Shown: in pieces, positions 1 through 64,000 of the stretch
How the letters are laid out: every line of letters starts with the position of its first letter
How positions within the stretch are numbered: position 1 is the first letter of the stretch
From: Candidatus Thalassarchaeum sp.
GTDB taxonomy: Archaea > Thermoplasmatota > Poseidoniia > Poseidoniales > Thalassarchaeaceae
NCBI GenBank assembly: GCA_016777225.1
Contig: JADHRW010000003.1
Location: 1-64,000 of the forward strand
Length of the DNA: 64,000 nucleotides
Reading direction: 5' to 3'
Position numbers and translations under genes: made by a program
The notes under the pieces: generated by a model
Seen by the model: the letters and a program-made list of their open reading frames with translations, nothing else
Databases searched by the model: none
What the model was told of the DNA's origin: nothing

Positions 1-780
1 ATTATATCCGCCCCACTCGTACATATTCTCTATTGCCCCTGTTTCAATTGCTTCAAGATCTGCCCATGAACCTTGATTAAATGGTACACTCAAAATAGAA
101 GATTCGTAAAGTACTATTTGATCTAAAAATCCATGTACTTCCATAATAGGAATAGGGGAATAATCCGCATATTCATCCGAAACAAGATAGAATGACATAC
201 AACCCACTGCTGCAAAAATATGACTAGAATCCATAGCCATTCTTTGTGCCATTGCGCAACCGTTAGACCACCCTGATAGATATATACGATTAGTATCAAT
301 ATTATGCTTTAGAATTGATATTTCTACCATTTTCTCTATAAATCCAACATCGTCAACATCATCCATGGCTGGGTCTGCACAACACCATCCTGCGTTCCAC
401 CCTTGATTCGCCTCAGTATCCCATGAATTTTGTGTCGTAACACCATCAGGATACACAACAATTGCATTATATTCATCAGCTATTGTGTTGAAATCTGATA
501 ATCCCCTATGTTCAGTAGAGTCGGAGCCGAATCCGTGTAAATCTACTATGAGCGGAACAGGTGTATTTATCAACAAATTATCTGGTATGTGAGTTTGCCA
601 ACATCTTGAAACATTATCATGATCAATACATGTGTATATTCCATCTTCTTGATAAGGCGGCAATTCATTTTGATTATCTTCTAGAGAATCTTCTGAATTC
701 ACATCATCAGATAAACAACCACTAAGTATTACTGAAACTAGTAAAAATGAAATAATAACTGCAATGAACTGTTTGTTCAT
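1..780 (-). CDS. Secreted lipoprotein esterase, PHB-depolymerase/LpqC type (partial, runs off the left edge)
   Basis: The 3' end lies outside the window, so about 260 residues from the N-terminus are visible. The start at 780 opens a hydrophobic signal segment ending in a lipobox (Leu-Ser-Gly-Cys, residues 19-22), so the mature protein is probably lipid-anchored outside the cell. An acidic linker follows, then an alpha/beta-hydrolase fold with an oxyanion HGFG motif, a nucleophile elbow GWSNG (170-174, Ser172) and an HG-F-x-D segment near the visible end. These match the family of polyhydroxybutyrate depolymerases, feruloyl esterases and LpqC-like hydrolases. The substrate cannot be told; an extracellular ester or polysaccharide side chain is an inference. 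Confidence 0.8.
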   Translation of the reverse strand, partial: MNKQFIAVIISFLLVSVILSGCLSDDVNSEDSLEDNQNELPPYQEDGIYTCIDHDNVSRCWQTHIPDNLLINTPVPLIVDLHGFGSDSTEHRGLSDFNTIADEYNAIVVYPDGVTTQNSWDTEANQGWNAGWCCADPAMDDVDDVGFIEKMVEISILKHNIDTNRIYLSGWSNGCAMAQRMAMDSSHIFAAVGCMSFYLVSDEYADYSPIPIMEVHGFLDQIVLYESSILSVPFNQGSWADLEAIETGAIENMYEWGGYN

Positions 781-848
781 ACGGATACGATTGAAGCATA
801 GTTGAAAAAGAATTGGATTGTATTAATTTCAATTAATATTTGATTTAT

Positions 849-2099
849 TTAAGAATTGATAGACTTCGGGGGAGATAATCGCGACTCTTCCAATATTGGT
901 ATATGTATTATTGCTGAGAATATTCCTGCGGCAATTCCTATCCACCAAACGAATGTATATGTGCCATATAAATCATATAATACACCACCCAGCCAGACAC
1001 CAATAAAACTGCCTAATTGATGTGAAAAGAAAACAATTCCATATAATGTGCCCATATATTTCAAGCCATATATATGAGCAACTAATCCACTTGTTAGAGG
1101 TACAGTTGCGAGCCAGAGAAAACCCATCGAAAAGGAGAAAATTAGGACTGAATCAGGTGAAACAGGTGTTAGTATAAACCAAGCTGCTGCTATCGATCTA
1201 CCTGCATATATTCCAGATAATAGCCATTTTTTTGAATATCTTTTTCCAGCCCAACCTGCGACTAATGTTCCTAGTATATTTGAAAATCCAATAACAGAAA
1301 TTGCGAAGCCACCCAATGCAGCAGTAGTTTGAATACCTAAATCTCCGCACCATCCACTAGCATCAATTGGAGAACTCATTTCTGTAACTAGTGCAGGGAA
1401 ATGTGCTGTAATGAAGGCAAGTTGATATCCGCATGAGAAAAAACCAACAAAAATCATACTGAATGAAGGGTCTCTAAAGGCTAATTTTAGTATATCAGTC
1501 ATACTTTCTTCTAACTGTTCCTTACTAGCTAATTCTGGTGCTCTCATAAATGGAAGTAAAATTAACGTGCACAAAATCGCTACAGCAAATATGAGAAATA
1601 CTGATTGCCATGGCATTTGATTTAGTAAGGCAACTGCAACTGGTGGTCCAACTACTTGCCCTAAAGATCCTGCTGCTGTTGCTATTGCAAGACTCATAGA
1701 TCGATGTTCATCTGCACTAGCTCGTCCAACAACGGCTAATATAACACCGAAACCTGTTCCTGCGACACCAAAACCAACTAATATACCATAAATTTGATGT
1801 TCAATTGGAGTAGTCGCACCTGAAGATAATATCAGACCTAGAGCATATAGTATAGCCCCAATAATAATTGCTTTTCGATCACCAATTTTCTCAGCAATTG
1901 CCCCAAATATTGGTTGTCCAAAACCCCAAGCAAGGTTCTGTATCGCAATTGCTAGGCTAAATTCGGCTCTTGGCCATCCATACTCTAATGCTATAGGGAT
2001 TTGGAATATCCCATAAGTCGCTCTAATAGCGAATCCAACCAGAATAATTATACAACCAGAAATTAATACTGGTGAAAATAGAGGTTTGGTTTCACCCAT
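849..2099 (-). CDS. MFS transporter, monocarboxylate/oxalate-formate antiporter-like
   Basis: About 416 residues with twelve predicted membrane helices in two bundles of six, and a charged loop near the middle (around residues 200-210) typical of the major facilitator superfamily. The first bundle has the pattern FGxIAEKIGDRKA between helices 2 and 3, which is the MFS signature loop. Overall look is that of the oxalate/formate antiporter and monocarboxylate branch (COG2223-like); the substrate is not determined. I take the ATG at 2099. A TTG eight codons upstream (2123) is possible, but neither start has a clear ribosome binding site. The gene stands alone between an esterase and a divergent small membrane protein. 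Confidence 0.8.
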   Translation of the reverse strand: MGETKPLFSPVLISGCIIILVGFAIRATYGIFQIPIALEYGWPRAEFSLAIAIQNLAWGFGQPIFGAIAEKIGDRKAIIIGAILYALGLILSSGATTPIEHQIYGILVGFGVAGTGFGVILAVVGRASADEHRSMSLAIATAAGSLGQVVGPPVAVALLNQMPWQSVFLIFAVAILCTLILLPFMRAPELASKEQLEESMTDILKLAFRDPSFSMIFVGFFSCGYQLAFITAHFPALVTEMSSPIDASGWCGDLGIQTTAALGGFAISVIGFSNILGTLVAGWAGKRYSKKWLLSGIYAGRSIAAAWFILTPVSPDSVLIFSFSMGFLWLATVPLTSGLVAHIYGLKYMGTLYGIVFFSHQLGSFIGVWLGGVLYDLYGTYTFVWWIGIAAGIFSAIIHIPILEESRLSPPKSINS

Positions 2100-2226
2100 G
2101 TAATAGGGTAAATAATTATGCAAATAAGTATACCTATACTAAATCCTTAATTTACAATGTTGATAGGAAACACCCAAATAAATTTTCATGTTACAATAGA
2201 GTATTATCACCCGATAGTTGATCACA

Positions 2227-2454
2227 ATGATGTCCAAAATTCAAAATATTCTTGATAATAATTGGGTTAAATCTTTCGTATTTTATTCTATATTCAGAGC
2301 ATTTTATGGAGCAGGTATATTATTAGTGGCTTGGGTTTTTGCTACAGAAAGTCAGGCTCCACCATGGGTTTCAGTGATTTTCTTACTTTGTTCGATGATA
2401 TTTTCAAGAATACTTTTGAAGAAAATTAAAGAGTATAGATTAAGTAATAAATAA
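2227..2454 (+). CDS. Small membrane protein of unknown function
   Basis: A 75-residue protein with two hydrophobic stretches (about residues 15-40 and 45-63) and a lysine-rich C-terminus, so it probably spans the membrane twice with the basic tail inside. The ATG pair at 2227/2230 is preferred over a TTG at 2218. No family is recognised. It lies between two genes on the opposite strand and stops 6 bases before the end of the CBS-domain gene, which supports it as a real gene filling the gap, but only moderately. Confidence 0.5.
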   Translation: MMSKIQNILDNNWVKSFVFYSIFRAFYGAGILLVAWVFATESQAPPWVSVIFLLCSMIFSRILLKKIKEYRLSNK

Positions 2455-2460
2455 ATTACT

Positions 2461-3534
2461 TTATTCTTCGGCTGCATCATTCTCTTCTTGTCTTATCTTA
2501 GCTAATTCTCTCATGTCTTCATGATGATTTCCTTCTTCGATAGCATCCTGGTCATCTTCGTCAACAATTTCGACACCCAGTAAAGTTTCAATTATATCTT
2601 CCATCGTCACTAATCCTACTGTACCTCCGAATTCATCCTTAACGATTAGAATTTGTTCTTTGTTATCGAGTAAAATATCTAATGCTTTATCAACTGAGTC
2701 AATATCTCTGCAAGGATGAATATCTCTTGAGATTTCATTCATTAGAATATTATCGTTATCAGCAGCGGCTTCTCTTAGAATATCGCTCCTTAGCACCATT
2801 CCTTCGATTTCATCTATATTCTGATTTGTTGTAACAGGTAATCTACCGTGAACCATTATTGGAATTCTTTCTAAAATTTGAGATACTGTTTCGTTGCTAG
2901 ATGCTGTTTCCATAACTACCCTTGGTGTCATTATGGATGCTACCGTTCTTTCTCTAAGTCCTAGGAGATTTTGAATGACTTTTTCTTCATCTCTTTCAAT
3001 AACTTGGGTTTCTTCTGCAATATCAGCTAAATGTGATAACTCGTCCCTAGTAACTGCCTCATTATGAATAGCAGGGAATAAAGATCTGACTTTCTCAATA
3101 GGATAAACAATTGGTAGTAATATAAACATCAATAGACCCAGAACTCTTGCTGAGCTCACAGTCAATTTTCTCCAGTATAGAGCACCAATTGTCTTAGGTA
3201 AGATTTCACTTAATAATAGTATAGCTACAGTCAGTACAGCTGCTGAAACTGGTACGATATAGCTAACATCAGGCCATGCCTTCTCTACCTGGTGCCCTAC
3301 TCCTAAAGCGCCGACTGTGTGAGCAATTGTATTCAAAGTTAAAATTGCGGTAAGTGGCCCTTCTGGATCATCCTTAAAATCACTCCATGTCGCACTAATC
3401 TTTGGATGTGTATCTTTCAGAGCTACAATATGCCCATGCGTTGTAGAGAGAAGTACTGCCTCTAAAATACTGCAAAGGAATGATGCTCCAAGCGCTAATG
3501 TTCCATAAAATATAATTAATGTTGTCGGGTCCAA
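2461..3534 (-). CDS. CNNM/CorC-type DUF21-CBS membrane protein (probable Mg/Co transport or regulation)
   Basis: 357 residues. Residues 1 to about 150 form the DUF21 (CNNM) transmembrane domain with three to four helices and the conserved SEILPKT motif. Residues about 195-315 hold a pair of CBS domains (ending in DEFGGTVGLVTMEDIIETLLG), which bind adenine nucleotides in this family. The C-terminus is an acidic tail; the usual CorC_HlyC domain is absent. Family members (HlyC/CorC, CNNM, MpfA) are linked to magnesium or cobalt efflux. The start is TTG at 3534, preceded by GAGG at a suitable distance. It is divergent from metG. Confidence 0.85.
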   Translation of the reverse strand: MDPTTLIIFYGTLALGASFLCSILEAVLLSTTHGHIVALKDTHPKISATWSDFKDDPEGPLTAILTLNTIAHTVGALGVGHQVEKAWPDVSYIVPVSAAVLTVAILLLSEILPKTIGALYWRKLTVSSARVLGLLMFILLPIVYPIEKVRSLFPAIHNEAVTRDELSHLADIAEETQVIERDEEKVIQNLLGLRERTVASIMTPRVVMETASSNETVSQILERIPIMVHGRLPVTTNQNIDEIEGMVLRSDILREAAADNDNILMNEISRDIHPCRDIDSVDKALDILLDNKEQILIVKDEFGGTVGLVTMEDIIETLLGVEIVDEDDQDAIEEGNHHEDMRELAKIRQEENDAAEE

Positions 3535-3570
3535 TTTTGTTGCCTCTTAGAGTACTTTTTTTCGAATAAA

Positions 3571-3579
3571 ATTTATATT
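3571..3579 (+). promoter_or_regulatory. Probable TATA element upstream of metG
   Basis: ATTTATATT lies in the intergenic gap between the divergent CBS-domain gene and metG. Archaeal transcription starts about 25 bases downstream of such elements, which would place the start near 3600 and give metG a leader containing the GGGAGGT at 3669-3675. Confidence 0.4.
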
Positions 3580-3682
3580 CATGCCGTTAAAGTTGCTCGG
3601 CTCCGGACCTAACAGAGGCGATTAAGACATAAACATGGTGCCTCAGGCATTTGTTTGTAAGTACAGTTGGGAGGTCGGAAAA

Positions 3683-5857
3683 ATGGAACATGTTGCAATA
3701 TTTATGGCTTGGCCATATGCTAACGGACCGTTGCACCTAGGTCATGTTGCTGGTAATTGCTTACCTGCAGATATTCAATATAGATATGAAAGATCTCGTG
3801 GAAGATCTGTAATTATGTGTAGTGGTTCCGATGAACACGGCACGCCAATCACCGTAACTGCAGAACAAGAAAATGTGAATCCTCAAGAAATTGTTAATAG
3901 ATATCATGAGATTAATACTAAAGCTCTGGATGACTTAGGATGTTCTTGGAATAATAATATAGATAGAAGAGGCATTGAATATGGCGGGGCTTTGTACAAT
4001 AGAACTACAGATCCAAGACATAAAGACTTGGTTCAAGAATATTTTACTGAATTATATGAATCCGGCTATCTAAAACAACAAACAATGCAGCAATATTGCT
4101 CAATCAGTGCAGATGGTAAAACAAAATTTCTTCCAGATAGATATGTAGAAGGTCAGTGTCCAATATGCAATGCAGATGGGGCTAGAGGGGACCAATGTGA
4201 TGAATGTGGGTCTACATATGAATCTATAGAATTAATTAATCCAAGATCAAAAATGGACCCCGAGGCAAAGATAGAGATAAGAGATACTGATCATTTCTTT
4301 TTCCAGCTTAATGAATTTCAAGAACAATTAGAAAAACACTCATCTAAGAAACAGAAAATATGGAAACCTAATGTAAAAGCCATGACAAAAAATTGGCTTA
4401 ATATGGACTTGCGTCCTAGAGCAGTAACACGTGATATGGAATGGGGTATTAATTTACCTTTATCTGATAACAAATGGGATTCAAAGAGAATATATGTATG
4501 GTTTGAAGCAGTACAAGGATACCTGACATGTTCTCAGATATGGGCTGAAAATTATGCTAATTCAGATGATTGGAAAAAGTGGTGGATTAAGGATAGTGAA
4601 GGTATAGAACCTAAACACATATACTTCATGGGTAAAGACAATATTCCATTCCATACCGTTATCTGGCCGGCAATAATAATGGGACTTAATTCTGCTCGTT
4701 CGGGTCAAAAACCATCATCTGATATATCTATAGGAGATTTAGTACTAGAATCAAATGTTCCGGCAATGGAATATTTGATGCTACAAGGCGGACAATTTAG
4801 TAAAAGCAGGAAACATGCTGTATGGCTGCCATCTTTCTTAGAGAATCATGACCCTGATACGTTAAGATATTTCTTATCAATTAATATGCCTGAAGGTCAT
4901 GATACAGATTTTCGATGGGAAGAATATGTAGATAAGGTAAATAATGAATTAATTGGGACATATGGTAATTTCGTTCATCGTGTAATGACTCTAACTCATA
5001 GACTGCAATCAATTGATGGCGATAACCCGCTTTCTAAATATCTCAATACAAAAAATAATGAGGAGGTGGAATTGAAAATTGAGAAATTCCTAGAAGATGC
5101 TATCACATCTATGGAAAAACAGCGCTTCAAGGAGGCTTTGAGATCAATAATGAATGTCTCTCAGTTAGGTAATGGTCTATTACAACACTCTGAACCATGG
5201 AAGTATCTTAAAGCAGATGAATCCGTTGAAAAGAGTCAATCTTTGTCTACTCTGGCGTTTTGCTGGCAATTATGTAGAGGTTTAGCTATCACAATGAGGC
5301 CTTTCCTCCCATTCCAATCAGATAAATTATGGTTAATGTTGGGTGAGCATGAAAATATCGATGATATACTCTATGAGGACGCTTTCGATTTTTCTTCTGA
5401 GCTTGCATGGAATAATTCGAAGCCTATGCCATTATTTACTAGACTTGAAATAGAGAATATACTTGAGCGTGAAATGTCAATCGCAGGCACAGGTGCTGAA
5501 AATATTGAAACAAATACAGAGGAAGTGAATTATATCGATTTTGAAGATTTTATGAAAGTAGAAATGAAAACGGGTAAAGTCATCGCAATTGACGATCATC
5601 CTAATGCAGATAAATTATATGTTGTTACTATAGAAGATGGCCCTGATACAACGAGAACAGTTTGTGCAGGCCTCAAAGGGATTTATGATAAAGAACAATT
5701 ACTAGGTAAACAAGTTGTATTTGTTGCAAACCTTAAACCAAGAAAATTGAGAGGTATAATGTCGGAAGGTATGATACTTGCAGCAGATGATGGAGAAGGC
5801 AAAGTATCTGTATTGACTTTGGACAGTGAAATGCCAAATGGATCACAAGTTAGATAG
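3683..5857 (+). CDS. metG: Methionine--tRNA ligase with C-terminal tRNA-binding domain
   Basis: About 724 residues. Class I synthetase core: the HLGH version of the HIGH motif near the N-terminus (after WPYANGPL), a zinc knuckle with two CxxC pairs (CPIC and CDEC), and the KMSKS equivalent FSKSRK. The anticodon-binding helical domain follows, and a C-terminal EMAP/Trbp111-type OB fold (beginning EDFMKVEMKTGKV) occupies about the last 105 residues. I set the start at 3683 because a strong GGGAGGT at 3669-3675 sits 7 bases upstream and family members begin just before the WPYANG segment. An in-frame ATG at 3635 would add 16 residues unlike the family. The 3' end overlaps the convergent tsr3 by 15 bases. 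Confidence 0.95.
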   Translation: MEHVAIFMAWPYANGPLHLGHVAGNCLPADIQYRYERSRGRSVIMCSGSDEHGTPITVTAEQENVNPQEIVNRYHEINTKALDDLGCSWNNNIDRRGIEYGGALYNRTTDPRHKDLVQEYFTELYESGYLKQQTMQQYCSISADGKTKFLPDRYVEGQCPICNADGARGDQCDECGSTYESIELINPRSKMDPEAKIEIRDTDHFFFQLNEFQEQLEKHSSKKQKIWKPNVKAMTKNWLNMDLRPRAVTRDMEWGINLPLSDNKWDSKRIYVWFEAVQGYLTCSQIWAENYANSDDWKKWWIKDSEGIEPKHIYFMGKDNIPFHTVIWPAIIMGLNSARSGQKPSSDISIGDLVLESNVPAMEYLMLQGGQFSKSRKHAVWLPSFLENHDPDTLRYFLSINMPEGHDTDFRWEEYVDKVNNELIGTYGNFVHRVMTLTHRLQSIDGDNPLSKYLNTKNNEEVELKIEKFLEDAITSMEKQRFKEALRSIMNVSQLGNGLLQHSEPWKYLKADESVEKSQSLSTLAFCWQLCRGLAITMRPFLPFQSDKLWLMLGEHENIDDILYEDAFDFSSELAWNNSKPMPLFTRLEIENILEREMSIAGTGAENIETNTEEVNYIDFEDFMKVEMKTGKVIAIDDHPNADKLYVVTIEDGPDTTRTVCAGLKGIYDKEQLLGKQVVFVANLKPRKLRGIMSEGMILAADDGEGKVSVLTLDSEMPNGSQVR

Positions 5858-6388
5858 TTCGGGTTTATCAAAAAATTCCCATTGGATTTCAGCTAATTCC
5901 GAATTACTTTTTGCCTTAGAATAAGCTTCTAAAGGCTCATGATTCAGATTAAAAAAAGAATCTGCAAACCTGAATGGCTTCATTATCATCTTTGCTTGTT
6001 CCCACCGGTCAATTAATACTAAACTAAGTGCTAATGCTTCGGCCGTAGAAAGTCTGCCAGGTTTACCCCATGAAACAGGGTTTGCCGCTAATACACATGG
6101 CAGGGTCCGTCCTTCTAATTTTGTATTCTTGGCTATGTATTCTAGTGAACTGTCTATTTGTTTCCAAGAGCAATCTAAAGCCACAATCGATGCCCCGCGT
6201 TCGATTGTTTTCCTATCATCTGGACCTAGTAATATCCCTGCCATTGGATCTAACAATAACCCTCTTTTCGGGGTTTTTTTGATATTTGTATGTAATATTG
6301 CGTGACCGAATTTATGTAATCTTCGTGCTGTACACTTTTTCGGGTCATCTTGGTCAAGGTGTATGATATGTAATGGAACATTATCCAC
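5843..6388 (-). CDS. tsr3: Tsr3 rRNA aminocarboxypropyltransferase (DUF367)
   Basis: 181 residues. In eukaryotes Tsr3 transfers the aminocarboxypropyl group of S-adenosylmethionine to m1-psi in helix 31 of small-subunit rRNA, and archaeal homologues are thought to do the same. The sequence shows the family landmarks: an N-terminal strand with DPKKCTARRL, the LDPMAG segment, VALDCSW in the cofactor pocket, and RTLPCVLAANPVSWGKP followed by LSTAEALA. Length is typical. The start is GTG at 6388, and its G is shared with the TAG stop of the upstream aMBF1 gene (TAGTG), so the two are translationally coupled. Confidence 0.92.
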   Translation of the reverse strand: MDNVPLHIIHLDQDDPKKCTARRLHKFGHAILHTNIKKTPKRGLLLDPMAGILLGPDDRKTIERGASIVALDCSWKQIDSSLEYIAKNTKLEGRTLPCVLAANPVSWGKPGRLSTAEALALSLVLIDRWEQAKMIMKPFRFADSFFNLNHEPLEAYSKAKSNSELAEIQWEFFDKPELSNL

Positions 6389-6888
6389 TATTTATCCCTC
6401 CGAGATAATAAATCATCCAGTGCATCACCAATAGTCATATTTCTCTTACCAATGTTCATCGCGGTAGTATGCTCTGCACCCCTCTCAACATTAAGTTCAA
6501 TAGACAATATTTTTTCTATTTTTAATATTAATTTATCTGTAGGTCGTCCACCATTTTCAATTTTCTGAACAATATTTAATCTTTCATTCATCTTTGAGGC
6601 AAAAGTTCTCTGGTCCCATCCTTTTTTCTTTCTTGCTTGGACAATTCTTTTATGGAAATCTGATGCTAATTCTGTATCTTTTTTAGCCATTATATCTTTA
6701 CCTGCAACTCCACGACTTGTAACGGTATTAACTCTGGGTCTTTTAATTTTAGAGAAATTAACAGGAGCTTCGACAACTTGTAAATTCATAGACTCAATAC
6801 ACCTGATGCAAGCATCCACTTGAATGCCCGCAGTACGTGCTTTTTTGGTAGAGACTTTTTCTTTCCCACATAACTCGCACGATGCCAT
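6388..6888 (-). CDS. Archaeal multiprotein bridging factor 1 (aMBF1), zinc ribbon plus XRE-type HTH
   Basis: 166 residues from the ATG at 6888 (MASCELCGKE); a longer start at 6915 adds nine residues without family support. The N-terminus is a zinc ribbon with CxxC pairs (CELC and CIRC). After a linker, a Cro/C1-type helix-turn-helix covers about residues 80-135 (RIVQARKKKGWDQRTFASKMNER and onward). This is the domain order of aMBF1, the archaeal relative of eukaryotic MBF1, which associates with the small ribosomal subunit. Coupling to tsr3 downstream fits a ribosome-linked role. The divergent pan gene starts 76 bases away. Confidence 0.9.
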   Translation of the reverse strand: MASCELCGKEKVSTKKARTAGIQVDACIRCIESMNLQVVEAPVNFSKIKRPRVNTVTSRGVAGKDIMAKKDTELASDFHKRIVQARKKKGWDQRTFASKMNERLNIVQKIENGGRPTDKLILKIEKILSIELNVERGAEHTTAMNIGKRNMTIGDALDDLLSRRDK

Positions 6889-6964
6889 TGAAACGGGGAG
6901 TGGAGGGTGATACAAGACTGCTTCGGGTAATAAGCGTCAAATGTAGGTTGCATTAGGTTAGGTT

Positions 6965-8203
6965 ATGGCAAGTCGAGCCGGGTCCCCTAGAAAGGACAAA
7001 ACTACACCTGAATCTAGTCAAGATATAGTCACTGCCCAGGTATTGGAAGAACTCAGAGAGCAGTATGCTTTGCTGTCAGATGATGCTAAGCAATTAATGA
7101 CTGAGAAGATGTATTTGGAAAATGAATTAAACCAATTAAAGAAAAGAATTAATCGACTAGATGAGGAAATTAGAAGCCTTAGAACTCCTCCTTACATCAT
7201 AGGTAATGTACAAGACGTCATTGGCGAGAAAGTAGTCGTTAGAAGTTCTAATGGAACTATATTCTTAGTTTCGAAAAATCCAAGAATTGATTCCTCGAAA
7301 ATGCAACCTGGAGCGAGAGTTTCGATGAATCAAGACACATTGGCTGTGATAGACATATTAGACGAAGCCTTTGATCCACTAGTTTCTGGTGCTGAAATTA
7401 TTGATAAACCGAATATTAAGTACTCTGACCTTGGTGGTCTTGATGAGCAGATTAGAGAGGTAAGGGATGCAATCGAGCTTTCACTCGAGAAGCCAGAAGA
7501 ATTCGAAAGGTTTGGAATTCAACCCCCTAAAGGTGTATTATTAACTGGTCCACCAGGTACTGGAAAAACTATGTTGGCCAAGGCTGTAGCGAATCAAACC
7601 AATGCAACATTCCTTGGTTTAGTTGGTTCAGAGTTAGCACAAAAATATATTGGAGAGGGGGGTCGAATGGTACGTGAATTATTCGCATTGGCAAGGAAAA
7701 AAGCTCCTTGTATTATCTTTATTGATGAAATTGATGCCATTGGCTCAAAAAGATTAGATTCATCTACTTCTGGTGATAGAGAAGTTCAAAGAACATTAAT
7801 GCAGCTCTTATCAGAGTTAGATGGATTTGAATCATTGGAGAACGTCAAAGTGATTGCCGCCACCAACAGACCTGAATTACTTGATAAAGCCCTACTGAGA
7901 CCTGGAAGATTTGACAGAATTGTTGAAATTCCATTGCCAGGAATAGAAGGTAGGGAAGCTATTTTCAAAGTTCATGCAAAAAAGATGCCATTAGATAAAA
8001 ATGTAGACTTTGCTAAATTATCAATTATTACTGATGGTTATAGTGGTGCTGAAATCAAGGCTGTAACTATTGATGTCGGTATGAATGCAATATCAGAGGG
8101 AGTAACAAAATGCAAAATGTCACATTTCAAGGAAGCAATTTATTCAATTGATGCAAAGCGAAAAGGCGTCAAAAATAATGGTCCCGATCGTCTTTATGGA
8201 TAA
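6965..8203 (+). CDS. pan: Proteasome-activating nucleotidase PAN (AAA+ ATPase)
   Basis: 412 residues, the usual PAN length. Order: N-terminal coiled coil (about 20-75, continuous heptads), OB-fold ring (about 75-135), AAA+ module with Walker A GPPGTGKT, Walker B IIFIDEID, sensor AATNRP and arginine fingers RPGRFDR, and a C-terminal helical lid. The last residues are Leu-Tyr-Gly, an HbYX motif that in this family docks in the 20S proteasome and opens its gate. PAN unfolds substrates for proteasomal degradation. The next gene starts 11 bases downstream on the same strand, so pan probably leads the histidine-degradation operon. Confidence 0.97.
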   Translation: MASRAGSPRKDKTTPESSQDIVTAQVLEELREQYALLSDDAKQLMTEKMYLENELNQLKKRINRLDEEIRSLRTPPYIIGNVQDVIGEKVVVRSSNGTIFLVSKNPRIDSSKMQPGARVSMNQDTLAVIDILDEAFDPLVSGAEIIDKPNIKYSDLGGLDEQIREVRDAIELSLEKPEEFERFGIQPPKGVLLTGPPGTGKTMLAKAVANQTNATFLGLVGSELAQKYIGEGGRMVRELFALARKKAPCIIFIDEIDAIGSKRLDSSTSGDREVQRTLMQLLSELDGFESLENVKVIAATNRPELLDKALLRPGRFDRIVEIPLPGIEGREAIFKVHAKKMPLDKNVDFAKLSIITDGYSGAEIKAVTIDVGMNAISEGVTKCKMSHFKEAIYSIDAKRKGVKNNGPDRLYG

Positions 8204-8214
8204 TTGGTGTTCTT

Positions 8215-9261
8215 ATGAGTGATGTTCTAATCGAATGCGTCCCAAACATTAGCGAAGGTAAAGACTTGAAAGTCATAGATGCAATAGTTGATTCCGCACG
8301 GTCAGTTGATGGTGCATTTGTATTAGGATGTGAACCTGATTCCGATTACAATCGTACTGTAATTACTATTGCAGGAAAACCAAAAGCAGTTATTCAAGCT
8401 GCTTATAATTTAATAATCAAATCATCAGAATTGATAGATATGAGAAAACATTCTGGAAATCATCCTAGAATGGGTGCTGTTGATGTATGCCCTTTCGTAC
8501 CACTTTCTGAGCATTCAATGCATTACTGTGTACAAGCATCTAGAGAACTTTCTAATCTACTGGGGGATAATATTCCACATTTTTTCTATGGTGAAGCTGC
8601 AACAAAAGAAAAAAGAAAATCACTTTCTTCACTAAGAAAATTAGAATATGAAGGTTTAGAATCACGCTTCAATGGTGATGAATGGAATGATGAAGAAACC
8701 AGAATGCCAGACTCATGGTCTGGTAATTGGGGTGAAACTGAGAAACGTTTTGGCGCTGTAGCAATAGGTGCCAGAAGTGTTCTCGTGGCATACAATGTTA
8801 ATGTCGATGAAATAGACGCTAGAGCATCAAAGATAGCAGGCTCAATGATTAGAACTTCAGGTAGATTAATCAAGAATGGTAAAAAGAAATTTAGGATTCC
8901 TGGAATGCTGAAACATGTTCAAGGAATGGGTGTCCCACTACCTACATCATCTATATCTCAGGTATCTATGAATCTTCAAAATGTCTCTGTCACTTCTATG
9001 CATATGGCATTTGAGGCTGTTAAATCAATAGTAAATGACCATGGGATTAATACGTGTGGTTCCGAATTAGTAGGTTTGGTCCCCCTAAGTGCTATGATTG
9101 ATTCAGGTAAATGGTTTAACGATAATCCAGATAATGCAACAGAGAAGGAGTTAGTCGATTCTGCCATTAAAGGCCTTGGATTAGATTATTTGAAAACATT
9201 TGATCCACAGGTTAGTATAATAGAATGGGCTCTTAATAAGGAAGTGAATAATAATGAATGA
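8215..9261 (+). CDS. ftcD: Glutamate formimidoyltransferase
   Basis: 348 residues. It transfers the formimino group of N-formimino-L-glutamate to tetrahydrofolate, the last step of the histidine route to glutamate. The N-terminus (IECVPNISEGKD) and the segment RKHSGNHPRMGAVDVCPFVP are hallmarks of the formiminotransferase domain; the second half contains a KFRIPGMLKHVQGMGVPL-type segment. In animals this domain is fused to a cyclodeaminase; here the cyclodeaminase is the next gene, overlapping by 8 bases. The start ATG follows GGTG 7 bases upstream, and the gap to pan is 11 bases. Confidence 0.93.
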   Translation: MSDVLIECVPNISEGKDLKVIDAIVDSARSVDGAFVLGCEPDSDYNRTVITIAGKPKAVIQAAYNLIIKSSELIDMRKHSGNHPRMGAVDVCPFVPLSEHSMHYCVQASRELSNLLGDNIPHFFYGEAATKEKRKSLSSLRKLEYEGLESRFNGDEWNDEETRMPDSWSGNWGETEKRFGAVAIGARSVLVAYNVNVDEIDARASKIAGSMIRTSGRLIKNGKKKFRIPGMLKHVQGMGVPLPTSSISQVSMNLQNVSVTSMHMAFEAVKSIVNDHGINTCGSELVGLVPLSAMIDSGKWFNDNPDNATEKELVDSAIKGLGLDYLKTFDPQVSIIEWALNKEVNNNE

Positions 9262-9871
9262 TGGATATATTTCCGTATTGAATGATATTAGTTCAGATTC
9301 ACCAACGCCCGGTGGAGGTACTGTTGCTGCTCTGACATTATCTCATGCAAATTCGTTAGCATTAATGGTTGCAAGACTTACAATTGGAAAAGAAAAATGG
9401 GTAGATGGCCATGCTGTAGCAGAAGAAATAATTCTATTCGGCAATAAATCTATGAAAAGATCTCTCTCTTTAGCTAAAGAAGATGCTGAAGCTTTTGATA
9501 AAGTTATGAGTGCGTATAGGTTATCTAAATTTGATGAACAAGAAAAGATTGTTAGAAAAATGGCAATACTTTCAGCAACTATTGGAGCAGCGAATACACC
9601 CCTTTCTATTGCTAAAGAAAGTTTTGAATTATTGAGTAAGTTACCTGATTTAGCTAGATATGGAAATTCCAATGCGATTACGGATTTAGCATCATCTTCT
9701 GAATTGGCATATACAGCAATTTATATCGCATCCCTTAACGTTAAGATTAATGTTGATTCGATGAAAAATGACGAGTTAGATAATATCCAAGTAACTTCAG
9801 ATGAGATTCTCTCAAAATCCAAGGCATTAATAGAAGAGATACGCGTAATTGTGGCAGAGAGGATGAGTTAA
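9254..9871 (+). CDS. fchA: Formimidoyltetrahydrofolate cyclodeaminase
   Basis: 205 residues, all-helical FTCD_C domain. It cyclises 5-formimino-tetrahydrofolate to 5,10-methenyl-tetrahydrofolate and releases ammonia. The N-terminal signature SSDSPTPGGGTVAALTLSHA is the folate-binding glycine-rich segment of the family, followed by helices with a DAEAFDKVM segment that is also conserved. It overlaps the formimidoyltransferase gene by 8 bases and ends one base before hutU, which indicates tight co-translation. The separate arrangement contrasts with the fused animal enzyme. Confidence 0.92.
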   Translation: MNDGYISVLNDISSDSPTPGGGTVAALTLSHANSLALMVARLTIGKEKWVDGHAVAEEIILFGNKSMKRSLSLAKEDAEAFDKVMSAYRLSKFDEQEKIVRKMAILSATIGAANTPLSIAKESFELLSKLPDLARYGNSNAITDLASSSELAYTAIYIASLNVKINVDSMKNDELDNIQVTSDEILSKSKALIEEIRVIVAERMS

Positions 9872-9872
9872 T

Positions 9873-11885
9873 ATGACTGATTTCAGTAAAGAATTCACAA
9901 ATATGATACCTCTGTCTTTGCCACAATCAAAAGAATATGATTTTTCCGTAGATCATGCACCAAAAAGACCCTCGGTTTTAAATAAAAAACAAAGAAAATT
10001 AGCTATTGCTAATGCTCTAAGATATTTTCCTTCAGAATGGCATGATGATTTAGCACCAGAATTTAGTAAAGAATTAGAAGATTATGGCCATATTTACATG
10101 TATCGATTCAGACCTAATTATGATATGTTTGCTCGACCACTTGATGAATACCCTGCAGTAAATACCAAAGCCGCCTGTATAATGTTAATGATACAAAATA
10201 ATTTAGACCCTAACGTGGCTCAATATCCTCATGAATTAGTTACATATGGAGGAAATGGTAGTGTATTTCAAAACTGGATTCAGTATAGAATTACAATGTA
10301 TTATTTATCCATAATGAACGAAAACCAAACACTAGTGATGTATTCAGGTCATCCTTTGGGATTATTTCCTTCAAACAGTAATAGTCCACTTGTAGTAATT
10401 ACTAATGGCATCACTATCCCTAACTATTCTTCACAGAATGATTATGAAGTAATGAATGCTTTAGGTGTAACCCAATATGGTCAAATGACTGCCGGTTCTT
10501 ACATGTATATTGGACCACAAGGAATAGTTCATGGAACCACACTGACTATTCTTAACGCTGCTAGAAAATACCTTAATTTCGATACTAAAGACGGATTAGG
10601 TGGATTGCTTTACGTAACTTCTGGATTGGGTGGAATGTCTGGAGCCCAGGCTAAAGCAGCTGTGATTGCTGGTGCTGTATCCATCATTGCAGATCCAAAT
10701 AGTTATGCTGCTAAGAAAAGATATGAACAAGGATGGTTATCAGAATTATATGATGAATTAGATGGTCTTATTTCTAGGACTAGAGAAGCAATAACAAAAA
10801 AAGAAGCTGTTTCTCTGGGATATGTCGGAAATATTATTGATGTTTGGGAACGATTAGATACAGAAAATATCGTACCTGAGTTAGGTAGTGATCAAACTAG
10901 TTTGCATAATCCATGGTTGGGGGGATATACCCCTCATGGCATGAATTATAATCAAATGAAAGAAATGATTTCTAATGACCCAGATAAATTCAAAATTAAA
11001 GTAAAAAATAGTTTAATTAGACATGTAAAAGTCATCAATAAACTTTCAGATAAAGGCATGTATTTTTGGGATTATGGGAATGCTTTTTTATTGGAATCAG
11101 GGAGAGCAGGTGCTGATATTTTCTCAGAAAAAACCGAATCTGGGTTTAGATATCCATCGTATGTCGAAGATATTATGGGTCCAATATGTTTTGATTATGG
11201 TTTTGGACCCTTTAGATGGGTTTGTTCTTCAGGTAAAAATGAAGACTTAGCCATTACAGATCAAATCGCATCCAGAGTATTGAGGAGGTTAGCTGATCAG
11301 GCTCCGGATGAAATTAAAGGTCAATATTTTGATAATATTCGATGGATTGAAAATGCAGAAGAAAACGGACTAGTTGTTGGAAGTAAAGCTAGGATTCTAT
11401 ACGCTGATGAGAGAGGGCGGATTGAAATTGCTGAAGAATTCAACAAAGCAATAGCAAAAGGATTAATCGAATTACCAATTATCTTAGGACGTGACCACCA
11501 CGACGTAAGTGGAACAGATAGCCCCTACAGAGAAACTGCAAATATCAGAGATGGATCTATGTTCACTGCTGATATGGCTGTTCAAAATTTCATTGGAGAC
11601 TCGTTTAGAGGTGCCACATGGGTCAGTCTCCATAATGGAGGAGGTGTTGGTTGGGGTGAAGTCATTAATGGTGGCTTTGGAATGGTAATTGATGGTAGTG
11701 AAGAATCCGAGCGAAACATCAATTCAATGCTATCTTGGGATGTAAATAATGGTATTGCGAGAAGAGCTTGGGCACAGAATCCTGAAGCGAAATTTGCCAT
11801 TAAGAGAGCAATGGATAATGATTCGAACTTGAAAGTCACTATTCCAAATGATGTATCGAAGAGTTTACTTGAAAGAATACCCTGA
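9873..11885 (+). CDS. hutU: Urocanate hydratase, long form
   Basis: 670 residues, closer to the long urocanases of animals (about 676) than to the usual bacterial enzyme (about 555). It adds water to urocanate to give imidazolone propionate, using tightly bound NAD+. Motifs seen: YGHIYMYRFRPNYDM near residue 70, ELVTYGGNG, MYSGHPLGLFPS, YGQMTAGSYMYIGPQGI, a glycine-rich NAD segment GLGGMSGAQAKAA, and near the C-terminus GRDHHDVSGTDSPYRET and SLHNGGGVGWGE. The gene lies in the middle of the hut operon, one base after the cyclodeaminase and 9 bases before hutH. Confidence 0.96.
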   Translation: MTDFSKEFTNMIPLSLPQSKEYDFSVDHAPKRPSVLNKKQRKLAIANALRYFPSEWHDDLAPEFSKELEDYGHIYMYRFRPNYDMFARPLDEYPAVNTKAACIMLMIQNNLDPNVAQYPHELVTYGGNGSVFQNWIQYRITMYYLSIMNENQTLVMYSGHPLGLFPSNSNSPLVVITNGITIPNYSSQNDYEVMNALGVTQYGQMTAGSYMYIGPQGIVHGTTLTILNAARKYLNFDTKDGLGGLLYVTSGLGGMSGAQAKAAVIAGAVSIIADPNSYAAKKRYEQGWLSELYDELDGLISRTREAITKKEAVSLGYVGNIIDVWERLDTENIVPELGSDQTSLHNPWLGGYTPHGMNYNQMKEMISNDPDKFKIKVKNSLIRHVKVINKLSDKGMYFWDYGNAFLLESGRAGADIFSEKTESGFRYPSYVEDIMGPICFDYGFGPFRWVCSSGKNEDLAITDQIASRVLRRLADQAPDEIKGQYFDNIRWIENAEENGLVVGSKARILYADERGRIEIAEEFNKAIAKGLIELPIILGRDHHDVSGTDSPYRETANIRDGSMFTADMAVQNFIGDSFRGATWVSLHNGGGVGWGEVINGGFGMVIDGSEESERNINSMLSWDVNNGIARRAWAQNPEAKFAIKRAMDNDSNLKVTIPNDVSKSLLERIP

Positions 11886-11894
11886 GGTGAAACA

Positions 11895-13430
11895 ATGTCA
11901 AATGACCTGATTATACTAGACGGAAATTCGTTGACTATAGAAGAGCTTACTTCAATTAAACAAATTGATACTAAAGTCGAACTATCTGTTGCGTCAGTTA
12001 AGGCCATTAATCAGTCTAGAAAGTTGGTTGAAGAAATCGTATCTAGCGGAGATATTGTCTATGGGATAAATACTGGATTTGGCGCTCTTTCAAATGTCAC
12101 AGTAGCTAAAGAACAGCTAGAACAATTGCAGACTAATCTAATTCGTTCTCATGCCTGTGGCGTTGGTGAAAATATGGATCCTGATTCTGTACTAATGATG
12201 ATGGTCGTACGTGTTAATTCACTAGCCAAAGGTAACTCAGGTGCGAGATTAGAATTAATACAATTATTAATTGATATGATTAATACGCGTATAGCTCCAA
12301 TTGTGCCTAGGATAGGTTCCCTAGGAGCGTCCGGAGATTTGGCACCATTATCTCATATGACTTTAGCAATGATGGGTGAAAGCCATTCTCAAATTCAAGC
12401 AAATGATGGCACTTGGACCACTGATTATTCATTAAACATTTTAGAAAATAATGGCCTTAAACCTATTACTTTACAGGCTAAAGAAGGCCTATCTCTGATT
12501 AATGGTACCAGTCAAATGTGCTCATACTTGTGCCAGAGTATTATTAATTGTGAGATGCTTATTTTTGCAGCAGATGCTGCATTGGCTACTTCTATTGAGG
12601 CCATTAAAGGGTCTTATGTTGCATTCGACCAAAGAATACATGACGTGAGGCCACAATATGGACAATCAGTTTCTGCTAGTAGAATTAGAGGTTTCTTAAC
12701 TAATTCTGAAATTAATAAATCTCATGAAAACTGCGATAGAGTTCAAGATTCCTATTCGTTCAGATGTGCACCCCAAGTCCATGGTCCTATGATAGATATC
12801 TTACGAGAATCTAGGAGAATCTTAACTATAGAAATTAATTCGGCTACAGACAACCCTCTTGTTTTCTATAATAACGGCAAAGCTGAAGTAATTAGTGGAG
12901 GTAATTTTCATGGGCAGATTTTAGCCTTAACAAGTGATAATATGGCTGTTTGCATACATGAGATAGCAAGTATATCTGAAAGAAGGATTAATCAGGTTTT
13001 AGATCCGCAATGGAGTAATCAGAAAGCCTTCTTAGCCAATAATGAAGGTTTAGATAGTGGTTTGATGATTGTACAATATGTGGCTGCTGCTGTTATTGCA
13101 GAGTTATCTCTACTAGCAAATCCAGTAACAACAACAAATATTCCAGTGAGTATGGGTAAAGAAGATCATGTATCTATGGGGGCAACAGGTGCATATAGGA
13201 CATTTAAAGCAAGTAAATTACTATCAAACGTAATATCCAGTGAGTTGATTTGTTCAACACAGGCTTTAGAAAATATTCCTGAAAAGGCTTCTGATTCTGT
13301 CATGTTAATTTACAGTTGGGTCAGAAAATATGTATCAAAACTTGTTGAAGATAGAAGTACATCAAGTGATACAAACATAATCTCTGATAAGATATTAACA
13401 TCAGAATTCACTGATATATTTAGGAAGTGA
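11895..13430 (+). CDS. hutH: Histidine ammonia-lyase
   Basis: 511 residues. It removes ammonia from L-histidine to give trans-urocanate, the first step of the pathway. The MIO electrophile is formed from Ala-Ser-Gly within GSLGASGDLAPLSHM (about residue 143), and the upstream YGINTGFGALS segment supplies catalytic residues. Further family motifs are NPLVFYNNGKAEVISGGNFHG-type and the QYVAAAVIAE helix. It starts 9 bases after hutU with a GAGGTGA ribosome site, and its stop overlaps the next start as GTGA. Histidinases and other MIO lyases are similar, but the operon settles the substrate. Confidence 0.96.
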   Translation: MSNDLIILDGNSLTIEELTSIKQIDTKVELSVASVKAINQSRKLVEEIVSSGDIVYGINTGFGALSNVTVAKEQLEQLQTNLIRSHACGVGENMDPDSVLMMMVVRVNSLAKGNSGARLELIQLLIDMINTRIAPIVPRIGSLGASGDLAPLSHMTLAMMGESHSQIQANDGTWTTDYSLNILENNGLKPITLQAKEGLSLINGTSQMCSYLCQSIINCEMLIFAADAALATSIEAIKGSYVAFDQRIHDVRPQYGQSVSASRIRGFLTNSEINKSHENCDRVQDSYSFRCAPQVHGPMIDILRESRRILTIEINSATDNPLVFYNNGKAEVISGGNFHGQILALTSDNMAVCIHEIASISERRINQVLDPQWSNQKAFLANNEGLDSGLMIVQYVAAAVIAELSLLANPVTTTNIPVSMGKEDHVSMGATGAYRTFKASKLLSNVISSELICSTQALENIPEKASDSVMLIYSWVRKYVSKLVEDRSTSSDTNIISDKILTSEFTDIFRK

Positions 13431-14161
13431 AAATAATGCAAGAGAAGTTGCATATGACCCTACACCCTGGCATTAATCCTCCACCATTTACAACGTTCAT
13501 TAGTGAAATTGTTGAAAAAAATATTTTTCTAGAAAAAACTTTTTGCTATCCTAGAGGAGGTGGGCAGCAAGGAGATACTGGTATTATTGCAAATACAAAG
13601 ATTCAGGGTCAATTGTTAGAAACTTTACCTGGAGACTCAATAATTCATCCTATGGATTCCGTTGAGGGGTTCAATGTGGGCGATGAAGTCGAATGCACCA
13701 TTAACCAACAAAGGAGGAATAAGAATACAACAATGCATACAGTTCAACATATTGTTTCTGCGTTAGCAAATGACTTATTTGAAGCTGAAACAGTTGGTAA
13801 TCAAATAAGTGAAGAATATACTCGAATTGATTTACTATTCCCAGATAGAGACAAATTTTTGCAATCAGACTTAGAAGAATCTGTAAATGACATAATCAGT
13901 TCGAAGAAAAAAGTCAACATACATAATTGGGATAGAGAATCAATATTATCTCATGAACAAATGAGACATACAAAATTTATGGATAGAATACCGAGTAGTA
14001 TTACTCAATTGAGAGTAGTTGAAATTGAAGATGTTGATTTGTGTCCATGTGGAGGAACTCACGTAGATAATACATCCAAACTAAATGAAATTAATATTAC
14101 GAATGTTAAATCTAAGGGCTCAGGAAAATTAAGGCTAAGCTATAATTTGAATAATCACTAA
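13427..14161 (+). CDS. alaX: AlaX-type alanyl-tRNA editing protein
   Basis: About 244 residues. It resembles the editing domain of alanyl-tRNA synthetase, which deacylates Ser- or Gly-tRNA(Ala). Zinc ligands are visible: HTVQH (HxxxH) after a run of polar residues near residue 103 and CPCGGTH (CxxxH) near 206. The N-terminus has the FCYPRGGGQQGDTG segment of the AlaRS beta-barrel, so this is a longer AlaX form with both parts. The GTG start at 13427 overlaps the hutH stop; an ATG at 13436 is an alternative. Its position at the end of the hut operon is not explained by any known pathway link. Confidence 0.88.
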   Translation: MKIMQEKLHMTLHPGINPPPFTTFISEIVEKNIFLEKTFCYPRGGGQQGDTGIIANTKIQGQLLETLPGDSIIHPMDSVEGFNVGDEVECTINQQRRNKNTTMHTVQHIVSALANDLFEAETVGNQISEEYTRIDLLFPDRDKFLQSDLEESVNDIISSKKKVNIHNWDRESILSHEQMRHTKFMDRIPSSITQLRVVEIEDVDLCPCGGTHVDNTSKLNEINITNVKSKGSGKLRLSYNLNNH

Positions 14162-14178
14162 AGCAGGAATGTAGTTAC

Positions 14179-14254
14179 TGGTGGGCTCGGCAGGAATTGA
14201 ACCTGCGATCTCCACCATGTCAAGGTGGCGTCATAACCCCTAGACCACGAGCCC
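14179..14254 (-). tRNA. tRNA-Val (anticodon GAC)
   Basis: On the minus strand the cloverleaf reads acceptor GGGCTCG pairing with CGAGCCC, a D arm with GGGGTTATGAC, an anticodon stem CCACC/GGTGG enclosing the loop TTGACAT (anticodon GAC, valine), and a T arm GCAGG-TTCAATT-CCTGC. The discriminator is A and a CCA end is encoded (14179-14181). No intron is seen. It lies 17 bases after alaX on the opposite strand. Confidence 0.96.
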
Positions 14255-14309
14255 AGTAATTGAGTGGGATAATCAACCCCTGATGAATGATTCTCTCCGG
14301 ATATTTGAA

Positions 14310-14462
14310 TTAACTAATAATCTTTGATAATTTGCCATCACATTTATTTTCTGAACATATTCCGGAAACTCTTGTTCTACCGTTTGACATCAAAATTTCT
14401 TTTGGAGATCGAACGATTACCGTATTTTTACATTTCATACAATATGCCTGATATGCTACCAC
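14310..14462 (-). CDS. 50-residue zinc-ribbon protein, DUF5679-like
   Basis: This gene starts at GTG 14462 and encodes 50 residues. The N-terminal AYCMKCK has a CxxC pair (Cys8, Cys11) and the later ICSENKC gives Cys36 and Cys41, enough for one zinc site. Between them lies VRSPKEILMSNGRTRVSG, matching the pattern of the small archaeal DUF5679 family, in which a CxxC knuckle is followed by a NPKEVTLKNGR-like turn. A GGTG lies just upstream of the start. The function of the family is unknown; the size suggests an accessory nucleic-acid or protein-binding role. Confidence 0.7.
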   Translation of the reverse strand: MVAYQAYCMKCKNTVIVRSPKEILMSNGRTRVSGICSENKCDGKLSKIIS

Positions 14463-14748
14463 AATACACCTAGTAAGTATTTGCAACTAAACCTTGCTAA
14501 TACCCCCTCTTCATTAGCTAAATTTGTTGTTTTTTGTAAAAACGTTGTACTGCTAGGCACTCATGTGTTTCATTAGCATATCAATTTCTGATAACTACCA
14601 TTATCGGCCAAACAATCATCGAAAAATATAGGGTAAGAAATAGATATTCGGCAAATAGAAATATTTGAACTACAATGATATTGAATAATTATTAAAGACG
14701 GTTTCAAATTGTAAATAAATAATTAGCCATTCATACCACCTTTTACAG
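14463..14748. other. AT-rich intergenic region without a recognisable gene
   Basis: About 285 bases between the small zinc-ribbon gene and the end of hutI, both on the minus strand. I see only short reading frames and AT-rich runs, no tRNA-like fold and no clear repeat. It presumably holds the promoter of the zinc-ribbon gene and the 3' end of the hutI transcript. Confidence 0.5.
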
Positions 14749-16020
14749 TTAAACAGTGAAACCGGAAAAAAAAGTTTGGGATATCGGAGATACGCCAGGG
14801 GTTTGACACCAGTAATCTACAAATTTACTATTTAGTATATTGATATCTGCTGGACCGCCTTCAAATATTGAACCAACATCTAATTTTAATTCAGAATTTA
14901 GAGTAGATGCTGGATTCCTTGTACATGCGACTAGTGCAGCCAGAGGGTCGATGCCTAATCGATGAGTTGCAAGACTCGCTACAAATGGTAATGATATGGA
15001 TTGACAATTGGGGTTAAAATCTGTCGCCAAAGAGAAATTCCAATTATTCTCTAGACAGTCATTAATTCCGTCACCTAAATTTTTACCTAAAACGTATGGC
15101 GTCCCTGGCAAGAAAACTTGCATTGTACCTGAGGCATGGGCTTTAGCTCTAGAATCTAAATTACTAAACCCGACATGATCTGCACTAACACTGCCTAATT
15201 CTGCAGCTAAAGTTAATCCGTTAGAGTCTACAAACTCATCTACATGTAGACGACTTTTCAGACCTAATTCTTTGGCAGCATTTACAATTATCTCTGTTTG
15301 CTCTAATGTATACCATCCTGGTTCGCAAAAAACATCAACCCATTTAGCTAATTTATTGTCAGAAATGAATGGTAATTGTAAATTAATTAATTCATCGATA
15401 TATTCATCTTTAGTTTTATCACTTGGGAAATCATGTGCACCTAACCAAGTAGGCAAGAGATTGCACTTTTGAGAATTAATCTCTGTTGATGCTTGGAGTA
15501 GTTTAATTTCACTATCAACTGATAATCCATATCCACTTTTTGCTTCAATTGTAGTTGTTCCATTGAGAGATGCTTGATCTAATCTTTGATTACCAACTGA
15601 AATAAGTTCTTCTTTTGATGCCTTTCTGGTAGACTTAACGGTACGGCTTATACCTCCGCCTAACTCAGAAATTTGTTTATATGAATAACCTTTCTGACGC
15701 ATTTGCATTTCATTAGATCTATCTCCAGTCCATAAAAGATGAGTGTGGCAATCTACTAGACCTGGAATTATTGCTTTGCCATGTGCATTCACTAAATTTA
15801 GAATATCTGACTTACCATTGGAGTAATCAGGTGCAAATTCTTCAATTAATTCGTCTTCTTCAGATATTTTTTTAATTATACCATTAGATATCAGTATGCC
15901 ATTACCCGGGTTTAAGACAAGTTTTTCTCTGTCATACATTTCAACGCCAGAAAGAGGTTTTGATATATCACCAGAGTTCAATGTGGCTATCTCCCCGATG
16001 TTGAATATGAGATACTCCAT
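14749..16020 (-). CDS. hutI: Imidazolonepropionase
   Basis: 423 residues of the amidohydrolase superfamily. It opens the imidazolone ring to N-formimino-L-glutamate, completing the route between HutU and the formimidoyltransferase. Metal-site motif VDCHTHLLWTGDRSNE near residue 110, the substrate loop GGGISRTVKSTRKAS, TTTIEAKSGYGL, HVDEFVDSNG and ATDFNPNCQS are all family landmarks. It is on the opposite strand, about 0.6 kb from the rest of the hut genes, and its start is 51 bases from the divergent kae1, so it is transcribed separately. With it, all five histidine-to-glutamate activities are present in this window. Confidence 0.95.
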   Translation of the reverse strand: MEYLIFNIGEIATLNSGDISKPLSGVEMYDREKLVLNPGNGILISNGIIKKISEEDELIEEFAPDYSNGKSDILNLVNAHGKAIIPGLVDCHTHLLWTGDRSNEMQMRQKGYSYKQISELGGGISRTVKSTRKASKEELISVGNQRLDQASLNGTTTIEAKSGYGLSVDSEIKLLQASTEINSQKCNLLPTWLGAHDFPSDKTKDEYIDELINLQLPFISDNKLAKWVDVFCEPGWYTLEQTEIIVNAAKELGLKSRLHVDEFVDSNGLTLAAELGSVSADHVGFSNLDSRAKAHASGTMQVFLPGTPYVLGKNLGDGINDCLENNWNFSLATDFNPNCQSISLPFVASLATHRLGIDPLAALVACTRNPASTLNSELKLDVGSIFEGGPADINILNSKFVDYWCQTPGVSPISQTFFSGFTV

Positions 16021-16071
16021 GACACCCGACAGGAGTGATGCTTGAAAGGGCTCTCCTCCTCCGAGGCAGTA

Positions 16072-17079
16072 ATGGGCGTTATTTTAGGCATAGAAAGTAC
16101 CGCTCATACGTTTTCTATTGGCGGTGTTTTAGCAGATGGAGAGACTATTCCATCATCATCAGCATTATACCGACCTAAAGACGGAGGAATACACCCTCGA
16201 GAAGCAGCAGATCATCATTCACTTATATCTGGAGATAAAATTAAAGATTTTATTGAAGAAAATAATATTCCGTTAGAACAAATTGATGCAATAGCATTTA
16301 GTCAAGGTCCAGGTTTAGGTCCCTGTTTAAGAGTAGGAGCATCTGTAGCCAGATCTCTTTCAGATAAATTAGGAGTTCCTCTGATAGGGGTTAATCATTG
16401 TGTAGCACATATTGAAATTGGTAGATTGCAAACGGGATGTGACGATCCTGTACTACTTTATGTCAGCGGGGGAAATACACAAGTAATTGCTAGAAAAGGC
16501 GGACGTTATCGAGTAATTGGAGAAACTCTAGATATCGGAATAGGGAATATGTTAGATAAATTTGCAAGGACACAGGGTATACCATTTCCTGGAGGGCCAA
16601 AAATTGAGAAATTAGCTCTTGAATGGGAAAGAAAAAATCCTGTAACAAGTCTAGATAATATAATTTTACCATATGCAGTACATGGCATGGACCTTTCATT
16701 TTCAGGAATTTTGACTGCTGCTGTACAAAAGATTTCTGATGGACACACACTAGAAGAAGTATGTTGGTCTTTACAAGAACATGTATTTTCTAGTTGTATT
16801 GAGGTGGCAGAAAGAGCACTAGCACACACTGGTAAAAAAGAACTTTTACTAGGTGGGGGAGTTGCATGCAATGAAAGGATTAGAAAAATGTCAGAATTGA
16901 TGTGCAATGACCGTGGTGCTATAGCATATTGGCCAGAAAAACAATATTGCGTAGATAATGGAACGATGATAGCAGAACTGGGTAGAAGGATGTTAGAACA
17001 TAATTTAGAGACAAAATTAGAAGATAGTGCTATAGATCCTTCAATGAGAACTGACCATGCAGAAGTAGTATGGACTTGA
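16072..17079 (+). CDS. kae1: KEOPS catalytic subunit Kae1 (tRNA t6A synthesis)
   Basis: 335 residues from the ATG at 16072, which is preceded by GAGG at 16063-16066; a TTG at 16042 would add ten residues. Kae1 transfers threonylcarbamoyl from threonylcarbamoyl-AMP to A37 of ANN-decoding tRNAs. The N-terminal GIESTAHTFSIGG is the ASKHA phosphate loop, NHCVAHIEIGR carries the metal-binding histidines, and LYVSGGNTQV and LLGGGVACNERIR complete the nucleotide site. The protein ends in RTDHAEVVWT, where Kae1 domains normally end, so the Bud32 kinase fusion seen in some archaea is absent here. Confidence 0.95.
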   Translation: MGVILGIESTAHTFSIGGVLADGETIPSSSALYRPKDGGIHPREAADHHSLISGDKIKDFIEENNIPLEQIDAIAFSQGPGLGPCLRVGASVARSLSDKLGVPLIGVNHCVAHIEIGRLQTGCDDPVLLYVSGGNTQVIARKGGRYRVIGETLDIGIGNMLDKFARTQGIPFPGGPKIEKLALEWERKNPVTSLDNIILPYAVHGMDLSFSGILTAAVQKISDGHTLEEVCWSLQEHVFSSCIEVAERALAHTGKKELLLGGGVACNERIRKMSELMCNDRGAIAYWPEKQYCVDNGTMIAELGRRMLEHNLETKLEDSAIDPSMRTDHAEVVWT

Positions 17080-17139
17080 TTTGTCACTTAAGAAGCCTTA
17101 TCTAAGGCACTTGATGGCCATGAGATGGAGTAGAGTATC

Positions 17140-17922
17140 TTGAGAGGGCAACGAAGGAGGGGGCCGCCAAAAAGGGCACCAAAAAATGTCTTCAGCCGGG
17201 GAGCTACTAAAGAACCAAAAAAGGTTCAAAGTGCACCAATACCAAAACCATCTCCACCTAAAGTAATAACACCCCCACCAAAGGTAGCAGGTAGCATACC
17301 TAAAGCTAAACCTGAAAAAGAAAAGAAGGTTGAAGTTGCAACAAAAGTTGTTGAAGAAATTGCTGAGGAAGTAATTATCAAAGAAGAAATAATTCCTGAA
17401 GTCATTGCCCCTAAGGAAACTAAAACTAAAGAAATCATATCTGAACAAATTCTAGGTGTAAAACCTAAGAAAAGCAGAGGCCTCAAACAAATTAAAAAGA
17501 AGGAAACTGTAGTGAAAGATCCTAATGTACAAAGTGATAGAGCTGCCGCATTAATAGAACAAAGTCGTAAAAGAGCTATGGTTCCTGTACCAAAACCTGC
17601 TGTAAAAGAAAAAGTCGATAAACCGGCACCTAGAAGAAGAAGGGCACCAAAATCAAGTTATCAACCAGCAAATAGAGCAAAGAGATTGAATAGAAGCAAG
17701 CATATGGAATATAAGTATGAAATGCGCAAATTACTACAAGACATCAATGTCTCTGAAGAGCATAGATCAAACCTTCTAGGAACTATTTGGGCTAAAGGTG
17801 AAAGACAAACTGCTTCTGATGCTAAATTATTCTTAGATGAAAAATTAGGCGAAGGGGCGATAAACGAGGAACAAAAATCACAACTTGAGAAAGTTATAGA
17901 TAATTATTCAATAAGAAGGTGA
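17140..17922 (+). CDS. Basic, proline/lysine-rich protein with a conserved-looking helical C-terminus (unknown)
   Basis: About 260 residues starting at a TTG preceded by GGAG. Residues 1 to about 185 are low complexity, rich in Lys, Pro, Glu and Arg, with several Pro-rich stretches, and are probably disordered. The last 70 residues (from KHMEYKYEMRKLLQDI) look like a compact helical domain. The charge and tail suggest nucleic-acid or ribosome association, but I recognise no family. It lies between kae1 (60 bases upstream) and the FKBP gene (10 bases downstream), so it is probably co-transcribed with the isomerase. Confidence 0.65.
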   Translation: MRGQRRRGPPKRAPKNVFSRGATKEPKKVQSAPIPKPSPPKVITPPPKVAGSIPKAKPEKEKKVEVATKVVEEIAEEVIIKEEIIPEVIAPKETKTKEIISEQILGVKPKKSRGLKQIKKKETVVKDPNVQSDRAAALIEQSRKRAMVPVPKPAVKEKVDKPAPRRRRAPKSSYQPANRAKRLNRSKHMEYKYEMRKLLQDINVSEEHRSNLLGTIWAKGERQTASDAKLFLDEKLGEGAINEEQKSQLEKVIDNYSIRR

Positions 17923-17932
17923 GAATATAGTA

Positions 17933-18418
17933 GTGGAAAATAATAAAGTAGTGAAAGTGCATTATCATGGATATTTTGCTGATACAAAAGAAGTTTTTGA
18001 TAGTTCATTATCGGAAGGTCGTGAACCTCTAACGTTCTTAGTAGGTCATGGACAGATGATACCTGGTTTTGAGGCTGAAGTTTTAGGTGCTGAAGTTGGT
18101 GAAAAAAGAACTTTTACACTAGAACCTGAGAGAGCATATGGCCACAGAGATGAAAATCAATTTGCTGATTTGCCATTTGCTGATTTCCCAGAAGGTATAG
18201 AGGTAGGAATGAATTTTCAAGCTGAAATGAGTGGGAGACCCATTATGTTCACAATCACGGGTATTGATGAAGAGGCTGGTAACGTAACATGCGATGCAAA
18301 TCACCCAATGGCAGGGAAAACTTTGACATTTGATGTAGAAATCGTCTCTGTAAGGGATGCATCGGAAGAAGAAATAGCTCACAAACACGTCCATGGAGAT
18401 GGTGGGCACCACCACTAA
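17933..18418 (+). CDS. FKBP-type peptidyl-prolyl isomerase, SlyD-like
   Basis: 161 residues from a GTG start. The FKBP fold is marked by VKVHYHGYFADTKEVFDSS and EPLTFLVGHGQMIPGFE. An insert-in-flap region with EPERAYGHRDENQF and the NHPMAGKTLTFDVEI segment are typical of SlyD-type isomerases, which also act as chaperones. The C-terminus ends in a short His-rich tail (HKHVHGDGGHHH) that could bind nickel or other metals, as in SlyD. That is of interest because a nickel superoxide dismutase is encoded at 37.6 kb, but no direct link is shown. Confidence 0.92.
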   Translation: MENNKVVKVHYHGYFADTKEVFDSSLSEGREPLTFLVGHGQMIPGFEAEVLGAEVGEKRTFTLEPERAYGHRDENQFADLPFADFPEGIEVGMNFQAEMSGRPIMFTITGIDEEAGNVTCDANHPMAGKTLTFDVEIVSVRDASEEEIAHKHVHGDGGHHH

Positions 18419-18459
18419 CAAATCACATGATTCATTTGCTGTGATACCTTCGCAGATAC

Positions 18460-20058
18460 GTGGAAGACCGCAAGAGTAGATCAACCACTCGAGGTGGTTT
18501 GTCAAGAAATGATATTCCAACTATAGAATCTACATCAACATCTGGCCATCCAAAAGAAGGGCATAATTTACCTGGTTTGCCGCCTTACACTAGAGGAATT
18601 CATTCAAGAATGTACAAAGATAGATTATGGACTATGAGGCAATACGCTGGATTTTCCACTGCTAATGAAACAAATCAGCGATTCAAACTTTTACTGGATT
18701 CGGGCCAAACTGGACTTTCAGTAGCGTTTGACTTACCAACTCAACTTGGAATGGATTCTGATGATGAAAATTCTCTGGGAGAAGTAGGTAAAGTCGGAGT
18801 TCCTATAGACACGTTAGAGGATATGGAAACTCTATTTGCTGATATCAACCTTGGTAATGTATCTACTTCTATGACCATTAATGCACCCGCAACTACATTA
18901 CTTGCACTTTACGTTGCTACTGCTGATAATCAAGGGGTCGAAAGAGAAAGCCTAAGAGGCACAGTTCAAAACGATATTCTGAAAGAATATATCGCTAGAG
19001 GTTTGTATGTATATCCCCCTAAAGAATCAATTCGGCTTACTACAGACTTGTTCGAATGGTGCAATATAAATACACCGAAATGGAATACAATTTCTGTCAG
19101 CGGTTACCATATTAGAGAGGCAGGTTCAACAGCAATTGAAGAGGTTGCATTAACTCTGGCAAATGGAATTTTTTATGCAGAAGAAGCTGTGAAAGCAGGA
19201 TTAGATATAGATGACTTCGCACCAAGAATGTCATTTTTCTTTGGATGTCATAACGATTTCTTTGAAGAAATTGCTAAGTTCAGGGCTGCAAGACAATTAT
19301 GGTATAACCTTGTGAACGAACGTTTTACACCGAAAAATCCTAAATCTTCTCAATTAAGATACCATACTCAAACTGCAGGAGTTACATTAACAGCTCAACA
19401 ACCAATGAATAATGCAGTTAGAGTATCGTATCAAGCTCTTTCTGCCGTTTTAGGGGGTACACAGTCACTACATACCAACAGCTTTGATGAAGCAATAGGT
19501 TTACCTACTAATGATTCGGTAAAGATAGCTCTAAGAACTCAACAAATAATTGCACATGAAACAGGTGTTGCTGACGTGGTTGATCCTCTTGCCGGATCTT
19601 ATCATGTTGAAGAATTAACATCTAAAATTCTCAACGAATCGCATAAATTAATATTAGAAATAGAGAATAAAGGTGGCGTACTTAATTGTCTCAAATCAGG
19701 AGTACAACAAAAAATGATTCATGAAAGTGCCTGGAAAGAAATCAAAGATACAGAAAATAAAGACTTGTTAGTCGTAGGCGTTAATACCAATATTGAAGAC
19801 ACAGATAATATGAATTTAGGTATGAAAATTGATTCCGGAAATGAACAAATACAGATTTCTAAATTAGAGCAATACCGTAAATCAAGAAACAATAATTTAG
19901 TTGAAAAAAAATTAAGATTGTTAAAGAATGTATGTGAAGGGACAGAAAATGTCATGCCTTCATTAATTGATGCATTAAAATCGGGTGCTACCGTCGGTGA
20001 AGTTAATGGAATTATGAGAGATGTTTTTGGCACATGGATTTCCCCAAGTGGTGTTTAA
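18460..20058 (+). CDS. mcmA1: Methylmalonyl-CoA mutase, catalytic (large, N-terminal) subunit
   Basis: 532 residues from a GTG start. The TIM-barrel substrate domain is complete: YTRGIHSRMYKDRLWTMRQY, TGLSVAFDLPTQLG, MTINAPA, SGYHIREAGSTA, RMSFFFGCHNDFFEE, and LRYHTQTAGVTLTAQQPMNN. These interconvert (R)-methylmalonyl-CoA and succinyl-CoA with adenosylcobalamin. The cobalamin-binding domain (DxHxxG) is absent, so it must be supplied by a separate small subunit not found in this window. The methylmalonyl-CoA epimerase follows directly. The pathway serves odd-chain or branched amino-acid carbon, in keeping with a protein-degrading lifestyle. Confidence 0.95.
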   Translation: MEDRKSRSTTRGGLSRNDIPTIESTSTSGHPKEGHNLPGLPPYTRGIHSRMYKDRLWTMRQYAGFSTANETNQRFKLLLDSGQTGLSVAFDLPTQLGMDSDDENSLGEVGKVGVPIDTLEDMETLFADINLGNVSTSMTINAPATTLLALYVATADNQGVERESLRGTVQNDILKEYIARGLYVYPPKESIRLTTDLFEWCNINTPKWNTISVSGYHIREAGSTAIEEVALTLANGIFYAEEAVKAGLDIDDFAPRMSFFFGCHNDFFEEIAKFRAARQLWYNLVNERFTPKNPKSSQLRYHTQTAGVTLTAQQPMNNAVRVSYQALSAVLGGTQSLHTNSFDEAIGLPTNDSVKIALRTQQIIAHETGVADVVDPLAGSYHVEELTSKILNESHKLILEIENKGGVLNCLKSGVQQKMIHESAWKEIKDTENKDLLVVGVNTNIEDTDNMNLGMKIDSGNEQIQISKLEQYRKSRNNNLVEKKLRLLKNVCEGTENVMPSLIDALKSGATVGEVNGIMRDVFGTWISPSGV

Positions 20059-20493
20059 ATGAGTAGAATAGATCATATTGGAATTGCAACAAAAAATATA
20101 GAAGAAGCTTCGAAGTTTTGGGAACAGATTGGACTAAAATCTGGTTCTGATGATATTAATCACGAACAAGATGTTAAGATAAGAATGTTTTATGGAGACG
20201 ATGGGGATGGGAATAATACTCATTCAAAAGTTGAGTTGATAGAAGCATTATCTGATAATTCCCCTATTGCTAAATTTATAGCAAAAAAAGGCCAAGGAAT
20301 ACAGCAATTAGCAATTACTGTAAATGATATAGATGATTTAATAATTAAATTGATTAATTCAGGAATACGCATGATTAACGAAAAATCTACTCATGGAGCA
20401 GGTGGTCATAAAATTGCTTTCGTTCATCCAGAATCGACCGGTGGAGTTCTAGTAGAGCTTGTAGAAAGATTAGAAACGAATATTAAGGAGTGA
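20059..20493 (+). CDS. mce: Methylmalonyl-CoA epimerase
   Basis: 144 residues of the vicinal-oxygen-chelate fold. It converts (S)- to (R)-methylmalonyl-CoA, feeding the mutase encoded just upstream. Metal ligands can be seen in the usual places: His6 in IDHIGIATKN, a glutamate in VELIEAL, the segment GIQQLAITVNDID, and the C-terminal GVLVELVE. The ATG begins at the base after the mutase stop codon, which fits an operon. Confidence 0.93.
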   Translation: MSRIDHIGIATKNIEEASKFWEQIGLKSGSDDINHEQDVKIRMFYGDDGDGNNTHSKVELIEALSDNSPIAKFIAKKGQGIQQLAITVNDIDDLIIKLINSGIRMINEKSTHGAGGHKIAFVHPESTGGVLVELVERLETNIKE

Positions 20494-20499
20494 AAATTT

Positions 20500-20844
20500 A
20501 TGCTTGAAATAATAAATAGGTTGCTTGCTAGATCAGCATTTATTGGCGAACTTACGAGCCAATTAATCAAAGAAGAAATTATTTTTATATCTAATACATT
20601 AGAAATGATGAGAGATGCAAAAGAAATTTCTAATGATGCATATTTAGAATATGGATCTATACAAGGAGGTCTTGCAGTCGTATCGAACCTATTAGAACAA
20701 GGAGTAAGTGGGGAAGAAATTGTCCCTTTACTAGGAACATTATGTGAAAAAACAAAGATATTAGATAATAAATTTCCAGAAGTAAATATAACAATTGAAT
20801 CAGGTAAATATGGATACTCAATAACAAGTATTGAAGACAAATGA
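20500..20844 (+). CDS. Hypothetical protein in the mutase/epimerase operon
   Basis: 114 residues, mostly predicted helix with no membrane segment. The central part (YLEYGSIQGGLAVVSNLLEQ) and the C-terminal strand region (NITIESGKYGYSITSIE) suggest a small globular protein. No family is recognised. It starts 6 bases after the epimerase with a good AAGGAG site and is the last gene of the apparent operon, so a role near methylmalonyl-CoA metabolism or cobalamin loading is possible but unsupported by motifs. Confidence 0.65.
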   Translation: MLEIINRLLARSAFIGELTSQLIKEEIIFISNTLEMMRDAKEISNDAYLEYGSIQGGLAVVSNLLEQGVSGEEIVPLLGTLCEKTKILDNKFPEVNITIESGKYGYSITSIEDK

Positions 20845-20865
20845 CCTGAAAATTATTATATCGTG

Positions 20866-20900
20866 AAGTATTCGCTAAGTAATACCTTAAGAATACTTAA
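20866..20900 (+). promoter_or_regulatory. Promoter of the RHH/preQ0 operon with an inverted repeat (candidate operator)
   Basis: AAGTATTC at 20866-20873 and its exact reverse complement GAATACTT at 20891-20898 are separated by 17 bases. The second arm runs into an archaeal TATA-like ACTTAAAAG (about 20895-20903) about 25 bases before the RHH gene. A repressor bound here would block the basal factors. Confidence 0.45.
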
Positions 20901-20924
20901 AAGTAGTTGATTTGCCCCAAAGGT

Positions 20925-21089
20925 ATGCCTAAAATTAGTTTAGACATCCCCTCAGAGTTATTGAGTGATCTGAAAACACATGTTGGAGATAAAAAGAAAT
21001 TTATCTCAGTAGCAGATGCAGTAAGGACTGCATGTAGAAAAATGTTAGATCAATTAGATACCATTGATGAATTTCATGGAAGGAGATGA
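20925..21089 (+). CDS. Small ribbon-helix-helix (CopG/MetJ-type) protein, likely regulator of the preQ0 operon
   Basis: 54 residues from the ATG at 20925; a TTG at 20907 gives a longer form. The N-terminus PKISLDIPSELLSDLK is the strand and first helix of a ribbon-helix-helix fold, and SVADAVRTACRKMLDQL gives the second helix. Such short RHH proteins are dimeric DNA-binding repressors. The stop codon lies inside the folE ribosome binding site (GGAAGGAG), so it is the first gene of the folE-queE-queC-queD operon. Autoregulation through the inverted repeat just upstream is inferred from position. Confidence 0.72.
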   Translation: MPKISLDIPSELLSDLKTHVGDKKKFISVADAVRTACRKMLDQLDTIDEFHGRR

Positions 21090-21093
21090 TTTG

Positions 21094-21678
21094 ATGAGTA
21101 ACATACCAGATAAAAAGGATGCACAGAATGCAATAGAGACGTTGGTAAGATATATAGAAAACATCGATGGACCACTGAGAGAGGGGCTTTTGGACACTCC
21201 AAAAAGAGTAATAGATGCATATGAGGAACTTTATCAAGGTTATACTATTGATGCTGATAATCTATTAGATGCTACATTTAATGCGGAAGGTTATGATGGC
21301 ATAGTACTATTGAGAGATATTGAGTTTCACTCTACGTGTGAACATCATATGCTACCTTTTACAGGATCGGCTCATGTTGCTTACATTCCAGTAGAGAAGA
21401 TAGTAGGGATCAGTAAGTTGGCTAGATTAGTTGAATTACACGCGCTTAGATTACAAAATCAGGAAAGAATAACGAAATCAATAGCTGATGATTTAGAGAG
21501 AGTTTTACAGCCTCTAGGATGTGCAGTCATAATAGAAGCTAAACATGGTTGTATGCAGTGTCGAGGCGTAAAGAAACAGAATTCTGTAATGACTACAAGC
21601 ACTATGAAAGGTGTTTTCTTTGATAATTCAGAAGCAAGAATAGAATTATTGCAATTGATTAATAATAAATTGAATTAA
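21094..21678 (+). CDS. folE: GTP cyclohydrolase I (type IA)
   Basis: 194 residues from the ATG at 21094, preceded by GGAAGGAG. It converts GTP to 7,8-dihydroneopterin triphosphate, the entry to 7-deazaguanine synthesis here. Zinc and catalytic residues are in the expected segments: FHSTCEHHMLPFTGSAHVAYIP, KIVGISKLARL, RLQNQERIT and GCMQCRGVKKQNS. Many archaea use the unrelated MptA for this step, so a type IA enzyme is notable. It sits with queE, queC and queD, so its product most likely goes to preQ0 rather than folate. Confidence 0.95.
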   Translation: MSNIPDKKDAQNAIETLVRYIENIDGPLREGLLDTPKRVIDAYEELYQGYTIDADNLLDATFNAEGYDGIVLLRDIEFHSTCEHHMLPFTGSAHVAYIPVEKIVGISKLARLVELHALRLQNQERITKSIADDLERVLQPLGCAVIIEAKHGCMQCRGVKKQNSVMTTSTMKGVFFDNSEARIELLQLINNKLN

Positions 21679-21691
21679 TGAAGGGGATATT

Positions 21692-22321
21692 ATGGCCATA
21701 CTTAATCAGAATATGGATCTAGAAAAGTTATATCCAATAGTAGAAATTTTTCATAGCGTTCAAGGTGAAGGTTATCATTCAGGAATGCCATCAATTTTCA
21801 TTAGATTTGGAAGTTGTAATCTAAGATGCGCATGGTGTGATACAGATTTTGATATTTGGAAAGATATGAGTATAGGGGAAATTGTTAATGAATTATCAAA
21901 ATATGATTGTGATAGAATAATATTAACTGGCGGAGAACCTGCATTACAAGATTTGGTGACGCTCTCTGCCTGTTTGAAACCATTAGGGTATTATCTTAGT
22001 ATAGAAACTAATGGAACTATAATAATACCTTCTGGAATTATTGATTGGATTTGTGTTAGCCCTAAGGATCAAGAATATGCAAATTTAAAAATTAGACAGA
22101 GAATTGGTGATGAATTAAAAGTTGTTTATTTAGGTCAGGATTTATCGATGTATGATGAATTGAAAGAAGGGTTTGAACATTTATTCTTGCAACCACTTTA
22201 CGATGAAGGTCAAAATACTGAGTGGAACGGAATGAGTTTTCATAGTACTTTTGAAAAGGTAAGAAATAACCCAGAATGGCGATTATCCCTACAAACACAC
22301 AAATGGATGGGTGTAGAATGA
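21692..22321 (+). CDS. queE: 7-carboxy-7-deazaguanine synthase (radical SAM)
   Basis: 209 residues. QueE rearranges 6-carboxy-5,6,7,8-tetrahydropterin to 7-carboxy-7-deazaguanine. The radical SAM cluster motif is CNLRCAWCDT (CxxxCxxC variant spaced as in QueE), preceded by HSVQGEGYHSGMPSIFIRFG, a QueE signature. LTGGEPALQ and the LSIETNGT segment follow. It starts 13 bases after folE with a GAAGGGG site, and its stop overlaps the queC start as ATGA. Confidence 0.95.
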   Translation: MAILNQNMDLEKLYPIVEIFHSVQGEGYHSGMPSIFIRFGSCNLRCAWCDTDFDIWKDMSIGEIVNELSKYDCDRIILTGGEPALQDLVTLSACLKPLGYYLSIETNGTIIIPSGIIDWICVSPKDQEYANLKIRQRIGDELKVVYLGQDLSMYDELKEGFEHLFLQPLYDEGQNTEWNGMSFHSTFEKVRNNPEWRLSLQTHKWMGVE

Positions 22322-23466
22322 AAAGAGCTGTGATGGCTCTAAGTGGAGGAATGGACTCTACAAGTTTGCTCATACACCTATTAAATCAAGAATATTTTGT
22401 CGATTGTGTTTCATTCAAGTATGGACAAAAACATATTATTGAGATAGAAAAGGCATCGGAGAATATTATTTATCTTAAGAATAAAGGGTTTACAGTTAAT
22501 CATGAAATAGTAGATTTGACCTCTGCAATGTCAATATTTCATTCAGCACTAACAACAGATGAAATGGAAATTCCAGAAGGACATTATGAAGAAGAGCAAA
22601 TGAAAGCCACTGTAGTGCCTAATAGAAATGCAATTTTTTCCTCAATAATCTATGGTCATGCACTGTCAATAGTTTCAAGAGAAAAAAAAGATGTTAAGAT
22701 TGCTTTGGGCGTCCATAGTGGAGACCATGCAATTTATCCAGATTGTAGACCTGAATTTTATGAAAGTTTGGAGCAATCATTTAGAATAGGTAATTGGGAT
22801 TCTGAAAAAGTTGAATTTTTATTACCATATATCGATGATGATAAATCCTCTATCCTACTAGATGCATTATTATGCTGTGATGAGTTAGAATTAGATTTCG
22901 ATACTATATTTTCCAATACTATCACTTCATATAACCCTGATTCAGAAGGTAGAAGTTCAGGTAAGACAGGTTCGGATATTGAACGAATATTAGCATTCAA
23001 AGAAATAGGAAGAATAGATCCGATTGATTATGTAGAATCATGGGAGATAGTACTTGAAAATGCAATCTCTACAGAATTAAAATATAAAGATGAATATTAC
23101 AAAGAAAAATTAACCGATATACAATATAATGTGACTAGGAATAGTTCTACAGAATATCCTTTTTCGGGTGAATTATGGGATGAAAAACGATTTGGTAAAT
23201 ACACATGTATTTGTTGTGGTCATTTATTATTCACATCTGAAATGAAGTTCGACTCAGGATGTGGATGGCCATCGTTTCATTCAGAACATGATGAAGCAAG
23301 TATCAAACAAATAGAAGATAGAACTCATGGGATGAATCGAGTCGAAGTTAAATGTTCTAAATGTGACGCACATTTAGGACACATCTTTAATGATGGACCG
23401 ATGAAATATGGCGGCGAAAGATATTGTATTAATTCAGCATCAATGGGTTTTGAGGAGAGAGAATAA
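22318..23466 (+). CDS. queC: QueC-like 7-deazaguanine amide/nitrile synthase fused to methionine-R-sulfoxide reductase (MsrB)
   Basis: 382 residues in one frame. Residues 1-250 are QueC: PP-loop SGGMDS (9-14), VPNRNAIF (100-107), GVHSGDHAIYPDCRPEF (131-147). QueC normally ends with a four-cysteine zinc site; here the aligned positions are Ser204, Ser214, Thr217 and Asp220, within an otherwise conserved frame ending ERILAFKEIG-DPIDY. Residues 262-382 are a complete MsrB: zinc pairs C297/C300 and C346/C349, GCGWPSF, AHLGHIFNDGP, and catalytic Cys370 in RYCINS. The start at 22318 overlaps the queE stop (ATGA), and queD follows. QueC makes preQ0 from CDG; MsrB repairs oxidised methionine. Why they are joined is not known. 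Confidence 0.9.
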   Translation: MKRAVMALSGGMDSTSLLIHLLNQEYFVDCVSFKYGQKHIIEIEKASENIIYLKNKGFTVNHEIVDLTSAMSIFHSALTTDEMEIPEGHYEEEQMKATVVPNRNAIFSSIIYGHALSIVSREKKDVKIALGVHSGDHAIYPDCRPEFYESLEQSFRIGNWDSEKVEFLLPYIDDDKSSILLDALLCCDELELDFDTIFSNTITSYNPDSEGRSSGKTGSDIERILAFKEIGRIDPIDYVESWEIVLENAISTELKYKDEYYKEKLTDIQYNVTRNSSTEYPFSGELWDEKRFGKYTCICCGHLLFTSEMKFDSGCGWPSFHSEHDEASIKQIEDRTHGMNRVEVKCSKCDAHLGHIFNDGPMKYGGERYCINSASMGFEERE

Positions 23467-23918
23467 TGGTTACCATAATTAGAAGGTTTGTAGAAACTGA
23501 TACAGGACATAGAGTTCCAAATCATAAGAGTAAATGCCGTCATATGCATGGACATAGATACCGGTGGGAGGCAGAAATCGAAGGAGACGTTGTTGAAGAA
23601 GAGGGAGTTTCAGATCAAGGAATGTTAATGGATTTCTCTGATATATCTAAGATACTAGAAGTGTATATTCATGATGTAGTTGATCATTCTTTTATCGTTT
23701 ATGAGAAAGATCATGAAGCGTTGAAGGCACTATCAATGATGAGCGATGGACATAGAACTTTTGTTGTACCGTTTATACCTACAGCTGAAAATTTGGCTAA
23801 GTGGGCTTATGAACAAATCGAATCAAAAATTACATCAAAATATGGGCAAAAATTACGACTAGTTGCTTTTCATGTTAGAGAAACTCCGAAATCATGGGCG
23901 ACTTGGAAAGTGAACTAA
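23466..23918 (+). CDS. queD: 6-carboxytetrahydropterin synthase
   Basis: 150 residues of the PTPS-like fold. QueD converts dihydroneopterin triphosphate to 6-carboxytetrahydropterin, the substrate of QueE. Zinc-binding histidines are in TGHRVPNHKSKCRHMHGHRYR with the catalytic Cys just before HMHGH, and DVVDHSFIV, PTAENLAKW and RETPKSWATW complete the active site. The ATG shares one base with the queC-msrB stop. It is the last gene of the operon and overlaps the convergent trmJ by 4 bases. The tRNA-guanine transglycosylase that would use the product is not in the window. Confidence 0.94.
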   Translation: MVTIIRRFVETDTGHRVPNHKSKCRHMHGHRYRWEAEIEGDVVEEEGVSDQGMLMDFSDISKILEVYIHDVVDHSFIVYEKDHEALKALSMMSDGHRTFVVPFIPTAENLAKWAYEQIESKITSKYGQKLRLVAFHVRETPKSWATWKVN

Positions 23919-24727
23919 TCGTTTTTACTATTACTAGAAATTATTTCTTCCCATATTTCAGGATTCTCAGAGAAGTATTCAAATGCTAAGTTAGTAGTCT
24001 GAATCACACCTAATAATCTATGAATCTCGTCATCTTTAGGTAAACCTCGAAGAATTACTCTTTGTAATGTTTCGTCAATTCCACTTCTTCTGAAATCAAT
24101 AGTTGGTATCGATTCTGATAATCTATGAATTTCATTTCTTAAAACATTCTTTAATTCAGCAGAAAGAAGTTTTTCATTTTGAGAATCTTCAGAAAAAGTA
24201 TTGTTTCTATACCATGAATAGCAAATAACTGAAACTGCATGACTTAAATTCATTATAGGATATCCAGGCCATGTAGGAATAGTGACTAATAAATCACAAA
24301 TTTTTAATTCGGCATTGAGTAGACCTTTTCCTTCAGGACCAAATACAATTGAAATATTTCCTTCGGTATTACTAAGTTGTTTGGGGAGATCTTCTGGTTC
24401 AAGAAAATGTCGGAAAGAAATTTTACTACCATGCTCCCTTTTACCAGAAGTACCAATTACAATACTTGAATCGGAAACAGCAGATTGAATATTATCAAAG
24501 AATTTAGCATCATCTAATACAGATTGGGCATGCTTAGCTCTATTTCTTACTTCATCTGACCATTCATTATCTCTACCGACAACTCTGAGATCTGTGAAGC
24601 CAAAGTTTTTCATTGAGCGAGCTACTGCACCAATATTTCCATCAAATTGTGGCCTGACTAGAACAATCGATACCCTTTTTGTATAAAAAGGAGGGGGGAC
24701 ATCAAGCATTTCGCCCATCTGAATCAA
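23915..24727 (-). CDS. trmJ: TrmJ-like SPOUT tRNA/rRNA 2'-O-methyltransferase
   Basis: 270 residues. The N-terminal 165 residues form a SpoU/SPOUT domain with LVRPQFDGNIGAVARSMKNFG, IVFGPEGKGLLNAEL and the knot motif YPIMNLSHAVSVI, all of which contact S-adenosylmethionine. TrmJ methylates the ribose at position 32 of tRNA. The C-terminal 90 residues are helical, as in TrmJ. The gene is 33 bases downstream of eS17 and may belong to the same transcript as the ribosomal proteins. The exact target nucleotide is inferred. Confidence 0.9.
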   Translation of the reverse strand: MIQMGEMLDVPPPFYTKRVSIVLVRPQFDGNIGAVARSMKNFGFTDLRVVGRDNEWSDEVRNRAKHAQSVLDDAKFFDNIQSAVSDSSIVIGTSGKREHGSKISFRHFLEPEDLPKQLSNTEGNISIVFGPEGKGLLNAELKICDLLVTIPTWPGYPIMNLSHAVSVICYSWYRNNTFSEDSQNEKLLSAELKNVLRNEIHRLSESIPTIDFRRSGIDETLQRVILRGLPKDDEIHRLLGVIQTTNLAFEYFSENPEIWEEIISSNSKND

Positions 24728-24760
24728 ATGTCCGACATCAATGATTAGAATAATACTTCT

Positions 24761-24952
24761 CTAATCTACTCTGCGCTGTTTGTAGCGTGTAATGTATCCA
24801 GCAATCCAGTTTCTCATGCGCTTGTTAGAAACATCTGTGTACTCTGTAACGTAATGTTTGTTATTCTCAAAATCTGCATTGAACATATCTGGATATAGTT
24901 CTACTAATCTCAAAGCTCTGATTTTGATGAATGATGGTCTAATATTACCCAT
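24761..24952 (-). CDS. rps17e: Small-subunit ribosomal protein eS17
   Basis: 63 residues, the archaeal length. The start MGNIRPSFIKIRALRLVELYP is diagnostic, followed by FNADFENNKHYV and a C-terminal helix ending in RNWIAGYITRYKQRRVD. It begins 2 bases after the eL31 stop, as the last gene of the eS19-eL39-eL31-eS17 run. Confidence 0.95.
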   Translation of the reverse strand: MGNIRPSFIKIRALRLVELYPDMFNADFENNKHYVTEYTDVSNKRMRNWIAGYITRYKQRRVD

Positions 24953-24954
24953 AT

Positions 24955-25218
24955 TTATTCCTCCAATAATTTAACTTCAAGTGGGAATCCTTCTTCTCTC
25001 GTAACTTGAACGCGGATTTTCCTAGGAGGATTTTGCATACCTCTTGCCCATATCACATGATTAATTGATTCATCAATCCAAATCTCTTCTTCATCAGTTT
25101 TTTTCATATGTTGTGACACATGTTTTTTGATTTGAGCCATGGCACGATTAGCTCTTCGTGTTCTTGGAACAGTCCATGCAGCACGTAGTGGAATTGTCAT
25201 TTCTCTAACTTCAGCCAT
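24955..25218 (-). CDS. rpl31e: Large-subunit ribosomal protein eL31
   Basis: 87 residues. The signature MTIPLRAAWTVPRTRRANRA, the IKKHVSQHMK helix and the segment INHVIWARGMQNPPRKIRVQV are conserved in eL31, which lies near the peptide exit tunnel. The ATG at 25218 gives MAEVREMTIPL; a shorter start at MTIPL is possible. It starts 6 bases after the eL39 stop, with a GGTGA ribosome site in that junction. Confidence 0.95.
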   Translation of the reverse strand: MAEVREMTIPLRAAWTVPRTRRANRAMAQIKKHVSQHMKKTDEEEIWIDESINHVIWARGMQNPPRKIRVQVTREEGFPLEVKLLEE

Positions 25219-25224
25219 ATTTAC

Positions 25225-25380
25225 TCACCTTTGTAGTTTCGATCTGCGCCACATATGCCTTTTAGGGTGGCTGGTCACATTTCTGTTAGTCCTCAGCATA
25301 ACCCAAACAGGAACACGGCGATTCTGCTTTGTGACTTTGTTAAGTCTAAGTTTCTTTGCTAGTGGTTTAACGCGAGCCAT
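25225..25380 (-). CDS. rpl39e: Large-subunit ribosomal protein eL39
   Basis: 51 residues from the ATG at 25380 ([20 protein letters not shown]). This is the standard length and start; a further upstream frame to 25431 is not part of the protein. The basic sequence with [25 protein letters not shown] is highly conserved in eL39, which lines the exit tunnel. It starts 10 bases after the eS19 stop with a GGTGAT site. Confidence 0.96.
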
Positions 25381-25390
25381 ATATATCACC

Positions 25391-25861
25391 TTAATATTTT
25401 GAAAGACCTGGGTATTTTTCTTCGGCAGCACCCCTCACTGAGTGTGCGTGTTTATCCAAAAGAGCATGACCCTCAGGAGTTAGTATCTTACCGAAATTAA
25501 CTGTTTTCCCAGGATTCCACTTACTTGTAATCAATCCTGCTTCTGATAATTGTTGCAGAACTGTTCTAGCAACATTTCTTGATCCTGCTGCAGCACGTGT
25601 TGGTTTTACCCCTCTATCCTTTGGTCCGCCAAATAATTGCGCCATATGGTTTGTTCCGATTGGACCCTTCATGCCAACTTTACGCAGAACAGCCGCGGAA
25701 CGGATAAACCACCAGTCATCTTGTGTAGGTGGTCTCTCACGGTGAATGCCTGTTTTAACGTACTCAGCCCACTCTGGAGGGGTGATTTGGTCTAATTCTT
25801 GTAGCTCAGAAGAAAGACTGCCAATGAGTAAATCAGCAGGTACATCGTAATACGTCGTCAT
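25391..25861 (-). CDS. rps19e: Small-subunit ribosomal protein eS19
   Basis: 156 residues from the ATG at 25861. An AAGGTGA site (25866-25872) decides the start; an in-frame ATG at 25918 would add residues that do not look like the family. Conserved segments are [41 protein letters not shown] and [13 protein letters not shown]. It is the first gene of the four-protein ribosomal run. In many archaea PDCD5 follows eS19 directly; here eL39 comes next. Confidence 0.95.
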
Positions 25862-25897
25862 ACTCTCACCTTTGTGCGGGCCGCCCGTCCTAGAGTC

Positions 25898-25908
25898 TGT
25901 ATTTAACC
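25898..25908 (-). promoter_or_regulatory. Probable TATA element of the eS19-eL39-eL31-eS17 operon
   Basis: Read on the minus strand this is GGTTAAATACA. A transcription start about 25 bases downstream would fall near 25875, just ahead of the AAGGTGA ribosome site and the eS19 ATG, leaving a short leader. Confidence 0.45.
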
Positions 25909-26011
25909 ATGATGACAAGAGACGAACGCAGCATACGGAGATGTCACACAGTAACGGTGCTCACAAGTATTCAAAACCACCACCCTGACCGTCAGTAATA
26001 TGGAGAAGTCA

Positions 26012-26812
26012 ATGTCTCGTAATCCAAATATGTTGCGGACACTAATTGGGTTAGGTTTAGTATTGATTTTGATATTGGGTTATGCTGTTCATTCTAACAC
26101 AGTTGATTCTGAATATTATCTTTATGAAACCTCCAATACTGAAACTAACCTTGAACTAATACAGTTAGAAGAAAATATGTCAGAATGGTATGTAGTCACT
26201 AATTCAGCTATTACTTGGGTCAATACTAGTGTAGAAGGCGCACCACAAGGAAGTATACTAAAATTAGATGCGTCTGGTGTCGATTGGTACCACACACCGT
26301 CTTTGGGACAAGATCAAAAAGACTACAATTGTAAAGAATTTGCACCAGATTATATTGATTTGATAGAAACTTGTATCAAAGGTCCATTTCATGAAATTAA
26401 TTTAGATGAGCAAAATAAATTAGTTGGTTTAGTTTCATTAGATTTGCCAATCGGAGGATTAGGATCTTTTCAAGCTGATAATCTGCCAGAGGCTAACGAT
26501 ACAGCAGAGAAGATAATTGATGATAGTACAAGAATTATAACCTGGAAAGTCAGTATCATTGATTCTAACGGGGATATAATCTCATCCTTAGGAATAGATG
26601 TCAATAGCACTATTACCGCACATGAATTAATCTCTGTTGAAGAATTCAAACTTGATCCTATTCAAGAATCAATATACAGCCTTGCGACGCTCGTTGGATG
26701 TTTTACATTACTTTTGATATTACCAATGATTGCATATTTCTCAGCCATGTACAAAGAAAAAAGAGATGAAGAAGCTAGGTTAAGTACACCAGAACTAACG
26801 ATTAACGAATAA
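26012..26812 (+). CDS. Membrane-anchored extracytoplasmic protein of unknown function
   Basis: 266 residues from the ATG at 26012 with GGAG 6 bases upstream; an ATG at 26000 is also in frame. A hydrophobic helix near residues 10-26 (MLRTLIGLGLVLILILGYAV) anchors the N-terminus, a domain of about 190 residues with two cysteines (CKEFAP and ETCIKGP) lies outside, and a second helix near residues 222-246 is followed by a charged cytoplasmic tail. The topology suggests both ends are inside. No family is recognised. Confidence 0.65.
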   Translation: MSRNPNMLRTLIGLGLVLILILGYAVHSNTVDSEYYLYETSNTETNLELIQLEENMSEWYVVTNSAITWVNTSVEGAPQGSILKLDASGVDWYHTPSLGQDQKDYNCKEFAPDYIDLIETCIKGPFHEINLDEQNKLVGLVSLDLPIGGLGSFQADNLPEANDTAEKIIDDSTRIITWKVSIIDSNGDIISSLGIDVNSTITAHELISVEEFKLDPIQESIYSLATLVGCFTLLLILPMIAYFSAMYKEKRDEEARLSTPELTINE

Positions 26813-27184
26813 CTAAAATTTTTTATTAATAATTATTGCTAGATTTAAATTAATAAGATTAATCAAAGAACTATTGAGTCTTTCTGAAACTGGGGCGATT
26901 CGCTCATGAAAAGTATTATCCATTATATTACAAATATCATCGAATGTTCTAGATCCGTCCATTAATTCCCAAAATAATGAGTTCATGTCATCTAAAGGTC
27001 TTTCTAATTCGTTAGGGGCTTTGAATAATTTGGCAATAAATTTTTCTAAAAAACTATATTTTTTATCAATTACTATAATTACCCTCATACCAGTAATCCC
27101 TGGTAAATCAGGATGCTTACCAATGGGATCCTTCGTATACCATTTAACTGGTAAACGAGTAGGGAAACACTTCCCACTTATCAT
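26813..27184 (-). CDS. PqqD-like protein (RiPP-recognition-element fold)
   Basis: About 123 residues from the ATG at 27184. The C-terminal 60 residues (RPLDDMNSLFWELMDGSRTF followed by DDICNIM) match the PqqD wing-helix pattern, in which L-x-x-x-W-x-x-l-D-G-x-x-T/S is typical. PqqD-type domains bind peptide substrates for modifying enzymes such as radical SAM proteins. The N-terminal 60 residues (KWYTKDPIGKHPDLPGITG and onward) are unlike PqqD and unfamiliar. The start codon overlaps the stop of the small membrane protein upstream. No precursor peptide or radical SAM partner is next to it. Confidence 0.65.
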   Translation of the reverse strand: MISGKCFPTRLPVKWYTKDPIGKHPDLPGITGMRVIIVIDKKYSFLEKFIAKLFKAPNELERPLDDMNSLFWELMDGSRTFDDICNIMDNTFHERIAPVSERLNSSLINLINLNLAIIINKKF

Positions 27185-27357
27185 AAATACACCCAATAAA
27201 ATAAACTAATTGTTGATGCAATACCCAAGAAGGCAAAAAACATTGTATACGCTTTAGAATTAATTATATTCTTAGACCACCAAGTAGCTACACTAGATAC
27301 AGACATTAGTAATAATATTAGTTCAGAACCAGGTGGTAACGCTTCCAAACAAATCAC
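27181..27357 (-). CDS. 58-residue membrane protein between FMN reductase and PqqD-like gene
   Basis: Reading from GTG 27357 gives 58 residues; TTG 27348 is an alternative start. There are two hydrophobic segments, about residues 11-26 (ELILLLMSVSSVATWW) and 38-57 (YTMFFAFLGIASTISLFYWV), joined by a short polar loop SKNIINSKA. The start lies 2 bases after the stop of the FMN reductase gene, and its stop TGA overlaps the ATG of the PqqD-like gene (ATGA). That tight packing is the main evidence that it is real. No family is recognised. Confidence 0.55.
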   Translation of the reverse strand: MICLEALPPGSELILLLMSVSSVATWWSKNIINSKAYTMFFAFLGIASTISLFYWVYL

Positions 27358-27359
27358 TC

Positions 27360-27905
27360 TTAAAGTCTTAATTTGGTTGCATGTTTAACAAGACTATCAG
27401 TAAACTTCTCGACACGCATATTCAAATCATCATCTGTAATATTTCCATCATTATCAAAAACATCTTTAACTTTAGCGACAACTATCTGTTCGGGTATAGA
27501 AATACCATGAATCCATCTAGCAACAACTCTCATATGATTAAGTGTAGTAGTGTTTGACTGCCCCCCTAGTGTACTGATAAATCCAAATATTTTCCCAGTA
27601 GTTTGATCAAAAGATAACCAATCTAGAGAATTTTTCATTACTCCGCTCATTGTACCGTGGTACTCAGGACTGGAAAGAACAAAAGCATCTACAGAACTTG
27701 CCATTTCCTTGTACTCTTTTACGTTAGGATGGTCCCAACAACCATCTTCTCCGACAAAAGGTAATGGTTTCGCTTTATTGTCCCATACAACCCATTCAAT
27801 ACCCTTATCCTTGAGTTGTTCAGAAACTATCTGTAACATCCTTCCGTTAGCAGAATCTAGTCCATAAGTACCACAAATTCCCATCATCTTGAGTTGGCGC
27901 ATCAT
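27360..27905 (-). CDS. NAD(P)H-dependent FMN reductase family protein
   Basis: 181 residues of the flavodoxin-like fold. ICGTYGLDSANGRML is the FMN phosphate loop variant, LSSPEYHGTMSGVMKNSLDWLS is the diagnostic motif of the family (SPEYxGxxxGxLKNxxDW), and STLGGQSNTTTLNHMR follows. Members reduce FMN, quinones, azo or chromate compounds with NAD(P)H. It is first in a three-gene minus-strand set with the mini membrane protein and the PqqD-like gene. The physiological acceptor is unknown. Confidence 0.9.
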   Translation of the reverse strand: MMRQLKMMGICGTYGLDSANGRMLQIVSEQLKDKGIEWVVWDNKAKPLPFVGEDGCWDHPNVKEYKEMASSVDAFVLSSPEYHGTMSGVMKNSLDWLSFDQTTGKIFGFISTLGGQSNTTTLNHMRVVARWIHGISIPEQIVVAKVKDVFDNDGNITDDDLNMRVEKFTDSLVKHATKLRL

Positions 27906-27996
27906 ATATCGCGGATGAAGTATATGACTTCAATCCATGGCTCAAAGAGAGACATTTACAGCCAATGCTTAACTCAAAGAAGTATATGCGAGTAAT

Positions 27997-29259
27997 ATGT
28001 CTGATTTCGACATACGACAATTGCTTCAAGATGCAGAGGCTCAAGCAAACAGTGGAAACTATAGTAAATCTGTAAAATTATACCAAAAAATAACTGCTTT
28101 AGACAAAAACTGTACAGCAGCATGGTATGGACTCGGTGTGATTAATGCTAAGTTAGGCAATTATGATGACTCGGTTAATTCTTTTGAACAGGCTCATAGA
28201 ATTAATCCAGATTATGGACCGACAAATGCCAACTTAGCAATTATTTTGGAGCAAAATGATCCTGAAAGAGCAGCAAATTTTGCTAAAATGGCTATGCAGA
28301 CTTTAGGTGAAAGTGATGAGTTGATTAGAATTTCACATCTAAATACACCTAAAGAGATTAAATTATTTGAAAATTCTCATCTATATGAAGAAAATCAAGA
28401 TGAAGAAATAACTCTCATATCGTCGAAAGTAATTGAAGAAGAATTAGTTGTGAACGTAGAAGAAAATGTCGTAGATTCTCAAGAAGTCTTTAATGAAGAT
28501 GTAATAGAGGAAGTCGAAAAAGATTTTGTTAATAGTAAAACTGCAAGATCTTCTCGTGCCATAAAAATGAGTGGGATGGGGGATCATGCATCTGCTGTAA
28601 ATGAATGGAAAGAATTGTTGAAAAAAGATAGTTCGGATATTGATTCATGGAAGGGCTTAGCAAACGCTCTATCAGATGCGGGTTATATCGAAAGAGCAAA
28701 TCAGTGCCTCCAAAGAGTTCAGGAATTAATTGAAATAAAAAAAGATAATTTAATTGTCGATGAGGAAGAAGAAATAGAAAATCTAGTTTCAGCCGCTAAA
28801 GAGGTAAAAGAGAAAATAAATAAAAAACAGATTATTGACGAAACAAATGTCAACGAATCTATAGAATGGTATAATAAAGGTCTAATATTACTGACAGAAA
28901 ACAATGCTTCGGAATCACTCAATTGCTTCAATAAAGCTCTGTCCGATGCACCTAGTGATGAGATTGAACTTAGAGTAAGGATTCATAATGGAAAGGGGCA
29001 TGCTCTTTACCAACTAGATGAATTTGCAGAGAGCATTCAAGAATATCACGCGGCTGTTGTATTGGATCCTGGTTCGGTAACTGGTAGAACATTATACAAC
29101 ATGGGTTCGTCATATGCAGCAATAGAATTATATTCAGATGCAGTGAAATGTTTTGAACAGGCTAAAGGAAGAGGATTAGGCTCTGAAGACCTTAAATTAT
29201 GTAAAGCACAAATTAACAGATGTAAATTATTAATCAAAGAGCAGAAGAAATTTGAGTAA
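27997..29259 (+). CDS. TPR-repeat protein
   Basis: 420 residues, soluble. TPR-like helical pairs cover about residues 1-105 (AWYGLGVINAKLGNYDDSVNSF and the following GPTNANLAIILEQ), an acidic linker runs from about 120 to 185 (rich in Glu, Asp and Val), and further TPRs occupy about 190-240 and 285-410 (for example TLYNMGSSYAAIELYSDAVK). Such proteins are scaffolds for protein complexes. Its 3' end overlaps the convergent molybdoenzyme gene by 26 bases. The partner cannot be named. Confidence 0.85.
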   Translation: MSDFDIRQLLQDAEAQANSGNYSKSVKLYQKITALDKNCTAAWYGLGVINAKLGNYDDSVNSFEQAHRINPDYGPTNANLAIILEQNDPERAANFAKMAMQTLGESDELIRISHLNTPKEIKLFENSHLYEENQDEEITLISSKVIEEELVVNVEENVVDSQEVFNEDVIEEVEKDFVNSKTARSSRAIKMSGMGDHASAVNEWKELLKKDSSDIDSWKGLANALSDAGYIERANQCLQRVQELIEIKKDNLIVDEEEEIENLVSAAKEVKEKINKKQIIDETNVNESIEWYNKGLILLTENNASESLNCFNKALSDAPSDEIELRVRIHNGKGHALYQLDEFAESIQEYHAAVVLDPGSVTGRTLYNMGSSYAAIELYSDAVKCFEQAKGRGLGSEDLKLCKAQINRCKLLIKEQKKFE

Positions 29260-31531
29260 CTGATTTCTTGATTCCAATAGGTACAGACTTACTAGTAGGA
29301 GTATTACTTCTGTCTGCTACACTATCTAAAGGAATGAGCACATTAGATTCTGGGAAGTAGGTGGCTATATTGCCAGATGGTATATCGTAAGGTACTACAA
29401 ACCACTTAGGAGATATTATCTGACCATTTTCCCTATCAGAACTAAGATCTACAAGATCACTAGCCTCTAATCCATTCTCCAGCATATCTTCTTTATTCAT
29501 CAATACAACTCTACGTCCATTGCGAATACCCCGATATCTGTCATCAAGGCCATATATCGTAGTATTATATTGATCATGAGATCTAATAGTCATCATCATA
29601 AATTGATCAGAAGAGATACATGAAATATCATGACAGAAAAAATTAGCTAAACTATTTTTTGTCTTGAATGTTCTACTATCTTTAGGTGGATTCGGTAAAT
29701 AAAAACCCGATTTATTAGTAATTCGCTGATTATAATTTTCGAAACCAGGGATAGTTTTCTCAATCAAATCACGTACTAAGTCGTAATTATCTGAGAGATT
29801 ACTCCATGCTATACCACTCCTTTCGAGTCGAGTTTCTAGAGCACCTCCAATACCCGAAACAATAGATGGTTCTGAAATTAAATAATCACTTGCTGGTTTA
29901 GAAGTTCCCCGTGATGAATGAACTATACCCATGGAATTTTCAACAGTAACAAATTGGTGGCCAACAGTTGATTCATCAATTTCAGTACGGCCCAAACAAG
30001 GTAAAATTAAGCCGATTTTTCCTGAAAGCAGATGAGATCTATTCGGTTTAGTAGAAATATGGACTGTTAAATCACAATTACTCAGGGCATTTGACGTTCG
30101 ATTAGTATCAGACATTGCAGAAACAAAATTTCCACCCATAGCAAGGAAGACTTTAGCGTAACCAGATTCCATGGCTTTAACAGCTTCAACTGAATCATAA
30201 CCATGACTAGTAGGGGAACTAATACCAGTAGATTTTTCTAAATTATCGATAAATTCCATTGAAGGCTTATGATTAATGCCGACAGTTCGATCGCCTTGAA
30301 CGTTGGAATGGCCTCTTACAGGGCATACACCTGCACCTGGCTTTCCAATGTTACCCCCCAAAAGAAGAAAATTAACTATTTCTTGTATAGTTGCAACTGA
30401 ATTCTTATGCTGTGTAATGCCCATGGCCCAGCAAACAATAGTAGATTTCGATTCAGATATTTTTTTACTTACTTGAATAATTTCATCTTTGTTAATGCCT
30501 GTAATCTTAGAAATTTCACTTAAATCTGTATCCAATACTAAATTCTTGTAATCTTCATAACCATATGTTGAATTTTGTATGAAATCATTATCTAGTTTAC
30601 CAGATTCGATAATTGATTTGGAAAATGCTCGGAATAAAGCCTGGTCTGAGTTAATCTTTATACTCAGATGTTTATCAGCAATTGAAGTACCTAAACCAAA
30701 CATTTCAATCGGATTTTGTGGATGTTTGAATCTCTTCATTCCTGTTTCAGTCAAAGGATTTATACTAATTATCGAAGCCCCATTTTTCCTAGCATCCCTT
30801 AGAGCTGTTAACATCCTAGGATGGTTAGTGCCGGGATTTTGGCCTACAACTATTATCAAATCTGCAGAATTAAAATCCTCAAGAGTTACTGTACCCTTAC
30901 CAATTCCAATAGATTCAGTAAGAGCCACACCCGAAGATTCATGACACATATTGGAACAATCTGGGAGATTATTTGTACCAAACCTTCGAGCGAGTAATTG
31001 CCAGAGAAAAGCGGCTTCATTACTAGTCCGGCCAGATGTGTAAAATATAGCCTGATCAGGGTTATCTAAAGAAACTAGATTATCTGCAATAATATCAAAA
31101 GATTCATTCCAAGATATCGGGACATAATATTCAGATTCCGGCATTAATATCATTGGTTGAGTAATTCTTCCTTGAGAATTAAGCCAATGATCAGATTTTT
31201 TTGACAAATCTGAGACACTCCATTGAGACCAGAAATTAATGTCTGCCCTATTCCTAGTACCTTCATCGGCAACTGCTTTAGCTCCATTTTCACAAAATTC
31301 AGCAAATGAACGATGTTTGTCTGGGTCCGGCCAAGCACATCCAGGGCAGTCAAAACCATTGAAATCATTAACTCTGGCTAAATTTTTTATTGAACCTATG
31401 ACGCCCATATTTCCTAAACCGTATTTAGCAGTTGAGATAACAGCAGGTATTCCAGCAGCTGAATTCTTAGGTTTACTCAATTTAGGTGCATTAGATTCTA
31501 ATGGTGTTAAAGGAGTTACATCTTTTTTCAT
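29234..31531 (-). CDS. FdhF/YdeP-family molybdopterin oxidoreductase
   Basis: 765 residues. The N-terminal FDCPGCAWPDPDKHRSFAEF and ENGAKAVADE are specific to the YdeP branch of the DMSO-reductase family, and the usual N-terminal 4Fe-4S CxxC motif is incomplete. Cofactor-binding stretches include YTSGRTSNEAAF, VVGQNPGTNHPRML, GNIGKPGAGVCPVRGHSNVQ and SHDQYNTTIYGLDDRYRGI. YdeP-like enzymes resemble formate dehydrogenases, but their reaction is mostly unknown. fdhD is directly upstream on the same strand (23 bases), which supports delivery of sulfur to the molybdenum cofactor. No iron-sulfur or membrane subunit is adjacent. Confidence 0.92.
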   Translation of the reverse strand: MKKDVTPLTPLESNAPKLSKPKNSAAGIPAVISTAKYGLGNMGVIGSIKNLARVNDFNGFDCPGCAWPDPDKHRSFAEFCENGAKAVADEGTRNRADINFWSQWSVSDLSKKSDHWLNSQGRITQPMILMPESEYYVPISWNESFDIIADNLVSLDNPDQAIFYTSGRTSNEAAFLWQLLARRFGTNNLPDCSNMCHESSGVALTESIGIGKGTVTLEDFNSADLIIVVGQNPGTNHPRMLTALRDARKNGASIISINPLTETGMKRFKHPQNPIEMFGLGTSIADKHLSIKINSDQALFRAFSKSIIESGKLDNDFIQNSTYGYEDYKNLVLDTDLSEISKITGINKDEIIQVSKKISESKSTIVCWAMGITQHKNSVATIQEIVNFLLLGGNIGKPGAGVCPVRGHSNVQGDRTVGINHKPSMEFIDNLEKSTGISSPTSHGYDSVEAVKAMESGYAKVFLAMGGNFVSAMSDTNRTSNALSNCDLTVHISTKPNRSHLLSGKIGLILPCLGRTEIDESTVGHQFVTVENSMGIVHSSRGTSKPASDYLISEPSIVSGIGGALETRLERSGIAWSNLSDNYDLVRDLIEKTIPGFENYNQRITNKSGFYLPNPPKDSRTFKTKNSLANFFCHDISCISSDQFMMMTIRSHDQYNTTIYGLDDRYRGIRNGRRVVLMNKEDMLENGLEASDLVDLSSDRENGQIISPKWFVVPYDIPSGNIATYFPESNVLIPLDSVADRSNTPTSKSVPIGIKKSVTQISSAL

Positions 31532-31554
31532 AATTTCACCTATTATTAAATTAA

Positions 31555-32358
31555 TTAATGACTGATTCTACCTCTACCTGAATATACTGTCATATTATTA
31601 TTTTTTGTAAATCCTACTAGCGTAAGACCGTGTTCTAAAGCAATGTCAATAGCCAGACTGCTAGGGGCACCTATCGCAATTAGTACAGCAATTCCTGCTC
31701 TACGAGCTTTATGCACTAGTTCAAATGATAATCTACCCGAGAAAAGTATGAAACAATCCGAAAAAACATTTTTCTTTGATAGCAACACAGATCCTACTAA
31801 TTTATCCATTGCATTATGTCTACCAATATCTTCTGTAATGAATAATAAATTACCATGGATATCAAATAATCCACTGGCATGAGCACCACCTGTTTTTTGA
31901 AATAAATATTGATTATTGCGCAATTCATCTATACTGCTACTGATTACGGATGAACTAATGGTAATAGATTGAGATAATTCGGGGCCATGGATATGTAATA
32001 GATTAGAAATTGAATCTTTTCCACAAATACCACAGGATGAAGTTGAAGAAATCCGCCTTTGGAAATCGGTTATATTTTTCTGTTCAATGCTAGGTATAAT
32101 AACTAAAACATCATTAATCTGAATTTGAAATTCTTTAATATCCTCAAAAGAATCAATTATTCCTTCAGAATAAAGTAAGCCTATGACTAGTTCTTTATCC
32201 ATACCAGGGGTCCTCATTGTCATACCTAAAGGAAATAATATATCTGAATCATTAGAAATAGCAATTGATAATGCAGATTCTTCACAAACTATATCAGTAC
32301 CCTTGACAATTCCTTCGGAAGACAGCCAATTAGCTGGCACTTCTCTGAGACCTTCCAT
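31555..32358 (-). CDS. fdhD: Formate dehydrogenase accessory sulfurtransferase FdhD
   Basis: 267 residues. FdhD takes sulfur from a cysteine desulfurase and passes it to the bis-MGD molybdenum cofactor. The catalytic loop SSTSSCGICGKDSI carries the two essential cysteines (CxxC), RTPGMDKELVIGLLYSEGII is the typical N-terminal segment, and HASGLFDIHGNLLFITEDIGRHNAMDK is the family signature around the cofactor site. It precedes the YdeP-type gene, its likely client. A promoter should lie in the 90-base gap to the divergent iscA-like gene. Confidence 0.95.
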   Translation of the reverse strand: MEGLREVPANWLSSEGIVKGTDIVCEESALSIAISNDSDILFPLGMTMRTPGMDKELVIGLLYSEGIIDSFEDIKEFQIQINDVLVIIPSIEQKNITDFQRRISSTSSCGICGKDSISNLLHIHGPELSQSITISSSVISSSIDELRNNQYLFQKTGGAHASGLFDIHGNLLFITEDIGRHNAMDKLVGSVLLSKKNVFSDCFILFSGRLSFELVHKARRAGIAVLIAIGAPSSLAIDIALEHGLTLVGFTKNNNMTVYSGRGRISH

Positions 32359-32448
32359 GGCTTTGGGAGATGTACATATCTTATGTTACCATAGGTTGTT
32401 ATGCATTAGTACACGATTGTTCATATAGGCCTACTTAGTCAAGCGTTC

Positions 32449-32835
32449 ATGGGCATTCTAGGCGGAGGAGGATTCTCTCTACCTGTTATTACGCAGACAG
32501 ATGTAGTTGATGTGAAAATCACAGTTACAGATTCTGCATTAAAACAAATGAAAAATACCATCAAAGGAGAAGAAGATTCTCATTGTTTGGTTGTTAGCGC
32601 ACAATCAGGCGGATGTTCAGGATATTTGTATGATATGAAAATTATGGAAAACCCTGAATCGGATCAATTCCAAATTCAAGATTTTGAGGGAGTTAAAGTG
32701 TACATCCACAATAATGATAGTGCATTACTCAATGGAATTGAATTAGATTTCAAAGATACGTTGATGGGTGGAGGATTTAATATCACTAACCCAAATGCAT
32801 CGAGAGCATGTGGTTGCGGCCAATCATTTGGCTGA
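32449..32835 (+). CDS. A-type iron-sulfur carrier protein (IscA/ErpA/HesB)
   Basis: 128 residues with a short N-terminal extension of about 20 residues. The A-type fold has ITVTDSALKQM, the first cysteine in SAQSGGCSGYLYDM and the C-terminal pair in ASRACGCGQSFG, the conserved CGCGxSF motif. These three cysteines bind iron or an Fe-S cluster for transfer to target proteins. The next gene, a YgfZ/IBA57-like protein, starts immediately after the stop, a pairing known from bacteria and mitochondria (ISCA with IBA57). Confidence 0.93.
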   Translation: MGILGGGGFSLPVITQTDVVDVKITVTDSALKQMKNTIKGEEDSHCLVVSAQSGGCSGYLYDMKIMENPESDQFQIQDFEGVKVYIHNNDSALLNGIELDFKDTLMGGGFNITNPNASRACGCGQSFG

Positions 32836-33732
32836 GTGATTAAATTGCAATCAAATAATACAAATTGTAAATACTATATTCAGAAGTGTAGTGTAACTGT
32901 TGTCGAAGGGAAAGATTCAGTATCTCATATTAATCGTATAATTACATCTAATATATCAAATATTAGTGATCTAGAATATTGTGAAAGTCTGATATGTGAT
33001 GCTAATGGCAAAATTATTGATGCAATAGAAATAAGTAATATTTCTGAACAATTACTAATTTTAGGAATTCCTAGAAGTGCCGGGAAAACAAGAGAGCTAA
33101 TTGTTTCAGGTATACATTGGAATGAAGAAGTAAAAATAATGAATGGTGATGGTGCTCTATCTATCATCACTATTTTTGGAGATAATATTGAAGAAATTAA
33201 AAAGATTCTAGGCGAGGATAATGTAAATCAAAAAATAGGTATTTGGAAAGAAGTGAATAATTATTATACTCTAAATATTGATTTAAAATTAGATGCCCAA
33301 GTCAATATATTGATTCAAAATAACAGTATTGAAGAATTCACCAAAACAATTATCTTACAAGGAGTTAAATTATCAGATAAAGATACTTGGGATATACACA
33401 GAATAAGAAATGGAATTTTGTCTGAACAAGAATATAATCAAGGATTTTTACCTGCAGAATTAGCTTTAGATAAAATTGTAGATCTTAAGAAGGGTTGCTA
33501 CCCTGGGCAGGAGATACATGCTCGATTAGAAAGTAGAGGGAAAGTAAGTAAAAAAATTATGAGATATTCCACAGATAGTCAGATAGATATCGGCACATAT
33601 AAATCAGATACAGGGAGAAAGATAAGAATAACATCCAATGTTAATGGAAAGGGGTTGGCTGTTGTAAGTGTTAAAGAGAAAAATCTAATTAATCTTGATG
33701 ATAAAATATCATTAATAACAGAAGAATTATAG
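32836..33732 (+). CDS. ygfZ: YgfZ/GcvT-like folate-binding protein (Fe-S cluster assembly or repair)
   Basis: 298 residues from a GTG start directly after the iscA-like stop. The diagnostic motif KGCYPGQEIHARLE (residues about 217-230) matches the K-G-C-Y-x-G-Q-E signature of YgfZ/IBA57, with the conserved cysteine. The N-terminal half is divergent from GcvT. YgfZ and IBA57 use tetrahydrofolate to help assemble or repair 4Fe-4S clusters together with A-type carriers. Adjacent placement to an A-type carrier supports this. The 3' end overlaps the convergent membrane-protein gene by 6 bases. Confidence 0.88.
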   Translation: MIKLQSNNTNCKYYIQKCSVTVVEGKDSVSHINRIITSNISNISDLEYCESLICDANGKIIDAIEISNISEQLLILGIPRSAGKTRELIVSGIHWNEEVKIMNGDGALSIITIFGDNIEEIKKILGEDNVNQKIGIWKEVNNYYTLNIDLKLDAQVNILIQNNSIEEFTKTIILQGVKLSDKDTWDIHRIRNGILSEQEYNQGFLPAELALDKIVDLKKGCYPGQEIHARLESRGKVSKKIMRYSTDSQIDIGTYKSDTGRKIRITSNVNGKGLAVVSVKEKNLINLDDKISLITEEL

Positions 33733-34818
33733 ATTCTTGATGTTTTCAGAATCAAAATTTTCTCCTTTTTTTACCCATTCATCTAATGACATTAAAGGTG
33801 AAATTTTTAAATCACCTAAATGCTGAGTAAATAGGTATAATGTTGGAGAATGTTCATCTACAACTTGCTTTTGAAATTGTACTTTAACTGCTTGACCGCG
33901 ATTCCTAAAGAATGTGATTTCTACCATTAATCCAATAATTGTAGCAGTGTAAAGAACAAGTAATATTGCTAAAGAAAAAAATATTGGATCAGCAAATAAA
34001 GTATCTTCGCGGATTCCTTTGTAAGAAAATGTCAATTGTCGAATTAGGAAAAATATTAGTCCTGCCCCGACCCAAGGAGCCATCCATGTTTCAACTAAGG
34101 TGTCCATTGGAATCACTCTTCTCTTAGGAAGGTCAGCAAAAGAAAGAGCGCTAGCAGTCGCTGCTCTTATCACAGAGATAAATGAAACGAGAATTATGTA
34201 TAATAGAGAAGATAAAAAGATTGTATTTTTTATAGAGAAATCAGCAAGCCAATGCAGATTCATTATCAATAGATATGAAAAAAGACCTAAAAACACAGTT
34301 ATTGGCATACGGTGAATAGAGGAAAGAATCCTATCAGAAGTTTTGATTCCGATATCTAGTCTAGGAATACCTATGATTTCCCAACGATTAATTTTTTTAA
34401 CAGAATTAGTAATATTCAATAATAATTTTTTCTCAATTAAAATCCACTCAAAAATCTTCAATGGAAACCATGCCAATAACCCTATAACAATAGAAAATGG
34501 GAATAAAATAGGCCAAGCGATTAGGGCAGGAAATAAAATGAAGTGTGTAACACCCAGGGGATTAAGTAGATCTGATTCAATACGTGCTTGCCTATCTGGA
34601 TCAAGGTATACTTTTCTAGCCTCAGCATCTAATTCAGAGCGATATCGACTTAGAGGGATGCCCGAGTCTAAAACTACTCGCACTTTTTCTCTGTAGTGCT
34701 CATGTTCAGGCTCGACCCCAGTCCACCATTTCCACGCAAATGATAGAGGAATTGCCAGAAATAAGGGAGATATTAGTATCAAGACTGCAACAAAAGTGGA
34801 TTCAAGTGTTGCAGTCAT
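33727..34818 (-). CDS. Polytopic membrane protein of unknown function
   Basis: 363 residues with about six predicted helices: one at the N-terminus (5-30), a pair near 90-125, and more near 175-195, 200-220, 255-275 and 290-315. Between the first and second helix is a charged segment (EPEHEHYREKVRVVLDSG), and the C-terminal 50 residues are hydrophilic. No transport or enzyme motif is recognised. It stands alone on the minus strand between convergent ygfZ and a divergent DUF2892-like gene. Confidence 0.7.
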   Translation of the reverse strand: MTATLESTFVAVLILISPLFLAIPLSFAWKWWTGVEPEHEHYREKVRVVLDSGIPLSRYRSELDAEARKVYLDPDRQARIESDLLNPLGVTHFILFPALIAWPILFPFSIVIGLLAWFPLKIFEWILIEKKLLLNITNSVKKINRWEIIGIPRLDIGIKTSDRILSSIHRMPITVFLGLFSYLLIMNLHWLADFSIKNTIFLSSLLYIILVSFISVIRAATASALSFADLPKRRVIPMDTLVETWMAPWVGAGLIFFLIRQLTFSYKGIREDTLFADPIFFSLAILLVLYTATIIGLMVEITFFRNRGQAVKVQFQKQVVDEHSPTLYLFTQHLGDLKISPLMSLDEWVKKGENFDSENIKNL

Positions 34819-34938
34819 AGCCTTGCCAAAACCAATCCTTCAATAAAGAAACGGTGAATTAATAATGAAAATAGTTAATTAACTAAAAATTATCTATATT
34901 CGGTACAAATTTTCTATTAGTTAAAAACAGTCATTAAT

Positions 34939-35196
34939 ATGCTTAGTTATCTACGTCGAGACATGACTAGAGTTTGTAATATTGATTCAAAGGGAAAAGT
35001 TGTACGCTTTATCACAGGAATAGTAGCTGTTTTTAGCGGACTTGTTATGGCGTTAATGATTACACAAAATGTACTGCCTCTAGAAATTTATTGGGTGCCA
35101 GTAATTGGAAGTATTATTGGTGGAGCGTTTTCTATTTGGGAAGCAAGAGCCGGTTGGTGCGTTGTTAGAGCAATGGGGATAAAAACACCAATATGA
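34939..35196 (+). CDS. DUF2892-like small membrane protein
   Basis: 85 residues. It has two hydrophobic segments (about residues 24-43 and 50-67), preceded by RVCNIDSKGKVVRFITG and followed by EARAGWCVVRAMGIKTPI. The N-terminal N-x-x-x-x-x-R and the C-terminal GWCxxRAxGxxTP-type ending match DUF2892-type inner-membrane proteins. The function is unknown; relatives are often found with rhodanese or sulfur genes, but there is none here. A possible internal start is the ATG at residue 9. Confidence 0.7.
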   Translation: MLSYLRRDMTRVCNIDSKGKVVRFITGIVAVFSGLVMALMITQNVLPLEIYWVPVIGSIIGGAFSIWEARAGWCVVRAMGIKTPI

Positions 35197-35249
35197 ACAC
35201 CACCATCTGTGTACTAATTTAAGAAACATAGTGCTAACAGTTTGCTTAG

Positions 35250-35414
35250 ATGGCTGGTGCTGGCGTAGATTTTTTTTCAGAAATGTTTGGAGTTGTTTTT
35301 GATTTTTTAGATAAAAAGAAATGGTGGAGGCAATGGCTGAAACCTTTACTTTACTATGGTTCATTGATCCTTCCATTCGCATACCTAATTGGATGGTACC
35401 AAGGATATTTCTGA
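35250..35414 (+). CDS. 54-residue membrane protein (unknown)
   Basis: This gene runs from ATG 35250 to TGA. The first half is amphipathic with aromatic residues (MAGAGVDFFSEMFGVVFDFL), a basic/Trp patch follows (DKKKWWRQWLKP), and a single hydrophobic helix ends the protein (LLYYGSLILPFAYLIGWYQ). It may be a single-pass or monotopic protein. It is 53 bases downstream of the DUF2892-like gene on the same strand, which makes a two-gene transcript likely. No family is recognised. Confidence 0.6.
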   Translation: MAGAGVDFFSEMFGVVFDFLDKKKWWRQWLKPLLYYGSLILPFAYLIGWYQGYF

Positions 35415-35430
35415 TAAATAGTGCCGCCAA

Positions 35431-36639
35431 TTAGAACGTGATATCGAATACCATCAAACCAATCCCGACAAGTAGGGCAGGGATAGTAGTGTGAACCGTT
35501 GCCCAAAGGCTTGCTGCCCGATGTCTCACAAGTAATGGAAATAATGCATCTCCGTCTTGACTGATTGCATTAGCAGCTAGTGCTGGAAACGAGATGACAT
35601 CCTTAGTATACGCTGTAATTGCGATGATTTGTGGGCCGCAACCCGGAATTAATCCAATAATTGATGCAATAATTACAGCTATGAATCCGTCACCATACCG
35701 TGCTAAATCTGCCTCAGCCATACCTGAAAATAACATAGAAAACTCAAAAATAAGATAAGCAGACATTACCCAAAAAGTAACAAATGCTGTTTCACTTGCA
35801 GAGTGAATCATTGTTTCACGCATTGAATATAATTTATCTCCAATAGATGCTTCAGTATCATCACCAATCCAATTTCTCTGCGATATATATAGAATGACAG
35901 ATAAGGACGAACCAATCAAACCAATCCAAGTAATGAAACCATGCAGAGTCAATGGATTATAATCAATTTCTAGAACGAATTCTGCATCCTGCGCTGTCCA
36001 AACCAATAGTAAAACTGCAAATATAAGTCCAAGAGCAGTGACAACCCACCAAATAGTGTAACCTTGGTGGAGTAGGAAGTACCCCCAACCATTTTCATCT
36101 TCTCTTCCAAGGTCATCAAAGACTTCTCTCGAAACTTCATTTTTACTTTCGTGTGTATTCCTAGATAGATTATTATCTTCAAAGGTAGGACCGAATTTCC
36201 CCAACGGATTACTAGGAGTGATATTCATAACATCTACAAGATATCCCCAGAAAATTCCAACAATGAATGATATTACATGTACTGCGATTACAGGAGCTAT
36301 GAATGATGAATCTGTAACTGCTGCACCAATTAATACGAATGCCGCATCACCTAAAGTAGCAATAAGCGTCGCTATGACTGTACCATAGGTGACATAACCT
36401 CGCGCGTACATTGGCATCATGACAATCGCACCGCCACACCCTGGAGTGATCCCCATCAGAGCTCCAATCACTGGTTGCCAGCGAGTATTTGCTCGGATCA
36501 CATAAACAAATTTTCCTGCTGTAATGTACTGCAACCAACTGAATAAGAGCACCATTGCAGCTACAAAAACAGTTACTGCAAGAAAAGCATCACGCATGCT
36601 AATAACAATGACTTCGAGTACTTCGGACGAGGTAACCAT
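35431..36639 (-). CDS. Putative 10-TM heavy-metal (manganese-type) exporter, ArsP_2/DUF2899 family
   Basis: 402 residues from the ATG at 36639, which overlaps the dtxR stop (ATGA); a TTG at 36642 would add one residue. It has two halves, each with several helices and a twin motif: GITPGCGGAIVMMPMYARG early and GLIPGCGPQIIAITAYTKD late. This pair of PGCG loops is diagnostic for the putative manganese/heavy-metal exporter family, which also carries a central charged loop (NLSRNTHESKNEVSREV). It is coupled to a DtxR-type metal sensor, which supports a metal-efflux role. Manganese as substrate is inferred. Confidence 0.8.
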   Translation of the reverse strand: MVTSSEVLEVIVISMRDAFLAVTVFVAAMVLLFSWLQYITAGKFVYVIRANTRWQPVIGALMGITPGCGGAIVMMPMYARGYVTYGTVIATLIATLGDAAFVLIGAAVTDSSFIAPVIAVHVISFIVGIFWGYLVDVMNITPSNPLGKFGPTFEDNNLSRNTHESKNEVSREVFDDLGREDENGWGYFLLHQGYTIWWVVTALGLIFAVLLLVWTAQDAEFVLEIDYNPLTLHGFITWIGLIGSSLSVILYISQRNWIGDDTEASIGDKLYSMRETMIHSASETAFVTFWVMSAYLIFEFSMLFSGMAEADLARYGDGFIAVIIASIIGLIPGCGPQIIAITAYTKDVISFPALAANAISQDGDALFPLLVRHRAASLWATVHTTIPALLVGIGLMVFDITF

Positions 36640-37295
36640 CAACTACCATCCTCAAAAGAAATTTTCACTAAACTGGCGATTGATGATGATATACGTATTT
36701 TCTGATTACCAATAGTTACATTAAGACCTCCATCGAATACATCTCTTGAGACTATCATTAATTGCACTCCAGGATGAATTTGATTATTTTCTAACCAAGA
36801 AAGAATATTTGAGTCATTATCTGGAACCTGCATTACTGTTAGAACCATATTCATTGGAGAATCAGATAATGGTAGATCAGTCTCATTGTATAATTCACCA
36901 TTTGGACCAGGTATTGGATGACCGTGAGGGTCGCGTGTAGGGTGCCCCAGATATTCTGCTATTGCATTTTCTAAATTTTTAGAAAGCGCATGCTCAAGTT
37001 TTTCTGCTTCTTCATGTAATTGTTCACGTCCAAGACCCAACGTTTGAGATAAAAATGTCTCTAGTAACCTATGTCTACGTACAACCGATAGTGCCTCTAA
37101 TTCGCCTTTTTTTGTTAAGGACGCTCCTTTGTAAGGAATATGATCTACTAAACCCTTTTCTGTTAATCTGAGTATCATTTTAGTTGCAGATGCAGGTGTT
37201 ACATTGAGGTTGTCAGCTAGTTCCTGAGTGCCTACATCTTTAGGACCTAGTTTCCAAAGAGACTTGAGATAGTCTTCCATTGCAACTGAGTACAC
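36639..37295 (-). CDS. DtxR/MntR-family metal-dependent transcriptional repressor
   Basis: 218 residues from GTG 37295; an ATG at 37280 (MEDYLKSLWKLG) is the alternative. An N-terminal winged helix (to about residue 70), a dimerisation helix region with metal ligands (SVVRRHRLLETFL and EEAEKLEHALS, His and Glu positions as in IdeR), and a C-terminal SH3-like FeoA-type domain (about 145-218) give the standard DtxR layout. It is coupled to the exporter and lies 48 bases downstream of sodX. Two palindromes around its TATA box suggest autoregulation. The sensed metal, iron or manganese, is not determined. Confidence 0.92.
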   Translation of the reverse strand: MYSVAMEDYLKSLWKLGPKDVGTQELADNLNVTPASATKMILRLTEKGLVDHIPYKGASLTKKGELEALSVVRRHRLLETFLSQTLGLGREQLHEEAEKLEHALSKNLENAIAEYLGHPTRDPHGHPIPGPNGELYNETDLPLSDSPMNMVLTVMQVPDNDSNILSWLENNQIHPGVQLMIVSRDVFDGGLNVTIGNQKIRISSSIASLVKISFEDGS

Positions 37296-37304
37296 AGACG
37301 TGGT

Positions 37305-37340
37305 TTAGTCGCGGCTAATATAAAGTTTAGCTAGGCTAAA
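37305..37340 (-). promoter_or_regulatory. dtxR promoter with two DtxR-box-like palindromes flanking the TATA box
   Basis: TTAGTCGCGGCTAA (37305-37318) is a 12-of-14 palindrome and TTTAGCTAGGCTAAA (37326-37340) is a perfect 6-3-6 inverted repeat. Both share TTAG...CTAA with the classical DtxR/IdeR box. Between them, on the minus strand, is a TATA element TTTATATT (about 37319-37328), about 25 bases from the GTG start. Binding at either site would hinder TBP/TFB or the start site. Confidence 0.6.
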
Positions 37341-37343
37341 TTC

Positions 37344-37637
37344 TTATTCAGCAAGGGTTGCTAAAATTTCTGATTGTTTGACTGGACCAAAATTATGACT
37401 ATCTTCACTAGCATTAGGATCTGGGTTATCACCAATAAGGAAAACTGTTTCTTCATTTAGTGATTTAATTCTCTTAATAATCATAATTTTGCTCTTTAAT
37501 GGATGTGTTGTCAGAACTATTTGCCCTACTACGAGATTATTTGGATTTATTTTCTCAAACTGTACTGTTTCGCCATCGCTAAGCGTAGGCCACATAGAAT
37601 CTCCTTTGACTACCACATTTAGGATGCGCGAATCCAT
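37344..37637 (-). CDS. sodX: Nickel-type superoxide dismutase maturation protease (SodX-like)
   Basis: 97 residues of the S24/S26 (signal-peptidase-like) fold. VKGDSMWPTL carries the catalytic serine, a lysine is in MIIKRIK, and FLIGDNPDPNASEDSHNFGPV is the conserved loop. SodX proteases remove the N-terminal extension of NiSOD to free the histidine of the nickel hook. It overlaps the sodN 3' end by 19 bases, and there is no membrane anchor, as in known SodX. It is followed by the dtxR promoter. Confidence 0.88.
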   Translation of the reverse strand: MDSRILNVVVKGDSMWPTLSDGETVQFEKINPNNLVVGQIVLTTHPLKSKIMIIKRIKSLNEETVFLIGDNPDPNASEDSHNFGPVKQSEILATLAE

Positions 37638-38083
37638 GGGACTTCACGACCTTTAGCTGACCAAAACATATGATGAATTGATTCAACTGCATCCATTAAT
37701 TCCTGTGCGTGCTGCAATGAAACTTCTACTTTACATGCAGAACAAAGCTTTGCTGCTGTCCAGAAAGTATCATGAAGATTTGGAATAGATTCAAGATGTT
37801 GTGGCTTGAAGAAATCAGTCCATAGAACTAATAATTCATCCTTACATTTTTGTGCTTCTTCTTCTTTAATAGCAGCATAACGAGACATTGTATTTAGATA
37901 ACCTACAAATTGTTCTGACTGAGAATCTGGTGTATCTAACGACATCATTTTCTTAGTCATTGATTGAACAGCTTCAGCTGCTACACGGGCACTTGCCGGG
38001 TCATAAACCCCACATGGACCATCGCAATGTGCACTTGCTTCTATTGTTGAAATTTCTTCTTTACCCAATTTTGTATCTGTCAT
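37619..38083 (-). CDS. sodN: Nickel superoxide dismutase (NiSOD)
   Basis: 154 residues. A propeptide of 18 residues (ending in IEASA) precedes the nickel hook HCDGPCGVY (His19, Cys20, Cys24), which after cleavage supplies the N-terminal amine, the His imidazole and the two thiolates for nickel. The helical bundle that follows (SARVAAEAVQSMTKKM and onward) has the length of NiSOD. It dismutes superoxide without iron or manganese. The adjacent SodX is its maturase. NiSOD is mainly bacterial and is rare in archaea, so acquisition by transfer is likely. Confidence 0.95.
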   Translation of the reverse strand: MTDTKLGKEEISTIEASAHCDGPCGVYDPASARVAAEAVQSMTKKMMSLDTPDSQSEQFVGYLNTMSRYAAIKEEEAQKCKDELLVLWTDFFKPQHLESIPNLHDTFWTAAKLCSACKVEVSLQHAQELMDAVESIHHMFWSAKGREVPWIRAS

Positions 38084-38186
38084 ACTATCTTGCCTCTGAG
38101 TAAGCGCATTGGGTTCGGCATTATGAATACTAAGGTTAATGATTTACATTAGTAATATTGATTGGGTGAGTTATGTTAGAAGTGCT

Positions 38187-39164
38187 ATGGCAAGAGTCGC
38201 TGTCACAGATGGAATGGACAAGAAAGCAGTTGAAATGATTATTTCTTCAGGTCATGAAGTAGTATTACAACATTATTCGGAAGCAGATTTACTCAATGGC
38301 ATATTATCAAATTTTGATGCTGTAGTAGTAAGAAGTGCTACAAAAATGACGCGAGAAGTCATCTCTGCTTCGAAAGAAGATAATAAAGGATTAATATTTA
38401 TTGGCAGAGCAGGTGTAGGTGTCGATAATATTGATATCAATGCTGCAACTGAAAATGATATCACTGTTTGCAATACGCCAAGAGCATCAACAAAAAGTGT
38501 AGTTGAGATGACTATTGCACATCTACTAGCATCATGTAGAAAAATAACGATAGCAGATAGGAAATTAAGAGAAGGAATTTGGGCGAAAAAAGAATTAGTT
38601 GGTACGGAATTATCTGGAAAATCATTAGGTCTCATTGGTTATGGCAGAATAGCTCAGAGAGTTGGTATTATTGCTAAATTATTAGGTATGAATGTACATG
38701 CATATGATCCATATGTACCAAAAGAAATTGCAGAAAAAAATAACTGTGAATTACATGAAGATGTAGATAGCATATTTCGTATGTGCACCCATGTTTCAAT
38801 CCATTGTAATCTTACAGAAGAAACATATCATCTTGTGAATTCATCAAGAATTAGCCTGATGCCTAGTATTGGGGATGATGGTATTGACTGTGGCAATCAT
38901 TTGATTAATTGTGCTAGAGGAGGAGTTGTTGACGAGATTGCGGCTCTTGAGGCTTTAGAAAGTGGTCAATTATCTTCTGTTGCATTAGATGTCTTTGAAA
39001 ATGAGCCAGCTATAGAAAATCCACTAATTGCTCATGAGAATTTTCATGGAACCCCACATATTGGTGCTGCAACGAAAGAAGCTCAAGCGAGAATAGGAAT
39101 TGAAATGGCTTCATTAGTAATTGAAAGTCTAAATGGCAACAAACCATCTACATCTCTAAATTGA
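38187..39164 (+). CDS. serA: D-3-phosphoglycerate dehydrogenase, short form
   Basis: 325 residues from the ATG at 38187 (MARVAVTDGMDKKAVEMI). A start at 38139 would add 16 residues without family support. The D-2-hydroxyacid dehydrogenase fold shows GRAGVGVDNIDINAATE, GKSLGLIGYGRIAQRV as the NAD loop, the catalytic Arg in INCARGGVVDE, Glu in VFENEP, and His in GTPHIGAATKEAQ. This arrangement is closest to SerA, which oxidises 3-phosphoglycerate in serine synthesis. The C-terminal ACT or ASB regulatory domain is missing, so serine feedback by that domain is unlikely. Other hydroxyacid substrates cannot be ruled out. Confidence 0.88.
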   Translation: MARVAVTDGMDKKAVEMIISSGHEVVLQHYSEADLLNGILSNFDAVVVRSATKMTREVISASKEDNKGLIFIGRAGVGVDNIDINAATENDITVCNTPRASTKSVVEMTIAHLLASCRKITIADRKLREGIWAKKELVGTELSGKSLGLIGYGRIAQRVGIIAKLLGMNVHAYDPYVPKEIAEKNNCELHEDVDSIFRMCTHVSIHCNLTEETYHLVNSSRISLMPSIGDDGIDCGNHLINCARGGVVDEIAALEALESGQLSSVALDVFENEPAIENPLIAHENFHGTPHIGAATKEAQARIGIEMASLVIESLNGNKPSTSLN

Positions 39165-39254
39165 CTTTTTCAGATTAAGGGATCGAAATTATTTCCTATG
39201 ATTTTATACTACTCAGCAGAGAATATGAGAAATTTTCCACATGTCCAAGATTTT

Positions 39255-41720
39255 CTAAATAATTCTATGCATACGAATTAATGATTTTTCTAATATGTGT
39301 AATCTCTCGGGTATCGAAACGTCTGAAATTTCAGTATTCAAAGATATTCCAGCATCTTTCTTAATTTTCCAAACATTAGAGTTGAACTCGATTAGAAGGG
39401 GGGTCAAATCGAGAAGTTCAGATACTATGGGCATTACATCTGGGAATTGTCTCACATCGACTGAACTCTGGTTGTAAAGTGTGGTAGAAAGATAATGAGT
39501 GAAAAATGGGCAGATAGGGCTTAAAGATGTCAATATATCTCTAACAATTCGGTGTAATGTCCATGATGCAACCTCATCCCCATCGTATAATCTAGACTTG
39601 ACCATTTCAAGCCAATGGCTTGGGAATACACCAGTACTGAAATTTTTAATTGTTTGAGCGGCATTATAGATATCTATATTTTTCCATGACTCCTCGACTT
39701 TAGACATAGTTTGCCCGAACTCCGAAAGAATCCATTGATCTTCAGGTTGTAAATCAGATGGTACATTATCTAAATCTGATGGAACATCAAATTGGCTTGC
39801 GAATCTAGCAACGTTGAAAATTTTCGTAAGAATTCCAAAATACTTTGCCTCGATTTCCTCTGGATTGATATGGAAATCATCCCCTACTTGTGCATCACAT
39901 GCCTTCCAAAGACGGAAACATTCACTACCAATTTTATTAGCTTTAAGATGCACTTGTTTACCTTCTGTTCCCTTAATCTTCCAAGAACCTGTGCGTCCAC
40001 CCATTCCACAATCAAGAACTGAGTTAGCATCAATACCATTACCTAGAGATTTAGACATCTTACGACCCCATGGATCCATACCGAGACCGTCAATCCAGAC
40101 ATTTGAGAAACCTGGTTTATCTAATAAGAGTGTGCTTTTAAGCAAAGTATAGTACAACCAAGTCCTGACAATTTCCTTGCCCTGAGGACGTAAAGCTGTA
40201 GGAAAAGCCCTCTTAAATAATTCTTGGTCTTTACCATATCCAGATACAAATAAATTAGAGTTGGAAGAATCCATCCATGTATCGAATACCTTCTGTTCAC
40301 CAGACAATTCTCCAATTTGGTCAATCATTTCTTCATATAATCCCAAATTTTCTTTACTTTCTCTATCTAAAACTTCAGAACCTTCTGGTGGAGAGTCTCT
40401 CCATGGTTGTACATAACTTCCTGACGGAGGAACAACAACTTTCGAACCATCTGCACTATACCAAATCGGCACTTCAGTATGATACCAACGTCTACGTGAA
40501 ATAGGCCAATCGATAGATATGTTTTGCATCCAATCATCAAGGAATTGCCTATTCCTGGGTGGTATGAAATTAATATCTGAAATTAACTCATTCATTCTTT
40601 CTAGAGTATGCGTTTGTTTGACATACCATTCTTTGAGTAATATAATTTCAACCGGATTATTTCCTCTCTCACTAACTGGAATCTCTTGTTCATGGTCTTT
40701 GATAGAGGACAACTTATTTTCTTGATCTAGAATTTCTATTGCCTTTTTCCTAGCTTCAATCACTGCTAAACCAGATAGTGGAGCTGAAATTTCCGTCATT
40801 TCTCCCTTGAGATTAATTGCTACAAATGGGTCTATTCCAAGCTCTCTGAATACTGAAACATCATTTTGGTCACCGAAAGAACAGACCATTAGTACTCCAG
40901 AACCAAATTCCATCTTAACAGAATGATGAGATTTAATGAGAACTTTTGGGCTACGACCATATACAGGTAAAGGTAAATTTATCTCTTTACCGATTAAGTG
41001 AGAATAACGGCTATCTTCGGGATGAACTAAAACTATTCCACAAGCACAGATTAATTCCGGCCTTGTAGTTGTAATAATGACTTTTTCACCATCTTCTGTT
41101 TCCCAAATTACATCACAAAGTTTTGTTGACCTAGATATCCTTTGAACCTCGGCATCTGCAATTGTAGTACCTTCAACAGGATCATAAATATTAGGACGTA
41201 AATCTTCAATTATATTTCCTTGCTTAAATAAATCAACAAATATTGATTGTGTAACAGATCTGTATTCGGGAGAATCAGTGAGATACTCATTTTCGAATGA
41301 ACATGATAATCCCACTCGGAACGCAGTTTCCCGCATTGCTTGAGTATATTCTTCTATTGTTTCTTTGCAAATATCAATGAATTCGCCTCTTTCAAAAGTC
41401 CTCATCTTCTTACCAGTTTTCTTCTCAACTGTGAATTCAATATTTATCCCATTACGATCAACACCCCAAGGGAAATACACCTCTTTACCTAGTAGCCTCT
41501 GACTGCGAGCAATGACATCAATCATACTGTATTGTGCAACAGCACCAATGTGCCAAGTACCGCTAGGGTATGGAGGAGGAGTGTCAATAACGAAAATTTC
41601 TTTTTTACTTGCAGGATCAAAAGAGTAACGGGTACTATATGATTCACCATAGTGTTCTTCCTGTATTCTTTTTTCAAGATCAATAGACCATCTTTTATCC
41701 GTGATTTTTGGAGTACCCAT
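39255..41720 (-). CDS. valS: Valine--tRNA ligase
   Basis: 821 residues, somewhat shorter than bacterial ValRS. Class I motifs: the HIGH equivalent WHIG in DTPPPYPSGTWHIGAVAQYS, and KMSKS in WGRKMSKSLGNGID. The editing (CP1) domain has TTTRPELICACGIVLVHPED, in which the threonines and Cys/Gly align with ValRS editing. The zinc-free short C-terminus ends after the anticodon-binding helical domain, with no long coiled coil. It converges with serA across a 90-base gap. IleRS and LeuRS are similar, but the WGVDRNG and the signature around WHIG are those of ValRS. Confidence 0.93.
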   Translation of the reverse strand: MGTPKITDKRWSIDLEKRIQEEHYGESYSTRYSFDPASKKEIFVIDTPPPYPSGTWHIGAVAQYSMIDVIARSQRLLGKEVYFPWGVDRNGINIEFTVEKKTGKKMRTFERGEFIDICKETIEEYTQAMRETAFRVGLSCSFENEYLTDSPEYRSVTQSIFVDLFKQGNIIEDLRPNIYDPVEGTTIADAEVQRISRSTKLCDVIWETEDGEKVIITTTRPELICACGIVLVHPEDSRYSHLIGKEINLPLPVYGRSPKVLIKSHHSVKMEFGSGVLMVCSFGDQNDVSVFRELGIDPFVAINLKGEMTEISAPLSGLAVIEARKKAIEILDQENKLSSIKDHEQEIPVSERGNNPVEIILLKEWYVKQTHTLERMNELISDINFIPPRNRQFLDDWMQNISIDWPISRRRWYHTEVPIWYSADGSKVVVPPSGSYVQPWRDSPPEGSEVLDRESKENLGLYEEMIDQIGELSGEQKVFDTWMDSSNSNLFVSGYGKDQELFKRAFPTALRPQGKEIVRTWLYYTLLKSTLLLDKPGFSNVWIDGLGMDPWGRKMSKSLGNGIDANSVLDCGMGGRTGSWKIKGTEGKQVHLKANKIGSECFRLWKACDAQVGDDFHINPEEIEAKYFGILTKIFNVARFASQFDVPSDLDNVPSDLQPEDQWILSEFGQTMSKVEESWKNIDIYNAAQTIKNFSTGVFPSHWLEMVKSRLYDGDEVASWTLHRIVRDILTSLSPICPFFTHYLSTTLYNQSSVDVRQFPDVMPIVSELLDLTPLLIEFNSNVWKIKKDAGISLNTEISDVSIPERLHILEKSLIRMHRII

Positions 41721-41873
41721 TGCATTCTCACCTAAGCGTTATGTATTAACCCCGCAGTAACTTATTCTTGACTATTGCCGAGTTGAGCATATGAATGAAA
41801 TAGGGTTTTGAATGATTTGTGAAGCGTGGGGTTGAAGTCCCTTCCATGACCACGAATACATGAGAGGATTCCT
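41721..41873. other. Divergent promoter region between valS and the RND gene
   Basis: 153 bases with no gene. It contains a GGGGTTGAAGTCCC-like hairpin near 41828-41841, but no cloverleaf can be formed around it. The start of the RND gene and of valS point away from each other, so both promoters lie here. Confidence 0.4.
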
Positions 41874-44816
41874 ATGGCTACCAATGGCAGTGATAAAACA
41901 GAAGTGAAATCTCCTATTGATTGGCGTGGTCAAACTACCTCTATTAAGGAATCTTTTTATGAAAGAGTCAATAAAACTCAAGATTCTATGAAAAATATTG
42001 ATTCACTATCAATGAAAGGTGCGGTCATTCGTGCACCTAACAAAATTAGAAGAGCTGTATCTGGAATGTCAGGCACACAGGCACTAGTTAAATTCCCTAT
42101 TGTAATAATTGTTTTCTGCTTACTATGTACTGGTTTCTTTACCATGCATTCAGGTGCTATTGATTGTAGAGAAGGTTTTCAAAATTCTATTTGTAAAGAA
42201 GAGTCATCTCTGAATGTGAATGGTGATTTAGAAGTTTACTTACCAGAAGGATCGGAAGTATCAGTTTTAATTGAAGAGGTTGAACAAGATTGGACGACAA
42301 ATGTCATGATAATTTATGTTGAATCTGAAAATTACAATGTTACGAACATTCCGATACTAAAGCAAATTGATGCTATGGAACAACTTATGAATCAAAATAG
42401 AAATGATGGTGGAGAGTTTGATGACATAATTTATGTTTTATCAATTTCAGCTGTTATCAAGGAAGTTAATTCTAGCGCAGTTAGAGTGGCTAAAGCTTTT
42501 TCTTCAGGTATTGCTGATGCATTACAACTTGAAGAAACTGCAGATTCTATTAATGAGACAATTGACAGTCAGAAAGATATTTTGGGCAATTACGCTATTC
42601 CTGACGAGCAAGAAAGAGTAAATCAAATAATAGGAGAAATGCCACAAAATGCTCTAGATAAACTAGTTAGAGACGTAGGCAGAGAAGAAGCGGAGAAAGC
42701 ATTTTATTGGAATAGAGCAGTTATTATAATGGGGATATCAAGTAATGTTTCTGTTGCTGAAATAATAGAGAGAACTCAAGGAAATATTGATTTTTTGAGT
42801 AATGTTGATTCTAATGGGGATGGTGTTGCAGACTGGGGTCCAGAGGAACTAAATCTTACGATGACTTTAACAGGTCCGACACCCATAACAAATGCTGTTA
42901 CTGAAGAGTCATTCAAACTTTTCTGGACTGTGTTTCCTATAGGGGTAGTTTTTGTTGCACTCGGTTTATTTTTATTCCATTGCGACATATTACAAACAGG
43001 AAGATTCAGATTTGTACAAGGAATGAAAGTTTTGATTATAACTGGATTACCCACACTATGCTCAGTATTCTTAACCATGGGAATCATAGGTTTTTCTAAT
43101 TTTGAAGTTACAATGACTGTGATTATTGTCGGTCCAATTGTTCTTGCATTAGGAGTATCATACGGGCTTCACATTACAAATCGTTATGCAGAATCTAAAG
43201 GGACTCCGCATGAAAAAATGGAAGAGGCTTTGAATTCAACAGGGAAAGCAGTATTCTTATCTGCAGTAACCACCATTATTGGTTTCATATCCCTAACATT
43301 CACACCAATGGCGCCTATTCAGACTGTAGGTTGGTCACTTGCCTTTGGTATCGTTGTAGTATATATTATGACAATGCTAATGGTACCAAATTTAACAATA
43401 TTATTAGACTTAAAGAAACCTTCACACGCCCCTCCAAAATTATTTGTTAATGCAGTATCTGTGCCTGTCAAATGGACGAAATTGACTTTGTCTGTATTCT
43501 TAATTCTCATAATAATATCAGCCGGAATCTCTAGAGAGAATGTTGAGTCAAATTTAAATTTATTAGAAATGGCACCCTCGACTGTTGAAGCAGTAGTAAA
43601 AATGGATGACTACAGTCGTGAGTTTGAGTCGGGACAACCAGGATTTTTATTGATTCCAGAAGATATTGGCGCTACTGCTGATTTTGCATTGACTGCAAAT
43701 GATCCCTTTGCGGCTCTAGAATCTATTGAGAAACTTGAGGGGCAATGCGCATCGGTAGATAAAGTGACTGCAGTTTCAATAGTGTTCTTAATGAAAGCGA
43801 TTGCAGTTTCAGTGAATTTCTCCGGAGCACCAATTGCTGATTTAGTAGATGATACTCCTGCCCCTGACCCTATCAAAGATGTCGCACGACTGATTTTTGA
43901 TAATGAGCAATCTGGAAATGCATCTTTCTGGAGAACTCTGGACACTTTAGATGCACAAGAGTTAGGAGGCCAACAAACTCAGAATTTCTTGATCTATGTA
44001 TTCTACAATAGTCTAACAGATGAAATGAGAGAATTATTCATATCAGATTCTTATCAAAAAAGCTTGATTTATATCGATATGCCATTCATGGATGTTGTAG
44101 GAACTGAAGAAGCCACTAAATTAGTAAATAAACACGCTCAAAATTCTGGAATCGGAGGCATTGGTGGTTCTCCTGAACTAATTGGAGTGGCATCTGTAAC
44201 TATCGAAGTTAACGACTTAATTGTAGGTTCACAATGGGGCTCTCTTTTCTTTGCCCTTTTATTCACAGTAATTACACTAGGATTAGTATTTAGAGACATA
44301 TTGTTCGCAATATTGACAACTATCCCTGTAGGATTTACAGTCGCAATGCAGTGGATGATTATGGATTTAGGAGGTGTGGAACTTTCTTTAGTTACTGTAA
44401 TGATTGGTTCGATATTAGTTGGAGTTGGAGTCGACTTTTCGATTCATATTGCTAATAGAGTCAAAGAATTAGGAGGTTCTCTAGAGGCGATTAAATCATC
44501 CTGTGCTAGTACTGGCATGAGTTTGTTTGAAGCCACTACTGTGACAGCAGCGGGAATGACTTGCGCTTTGTTTATACCTATTCCAGCAATTGGTCCATTC
44601 ATTATTGTAATTATTGTATTATTAGTTATAGCTGCAATTTCAGCATTACTTTTATTGCCTGCAATTTATTCACTAATGGTTAAGTCAGGTGTGAATTTAA
44701 CAGGAGGAGTTTCTAGAATGGTACAAACAGCAGGGCTCAAGAGAGCTATAGAAAGAGATGAGGCAGATGCTATTGATGCAACACTAATCATTGGCTCAGC
44801 AGAAGATGCTTGGTAA
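41874..44816 (+). CDS. RND superfamily membrane protein (HAE3/MMPL-like transporter)
   Basis: 980 residues. Topology follows the RND pattern: one helix near residues 75-95, an outside domain of about 240 residues, a bundle of five helices (about 350-520), then a second outside domain (about 555-790) and five more helices (790-940). The internal repeat is clear from paired motifs VIIVGPIVLALGVSYGLHITNRYAESKG and VTVMIGSILVGVGVDFSIHIANRVKEL, which carry the Asp/His proton-relay positions and the GxGVDfsiH motif. Members export lipids, hopanoids or drugs, driven by protons. The cargo is unknown. The gene is not next to an obvious partner. Confidence 0.85.
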   Translation: MATNGSDKTEVKSPIDWRGQTTSIKESFYERVNKTQDSMKNIDSLSMKGAVIRAPNKIRRAVSGMSGTQALVKFPIVIIVFCLLCTGFFTMHSGAIDCREGFQNSICKEESSLNVNGDLEVYLPEGSEVSVLIEEVEQDWTTNVMIIYVESENYNVTNIPILKQIDAMEQLMNQNRNDGGEFDDIIYVLSISAVIKEVNSSAVRVAKAFSSGIADALQLEETADSINETIDSQKDILGNYAIPDEQERVNQIIGEMPQNALDKLVRDVGREEAEKAFYWNRAVIIMGISSNVSVAEIIERTQGNIDFLSNVDSNGDGVADWGPEELNLTMTLTGPTPITNAVTEESFKLFWTVFPIGVVFVALGLFLFHCDILQTGRFRFVQGMKVLIITGLPTLCSVFLTMGIIGFSNFEVTMTVIIVGPIVLALGVSYGLHITNRYAESKGTPHEKMEEALNSTGKAVFLSAVTTIIGFISLTFTPMAPIQTVGWSLAFGIVVVYIMTMLMVPNLTILLDLKKPSHAPPKLFVNAVSVPVKWTKLTLSVFLILIIISAGISRENVESNLNLLEMAPSTVEAVVKMDDYSREFESGQPGFLLIPEDIGATADFALTANDPFAALESIEKLEGQCASVDKVTAVSIVFLMKAIAVSVNFSGAPIADLVDDTPAPDPIKDVARLIFDNEQSGNASFWRTLDTLDAQELGGQQTQNFLIYVFYNSLTDEMRELFISDSYQKSLIYIDMPFMDVVGTEEATKLVNKHAQNSGIGGIGGSPELIGVASVTIEVNDLIVGSQWGSLFFALLFTVITLGLVFRDILFAILTTIPVGFTVAMQWMIMDLGGVELSLVTVMIGSILVGVGVDFSIHIANRVKELGGSLEAIKSSCASTGMSLFEATTVTAAGMTCALFIPIPAIGPFIIVIIVLLVIAAISALLLLPAIYSLMVKSGVNLTGGVSRMVQTAGLKRAIERDEADAIDATLIIGSAEDAW

Positions 44817-44852
44817 CGACACTTTCATTCACCTCTTAATCTTCGGAAGCAT

Positions 44853-45329
44853 ATGAATTATTGGTTGATGAAGAGTGAACCACATGTATATCCATGGGAA
44901 AAACTAGTTGAAGATAAGAAAACCCATTGGGACGGAGTGAGAAATTATCAAGCACGTAATATGATGAGAGACGATATGAAATTAGGAGACTTAGTTTTAT
45001 TCTATCATTCGAATTTTAAACCTCCACATGTAATCGGCGTTGCTGAAATTTGTAAAGAAGGGTTTCCAGATCATACCGCCCAAGATCCGAAGTCAAATTA
45101 TTTTGATGAGAAAGCATCGCCTGAGAATCCTAGGTGGATGATGGTTGAGATAAAACCAATAAAAGGCATGAAAAGAATGATTTCCTTGCAAGAAATGAGA
45201 GATAACCCAGCATTAGAGGGCATGACGCTCCTAATGAAAGGGAGTCGTCTTTCTGTTCAACCAGTAACGGAAAAACACTTCGAAATTGTATGCCAAATGG
45301 GTGGACTAAGTGGAATTCCTAAGGAATGA
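44853..45329 (+). CDS. EVE-domain protein
   Basis: 158 residues made of a single EVE domain (PUA-like fold). The start MNYWLMKSEPHVYPWEKL and GVRNYQARNMMRD, then GDLVLFYHSNFKPPHVIGVAEI are the family landmarks (as in human THYN1). EVE domains bind modified bases in DNA or RNA; the residues YWL-KSEP and the aromatic pocket are present. The substrate is not known. It lies immediately upstream of the convergent SRP RNA gene (2 bases apart). Confidence 0.93.
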   Translation: MNYWLMKSEPHVYPWEKLVEDKKTHWDGVRNYQARNMMRDDMKLGDLVLFYHSNFKPPHVIGVAEICKEGFPDHTAQDPKSNYFDEKASPENPRWMMVEIKPIKGMKRMISLQEMRDNPALEGMTLLMKGSRLSVQPVTEKHFEIVCQMGGLSGIPKE

Positions 45330-45330
45330 A

Positions 45331-45645
45331 ATATATGGGCATGTCTTCGGTGGACGCTCGTCATCATCGATAAATAATCATTGGATTCCTCAACTCCGCG
45401 ATTCCAAGGCATCCAGCATCCCCAGTCGGGCTGCTCGCTTCCGCGCCTGACCTGGTTCCCGGGTATAAGACACTTCGAATTTCCCTCCGGAAGTTCGTTA
45501 TGCCAACCTGCATCTCTTGGAGGCGAAGTATCGACGTTACCCAATGGGTTATCGATGGCTCGTTTGCGCCGCCCTCAGACTTCAGGTCACCATTATTGAC
45601 GATTTGTGAATAATAGAGCACGTCAACACTCCCCCTAGCCCGTAT
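45331..45645 (-). ncRNA. Signal recognition particle RNA (7S, archaeal type)
   Basis: On the minus strand the conserved SRP54-binding hairpin lies at 45421-45455: CCAGGTCAGG, a GGAA tetraloop (45439-45442), then AGCAGCC and CTGGG. The Alu-like 5' part begins near GGGCTAGGGGG (about 45642), and the 5' ATACGGGC pairs with 3' GCCCATAT (about 45333-45340) to form helix 1. The length of about 315 bases and the GC-rich composition against AT-rich neighbours fit archaeal SRP RNA. The ends are approximate. Translated frames through this region are shadows. Confidence 0.9.
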
Positions 45646-45663
45646 AGCCGTGATTAGCGACCC

Positions 45664-45671
45664 ATTTTAAT
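45664..45671 (-). promoter_or_regulatory. Probable TATA element of the SRP RNA gene
   Basis: ATTAAAAT read on the minus strand lies about 25 bases before the predicted 5' end of the SRP RNA at about 45645, which matches archaeal promoter spacing and supports the estimated RNA boundary. Confidence 0.45.
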
Positions 45672-45701
45672 GAAACCCTGAAACGATGTTAGATAATTTC
45701 T

Positions 45702-46085
45702 TTATTCAGCTTCATATTTTGATGGGCAACCTGTCTGAATAGAGTTGGCAGAAATAGTCCACTTTCCATCTTCCTCTAAAAGATCACCTTTGACAGCAAT
45801 AACATAACCTTCTGCGAAACCATCAGGCAAAGCAACAGATGAAATATCGACGAAAATTTGTGAATTTGCTCCTGAAAGAATAAATGTTTTTGATTCATTA
45901 TTAACTGAACCTTCCATTACTGTACCTCTAAGATGGACTTCAGAAGATGTAAAATCATTAGGAGATTCCATAACCTCATCAACAGTGTATTGAACTTCAG
46001 GATCTACACTAATATACATTAACGAAATTAAAGCAATTAAAGCGAATCCTACAACTAATAATCTTGAGACCCTAGTTGCTGCCAT
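45702..46085 (-). CDS. ccmE: CcmE-like heme chaperone, CxxxY variant
   Basis: 127 residues from the ATG at 46085; an upstream frame to 46145 overlaps pyrD and is not needed. A single N-terminal anchor (about residues 7-24) is followed by an OB fold with VHLRGTVMEGSVNNESKTFIL and VIAVKGDLLEEDGKW, which follows the CcmE pattern. Bacterial CcmE binds heme covalently at His in HxxxY; here the matching place is Cys in GCPSKYE (CxxxY), the variant described for archaea and some deltaproteobacteria. It would hold heme for cytochrome c maturation. The other ccm genes are not in the window. The gene is 40 bases downstream of pyrD. Confidence 0.72.
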   Translation of the reverse strand: MAATRVSRLLVVGFALIALISLMYISVDPEVQYTVDEVMESPNDFTSSEVHLRGTVMEGSVNNESKTFILSGANSQIFVDISSVALPDGFAEGYVIAVKGDLLEEDGKWTISANSIQTGCPSKYEAE

Positions 46086-46125
46086 GATTAACGCAATTGA
46101 ATTGCACTCAAGAGGTTTATGATAT

Positions 46126-47244
46126 TCATTTGTGGTAATAACCAACTGCTTCCTGAATACTAGAAAAATTATTCTGCTTTACTTTTTTGTTCAGACCTTT
46201 GATGATATGGGAGGTAATTGAGGGGCCTTGGAATACTAATGCTGAATATAACTGAATTAATGATGCACCAGAATTAATCATATCCCATGCCGAATCAACA
46301 GAATCAATTCCGCCCACGCCTACAATAGGGATTTTAGAATCTGTATATTCGTATAACAAATTAACAACTTCTAAAGATCGTGCTTTCAGTGGTCGTCCAG
46401 ATAAACCTCCTTTCTGAGCAAATACTGAACGAGACTGAGAATTTTTAGGAGTGTAACGTGAAACTGTTGTATTTGTAGCAACAAACCCATTAACCCCAGA
46501 GCTAATTGCAATTTCAACAGATTTGAGTAATACATCATCCTCCATATCTGGTGAAAATTTCAATAAAACTGGCTTAAAATCATGTTTTCTGTCTCTAATG
46601 ATATTACACGCATCAAGAACCTTAGAAAGATGGTCTTCTTCTTGCAACTCACGAAGACCAGGAGTGTTCGGAGAGGAAATATTCAGTACAAACAAGTCGG
46701 AGTAGTCCCATAGAATATCTAGTGTTGCGGAGTAGTCTGCAGGGGCATCATCATTAGATACCTTCTTTGATCTACCAATATTTGCAGCAATAGGGTTATT
46801 CGGCCACAAACCTTTAGATTTTCTTTCAACTAGACTATCTCTAACTGCTAAAGCACCAGGATTATTAAATCCCATACGATTAATCAAAGCATTTTCCTTA
46901 TTGGCTCTGAACATTCGTGGTTTGGGATTACCATCTTGAGGATATCTCGTAATACCTCCATATTCCATCCAAGAAAATCCTAAACAAGGCCATGCAGAAA
47001 GAGCCTGAGCTTTTTTATCAAAACCGGCAGCAAGGCCAAGTGGATGATTAAAGTCCATGCCAAATACCTTTGTTTGTAATTCAGGAGCCTGGTAAAGAGA
47101 CTCAAGAACACGTCGACCAATAGAATTTTGGCCGAAATTTGTTAGTGCTGCGACACTGATACTATGAGCCTTTTCAGAATCAATTAACCGTAACATGGGT
47201 TTACCAAACACACGATATGGCAGCCCCATGTGAAGTCGGTTCAA
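46126..47244 (-). CDS. pyrD: Dihydroorotate dehydrogenase, class 2 (quinone-dependent)
   Basis: 372 residues. The N-terminal amphipathic extension (GKPMLRLIDSEKAHSISVA) that associates with the membrane and quinone is present, so this is class 2. The FMN barrel shows LGLAAGFDKKAQAL, MEYGGITRYPQDGNPKPRMFR, NRMGFNNPGA, the catalytic serine in NISSPNTPGLRELQ, and GVGGIDSVDSAWDMI. It oxidises dihydroorotate to orotate in pyrimidine synthesis and passes electrons to quinone. Most archaea use class 1 enzymes, so this is a bacterial-type form. A shorter start at 47229 is possible. Confidence 0.95.
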   Translation of the reverse strand: MNRLHMGLPYRVFGKPMLRLIDSEKAHSISVAALTNFGQNSIGRRVLESLYQAPELQTKVFGMDFNHPLGLAAGFDKKAQALSAWPCLGFSWMEYGGITRYPQDGNPKPRMFRANKENALINRMGFNNPGALAVRDSLVERKSKGLWPNNPIAANIGRSKKVSNDDAPADYSATLDILWDYSDLFVLNISSPNTPGLRELQEEDHLSKVLDACNIIRDRKHDFKPVLLKFSPDMEDDVLLKSVEIAISSGVNGFVATNTTVSRYTPKNSQSRSVFAQKGGLSGRPLKARSLEVVNLLYEYTDSKIPIVGVGGIDSVDSAWDMINSGASLIQLYSALVFQGPSITSHIIKGLNKKVKQNNFSSIQEAVGYYHK

Positions 47245-47281
47245 CCGACACTCTTCAAGCGTTGCGCACTTCCGATGAACG

Positions 47282-47686
47282 ATGAGGGGTTCTACGGAGT
47301 ATGCGGCGATATCCGAATTAGCACGGAGGATTCTTAGATCAAGAGGTGTAAATATTATTCATAATGGAATTTTATCTAGTGAAATTGAATATTTATCTAA
47401 TGAATTATCAGATAGTGCACCGAAAATAATATTTGGTATCAAATCTAAAATCACCGTAACAGATGATATTTACTTTGAAATGGAGAATTCAAAAAATGGG
47501 ATTATTTCAACTAATCCCCCGGATTCATTAGAAGTAGTTTGGGTTAAAAAGAGGGAAAATTCATGGAATAATCTAACAACAAAAATAATTGAATTGGGTA
47601 GAGCAGGATATCCAGGATGTATTGGGTGCGCGGGTCCAGCGGCTGATGAGCCATGGAATGAAAAAAGGTCTAGAGAAGAAAAATAA
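47282..47686 (+). CDS. Hypothetical protein with a C-terminal CxxC motif
   Basis: 134 residues, no membrane segment. The N-terminal 50 residues are helical (YAAISELARRILRSRGVNII), the middle is strand-rich, and the C-terminus contains GYPGCIGCAGPAADEPW, a CxxC with flanking glycines and prolines that could bind a metal or be redox active. No family is recognised. It is divergent from pyrD (37 bases) and precedes the GC-rich hairpin upstream of topA. Confidence 0.6.
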   Translation: MRGSTEYAAISELARRILRSRGVNIIHNGILSSEIEYLSNELSDSAPKIIFGIKSKITVTDDIYFEMENSKNGIISTNPPDSLEVVWVKKRENSWNNLTTKIIELGRAGYPGCIGCAGPAADEPWNEKRSREEK

Positions 47687-47696
47687 AACTTGGCTT

Positions 47697-47747
47697 CACG
47701 CGCTCACGTACGCGTGCGCTCCTTGTATCAAACGGACTTGACTCAAG
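47697..47747. promoter_or_regulatory. GC-rich hairpin and short palindrome upstream of topA
   Basis: CACGCG (47697-47702) and CGCGTG (47711-47716) form a hairpin with an 8-base loop, unusual GC content for this genome. CTTGA-C-TCAAG follows at 47737-47747. The hairpin lies just after the hypothetical gene's stop and the palindrome lies before the topA TATA box. No T-run follows the hairpin, so a terminator or operator role is open. Confidence 0.35.
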
Positions 47748-47773
47748 TTTATACAGGTAGTATAGTGCCACCA

Positions 47774-47782
47774 CATATATTG
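47774..47782 (+). promoter_or_regulatory. Probable TATA element of topA
   Basis: CATATATTG is about 40 bases before the GTG start at 47814; transcription would begin near 47803 and leave a very short leader. Confidence 0.4.
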
Positions 47783-47813
47783 GTCGATGATAAGTATTTG
47801 ATCAAGTGATGAA

Positions 47814-50081
47814 GTGAGTATTGTGAAACTGATGATTCTTGAGTCTGGAGCTAAGGCTAAGACTGTAAAGAAATACTTGGGTAAAGGATGGATAGTACAA
47901 GCATGCGGTGGCCATGTTCAAGATCTACCATCTAAAGGAAGTAAGGGTTCATCCAAGTCCATGTGGACATCAGAGAGAGATGTACTTCCAGAACCTCCAT
48001 GGGGTTGGACATCAGGGGCACAGAAAAAAATTACTGATTTACTAAAAAAAGCAAAATCATCAAATGTTGAAGAAGTATACATAGCAACCGACCCAGATAG
48101 AGAAGGAGAGTTCATAGCTTGGAGGTTGAGTATTATATTTGCTAAATTTCCTGTACAGAAAAGAGTCACATTCAATGAAATTACAGAAACTTCAGTCCAA
48201 GATGCTATTGAACAAGCAAGAGAGATAGATACGGCATTGGTAGACTCAGCAAAAGTCCGTAGGTTTATGGACCGTTTAGTAGGTTTTGAATGCTCTAGAT
48301 TTTCCCGCTCTTGGAAACTCACCTCTATGGGTAGAGTTCAAACTCCGACATTGGGTTTCATTATGGAAAGAGAATTACTAAGAGAGAAACACGTTCCAAT
48401 CGTCTATAATAGCGTTAATTTCTATTCAAATGAAACTAATTTCAAGATAAGATTCCATGAGAAAAATGATCCAGAAGCTTGGTTAGATGATTCTGGAAAG
48501 CATTTTCCTGATAGAACATTTAATCAAGACTTAGCCGCAGAAGCAATTACTAAATTAAAGTATAATAAGAAAATAGAAATTGAATCTGTAAAAGAGGGTA
48601 AGAATAAGAGGAATCCAAAGCCTCCATTTACCACCGATACGATGTTACAATCTGCAAGTTCTAATCTCGGTTGGTCTGTGGCAAGAACCAGTTCAGTTGC
48701 AGGAGAACTATACAATTCAGGACATGTCACCTACATTCGAACGGATTCCACTAGGACTAATGAAAATGCAAGGAAGACCATTAAAGACCATGTCAGGGAG
48801 AAATTTGGTGAAGATCATTTGGGTCCCGGAGTATTAGGCCCTGATGCTAAGAAAGGTAGCACTAACGTCCAAGATGCTCACGAAGCAATTAGACCAACGA
48901 GGCCTGAAATTTTGCAGATAGATGGTATAAAAGATGACCAGCAGTTACTTTATCGATTGATTTGGGCGAGATTTGCAGCAAGTCAAATGTCTAATTCAAT
49001 ACGTGAAACTAGAAGTATTCAGGCAAAAACTAAAGATTTTGAGAAGATAATTACAGGAACTGCATCATGGCGAATTCATGCAGGATGGGAGGCAGTGTAC
49101 GAACCTTTTCATAAAGAAGTCAAATTGCAGCCTCCAAAATCAAAGATTGAAAAAGGGGCTGTTTGGAATATAGAATGTAATGAAGAAAATCCTTTACTAG
49201 TTAGTGACCAAACGAAACCTCCAAGAAGATTCTCGGAGAGTTCAATCGTACAAGAAATGAAAAAGCAGGGTATTGGGAGACCGTCCACCTATGTTTCAAC
49301 AATTCAAACACTAAGTAGAAGGAAATATGTGGAAAATACTAGTGGTGCACTTATTCCAACAGATGCAGGAAGGACACTATGGTTAGAGGTAGTTCCATTC
49401 TATAATGAACAAAATGATAAAGGTCTTTTTGCAGCACAGTTTACAGCGAAAATGGAAGCAGATTTGGATACAATAGAGAATAGTAACCAATCTGCACCTA
49501 AGGTGTGGCATGAATTTGTAGATGTTTTCAAAGAAATGAACAACTCTGCAAGAATTAAGAAAAGAAGTATACCATCAAAAAAACAAATCGAATTACTAGA
49601 AAATTTGGTAAAGAATATGACAGTTAAGGAAAGAGAAAAGGTACTTAATGGAAAGAAGCCAGAAGAATTTACTGGAGAAGAAATGAGAGAAACACTAGAT
49701 CGTGTAATAGCAGAAGGAGGAGATTTCCCTGCCAGTGATAAACAAATTGGTTTGGTAATAAAGTTAGCAGATCAATTAGGACATAGTCTCAAAGATGTTG
49801 CTAAGTTAGGCGAAATTGACGACATAAATAACTTAACTGGAGGAAAAGACGGTAGTGCGAGTAGATTAATAGATATTCTAATTAAGCAAAGTCAAGCATT
49901 GCCTGCTACTGAGGCTCAGGTAAAATTAGTCAAAAAAATAGTAGAAAGAGAAGAAGTACCTTTGACCGACATCTTATCTATTGCAAATATTGTAACAATC
50001 GAAGAAATGACAAAACAAGATGCTAGTAAAATCATCGATGCAATCGTGAAAAAAAATAAATCTTCTAAGAAAAAGAAGTGA
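47814..50081 (+). CDS. topA: DNA topoisomerase I (type IA), bacterial-type core with a novel-looking C-terminus
   Basis: 755 residues from GTG 47814 (GTG 47823 is an alternative). Toprim: LMILESGAKAKTVKKYLG with the catalytic Glu10, and DPDREGE (93-99). The strand-passing core has RFMDRLVGFE, SMGRVQTPTLGFI (171-183) and the active Tyr307 in TYIRTDSTRTN. It relaxes negative supercoils. Zinc fingers typical of bacterial TopA are absent. Instead residues 586-755 hold three similar modules, each opening with a Pro-x-[ST/Ser]-x-x-Gln block (IPSKKQIELL, FPASDKQIGLV, LPATEAQVKLV) and ending in a helix such as ASRLIDILI or ASKIIDAIV, and a Lys-rich tail. These modules may bind DNA; that is inference. 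Confidence 0.93.
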   Translation: MSIVKLMILESGAKAKTVKKYLGKGWIVQACGGHVQDLPSKGSKGSSKSMWTSERDVLPEPPWGWTSGAQKKITDLLKKAKSSNVEEVYIATDPDREGEFIAWRLSIIFAKFPVQKRVTFNEITETSVQDAIEQAREIDTALVDSAKVRRFMDRLVGFECSRFSRSWKLTSMGRVQTPTLGFIMERELLREKHVPIVYNSVNFYSNETNFKIRFHEKNDPEAWLDDSGKHFPDRTFNQDLAAEAITKLKYNKKIEIESVKEGKNKRNPKPPFTTDTMLQSASSNLGWSVARTSSVAGELYNSGHVTYIRTDSTRTNENARKTIKDHVREKFGEDHLGPGVLGPDAKKGSTNVQDAHEAIRPTRPEILQIDGIKDDQQLLYRLIWARFAASQMSNSIRETRSIQAKTKDFEKIITGTASWRIHAGWEAVYEPFHKEVKLQPPKSKIEKGAVWNIECNEENPLLVSDQTKPPRRFSESSIVQEMKKQGIGRPSTYVSTIQTLSRRKYVENTSGALIPTDAGRTLWLEVVPFYNEQNDKGLFAAQFTAKMEADLDTIENSNQSAPKVWHEFVDVFKEMNNSARIKKRSIPSKKQIELLENLVKNMTVKEREKVLNGKKPEEFTGEEMRETLDRVIAEGGDFPASDKQIGLVIKLADQLGHSLKDVAKLGEIDDINNLTGGKDGSASRLIDILIKQSQALPATEAQVKLVKKIVEREEVPLTDILSIANIVTIEEMTKQDASKIIDAIVKKNKSSKKKK

Positions 50082-50127
50082 GATTAAAATTAGAAGATAT
50101 CAATAAGGTTAACCTATTGATTGATAT

Positions 50128-51336
50128 GTGAATGACTACGATTACGATGTTGTCGTTGTAGGGGCAGGACCTATTGGAGGGTATCTTGCCAATAAATTAG
50201 CAAACAAAAAAATTAGTGTTTTGATTTTAGAAGAGCACGCAGAAATAGGGAGGCCATTTCAATGTGCAGGACTTGTTAACCCCAAAGCAATGGAATCTGT
50301 CAAACTAGAGGATACAGTACTAACACCAATTTGGGGAGCTAGAATTTACAGTCCTGAAGGTACACTAGTAGAAATAGGTCAAAAAGAGAAAATAAGGACT
50401 TGGTCGGTTTGTAGGAAATTATTTGATGAAGCAGTAGTTAATCAGGCAATAAAGTCGGGAGCTAAAATATGGTTATCGAGTAAACCGACGGACATGAAAA
50501 TCACTAAAGAAAAAGTCGAAATGATTATCAATACCCCAGAAGGTAAAAAGAAGATTACCTCGAAATTAGTATGTGGAGCTGATGGTGCACATTCTTGGGT
50601 TAGAAGAACTATGCGCTTAGGAAGACCAAAAGAAACTATGATTGGAATGCAGATAGAAGTCACTGGATACGTAGGTACAGAAGGAAAATTGGATATGTAT
50701 ACTGGATCAGAGATTTCTCCTGGATTTTTTGCATGGGCGATACCTTCTGGAGAAACAACAAGAATTGGCGTATGGAGTCAAACAAAATATATTGGCGATA
50801 AATCCTGTGAAGATTTATTGAATGAATTGATGAGAAACGGAAAGTGGAGTTACCGTTTCAAAGATTGCAAAGAGGTTGGTAGATTTGTAGGTTCCGTACC
50901 TAGTGGGATATTGAAGAAAACAACAAAATCGAGAGTTGCTCTATTTGGAGACGCAGCAGGTATCTGTAAACCAACAACAGGTGGTGGAATAGGCCCTGGT
51001 TTCGCTCATATTGATTTGATTTTAGATGACTTATCTAGAATTATTAAATTAAATAAACTAGAACAAAAAGATCTTATTGTTATCGAAAAGAAGTTAGATA
51101 GAATGAGGAAATCTCAAAATAGGGCTAGAGGGTTGAGAGACGCGTTCTTATCTCAATCAAGCGATGACGAATTGGAAGAAATTTTCAAAATTTGGGCTAA
51201 GCCTGAAGTAATATCAATGATAAATGAGGTAGGAGAAATAGAGAATCCTATACCATTAGGGACAAAAATGTTGAAGGATATACCAGAATTTAGAAAATTA
51301 GCAGGTAAAGCAATTAAGTCTGTATTATGGGGTTAA
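50128..51336 (+). CDS. Geranylgeranyl reductase-family flavoprotein (archaeal lipid saturation)
   Basis: 402 residues from a GTG start. The N-terminal FAD loop VVVVGAGPIGGYLANKLA and EEHAEIGRPFQCAGLVNP, the middle LVCGADGAHSWVRR and the C-terminal ALFGDAAGICKPTTGGGIGPG are diagnostic of this family. It reduces the double bonds of digeranylgeranylglycerophospholipid to give saturated isoprenoid lipids. The Cys near residue 47 in QCAG is conserved in archaeal reductases. Several paralogues exist in many archaea, so the exact substrate is inferred. The next gene follows after 3 bases. Confidence 0.88.
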   Translation: MNDYDYDVVVVGAGPIGGYLANKLANKKISVLILEEHAEIGRPFQCAGLVNPKAMESVKLEDTVLTPIWGARIYSPEGTLVEIGQKEKIRTWSVCRKLFDEAVVNQAIKSGAKIWLSSKPTDMKITKEKVEMIINTPEGKKKITSKLVCGADGAHSWVRRTMRLGRPKETMIGMQIEVTGYVGTEGKLDMYTGSEISPGFFAWAIPSGETTRIGVWSQTKYIGDKSCEDLLNELMRNGKWSYRFKDCKEVGRFVGSVPSGILKKTTKSRVALFGDAAGICKPTTGGGIGPGFAHIDLILDDLSRIIKLNKLEQKDLIVIEKKLDRMRKSQNRARGLRDAFLSQSSDDELEEIFKIWAKPEVISMINEVGEIENPIPLGTKMLKDIPEFRKLAGKAIKSVLWG

Positions 51337-51339
51337 CTA

Positions 51340-52437
51340 ATGGAAAAGTCAGTACAGAGAATTCGATACCCACCATTCGAATATTCTGATATGATACCAA
51401 GTCAAATACCTATTATTGAGGTGATATTAGAATCACAGAATAAACCACCTCCAGCATTCAAAATAGGAATGGAAAATAATTGGATAGTTGAATGGAGAAA
51501 AGTTACTGAGGATGATAAAAATTTACCAATTATTAGTGGAGAAGTATCAAAAGAAACCTTTCCTTTTCTTATGAGAACAAGAAATGGGTGGTACATAGAC
51601 CCAGATCCTTTACATTACAGAGCGCGAAAAATGATTACACCTGCCGTAATATTAATAATTACAAGCTTATTTTTACGAGCAATTACACCAGTTATAGATA
51701 AAATATCATTTTCATCACCAATATTAGATATCCTTAGTAACTCTGTAAGAATAGGGCAGTTAGATTATCCTATATTCCTATTTATTGTGTTCCCAATACT
51801 TATTTCGCCTATGTTTTTTAGAATGACAGCGAATATGAAAGATATAAGAAGACAAAATATGTTGATTAAAAATCCTATTGACCCTCCTGTAATATCTATA
51901 ATTAAAAAGAATAATAAGATAATAATATCTAAAATGAAAATATCTAAAGAACTCAAGGTAAGTAGAGCGAGGATACAAGTTGGAATCGCAGTACCTGAAA
52001 GAAGGATGATATTGGAGTCACAAGGCAAAAAAGAAGGCGAACAAACAATTCCTGGAATGTCAACCCCTCTACCTGAAAGAAGAATCACTACAGGTGAGGA
52101 ATTAGGAACAGGAGTAGGGGAATCAACGCCAATGACTGTTGCCCACAGAAGATTAATGATGTTAGAACCTATGAGAGTTCTAGATCCGGGACAATGGAAA
52201 TATTTAGAAAATAATATTAAAAATGAGTTTGAGTTATTGGGTCCTGAAAAATTATGGCCCGGTTCTATTTATTCAGGACTTATTGCAGTACATTGGGAAT
52301 TAATTATTGAATTCGTGACCAATGAAGGAACAAAGATGAAATGGGTTAGACCTTTAAAAATGGAAAATTATCATCACAAAATAGAAATTAAGGAATTACC
52401 AGTAAGAAGCGGTAGATTAGAGCTTTCAGACTATTAG
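51340..52437 (+). CDS. Membrane protein of unknown function downstream of the geranylgeranyl reductase
   Basis: 365 residues. A soluble N-terminal part of about 90 residues is followed by two hydrophobic segments (about 97-112 and 140-162), then a charged region with many Arg and Lys residues, and a C-terminal part rich in beta strand (GLIAVHWELIIEFV and KMKWVRPLKM). It may be a membrane-anchored cytosolic protein. No family is recognised. It is 3 bases after the reductase gene, so it is likely co-transcribed and could act in lipid metabolism, though nothing in it shows that. It converges with the mqnC-like gene, overlapping by 4 bases. Confidence 0.65.
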   Translation: MEKSVQRIRYPPFEYSDMIPSQIPIIEVILESQNKPPPAFKIGMENNWIVEWRKVTEDDKNLPIISGEVSKETFPFLMRTRNGWYIDPDPLHYRARKMITPAVILIITSLFLRAITPVIDKISFSSPILDILSNSVRIGQLDYPIFLFIVFPILISPMFFRMTANMKDIRRQNMLIKNPIDPPVISIIKKNNKIIISKMKISKELKVSRARIQVGIAVPERRMILESQGKKEGEQTIPGMSTPLPERRITTGEELGTGVGESTPMTVAHRRLMMLEPMRVLDPGQWKYLENNIKNEFELLGPEKLWPGSIYSGLIAVHWELIIEFVTNEGTKMKWVRPLKMENYHHKIEIKELPVRSGRLELSDY

Positions 52438-53600
52438 TTTTGTATTGGTACTGCAGCCACTAAATCTCTTTTTTCTAATAATAATGTTTCAAGGTGATTA
52501 TAGTCTGAATCTCTCTTGACTGGAGAAAAACCCGATCTAATAATCGAATTTTGCAGTTCTTCTTCTTTGGCTAATATTTTTTTAGTACCTGATGCCGATA
52601 CTACATTTTCTTCCATCATTGTAGAACCTGCATCATCAGCACCAGCTAATATGGCCATCTGAGCTACACCAAGTCCCATAGTGGGCCAAGATGCTTGAAT
52701 ATGGTCAATATTATCAAAAAATAATCTTGAAACAGAAATATGCCTTAGATATTCGACAGGACCTGCACCCAATTCTATTCTATTTCTTCCGCGATTTCTT
52801 TTACCAAACGAATTATTTTCTAGTTGAACTGGCCATGCAACAAAGGACGTAAATCCAACTCTACCAAGAGATAAAGCATTATCTTGCATAATCCTAATTC
52901 TATCCATATGAAGTACTCTGTGATTATTTGTTTCTCCAAAACCAAATACATTAGTGGCAGATGTTGTGAGACCTAATTCTTGAGCCTCAGACATTACCCT
53001 TAACCAATTATCTGCTGAACCTTTTTTCGGAGAAATGTCAAGTCTTACATCATCAACTAGCATTTCTGCACCACCGCCGGGCAAGCCATGCATACCTGCA
53101 TCTGCTAATTGCACCAGAACTTCTAAAGTACTCATGCCACAAACATCCGCAATTCCTTCGATTTCAATAGGTGAAAAACAATCTAAAGAAATAGTTGGGT
53201 GCTTTTTACGGATATTAGAGATCAAATCAAGATACCAATCAAGACCCAGTTCGGGATTAACACCACCTTGCATAAGAATTCTTGACCCACCAATATTTTC
53301 TAATTCAGAGATTCTTTGACTAATCTCATCAAATGTCTGAGTATATACTTCTGGATGACCAGGAGGGCGATAAAATGAACAAAATTGACAGTTAATAGTA
53401 CAAATATTAGTATAATTAATATTACGATCAACCAAATAAGTGACGCCATTACCAGGAACTTGTATTTTTCTTCTAGCAAGAGAAACATGCATCAAATCAT
53501 TGATATCTGCTTCATCATATAGAATAGTCGCATCATTTATAGTTAGTCTTGGAGCATCTGGAGAAAGTTGCTCTAGAAGTATTTCTTTCCATTTACGCAT
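52434..53600 (-). CDS. mqnC: MqnC-type radical SAM enzyme (dehypoxanthinyl futalosine cyclase)
   Basis: About 388 residues from the ATG at 53600; a GTG at 53609 adds three residues. The radical SAM motif is CTINCQFCSF (CxxxCxxC). MqnC-like features are QGGVNPELGLDWYLDLI, FSPIEIEG, the GLPGGGAEML loop (CofH has GTAAE there), and the C-terminal ASWPTMG and GADDAGSTMMEENVV. MqnC catalyses spiro-cyclisation in the futalosine route to menaquinone. Its relative CofH acts in F420 synthesis and is the main alternative. The start overlaps the end of the peptidase gene (ATGCGTAA), so the two are coupled. Confidence 0.8.
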   Translation of the reverse strand: MRKWKEILLEQLSPDAPRLTINDATILYDEADINDLMHVSLARRKIQVPGNGVTYLVDRNINYTNICTINCQFCSFYRPPGHPEVYTQTFDEISQRISELENIGGSRILMQGGVNPELGLDWYLDLISNIRKKHPTISLDCFSPIEIEGIADVCGMSTLEVLVQLADAGMHGLPGGGAEMLVDDVRLDISPKKGSADNWLRVMSEAQELGLTTSATNVFGFGETNNHRVLHMDRIRIMQDNALSLGRVGFTSFVAWPVQLENNSFGKRNRGRNRIELGAGPVEYLRHISVSRLFFDNIDHIQASWPTMGLGVAQMAILAGADDAGSTMMEENVVSASGTKKILAKEEELQNSIIRSGFSPVKRDSDYNHLETLLLEKRDLVAAVPIQN

Positions 53601-54921
53601 TATTTTCACTCAAACCATTTCCGATTAATGACTCTATTTCCGATATCTCTTTAGGACATTCGGATGTTAAAACTACGGGACCTGTATCTGTAATGAGCAC
53701 ATCATCTTCTATTCGGATTCCAATACCAGAGTATCTAGAAGGAATCTCAATATCAGTCCTCCAACTTCCAAAATATAATCCCGGTTCAACAGTTAGAACC
53801 ATACCTGACTGCAGTATTCTTTCAGGACTCTTATCACCCTGTCTTCCACCACCAACATCATGTACATCAAGGCCTAACATGTGTCCAGTACCATGCATAA
53901 AGAAATTCCTAAACTTACCATCATAATTTTCACCAAGGGCTTCTTCAAAACTACATTTCAATATACCTAAATCAATTAATCCTTGCGCGAGAACTTCTGA
54001 TGCGGCATGATGCATTGCACTCCAAGGAGCACCAACTTGGCATGCATTTATCCCAGCAATTTCTGCCCTAAGTACAAGGCTATAGATTTCTTTTTGTGGA
54101 ATAGTAAATTTCCCATTAACTGGCCAAGTTCTTGTTATATCGGATGCATAGCCATATACTTCGCAACCAGCATCTACCAAAACTAAATTGCCTTCATTAA
54201 CTACAATATCATTAGAATTGTAATGTAAAATTGTAGCATTATCTCCACCGCCCACTATTGAATTATAACTAGTACAACTCTTATTTGATGAGAAATACGA
54301 CTCAATAATCGACTGGAGCTCCCATTCACCTATTCCTGAAAAAGTCTTCTTCATTCCTTCAATATGAGCTAAAGAAGCCAAAGATGCAGATTTTTTCATT
54401 AATTTAATTTCACCCTCAGATTTAATTACACGCATATTATCTAGAATCTCTCTAGGGTCGAGTACCTCTGAACCTGATTTATGAATTATTTGATCTAGTA
54501 AACTATTAGACCCAGGAATTGAATATATTTTATTGAAATTTTTGACTTTTTCAGAAATTATTTCGTCAATATCAGTTAAGGAATGGGCCTCATCGATTGG
54601 CCAATTAGAAGAGGCACCTTCGACTCCAACTCTTCGACCTTCCCAAATTTCAGCTTTAGTATCTCTAGGTTGAACGAAAATTGAAGTAACCCAAGTGCCA
54701 GATGTTCTATATGCCATAAATACAGCTTCAGGAGCATCCCAACCACATAAATATAGCATATATGAACTAGCACGATAAGGATAAGTAGTATCATTAGATC
54801 GGTAAGAAATCGGATTCGTTGGAATCAAAACTATACTATCATTTGGTAAATCATTAAGGAAAAGTTCCTGACGAATTCGATAATCTTCCATTGGAAGAGG
54901 AAGCCTACTGGTAGTCTTCAT
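53593..54921 (-). CDS. pepP: Xaa-Pro aminopeptidase (M24B)
   Basis: 442 residues. An N-terminal creatinase-like domain (1 to about 170) leads into the M24 pita-bread fold. Metal ligands are at VLVDAGCEVYGYASDITRTWP (two Asp), HGTGHMLGLDVHDVGG (His), LTVEPGLYFG (Glu) and IRIEDDVLIT (Glu), the full set of five. It removes N-terminal residues preceding proline. The dedicated promoter lies in the 43 bases between its ATG and the end of the next upstream gene. Together with PAN and the M6 protease it fits peptide-based nutrition. Confidence 0.95.
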   Translation of the reverse strand: MKTTSRLPLPMEDYRIRQELFLNDLPNDSIVLIPTNPISYRSNDTTYPYRASSYMLYLCGWDAPEAVFMAYRTSGTWVTSIFVQPRDTKAEIWEGRRVGVEGASSNWPIDEAHSLTDIDEIISEKVKNFNKIYSIPGSNSLLDQIIHKSGSEVLDPREILDNMRVIKSEGEIKLMKKSASLASLAHIEGMKKTFSGIGEWELQSIIESYFSSNKSCTSYNSIVGGGDNATILHYNSNDIVVNEGNLVLVDAGCEVYGYASDITRTWPVNGKFTIPQKEIYSLVLRAEIAGINACQVGAPWSAMHHAASEVLAQGLIDLGILKCSFEEALGENYDGKFRNFFMHGTGHMLGLDVHDVGGGRQGDKSPERILQSGMVLTVEPGLYFGSWRTDIEIPSRYSGIGIRIEDDVLITDTGPVVLTSECPKEISEIESLIGNGLSENNA

Positions 54922-54964
54922 GTTTGGATGGGGGTGGACATCTCTTATCTATTTGTGTAATATA

Positions 54965-56452
54965 CTATTTTCCTTTGGTCCATTTGGGTATTGAAGAACT
55001 ATCAGAATCTTTCCTAAATCGATAAAACACAGATGTAATTAAGAAAAGAAATGAAATTAATAGAATTATTATAGGATATGGCAAATTATCACCTACATCA
55101 GGATTGATTAGTTTAACACTTACAGAAGAGAAGTCACCATCATCGTCCATAACATCGAGTCTTAGTACTATTGATTCATCATTAATATTAGATTCAGGCC
55201 AAACTAACTTACGTTCGCATCCTTCGAAAATAGTGACAGTATTGACTGACCAAATACATCTTAAATTGTCTATATCGTTTTCAGTGTCTTCTGAATTAGA
55301 ACCATCAACAATTATTTCTTCAAAACTTATAATTTCTAATTCATCACCATCAAACACTTCTAAACCATTGATGAATAAAGATGTGGAAGGTAGCATATTA
55401 CTGACAGAAAAGGTGTATTCTTCTCTAGAAGATAATCCACCAAGATCCATAACTTCTAATTGTAGAGTATAATCAGCAGATTTTTTAGTATCTAATACAA
55501 AAATATCTTGATTTAATCCTTCATGAATAATTATTTCACTATTTCTTGAGCTTGTACATGTCCAAATATAGTATAATTCATCCTCACTCCAAATTGGATC
55601 TTCAGACAGTGATGCATCGATAATCAAATCAGAATTATCTTCAAACTGATTAAATGGCTCATCTGCAATAGAAATAACAGGTGCTAGATTATTTAATTTA
55701 AGGGACATACAAGTATAAACATCATATTCGAGAAGCGAATTATCAGATTCAATTAAAATAATTAATTCGTACCAACCGTCTGGTTTTGAGCTCAAATCAA
55801 AATTATGAACAAAAGAAAAATCGTCTCCAAACTGAGGAGAGACTATGTTTTGTTCGCTATATGTTATTTCGTTACTACAAGTTTCTACGAATGTCACATA
55901 ACGATTCAAATAAATTTGAATTGATGAAGGCGGGATGCCGTGAATATCTTTCGCTTGGGCTTCTATAACTAATTCTCCGTTTATCCAATCTAAGTCATTA
56001 GGATTAGAAATGAGCATAGAATAATTTGAGTCAGGCACATACATATTATTCAATATAAAAAATGGCATACTGTTATGAGAAATGATAGTATCATCATGTG
56101 TGACAAATATATTAAATTCACAAGAGCAAGAAAAGTAGTCTATTGGATCGACAGAAACTTCCCATTCTAATGAGAAGTAATCATCACTAATTTCGGTTAA
56201 ACTTTCAGATAAAACATTGAAATCACCCCAATTAAATTTGAATCCTGTAGAGTTCTGAATATCCCAAGAAACAATTATTTCATCTTCAGAGCTAATTACA
56301 GTCCCAGAAAGAATTTTCTCTTCATCAAGTAATTCACCAAAAGAAAAATCAAAACCAATTGAAACATCAATTTCTTCTGAATCTGCATAAACAGAATCAA
56401 TAGGGGAAAAGATACAAAATGCAGAAATTAAGCCTATCAGTATTACTCTCAC
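54965..56452 (-). CDS. Secreted, membrane-anchored surface protein with Ig/PKD-like repeats (unknown)
   Basis: 495 residues, start GTG 56452. A signal peptide (MRVILIGLISAFCIFSPIDSV) opens the protein and a single helix near residues 465-485 followed by a short basic tail anchors it. The long outside part is acidic and beta-rich with several cysteines. Around residues 260-450 are PKD- or Ig-like patterns: PVISIADEPFNQFEDNSDLIIDAS-type, YIWTCTSS, and DGSNSEDTENDIDNLRCIWSV, with D-x-D-x calcium-type loops. This is the profile of archaeal cell-surface proteins. No catalytic motif is seen. Confidence 0.72.
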   Translation of the reverse strand: MRVILIGLISAFCIFSPIDSVYADSEEIDVSIGFDFSFGELLDEEKILSGTVISSEDEIIVSWDIQNSTGFKFNWGDFNVLSESLTEISDDYFSLEWEVSVDPIDYFSCSCEFNIFVTHDDTIISHNSMPFFILNNMYVPDSNYSMLISNPNDLDWINGELVIEAQAKDIHGIPPSSIQIYLNRYVTFVETCSNEITYSEQNIVSPQFGDDFSFVHNFDLSSKPDGWYELIILIESDNSLLEYDVYTCMSLKLNNLAPVISIADEPFNQFEDNSDLIIDASLSEDPIWSEDELYYIWTCTSSRNSEIIIHEGLNQDIFVLDTKKSADYTLQLEVMDLGGLSSREEYTFSVSNMLPSTSLFINGLEVFDGDELEIISFEEIIVDGSNSEDTENDIDNLRCIWSVNTVTIFEGCERKLVWPESNINDESIVLRLDVMDDDGDFSSVSVKLINPDVGDNLPYPIIILLISFLFLITSVFYRFRKDSDSSSIPKWTKGK

Positions 56453-56504
56453 ATACCTCTGGAATCACATTATGGTATTGAACCCCATCCATAAAAGAAT
56501 CATT

Positions 56505-57611
56505 TTATCTGTCTGATATTTGCATTTGCCATGATAATTCATCTAACCACAGGGCTAAGGTTCTCCGGTTGACAAACTCGTGACTAGCCTGTGCTGTAAG
56601 TACACACTCACACGCGGCAGCAGCTAATACTACTGCAGAAGACATAGGGAATTGATGTCCTAATGCCGCAGCTAAAGCAGTAGCCGCTGCATCATGAAGG
56701 CCGATTTGCTGAGATGGTGAAGGAGCAGAACAAGCGATATATTCGATATTTCCATCTGCCTCATATAAAGTAACACCATCAATTCCACCTAGAACAAGTA
56801 AAGATTCCCAATTATATGTCTTAATTAGACTGAATGCAGCTTCTTCAGCGCTATCTAACATTAATCTTCTTCTTAATAAGTCAAGACCTAGTATCTCAAA
56901 AAGTACCACAGTTGCTCCACGACTTCTCTCTAGTCCTGTCAGTTTAGGATCTACAATTGATGGAATGGAATTATTTTTAGCACATTGAATTAACTTCTGA
57001 GCACCTACATCAGTAAGAACGCCTTTATCATAATCTGAGATTACAAGTGCACAACTATCAGGTATTGATTCAAGAGTCTTATCAACTAGCCTATTGCTTA
57101 CTCCAACATCAAGTTCTTCCAGTGACTCTCTATCTGCCTGGAGAAGAATTTGAGATTTATCTAATAAACTCTGACGACTACCAAAAAATCTTATTTTAGT
57201 TAATGTTTGACGTCCAGGGACTGTTTCTATCCCATCAATTGGCAAACCATCTGATAAAAACTGGTTTTTAATTACTTCACCTTCTCTATCATCACCTACG
57301 CATGAAAAAATTGATACATTAAGGCCTAAAGAGCCTAAACCTCTAGCAATATGAGCGGCTGCGCCAGGTGATTCTTCTGAACGTTGAATTTTCAGTACAG
57401 GGACAGGGGCGGTGGAAATTAATCTATTAGAATACCCATGATAGTATCTATCTAACATTATGTCCCCAATTAAGGTAACTTTAGATGAACCCATTTGATC
57501 TAAAAGACCTCTCAAATCTTTCAATATTTTTACCCTTTGTCGTGGTTCGTCATCCATGTTATCATACCCGCGACTACCATCACATGAATGATATTTTGCA
57601 ACCGTCGACAT
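56505..57611 (-). CDS. PfkB-family sugar kinase, RfaE/HldE-like
   Basis: 368 residues. The N-terminal half aligns with the heptose-7-phosphate kinase domain of HldE/RfaE: GDIMLDRYYHGYSNRLISTAPVPVLK, GAAAHIARGLGSLGLNVSIFSCVGDD and ISDYDKGVLTD. In PfkB kinases the catalytic Asp sits in GAGDT; here the matching segment is GLHDAAATALAAAL, so the Asp is kept but the anion-hole GAG is altered. The function may be heptose or another sugar phosphate kinase, or an inactive relative. The cytidylyltransferase half of HldE is absent. It is divergent from endA (26 bases). Confidence 0.78.
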   Translation of the reverse strand: MSTVAKYHSCDGSRGYDNMDDEPRQRVKILKDLRGLLDQMGSSKVTLIGDIMLDRYYHGYSNRLISTAPVPVLKIQRSEESPGAAAHIARGLGSLGLNVSIFSCVGDDREGEVIKNQFLSDGLPIDGIETVPGRQTLTKIRFFGSRQSLLDKSQILLQADRESLEELDVGVSNRLVDKTLESIPDSCALVISDYDKGVLTDVGAQKLIQCAKNNSIPSIVDPKLTGLERSRGATVVLFEILGLDLLRRRLMLDSAEEAAFSLIKTYNWESLLVLGGIDGVTLYEADGNIEYIACSAPSPSQQIGLHDAAATALAAALGHQFPMSSAVVLAAAACECVLTAQASHEFVNRRTLALWLDELSWQMQISDR

Positions 57612-57637
57612 GAAAACAAGAACCCCTTCCTCAATTC

Positions 57638-58648
57638 ATGGAGCCGTACAATGACGGGTGGTTATATTCGGGTTCCGCTAGAGACAGATTATGGAATAAA
57701 TCTGCTATTGGTAAGAAAATTAATAATAAATTACTTTTAACTTCTTCCGAAGTAATTTTTTGCCACAATCATAGACACATAGATTGGCCAAATAATGAAT
57801 GGTTTGATAACGAAATAATAAAAAATCCAAATTTAATAAATGAATCAATAGTTATTGAGGCTCTGAGAGTCCCAGGGAATAAAGTAATGCTGACAAAATT
57901 CTTTGAAAAAGAAGAAAAAGAAAAATGTCATATAGATACTTGGGCCTTAAGATGGAATTCAAATAATCACCCAAGGAAAGACCAACCTGAATCTGAAGTA
58001 AGATGGTTTCATTCATCAGACTTGATAGATAGGGAAGATTTGCTATTATGGGCTGAAAGTGTTTATCTTAATGGAAGACTGGCAGAAGTACTAATTGTCG
58101 ATAATGAGCAGGCTGTAGTCACGTATAATATCACTTCAGAAAATCCTCAAGGAGAATTAGAAGCACTATCTCAAGTTATCTTAGACGAAATCGCAGGATT
58201 TAAAAGAACGATTATTGATAATGAGCGAGTTTTTGTCAATTATGAAAATCAATGGCCGTATGATCAAATTGGAATTGATTATGGTGGAGGCAGAATTATT
58301 GATGACATATCAGAAAAATTAATCATGGAAAATAGGGAATTATGGTCACCGGAAGTAAGTGTATTTTCAGATCTTTTATCGAGAGGTTTACACCCTAGGC
58401 CAGGTTTCAAATATGGCACTTTATGGAGATGTTATGACCAAAAAATAGGCACCGATCATGCTCCATGGTTGATTGTAAATCCATCTAATCAAACAATTAA
58501 TTGGGAAAATGCATGCTTAGCCTCAAGATTGGCATCAGGTGTAAATAAAATTTGGTTACAACCCCTAAAAATTAATGAAGAGTGGAATTATTTAGGAATT
58601 ATAAGACCGCCAGCTAATTCAAGATGGACGAATCCAATTAAAAAATAA
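57638..58648 (+). CDS. endA: tRNA-splicing endonuclease, two-domain archaeal type
   Basis: 336 residues, about twice the single-domain enzyme, so it belongs to the fused-repeat class that forms a dimer of pseudo-dimers. The C-terminal copy is complete: a VFSDLLSRGLHPRPGFKYG strand-helix with the catalytic Tyr, His in GTDHAPWLIV, and Lys in ASGVNKIWLQ. The N-terminal copy (YSGSARDRLWNKSAIGK and around) lacks the triad and is structural. It cuts bulge-helix-bulge motifs in pre-tRNA. The gene has its own promoter in the 26-base divergent gap with the kinase. Confidence 0.87.
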   Translation: MEPYNDGWLYSGSARDRLWNKSAIGKKINNKLLLTSSEVIFCHNHRHIDWPNNEWFDNEIIKNPNLINESIVIEALRVPGNKVMLTKFFEKEEKEKCHIDTWALRWNSNNHPRKDQPESEVRWFHSSDLIDREDLLLWAESVYLNGRLAEVLIVDNEQAVVTYNITSENPQGELEALSQVILDEIAGFKRTIIDNERVFVNYENQWPYDQIGIDYGGGRIIDDISEKLIMENRELWSPEVSVFSDLLSRGLHPRPGFKYGTLWRCYDQKIGTDHAPWLIVNPSNQTINWENACLASRLASGVNKIWLQPLKINEEWNYLGIIRPPANSRWTNPIKK

Positions 58649-58657
58649 ATAGAAACA

Positions 58658-60658
58658 CTATTTTTCCATTGGTTCTGATTCGGCTCTTCTATTATTACCT
58701 GAACCTCCGGTAAAAACTGAAATTGCCAGTAATATACTAACCAAAAATAATCCATTCCCCGGTTCTGAGAGCCAAGAAAATACAGAATTAGTATTGAATG
58801 AAGATTTGGCTTCCAATACTATAGGGATTCTTAGTTCAATACCAAAATTATCAACGAGAACAATTTCACCTCTTGCAATCATCCCTGGTACAAGAAGGCC
58901 TTCTGGATTAATCGTGATTAATAAATTATCATCTGAAGTTAAAGACCCCGTATTTTCAATTTCTGCTATTCTAGAAGCTGCACCTTGTACCTCAATATTG
59001 TAATATCTCTGTCCATTTCCCTCATAGATAGGAGAAAGAGAAATAATACTTGTTTTATCATAATCAACTAACGAATAAAAATCAGAAGAAATTATTCGGT
59101 GACCTACTTTATGCCATTTTAAATCGAATTCTCGAAGATTTAATTCATCACACCCAATTGTCCCTATTAGATTACCAGTATCTGGGTAATTCTCACCTAT
59201 ATCCATAATGGGTACACGAGAATCACCTACAGGTAATTGATTAATAGTTTGATTAATAAAATTCCCATTATAAGATTTAAGATTAACAGAAAGATCGCAT
59301 GTAATATTGGTGAAAATATCTACAAAAAGAGTTTCACCCTCCAGTAACTCTGCTGGTTCCCTTGGAGTAAGTACATCAAATGTTTGAAGATTTATCGAAG
59401 GAGTAATCTTGACTAAGATATCAGTACCATTAGTGGAATGTATAGAAGCAGTCCAACTTACTAATCTTCCCCGATTATCGTATATTACCATGCCATCTGA
59501 ACTATCCAAATTTCCAAATTTATCACCATCATTGAAGGTATCAGTTGGACTCCCAGTGTCCTTGTTTCTAATTAACGCACCATCTCCATCAGCCTCAATG
59601 ATTTGTAACCAAGCATTTTTTGCATCCGTATTGACAAGATTACTATCAGAGTCACCATTGTTAGTATCCTGATGCTCAACTAAAATCCCATAACCAGGGA
59701 GAAATGAATCAAATCCATAATCTCCTCTATTAGTGATTCTAATATATTCACCGGGGGCTATTTCTATTGACAAACTATCACCACCATTAGAAATTGGACT
59801 CAGGTAAAAATCTCCGCCAATATTAGGATCTACATTCAAATCTCTATCAATTCCAATTAGTTCTAGTGTTGAGGACGATGGAAGAGCTGGAGAAGCACCA
59901 TTACCATTCCAATTTCCACTGGCCATTATCCCCCAATCACCAATGCCATTCCATGTGTTAGTTGGAAGAGAGCTATGAACATCATACAAATCGTAGGCTC
60001 CCATTTGATGTAACATCTCATGAACTATTGTCCCCATACCCGATTCAGTAGATGCTATGGTGTAGTGGTTGATAGACCATTGACCGATTTCTACATTTTC
60101 ATCTAAACCTGACATATGGCTCCAAATAGAACTAGAACCACCACCAATCTCTTGAGGATTTGCTGAATGAAGAAAGAGAATTCTATCTATTACTCCATTA
60201 TTATCCAGATCCCAAGGTGATAAATCTTTGTCGATTAGCATTTCTTTGACAGCTATTTCTACTAATTGTGTGACACCAAGCCCATCAGTCCCTGAATCTC
60301 TTTCTAATTCACTATCTACACCCCAAAAATTAACTTCATTCGATGAGACCCAAATATCTTGAAGAATAGTGGCATTAAGTACAGAATTACCAGCACTAAT
60401 TTGGTCAATATAGGTACTGGCAGAGTTTTGGCCATTGATTATAGATTCTGCCTTAACTCGATTGAAATCGTCTCCTTCGAAAGAAACAGGCACAACTAAC
60501 CAATTTTCTGAATCTTGTACCCCCACCAGTATTTCTTTACTTTGAATAGGAGGCTGAACTTGATCATCTAACCAATCATCAATGTAGTCAGAGTTAATAT
60601 TAGCCAACAAACCAATGATTACGATTACAACAGATATCGCTGTTCGCGTCGCATTCAT
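58658..60658 (-). CDS. Secreted M6-family metalloprotease with C-terminal anchor
   Basis: About 666 residues from the ATG at 60658, which is preceded by AGGGGTAAT; an in-frame ATG at 60718 overlaps tatC and lacks such a site. A signal segment (AISVVIVIIGLLANI) leads into the protease domain: the zinc site HEMLHQMGAYDLYD (HExxHxxG-x-x-D), and GDWGIMASGNWNG as the Met-turn. This matches immune-inhibitor-A-like M6 peptidases. A calcium-type aspartate-rich stretch (DTNNGDSDSN) and beta domains follow, and a hydrophobic helix and basic tail end the protein. It digests external protein. TatC upstream is its neighbour, but this signal peptide lacks a twin arginine. Confidence 0.88.
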   Translation of the reverse strand: MNATRTAISVVIVIIGLLANINSDYIDDWLDDQVQPPIQSKEILVGVQDSENWLVVPVSFEGDDFNRVKAESIINGQNSASTYIDQISAGNSVLNATILQDIWVSSNEVNFWGVDSELERDSGTDGLGVTQLVEIAVKEMLIDKDLSPWDLDNNGVIDRILFLHSANPQEIGGGSSSIWSHMSGLDENVEIGQWSINHYTIASTESGMGTIVHEMLHQMGAYDLYDVHSSLPTNTWNGIGDWGIMASGNWNGNGASPALPSSSTLELIGIDRDLNVDPNIGGDFYLSPISNGGDSLSIEIAPGEYIRITNRGDYGFDSFLPGYGILVEHQDTNNGDSDSNLVNTDAKNAWLQIIEADGDGALIRNKDTGSPTDTFNDGDKFGNLDSSDGMVIYDNRGRLVSWTASIHSTNGTDILVKITPSINLQTFDVLTPREPAELLEGETLFVDIFTNITCDLSVNLKSYNGNFINQTINQLPVGDSRVPIMDIGENYPDTGNLIGTIGCDELNLREFDLKWHKVGHRIISSDFYSLVDYDKTSIISLSPIYEGNGQRYYNIEVQGAASRIAEIENTGSLTSDDNLLITINPEGLLVPGMIARGEIVLVDNFGIELRIPIVLEAKSSFNTNSVFSWLSEPGNGLFLVSILLAISVFTGGSGNNRRAESEPMEK

Positions 60659-60710
60659 ATTACCCCTAAACAAAACTATGATTTGAATACGTTGCGCTAA
60701 TGTACAAAAA

Positions 60711-61430
60711 TTATTCATAAATTGGTGTCATTCTAGATATAGAATCTGTAAGAATAATAGTGAAAAATGCAATCAAAATTCTCAATCCTTCGTATGTTTC
60801 TGGTAATGTTAGAAATATTAAGGAAAAACCTATCAAGAGAATTCTAATCCTAACTCTGGATTCATTATCCTCTACAATACCAAAAATTCGAGATAATGAA
60901 AGAATTATGAATATTGAAATTCCAATTACTAGAATCCATGAAATACCAATTCCGATACTAATTATAGAAACAGCATCGTATCTGGCAACTACTCCTTCTA
61001 TAATCCCGACCTCATTCAAAAATATTATTCCATATGGTAATGCAAAGAACCACAATAAGAATATCGAAAACGGTATTATGAAAGAACTGATTAATAATAC
61101 GATTGAGACCCATGTTCTTTCTCTAGGATATAATCCCGGTAAGGCGAAATTACGAAGTTGTAAACTTGTAATTGGTACAACTATTGATATAGAAAAAATA
61201 AGTAGAATAGTCCATTTAATATTAATCCAATCATATGGACTGTAGACAGATAATGATATTAATTGATAATCTAGTCCTAAATTACCTAACCAATATTTAA
61301 TTAAATCATCAACAAAAAAAGAAAGTAACAATGAAAAAAGAATTACTATTAGAGCGCCAGTTCTAATGATTTTATATAACTCCGAGAAATGCTCTGAGAT
61401 TGGCATTAGACTATTATCAGAAGTCATCAT
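60711..61430 (-). CDS. tatC: Twin-arginine translocase subunit TatC
   Basis: 239 residues with six predicted helices. The first cytoplasmic motif ISEHFSELYKII, with Glu at the signal-peptide recognition site, and NFALPGLYPRERTW after helix 2 (the PGLYxxER motif) are the clearest TatC features. The helices and the conserved proline positions follow TatC order. It exports folded proteins with cofactors. The start overlaps nothing and is 1 base from the stop of the CxCH protein upstream. TatA is not in the window. Sequence similarity is moderate, so a divergent archaeal TatC is the best reading. Confidence 0.8.
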   Translation of the reverse strand: MMTSDNSLMPISEHFSELYKIIRTGALIVILFSLLLSFFVDDLIKYWLGNLGLDYQLISLSVYSPYDWINIKWTILLIFSISIVVPITSLQLRNFALPGLYPRERTWVSIVLLISSFIIPFSIFLLWFFALPYGIIFLNEVGIIEGVVARYDAVSIISIGIGISWILVIGISIFIILSLSRIFGIVEDNESRVRIRILLIGFSLIFLTLPETYEGLRILIAFFTIILTDSISRMTPIYE

Positions 61431-61431
61431 T

Positions 61432-62487
61432 TCAAAGTAAATCCTTGACTTTAGGTTTGGCTCTTGCAGCTAAAATCGTCCTGTAAACCGCATAAGCGAA
61501 CCATGCACTAAATAAGAATGTAAATCCTATTACAAAACTAGTAAGATCGGTGACATTTTGCGCTTCCGGATCAAGAAGGGCTCTGGGGGGGAACTCTAAG
61601 ACGGAGTCTTCAGCTAGCCATCTGACAGCTACTACAAAGGAAATTACTGAAACAGCAGCCTGACGTATAGCTTGTGGATAAGCAAGTTCTAGCGCTAAAT
61701 GCTCAGGTCCCTCGTCATATTTCCTCTCAAGAACTTCTCTCTGAACTACTGCTCCAACAATCAATGCAGTTAAACTAAACCAGTAGAACAAATTTCCTTG
61801 CTGATAGATTCTATTAGCTATAGCTTCCTGTCTCTTAGCTTCTTTCTGTGCGTCAGTTTCTTCTAGTAGAAAGAGTGAATCATAATCGCCAACAGAAATA
61901 GTTCTTGTAGATAATATAGCACCACTTTCATCTTCACTAATAGTCCCAGGAGGACTTATTGAGAAAGCAAGAAGATTCCAGTAATCTTCAGTATCTGGTA
62001 CACCTCCTCCATCTACAGAATTACCGACCAGCCAGAAATTTATTGTCCCCACATCTTCTGAGGGCGCTGTCCATGTAACAATCCAAATCCCATCTGAATC
62101 TGTTTCACTGTGGGATATATCACCATCACTATCTGCGGCAATGCGGATATCTTCGTCTTCAGTCCATGTGAATGTACCTAAATTTTCCGAAGAAAGTAAG
62201 AATCCTGCTTTAGTATTGCCATCTCCACCAGATAAAGTCAAAGAATCTGCAACTTTTATTGTTAATTGATAACTTTCATCCAAGTCATACATAATTGGTA
62301 CACTAGTAATCATGACTACAGCTCTTTCGGAAGTAGCACCGTTATTATGGCAAGAACAACCATATTTAACTGTTAAATCGCCATCTTGATTAAGATAAGG
62401 TGGTCCACTACTATTCCCTAAAGCAGGAATTGCAGCCATGCCAATAATCAACAAAACAACAAGAGCTTTCGAGTTGATGGACGCCAT
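61432..62487 (-). CDS. Membrane-anchored secreted protein with CxCH site and a choice-of-anchor-V-like domain
   Basis: 351 residues from the ATG at 62487, with AGGTG upstream; GTG 62496 is possible. After a signal peptide (about 1-25) comes KYGCSCHNNGATSE. In relatives this is a CxxCH-type motif after a GAPGE segment; here it is CxCH, so heme c attachment is uncertain. A beta-sandwich follows with YQLTIKV, AGFLLSSENLGTF and IVTWTAPSEDVGTINFWLVGNSVDGGG, the typical domain. Three helices (about 235-255, 275-290 and 315-340) with a basic tail end the protein. It lies between pntB and tatC on the same strand, so it may be co-transcribed. Confidence 0.7.
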   Translation of the reverse strand: MASINSKALVVLLIIGMAAIPALGNSSGPPYLNQDGDLTVKYGCSCHNNGATSERAVVMITSVPIMYDLDESYQLTIKVADSLTLSGGDGNTKAGFLLSSENLGTFTWTEDEDIRIAADSDGDISHSETDSDGIWIVTWTAPSEDVGTINFWLVGNSVDGGGVPDTEDYWNLLAFSISPPGTISEDESGAILSTRTISVGDYDSLFLLEETDAQKEAKRQEAIANRIYQQGNLFYWFSLTALIVGAVVQREVLERKYDEGPEHLALELAYPQAIRQAAVSVISFVVAVRWLAEDSVLEFPPRALLDPEAQNVTDLTSFVIGFTFLFSAWFAYAVYRTILAARAKPKVKDLL

Positions 62488-62562
62488 ACTGCACACCTAT
62501 GTTATTTCGAGTGTTGACTACCACATAACCGTTGCTTGTCAGATACCTTTAGACTGACCGTA

Positions 62563-63978
62563 TCATAAGTCTTTGATAGCACTGTTTAATTCATTCATCA
62601 TTTTCTTACCATCACCAAATAGCATCATTGTTTTATCTTCATAGAATAAATCATTATCAACACCTGCATAACCAACAGATAGACTTCTCTTGATTATTAC
62701 AACTGTTCTTGCTTTGTCAGCATCAATAATTGGCATTCCTGCAAGAGGCCCCTCGCCGCTCCTAGCAGCCGGATTACATGTGTCGTTAGCACCTATCACG
62801 ATGGCAATATCACATTCAGGGAATTCTGAATTAATTTCTTCCATCTCAATTAATTGCTCATACGGCACATTTGCCTCTGCTAGAAGTACGTTCATGTGAC
62901 CAGGCATTCGACCGGCAACAGGATGAATTGCATACCTAACCTCAGTATCGAATTTTTCACCTACAAGGTCTGCAAATTCTTTGACTTGATGTTGACACTG
63001 ACTTACAGCCATACCATAGCCAGGCACAATTATTATTTTTTGTGCGCCATCGACCATCATAGCAACTTCTTCAGCATCAGAACCGACTTTTGTTCGAGTC
63101 AAGGTTTGTTTTTCAGTACCTCCAAAGGATTTGAATAAAACATCAGGAAGTGTTCGATTCATAGCCTTACACATAATGAATGTCAAGATAAGACCGGAAG
63201 CACCTACTAGTGAACCTGCGATAATAAGTACTGAATTACCAATTATAAATCCAGTAAAAGCCGCAGCAATTCCTGATAATGAATTCAATAGTGAAACAAC
63301 TACAGGCATATCTGCACCGCCTATTGGTAAAACAAGAATAATTCCAAGCAAGCATGAGATCCCAATAATTGCCCAGAGATATTGTGTATTTGTTGGGTCT
63401 TCAACACTCATGAAAATTAGTATAAAAACACCTAGCATTAGTGAAATTTTGACAGGATTAAGCCAAGGAGGTCCCCAAGTAGGTGTACGTAACCATTTAC
63501 CAAATACGTTAATTCCGCCTTTTAACTTATACATTGCTAACAAAGAACCTGTCAATGTCATCCATCCTACTAATGCAGAAAGACCTGCTGCAACCATAGT
63601 AACAGTCAATTCAAGACCACTTGGTAAGGTGCTATCATCATGAATATACTTAGTTACTTCAGAAAGTGCTACTAAAGCAGATGCGGCTCCTCCAAAACCA
63701 TTGAATAATGCAACTAATTCTGGCATTCCAGTCATTTCAACTCTGACTGCCATCCAATATCCAATAGCAGAACCAATGAACATTCCTGCAATAATTAGTA
63801 TCCATTCAGCGCCTCCTTCTAAATGCATACTCAATACAGTAGTTATTACTGCAACAAACATTCCTAGTGCACCCAATTGGTTACCAAATGGCGCGGTACG
63901 TGGATGACCTAACTTTTTAAGTCCAAAAATAAACAATGCCGCAGAAAAAAGATAACCGATAGAAACCCAATCTTCCAT
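62563..63978 (-). CDS. pntB: NAD(P) transhydrogenase subunit beta
   Basis: 471 residues. The N-terminal 270 residues hold about eight to nine helices (LFSAALFIFGLKKLGHP, then GSAIGYWMAVRVEMTGMPELVALFNGFGGAASALVA) which form the proton channel, and the C-terminal 190 residues bind NADP(H): IIIVPGYGMAVSQCQHQVKEFADL, IHPVAGRMPGHMNVLLAEANVPY, IVIGANDTCNPAARS and IKRSLSVGYAGVDNDLF. It couples hydride transfer between NADH and NADP+ to proton flow. The start ATG is at 63978; pntA is expected just upstream, beyond the right edge. Confidence 0.97.
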   Translation of the reverse strand: MEDWVSIGYLFSAALFIFGLKKLGHPRTAPFGNQLGALGMFVAVITTVLSMHLEGGAEWILIIAGMFIGSAIGYWMAVRVEMTGMPELVALFNGFGGAASALVALSEVTKYIHDDSTLPSGLELTVTMVAAGLSALVGWMTLTGSLLAMYKLKGGINVFGKWLRTPTWGPPWLNPVKISLMLGVFILIFMSVEDPTNTQYLWAIIGISCLLGIILVLPIGGADMPVVVSLLNSLSGIAAAFTGFIIGNSVLIIAGSLVGASGLILTFIMCKAMNRTLPDVLFKSFGGTEKQTLTRTKVGSDAEEVAMMVDGAQKIIIVPGYGMAVSQCQHQVKEFADLVGEKFDTEVRYAIHPVAGRMPGHMNVLLAEANVPYEQLIEMEEINSEFPECDIAIVIGANDTCNPAARSGEGPLAGMPIIDADKARTVVIIKRSLSVGYAGVDNDLFYEDKTMMLFGDGKKMMNELNSAIKDL

Positions 63979-64000
63979 TTTACTTACCCCCTCGTTTTTT

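Follow-up and report, generated by a model that had tools for sequence, protein, structure and literature searches.

In Poseidoniia, abundant archaea of the ocean surface, the enzyme expected to supply a tRNA-modification precursor lacks the usual QueC zinc cysteines and is often fused to the sole MsrB methionine-repair enzyme. By sequence comparison, loss of the zinc site is a trait of a QueC subfamily, which MsrB would have joined afterwards as a separate step. The reading that we consider probable is that of a bifunctional protein, in which a zinc-free QueC would make preQ0 for archaeosine while the MsrB half carries out ordinary repair, the two having been joined through loss of an overlapping queC stop codon. 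Neither this zinc-less group of QueCs nor its distribution in viruses was found described in earlier work.

The queC-msrB gene and its operon

The window (the whole stretch of DNA analysed, 64,000 nucleotides) belongs to a draft genome of Candidatus Thalassarchaeum sp. (17 contigs, 87% complete) and contains the gene order folE-queE-queC-msrB-queD, all on the forward strand and with queC and msrB in a single open frame of 382 residues. The features are as follows:

21064..21678, + strand: folE, GTP cyclohydrolase I, the operon's first gene (PF01227, E 1.8e-64; TIGR00063 above cut-off; start uncertain, with several ATGs just inside)
21692..22321, + strand: queE, 7-carboxy-7-deazaguanine synthase, radical SAM (PF04055; top NCBIfam match is a QueE model, under its cut-off; position kept across related loci)
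22318..23466, + strand: queC-msrB fusion gene, 382 aa (4-nt overlap, ATGA, with the queE stop)
22324..23007, + strand: QueC (PP-loop) domain, residues 3-230 (PF06508, E 1.2e-40; PDB fold matches 2pg3 and 3bl5)
22924..22986, + strand: former zinc loop, residues 203-223 (TSYNPDSEGRSSGKTGSDIER), with Ser204, Ser214, Thr217 and Asp220 in place of the four Cys and Tyr205 kept
23008..23109, + strand: inter-domain stretch, residues 231-264 (AlphaFold2: mostly one predicted helix, 242-264)
23110..23454, + strand: MsrB (SelR) domain, residues 265-379 (PF01641, E 1.4e-47; top PDB fold matches are MsrB structures)
23466..23918, + strand: queD, 6-carboxytetrahydropterin synthase (PF01242, E 9.7e-28; TIGR03367 81 bits against a cut-off of 89)

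The queD gene starts at the last position of the queC-msrB frame. A preliminary description of this DNA had proposed that one 382-codon frame joins QueC to a full MsrB, with its zinc pairs and Cys370, inside a folE-queE-queC-queD operon; reading frame, Pfam matches, residues and flanking genes all agree with it. The FolE encoded at 21064-21678 is of the bacterial type, whereas MptA is the usual first enzyme in archaea (PMC5485725). Beyond queD, and convergent with it, lies a reverse-strand gene (23915-24727) that reads by eye as a SpoU-type RNA methyltransferase; most Poseidoniia loci have a homologue of it next after their que operon.

In the QueC half the ATP loop SGGMDS (residues 9-14, pattern SGGxDS) is present, with S9-S14 invariant, and the motifs YGQKHxxE (35-42), VPNRN (100-104) and YPDC (140-143) are kept together with the conserved lysine (K176). 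Tyr205, which corresponds to E. coli Tyr189 and adjoins the first zinc ligand, is likewise kept and is invariant in the aligned relatives; across 51 of these, nearly all positions of the non-zinc QueC signature are invariant. Residues Y35, R99, Y131 and Y189 of E. coli QueC are essential according to a 2026 survey of PF06508 (PMC13329287), and the matching residues are present here. The C(x)8CxxCxxC zinc site is absent, with S/S/T/D in its place, and the domain scores below the equivalog cut-off (TIGR00364, 128.1 against 150.3 bits); for these two reasons the protein is filed as a zinc-free QueC and not as a canonical one. It most likely works like QueC. The MsrB half contains two CxxC zinc pairs (C297/C300 and C346/C349), C315 and the catalytic C370 in RYCxNS, and scores above its cut-off (TIGR00357, 169.2 against 113 bits). 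Structure prediction, which had been proposed as a check, gave a single confident fold (AlphaFold2, mean pLDDT 92.3, pTM 0.84) resembling known QueC and MsrB structures in a PDB fold search; confidence was high along the whole chain, the former zinc loop included (block means of 89-92 over residues 201-220).

The zinc loop in archaea, viruses and bacteria

A profile scan found PF06508 matches, the weak ones of which may be GMP synthase, in 330 of 340 genomes of the class. Altogether, 84 QueC loci were fetched by score and genus, with the zinc motif not used for choice, and 83 of them held que-locus QueCs. At the zinc-ligand positions these 83 read S/S/S/D (69), S/S/T/D (6) or close variants (8); the first cysteine alone was left in one protein, and two or more were left in none. 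The zinc site was missing in all 83, fused and unfused alike, while sequences examined from the remaining phylum had the usual QueC cysteines. The 84th locus, in genome G016 (L169 4709-5419), encodes a canonical Cys-bearing QueC on a GC-rich contig with no que neighbours; it is the only canonical one found in the class and probably reflects contamination or transfer, lying outside the Poseidoniia lineage. Separately, a Poseidoniia-like que operon was seen in a MAG named Rhodobiaceae (L326 1889-2698), probably as a result of binning contamination.

The loop was aligned, residue by residue, with Cys-bearing viral relatives of 52-55% identity: TCYNPNSNGESCGKCGSCQER (L187) aligns with TSYNPDSEGRSSGKTGSDIER, and the ligand positions fall on Ser204, Ser214, Thr217 and Asp220, exactly as the preliminary description had named them. 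The QueC half is predicted from this to be metal-free. The same description had tied the loss of the site to the fusion; both loss and fusion stand, but not as a single event, because unfused Poseidoniia, viral and a few bacterial QueCs lack the site too, which also rules out the fusion as a cause or correlate of the loss. A saving of zinc is an unlikely reason, since the same polypeptide retains the MsrB zinc pairs.

Among the matches listed, the closest QueCs outside the class came from virus contigs, and a pattern scan of virus contigs found a relative encoded in at least 593 stretches (593 of the 600 matches listed). The best 80 of these at least 593 were sorted by loop into three groups: group A, with the archaeal-type zinc-less loop; group B, with a second zinc-less loop (TSYKP...SDYKSASSVER); and group C (L185-L187), in which the same frame carries all four cysteines. 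A large marine group of viral sequences (contigs L188-L253, and L171 4992-5873) carried another zinc-less loop than the archaeal one, TSYKP...SDYKSASSVERIEAF, and included the cultured Flavobacterium phage immuto, the QueC loop of which resembles that of group B. In a tree with canonical outgroups, in which bacteria were sampled in part only, group C was basal and the zinc-less members all formed one group (95/93), with Poseidoniia placed among group A and the viral contig L176 beside or inside Poseidoniia. This topology fits a zinc site that was lost once, in a lineage of viruses or mobile elements, before the gene entered archaea, the direction being the one we infer. Transfer of the whole operon between viruses and archaea is unsupported, because viral-contig QueE, FolE and QueD are mostly 26-52% identical to the archaeal proteins while group A QueC reaches about 60% identity. 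Genes resembling TGT/DpdA were observed near zinc-less viral QueCs (L174 32-1096, L182 6234-7220), which suggests that the DNA of such viruses may contain deazaguanine.

In bacteria, zinc-less QueC was found in at least two Planctomycetales MAGs and at least one bacterium TMED6 (L274 545-1387, L324 5123-5929, L300 3763-4557); both Planctomycetales copies lie near a similar regulator gene, and the QueC of L324 retains the first cysteine. Such proteins are rare: in one order (147 genomes) and in one phylum (100 genomes), no genome but the starting one scored alike. The cyanophage Pan1 of Pseudanabaena (L262 801-1634) has Ala/Thr and other residues at the zinc cysteines of a QueC whose context is canonical-like; since this sequence context is a different one, the site has probably been lost more than once. 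The MsrB fusion was absent both from the viral QueCs (best 80 of at least 593) and from the zinc-less bacterial QueCs among the matches listed.

MsrB at the que locus and the history of the fusion

A search for the same architecture in other Poseidoniia, as the preliminary description had advised, recovered the fusion in 36 of the 83 loci, in two families of the class. In 24 loci msrB stood on its own between queC and queD (one of them, L081, from tblastn only), and in 23 no MsrB was seen (two of them cut by contig ends). In a third family msrB is separate, and none was found beside the QueCs examined there. All 36 fused copies had all four MsrB cysteine motifs. The operon position of msrB is kept also where the genes are separate, and the separate gene usually overlaps queC by 4 nt, starting 4 nt before the end of the queC stop, so that loss of the stop together with a small frame change would yield the fusion. 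In 55 of 55 genomes (those with both coordinates listed) this was the sole MsrB, 70-153 bp from QueC.

Of 30 genomes, 22 had both MsrA and MsrB and 5 had neither (Fisher p 0.0008, uncorrected for relatedness), and genomes without msrB in the que locus (G280, G281, G297 and G192) were also without MsrA; such joint presence and absence is what ordinary repair by MsrA and MsrB would show. A quick QueC tree had required 10 changes, as if several independent fusions had occurred; this was dropped, as neither the MsrB tree (AU p 0.56) nor the QueC tree (AU p 0.26) rejects a single origin of the fused form. The two halves have partly different histories: the MsrB tree unites the short-linker type of MsrB in a single group, but on the QueC tree a single clade for it was rejected (AU p 0.0013). 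This suggests that the fused gene has recombined or been transferred. As a point against the bifunctional reading, it could also mean that the junction serves a function and has not persisted by chance.

Likely function and relation to known systems

The genome encodes a single TGT, whose TGT_C2 and PUA domains identify it as ArcTGT; a TGT was present in 29 of 30 relatives, as was ArcS-type DUF5591, and the profile search gave no QueF above cut-off. ArcTGT inserts preQ0, and ArcS works on preQ0-tRNA (PMC5485725), so the product expected of the QueC half is preQ0 for archaeosine. No second, canonical QueC that could take over was found in the genome, since its other PF06508 match, short and weak, reads by sequence as GMP synthase. 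In the bifunctional reading, the zinc-free QueC half would convert CDG to preQ0 with ATP and ammonia, and this preQ0 would pass through ArcTGT and then ArcS into archaeosine in tRNA. The Ser/Ser/Thr/Asp loop may hold the shape that zinc gives in other QueCs, with the essential tyrosine still beside the first ligand position. The MsrB half, as the partner of MsrA, would repair methionine-R-sulfoxide in the ordinary way, its gene having already stood between queC and queD when the overlapping stop was lost.

A closer tie between the halves, in which MsrB repairs or redox-regulates QueC in cis, with oxidation of Met12 blocking ATP binding until MsrB reverses it, is rather unlikely. Neither Met12, which lies within the SGGMDS loop, nor Met95 varies among 51 relatives, and the constant adjacency of msrB to queC, the fusion in two families and the operon position kept even by the separate gene would all suit such a tie; both methionines are, however, equally invariant in viral and archaeal QueCs without MsrB, several Poseidoniia without any MsrB retain the same QueC, and the presence of MsrB follows that of MsrA, as for general repair. 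A broader scenario, in which Poseidoniia exchanged the zinc QueC of their phylum for a zinc-free one of marine-virus origin as the base of the archaeosine pathway, and some lineages then made it self-protecting by fusion to an MsrB that undoes the oxidation of the invariant ATP-loop residue Met12, seems to us very unlikely.

Highly improbable, too, is that zinc loss altered the product, whether by halting the reaction at the amide ADG, which the preliminary description had allowed for, or by turning the enzyme to ligation of deazaguanine to protein, as in Cap9/QatC. All four cysteines are present in the QueC of Campylobacter phage CP220, whose DNA presumably carries ADG, and zinc loss therefore does not mark ADG synthesis; preQ0 is needed by both ArcTGT and ArcS, and the only QueC found here would have to provide it, which leaves ADG unsupported as a product. 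Conserved residues do replace the zinc site, zinc-less relatives occur in viruses, in some cases close to DpdA-like genes, and dADG occurs in phage DNA (PMC8306585); the protein ligases Cap9 and QatC nevertheless retain their zinc cysteines (PMC13329287, PMC13279940), so zinc loss is not a mark of ligase function either. The draft state of the genome might suggest a frameshift, a misassembly or a degenerate pseudogene, an explanation of practically negligible probability: the same fused frame recurs in many independent genomes among the separately fetched loci and in three records without a MAG label (L298, L329 and L342), the catalytic residues of both halves are conserved, and the predicted fold is single and confident.

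The zinc-free QueC has a wider meaning for the role of the metal. Zinc has so far been treated as a defining feature of QueC, and in the 2026 survey the zinc motif is what sets canonical QueC apart, with no mention, in its available part, of MsrB or of a zinc-less group of canonical type (PMC13329287); yet QueCs with the catalytic motifs and without the zinc site occur throughout an archaeal class and in many marine viruses. As zinc-bearing and zinc-free members are more than 50% identical, the role of the metal can be tested directly by comparing them. The distribution also suggests exchange of a tRNA-modification gene between viruses able to use deazaguanines in DNA and very abundant ocean archaea.

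The fusion protein shares with canonical QueC (PF06508 cluster 1; B. subtilis 3BL5, Pectobacterium 2PG3) the fold, the ATP loop, the substrate motifs, the essential Tyr and an operon with queE and queD, and differs in lacking the zinc ligands, in having extra conserved segments and in scoring below the TIGR00364 cut-off. The viral QueCs among the matches listed (marine contigs, Flavobacterium phage immuto) are 41-68% identical to it, with the same loop in group A and another zinc-less loop in group B, but have no MsrB fusion and sometimes lie beside DpdA-like transglycosylases. GAT-QueC (PMC5485725, PMC6884629) is also a QueC fusion of the archaeosine pathway; its partner, however, is a glutamine amidotransferase that takes a direct part in that pathway, and the Pfam search found no such domain in the fusion protein. 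Cap9 and QatC, which act in protein deazaguanylation, have a QueC-like fold (9nto was among the fold matches), but they belong to defence operons, and QatC is without the QueC substrate motifs (PMC13329287, PMC13279940); no defence operon genes (CD-NTase, qatA/qatB/qatD) lie beside queC-msrB, which is flanked by folE, queE and queD.

The preliminary description knew of no described QueC-MsrB fusion, and nominally this holds, the literature search for QueC named together with MsrB having found nothing relevant. The architecture itself has probably been seen before, in the archaeal 'AANH-MSRB' protein (UniProt A0A2D6JNB0) of a 2018 review of archaeal Msr enzymes, which describes an N-terminal adenylation-type domain followed by a C-terminal MsrB, as here, and calls the protein ThiI-like, of unknown substrate, rather than QueC, with no mention, in its available part, of a missing zinc site (PMC6211008). 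The positions reported for its cysteines, 162, 334 and 389, match 143, 315 and 370 of the fusion protein at a constant offset of +19; the two very probably belong to the same family, and the 'unknown substrate' protein of 2018 has thereby probably been given an identity.
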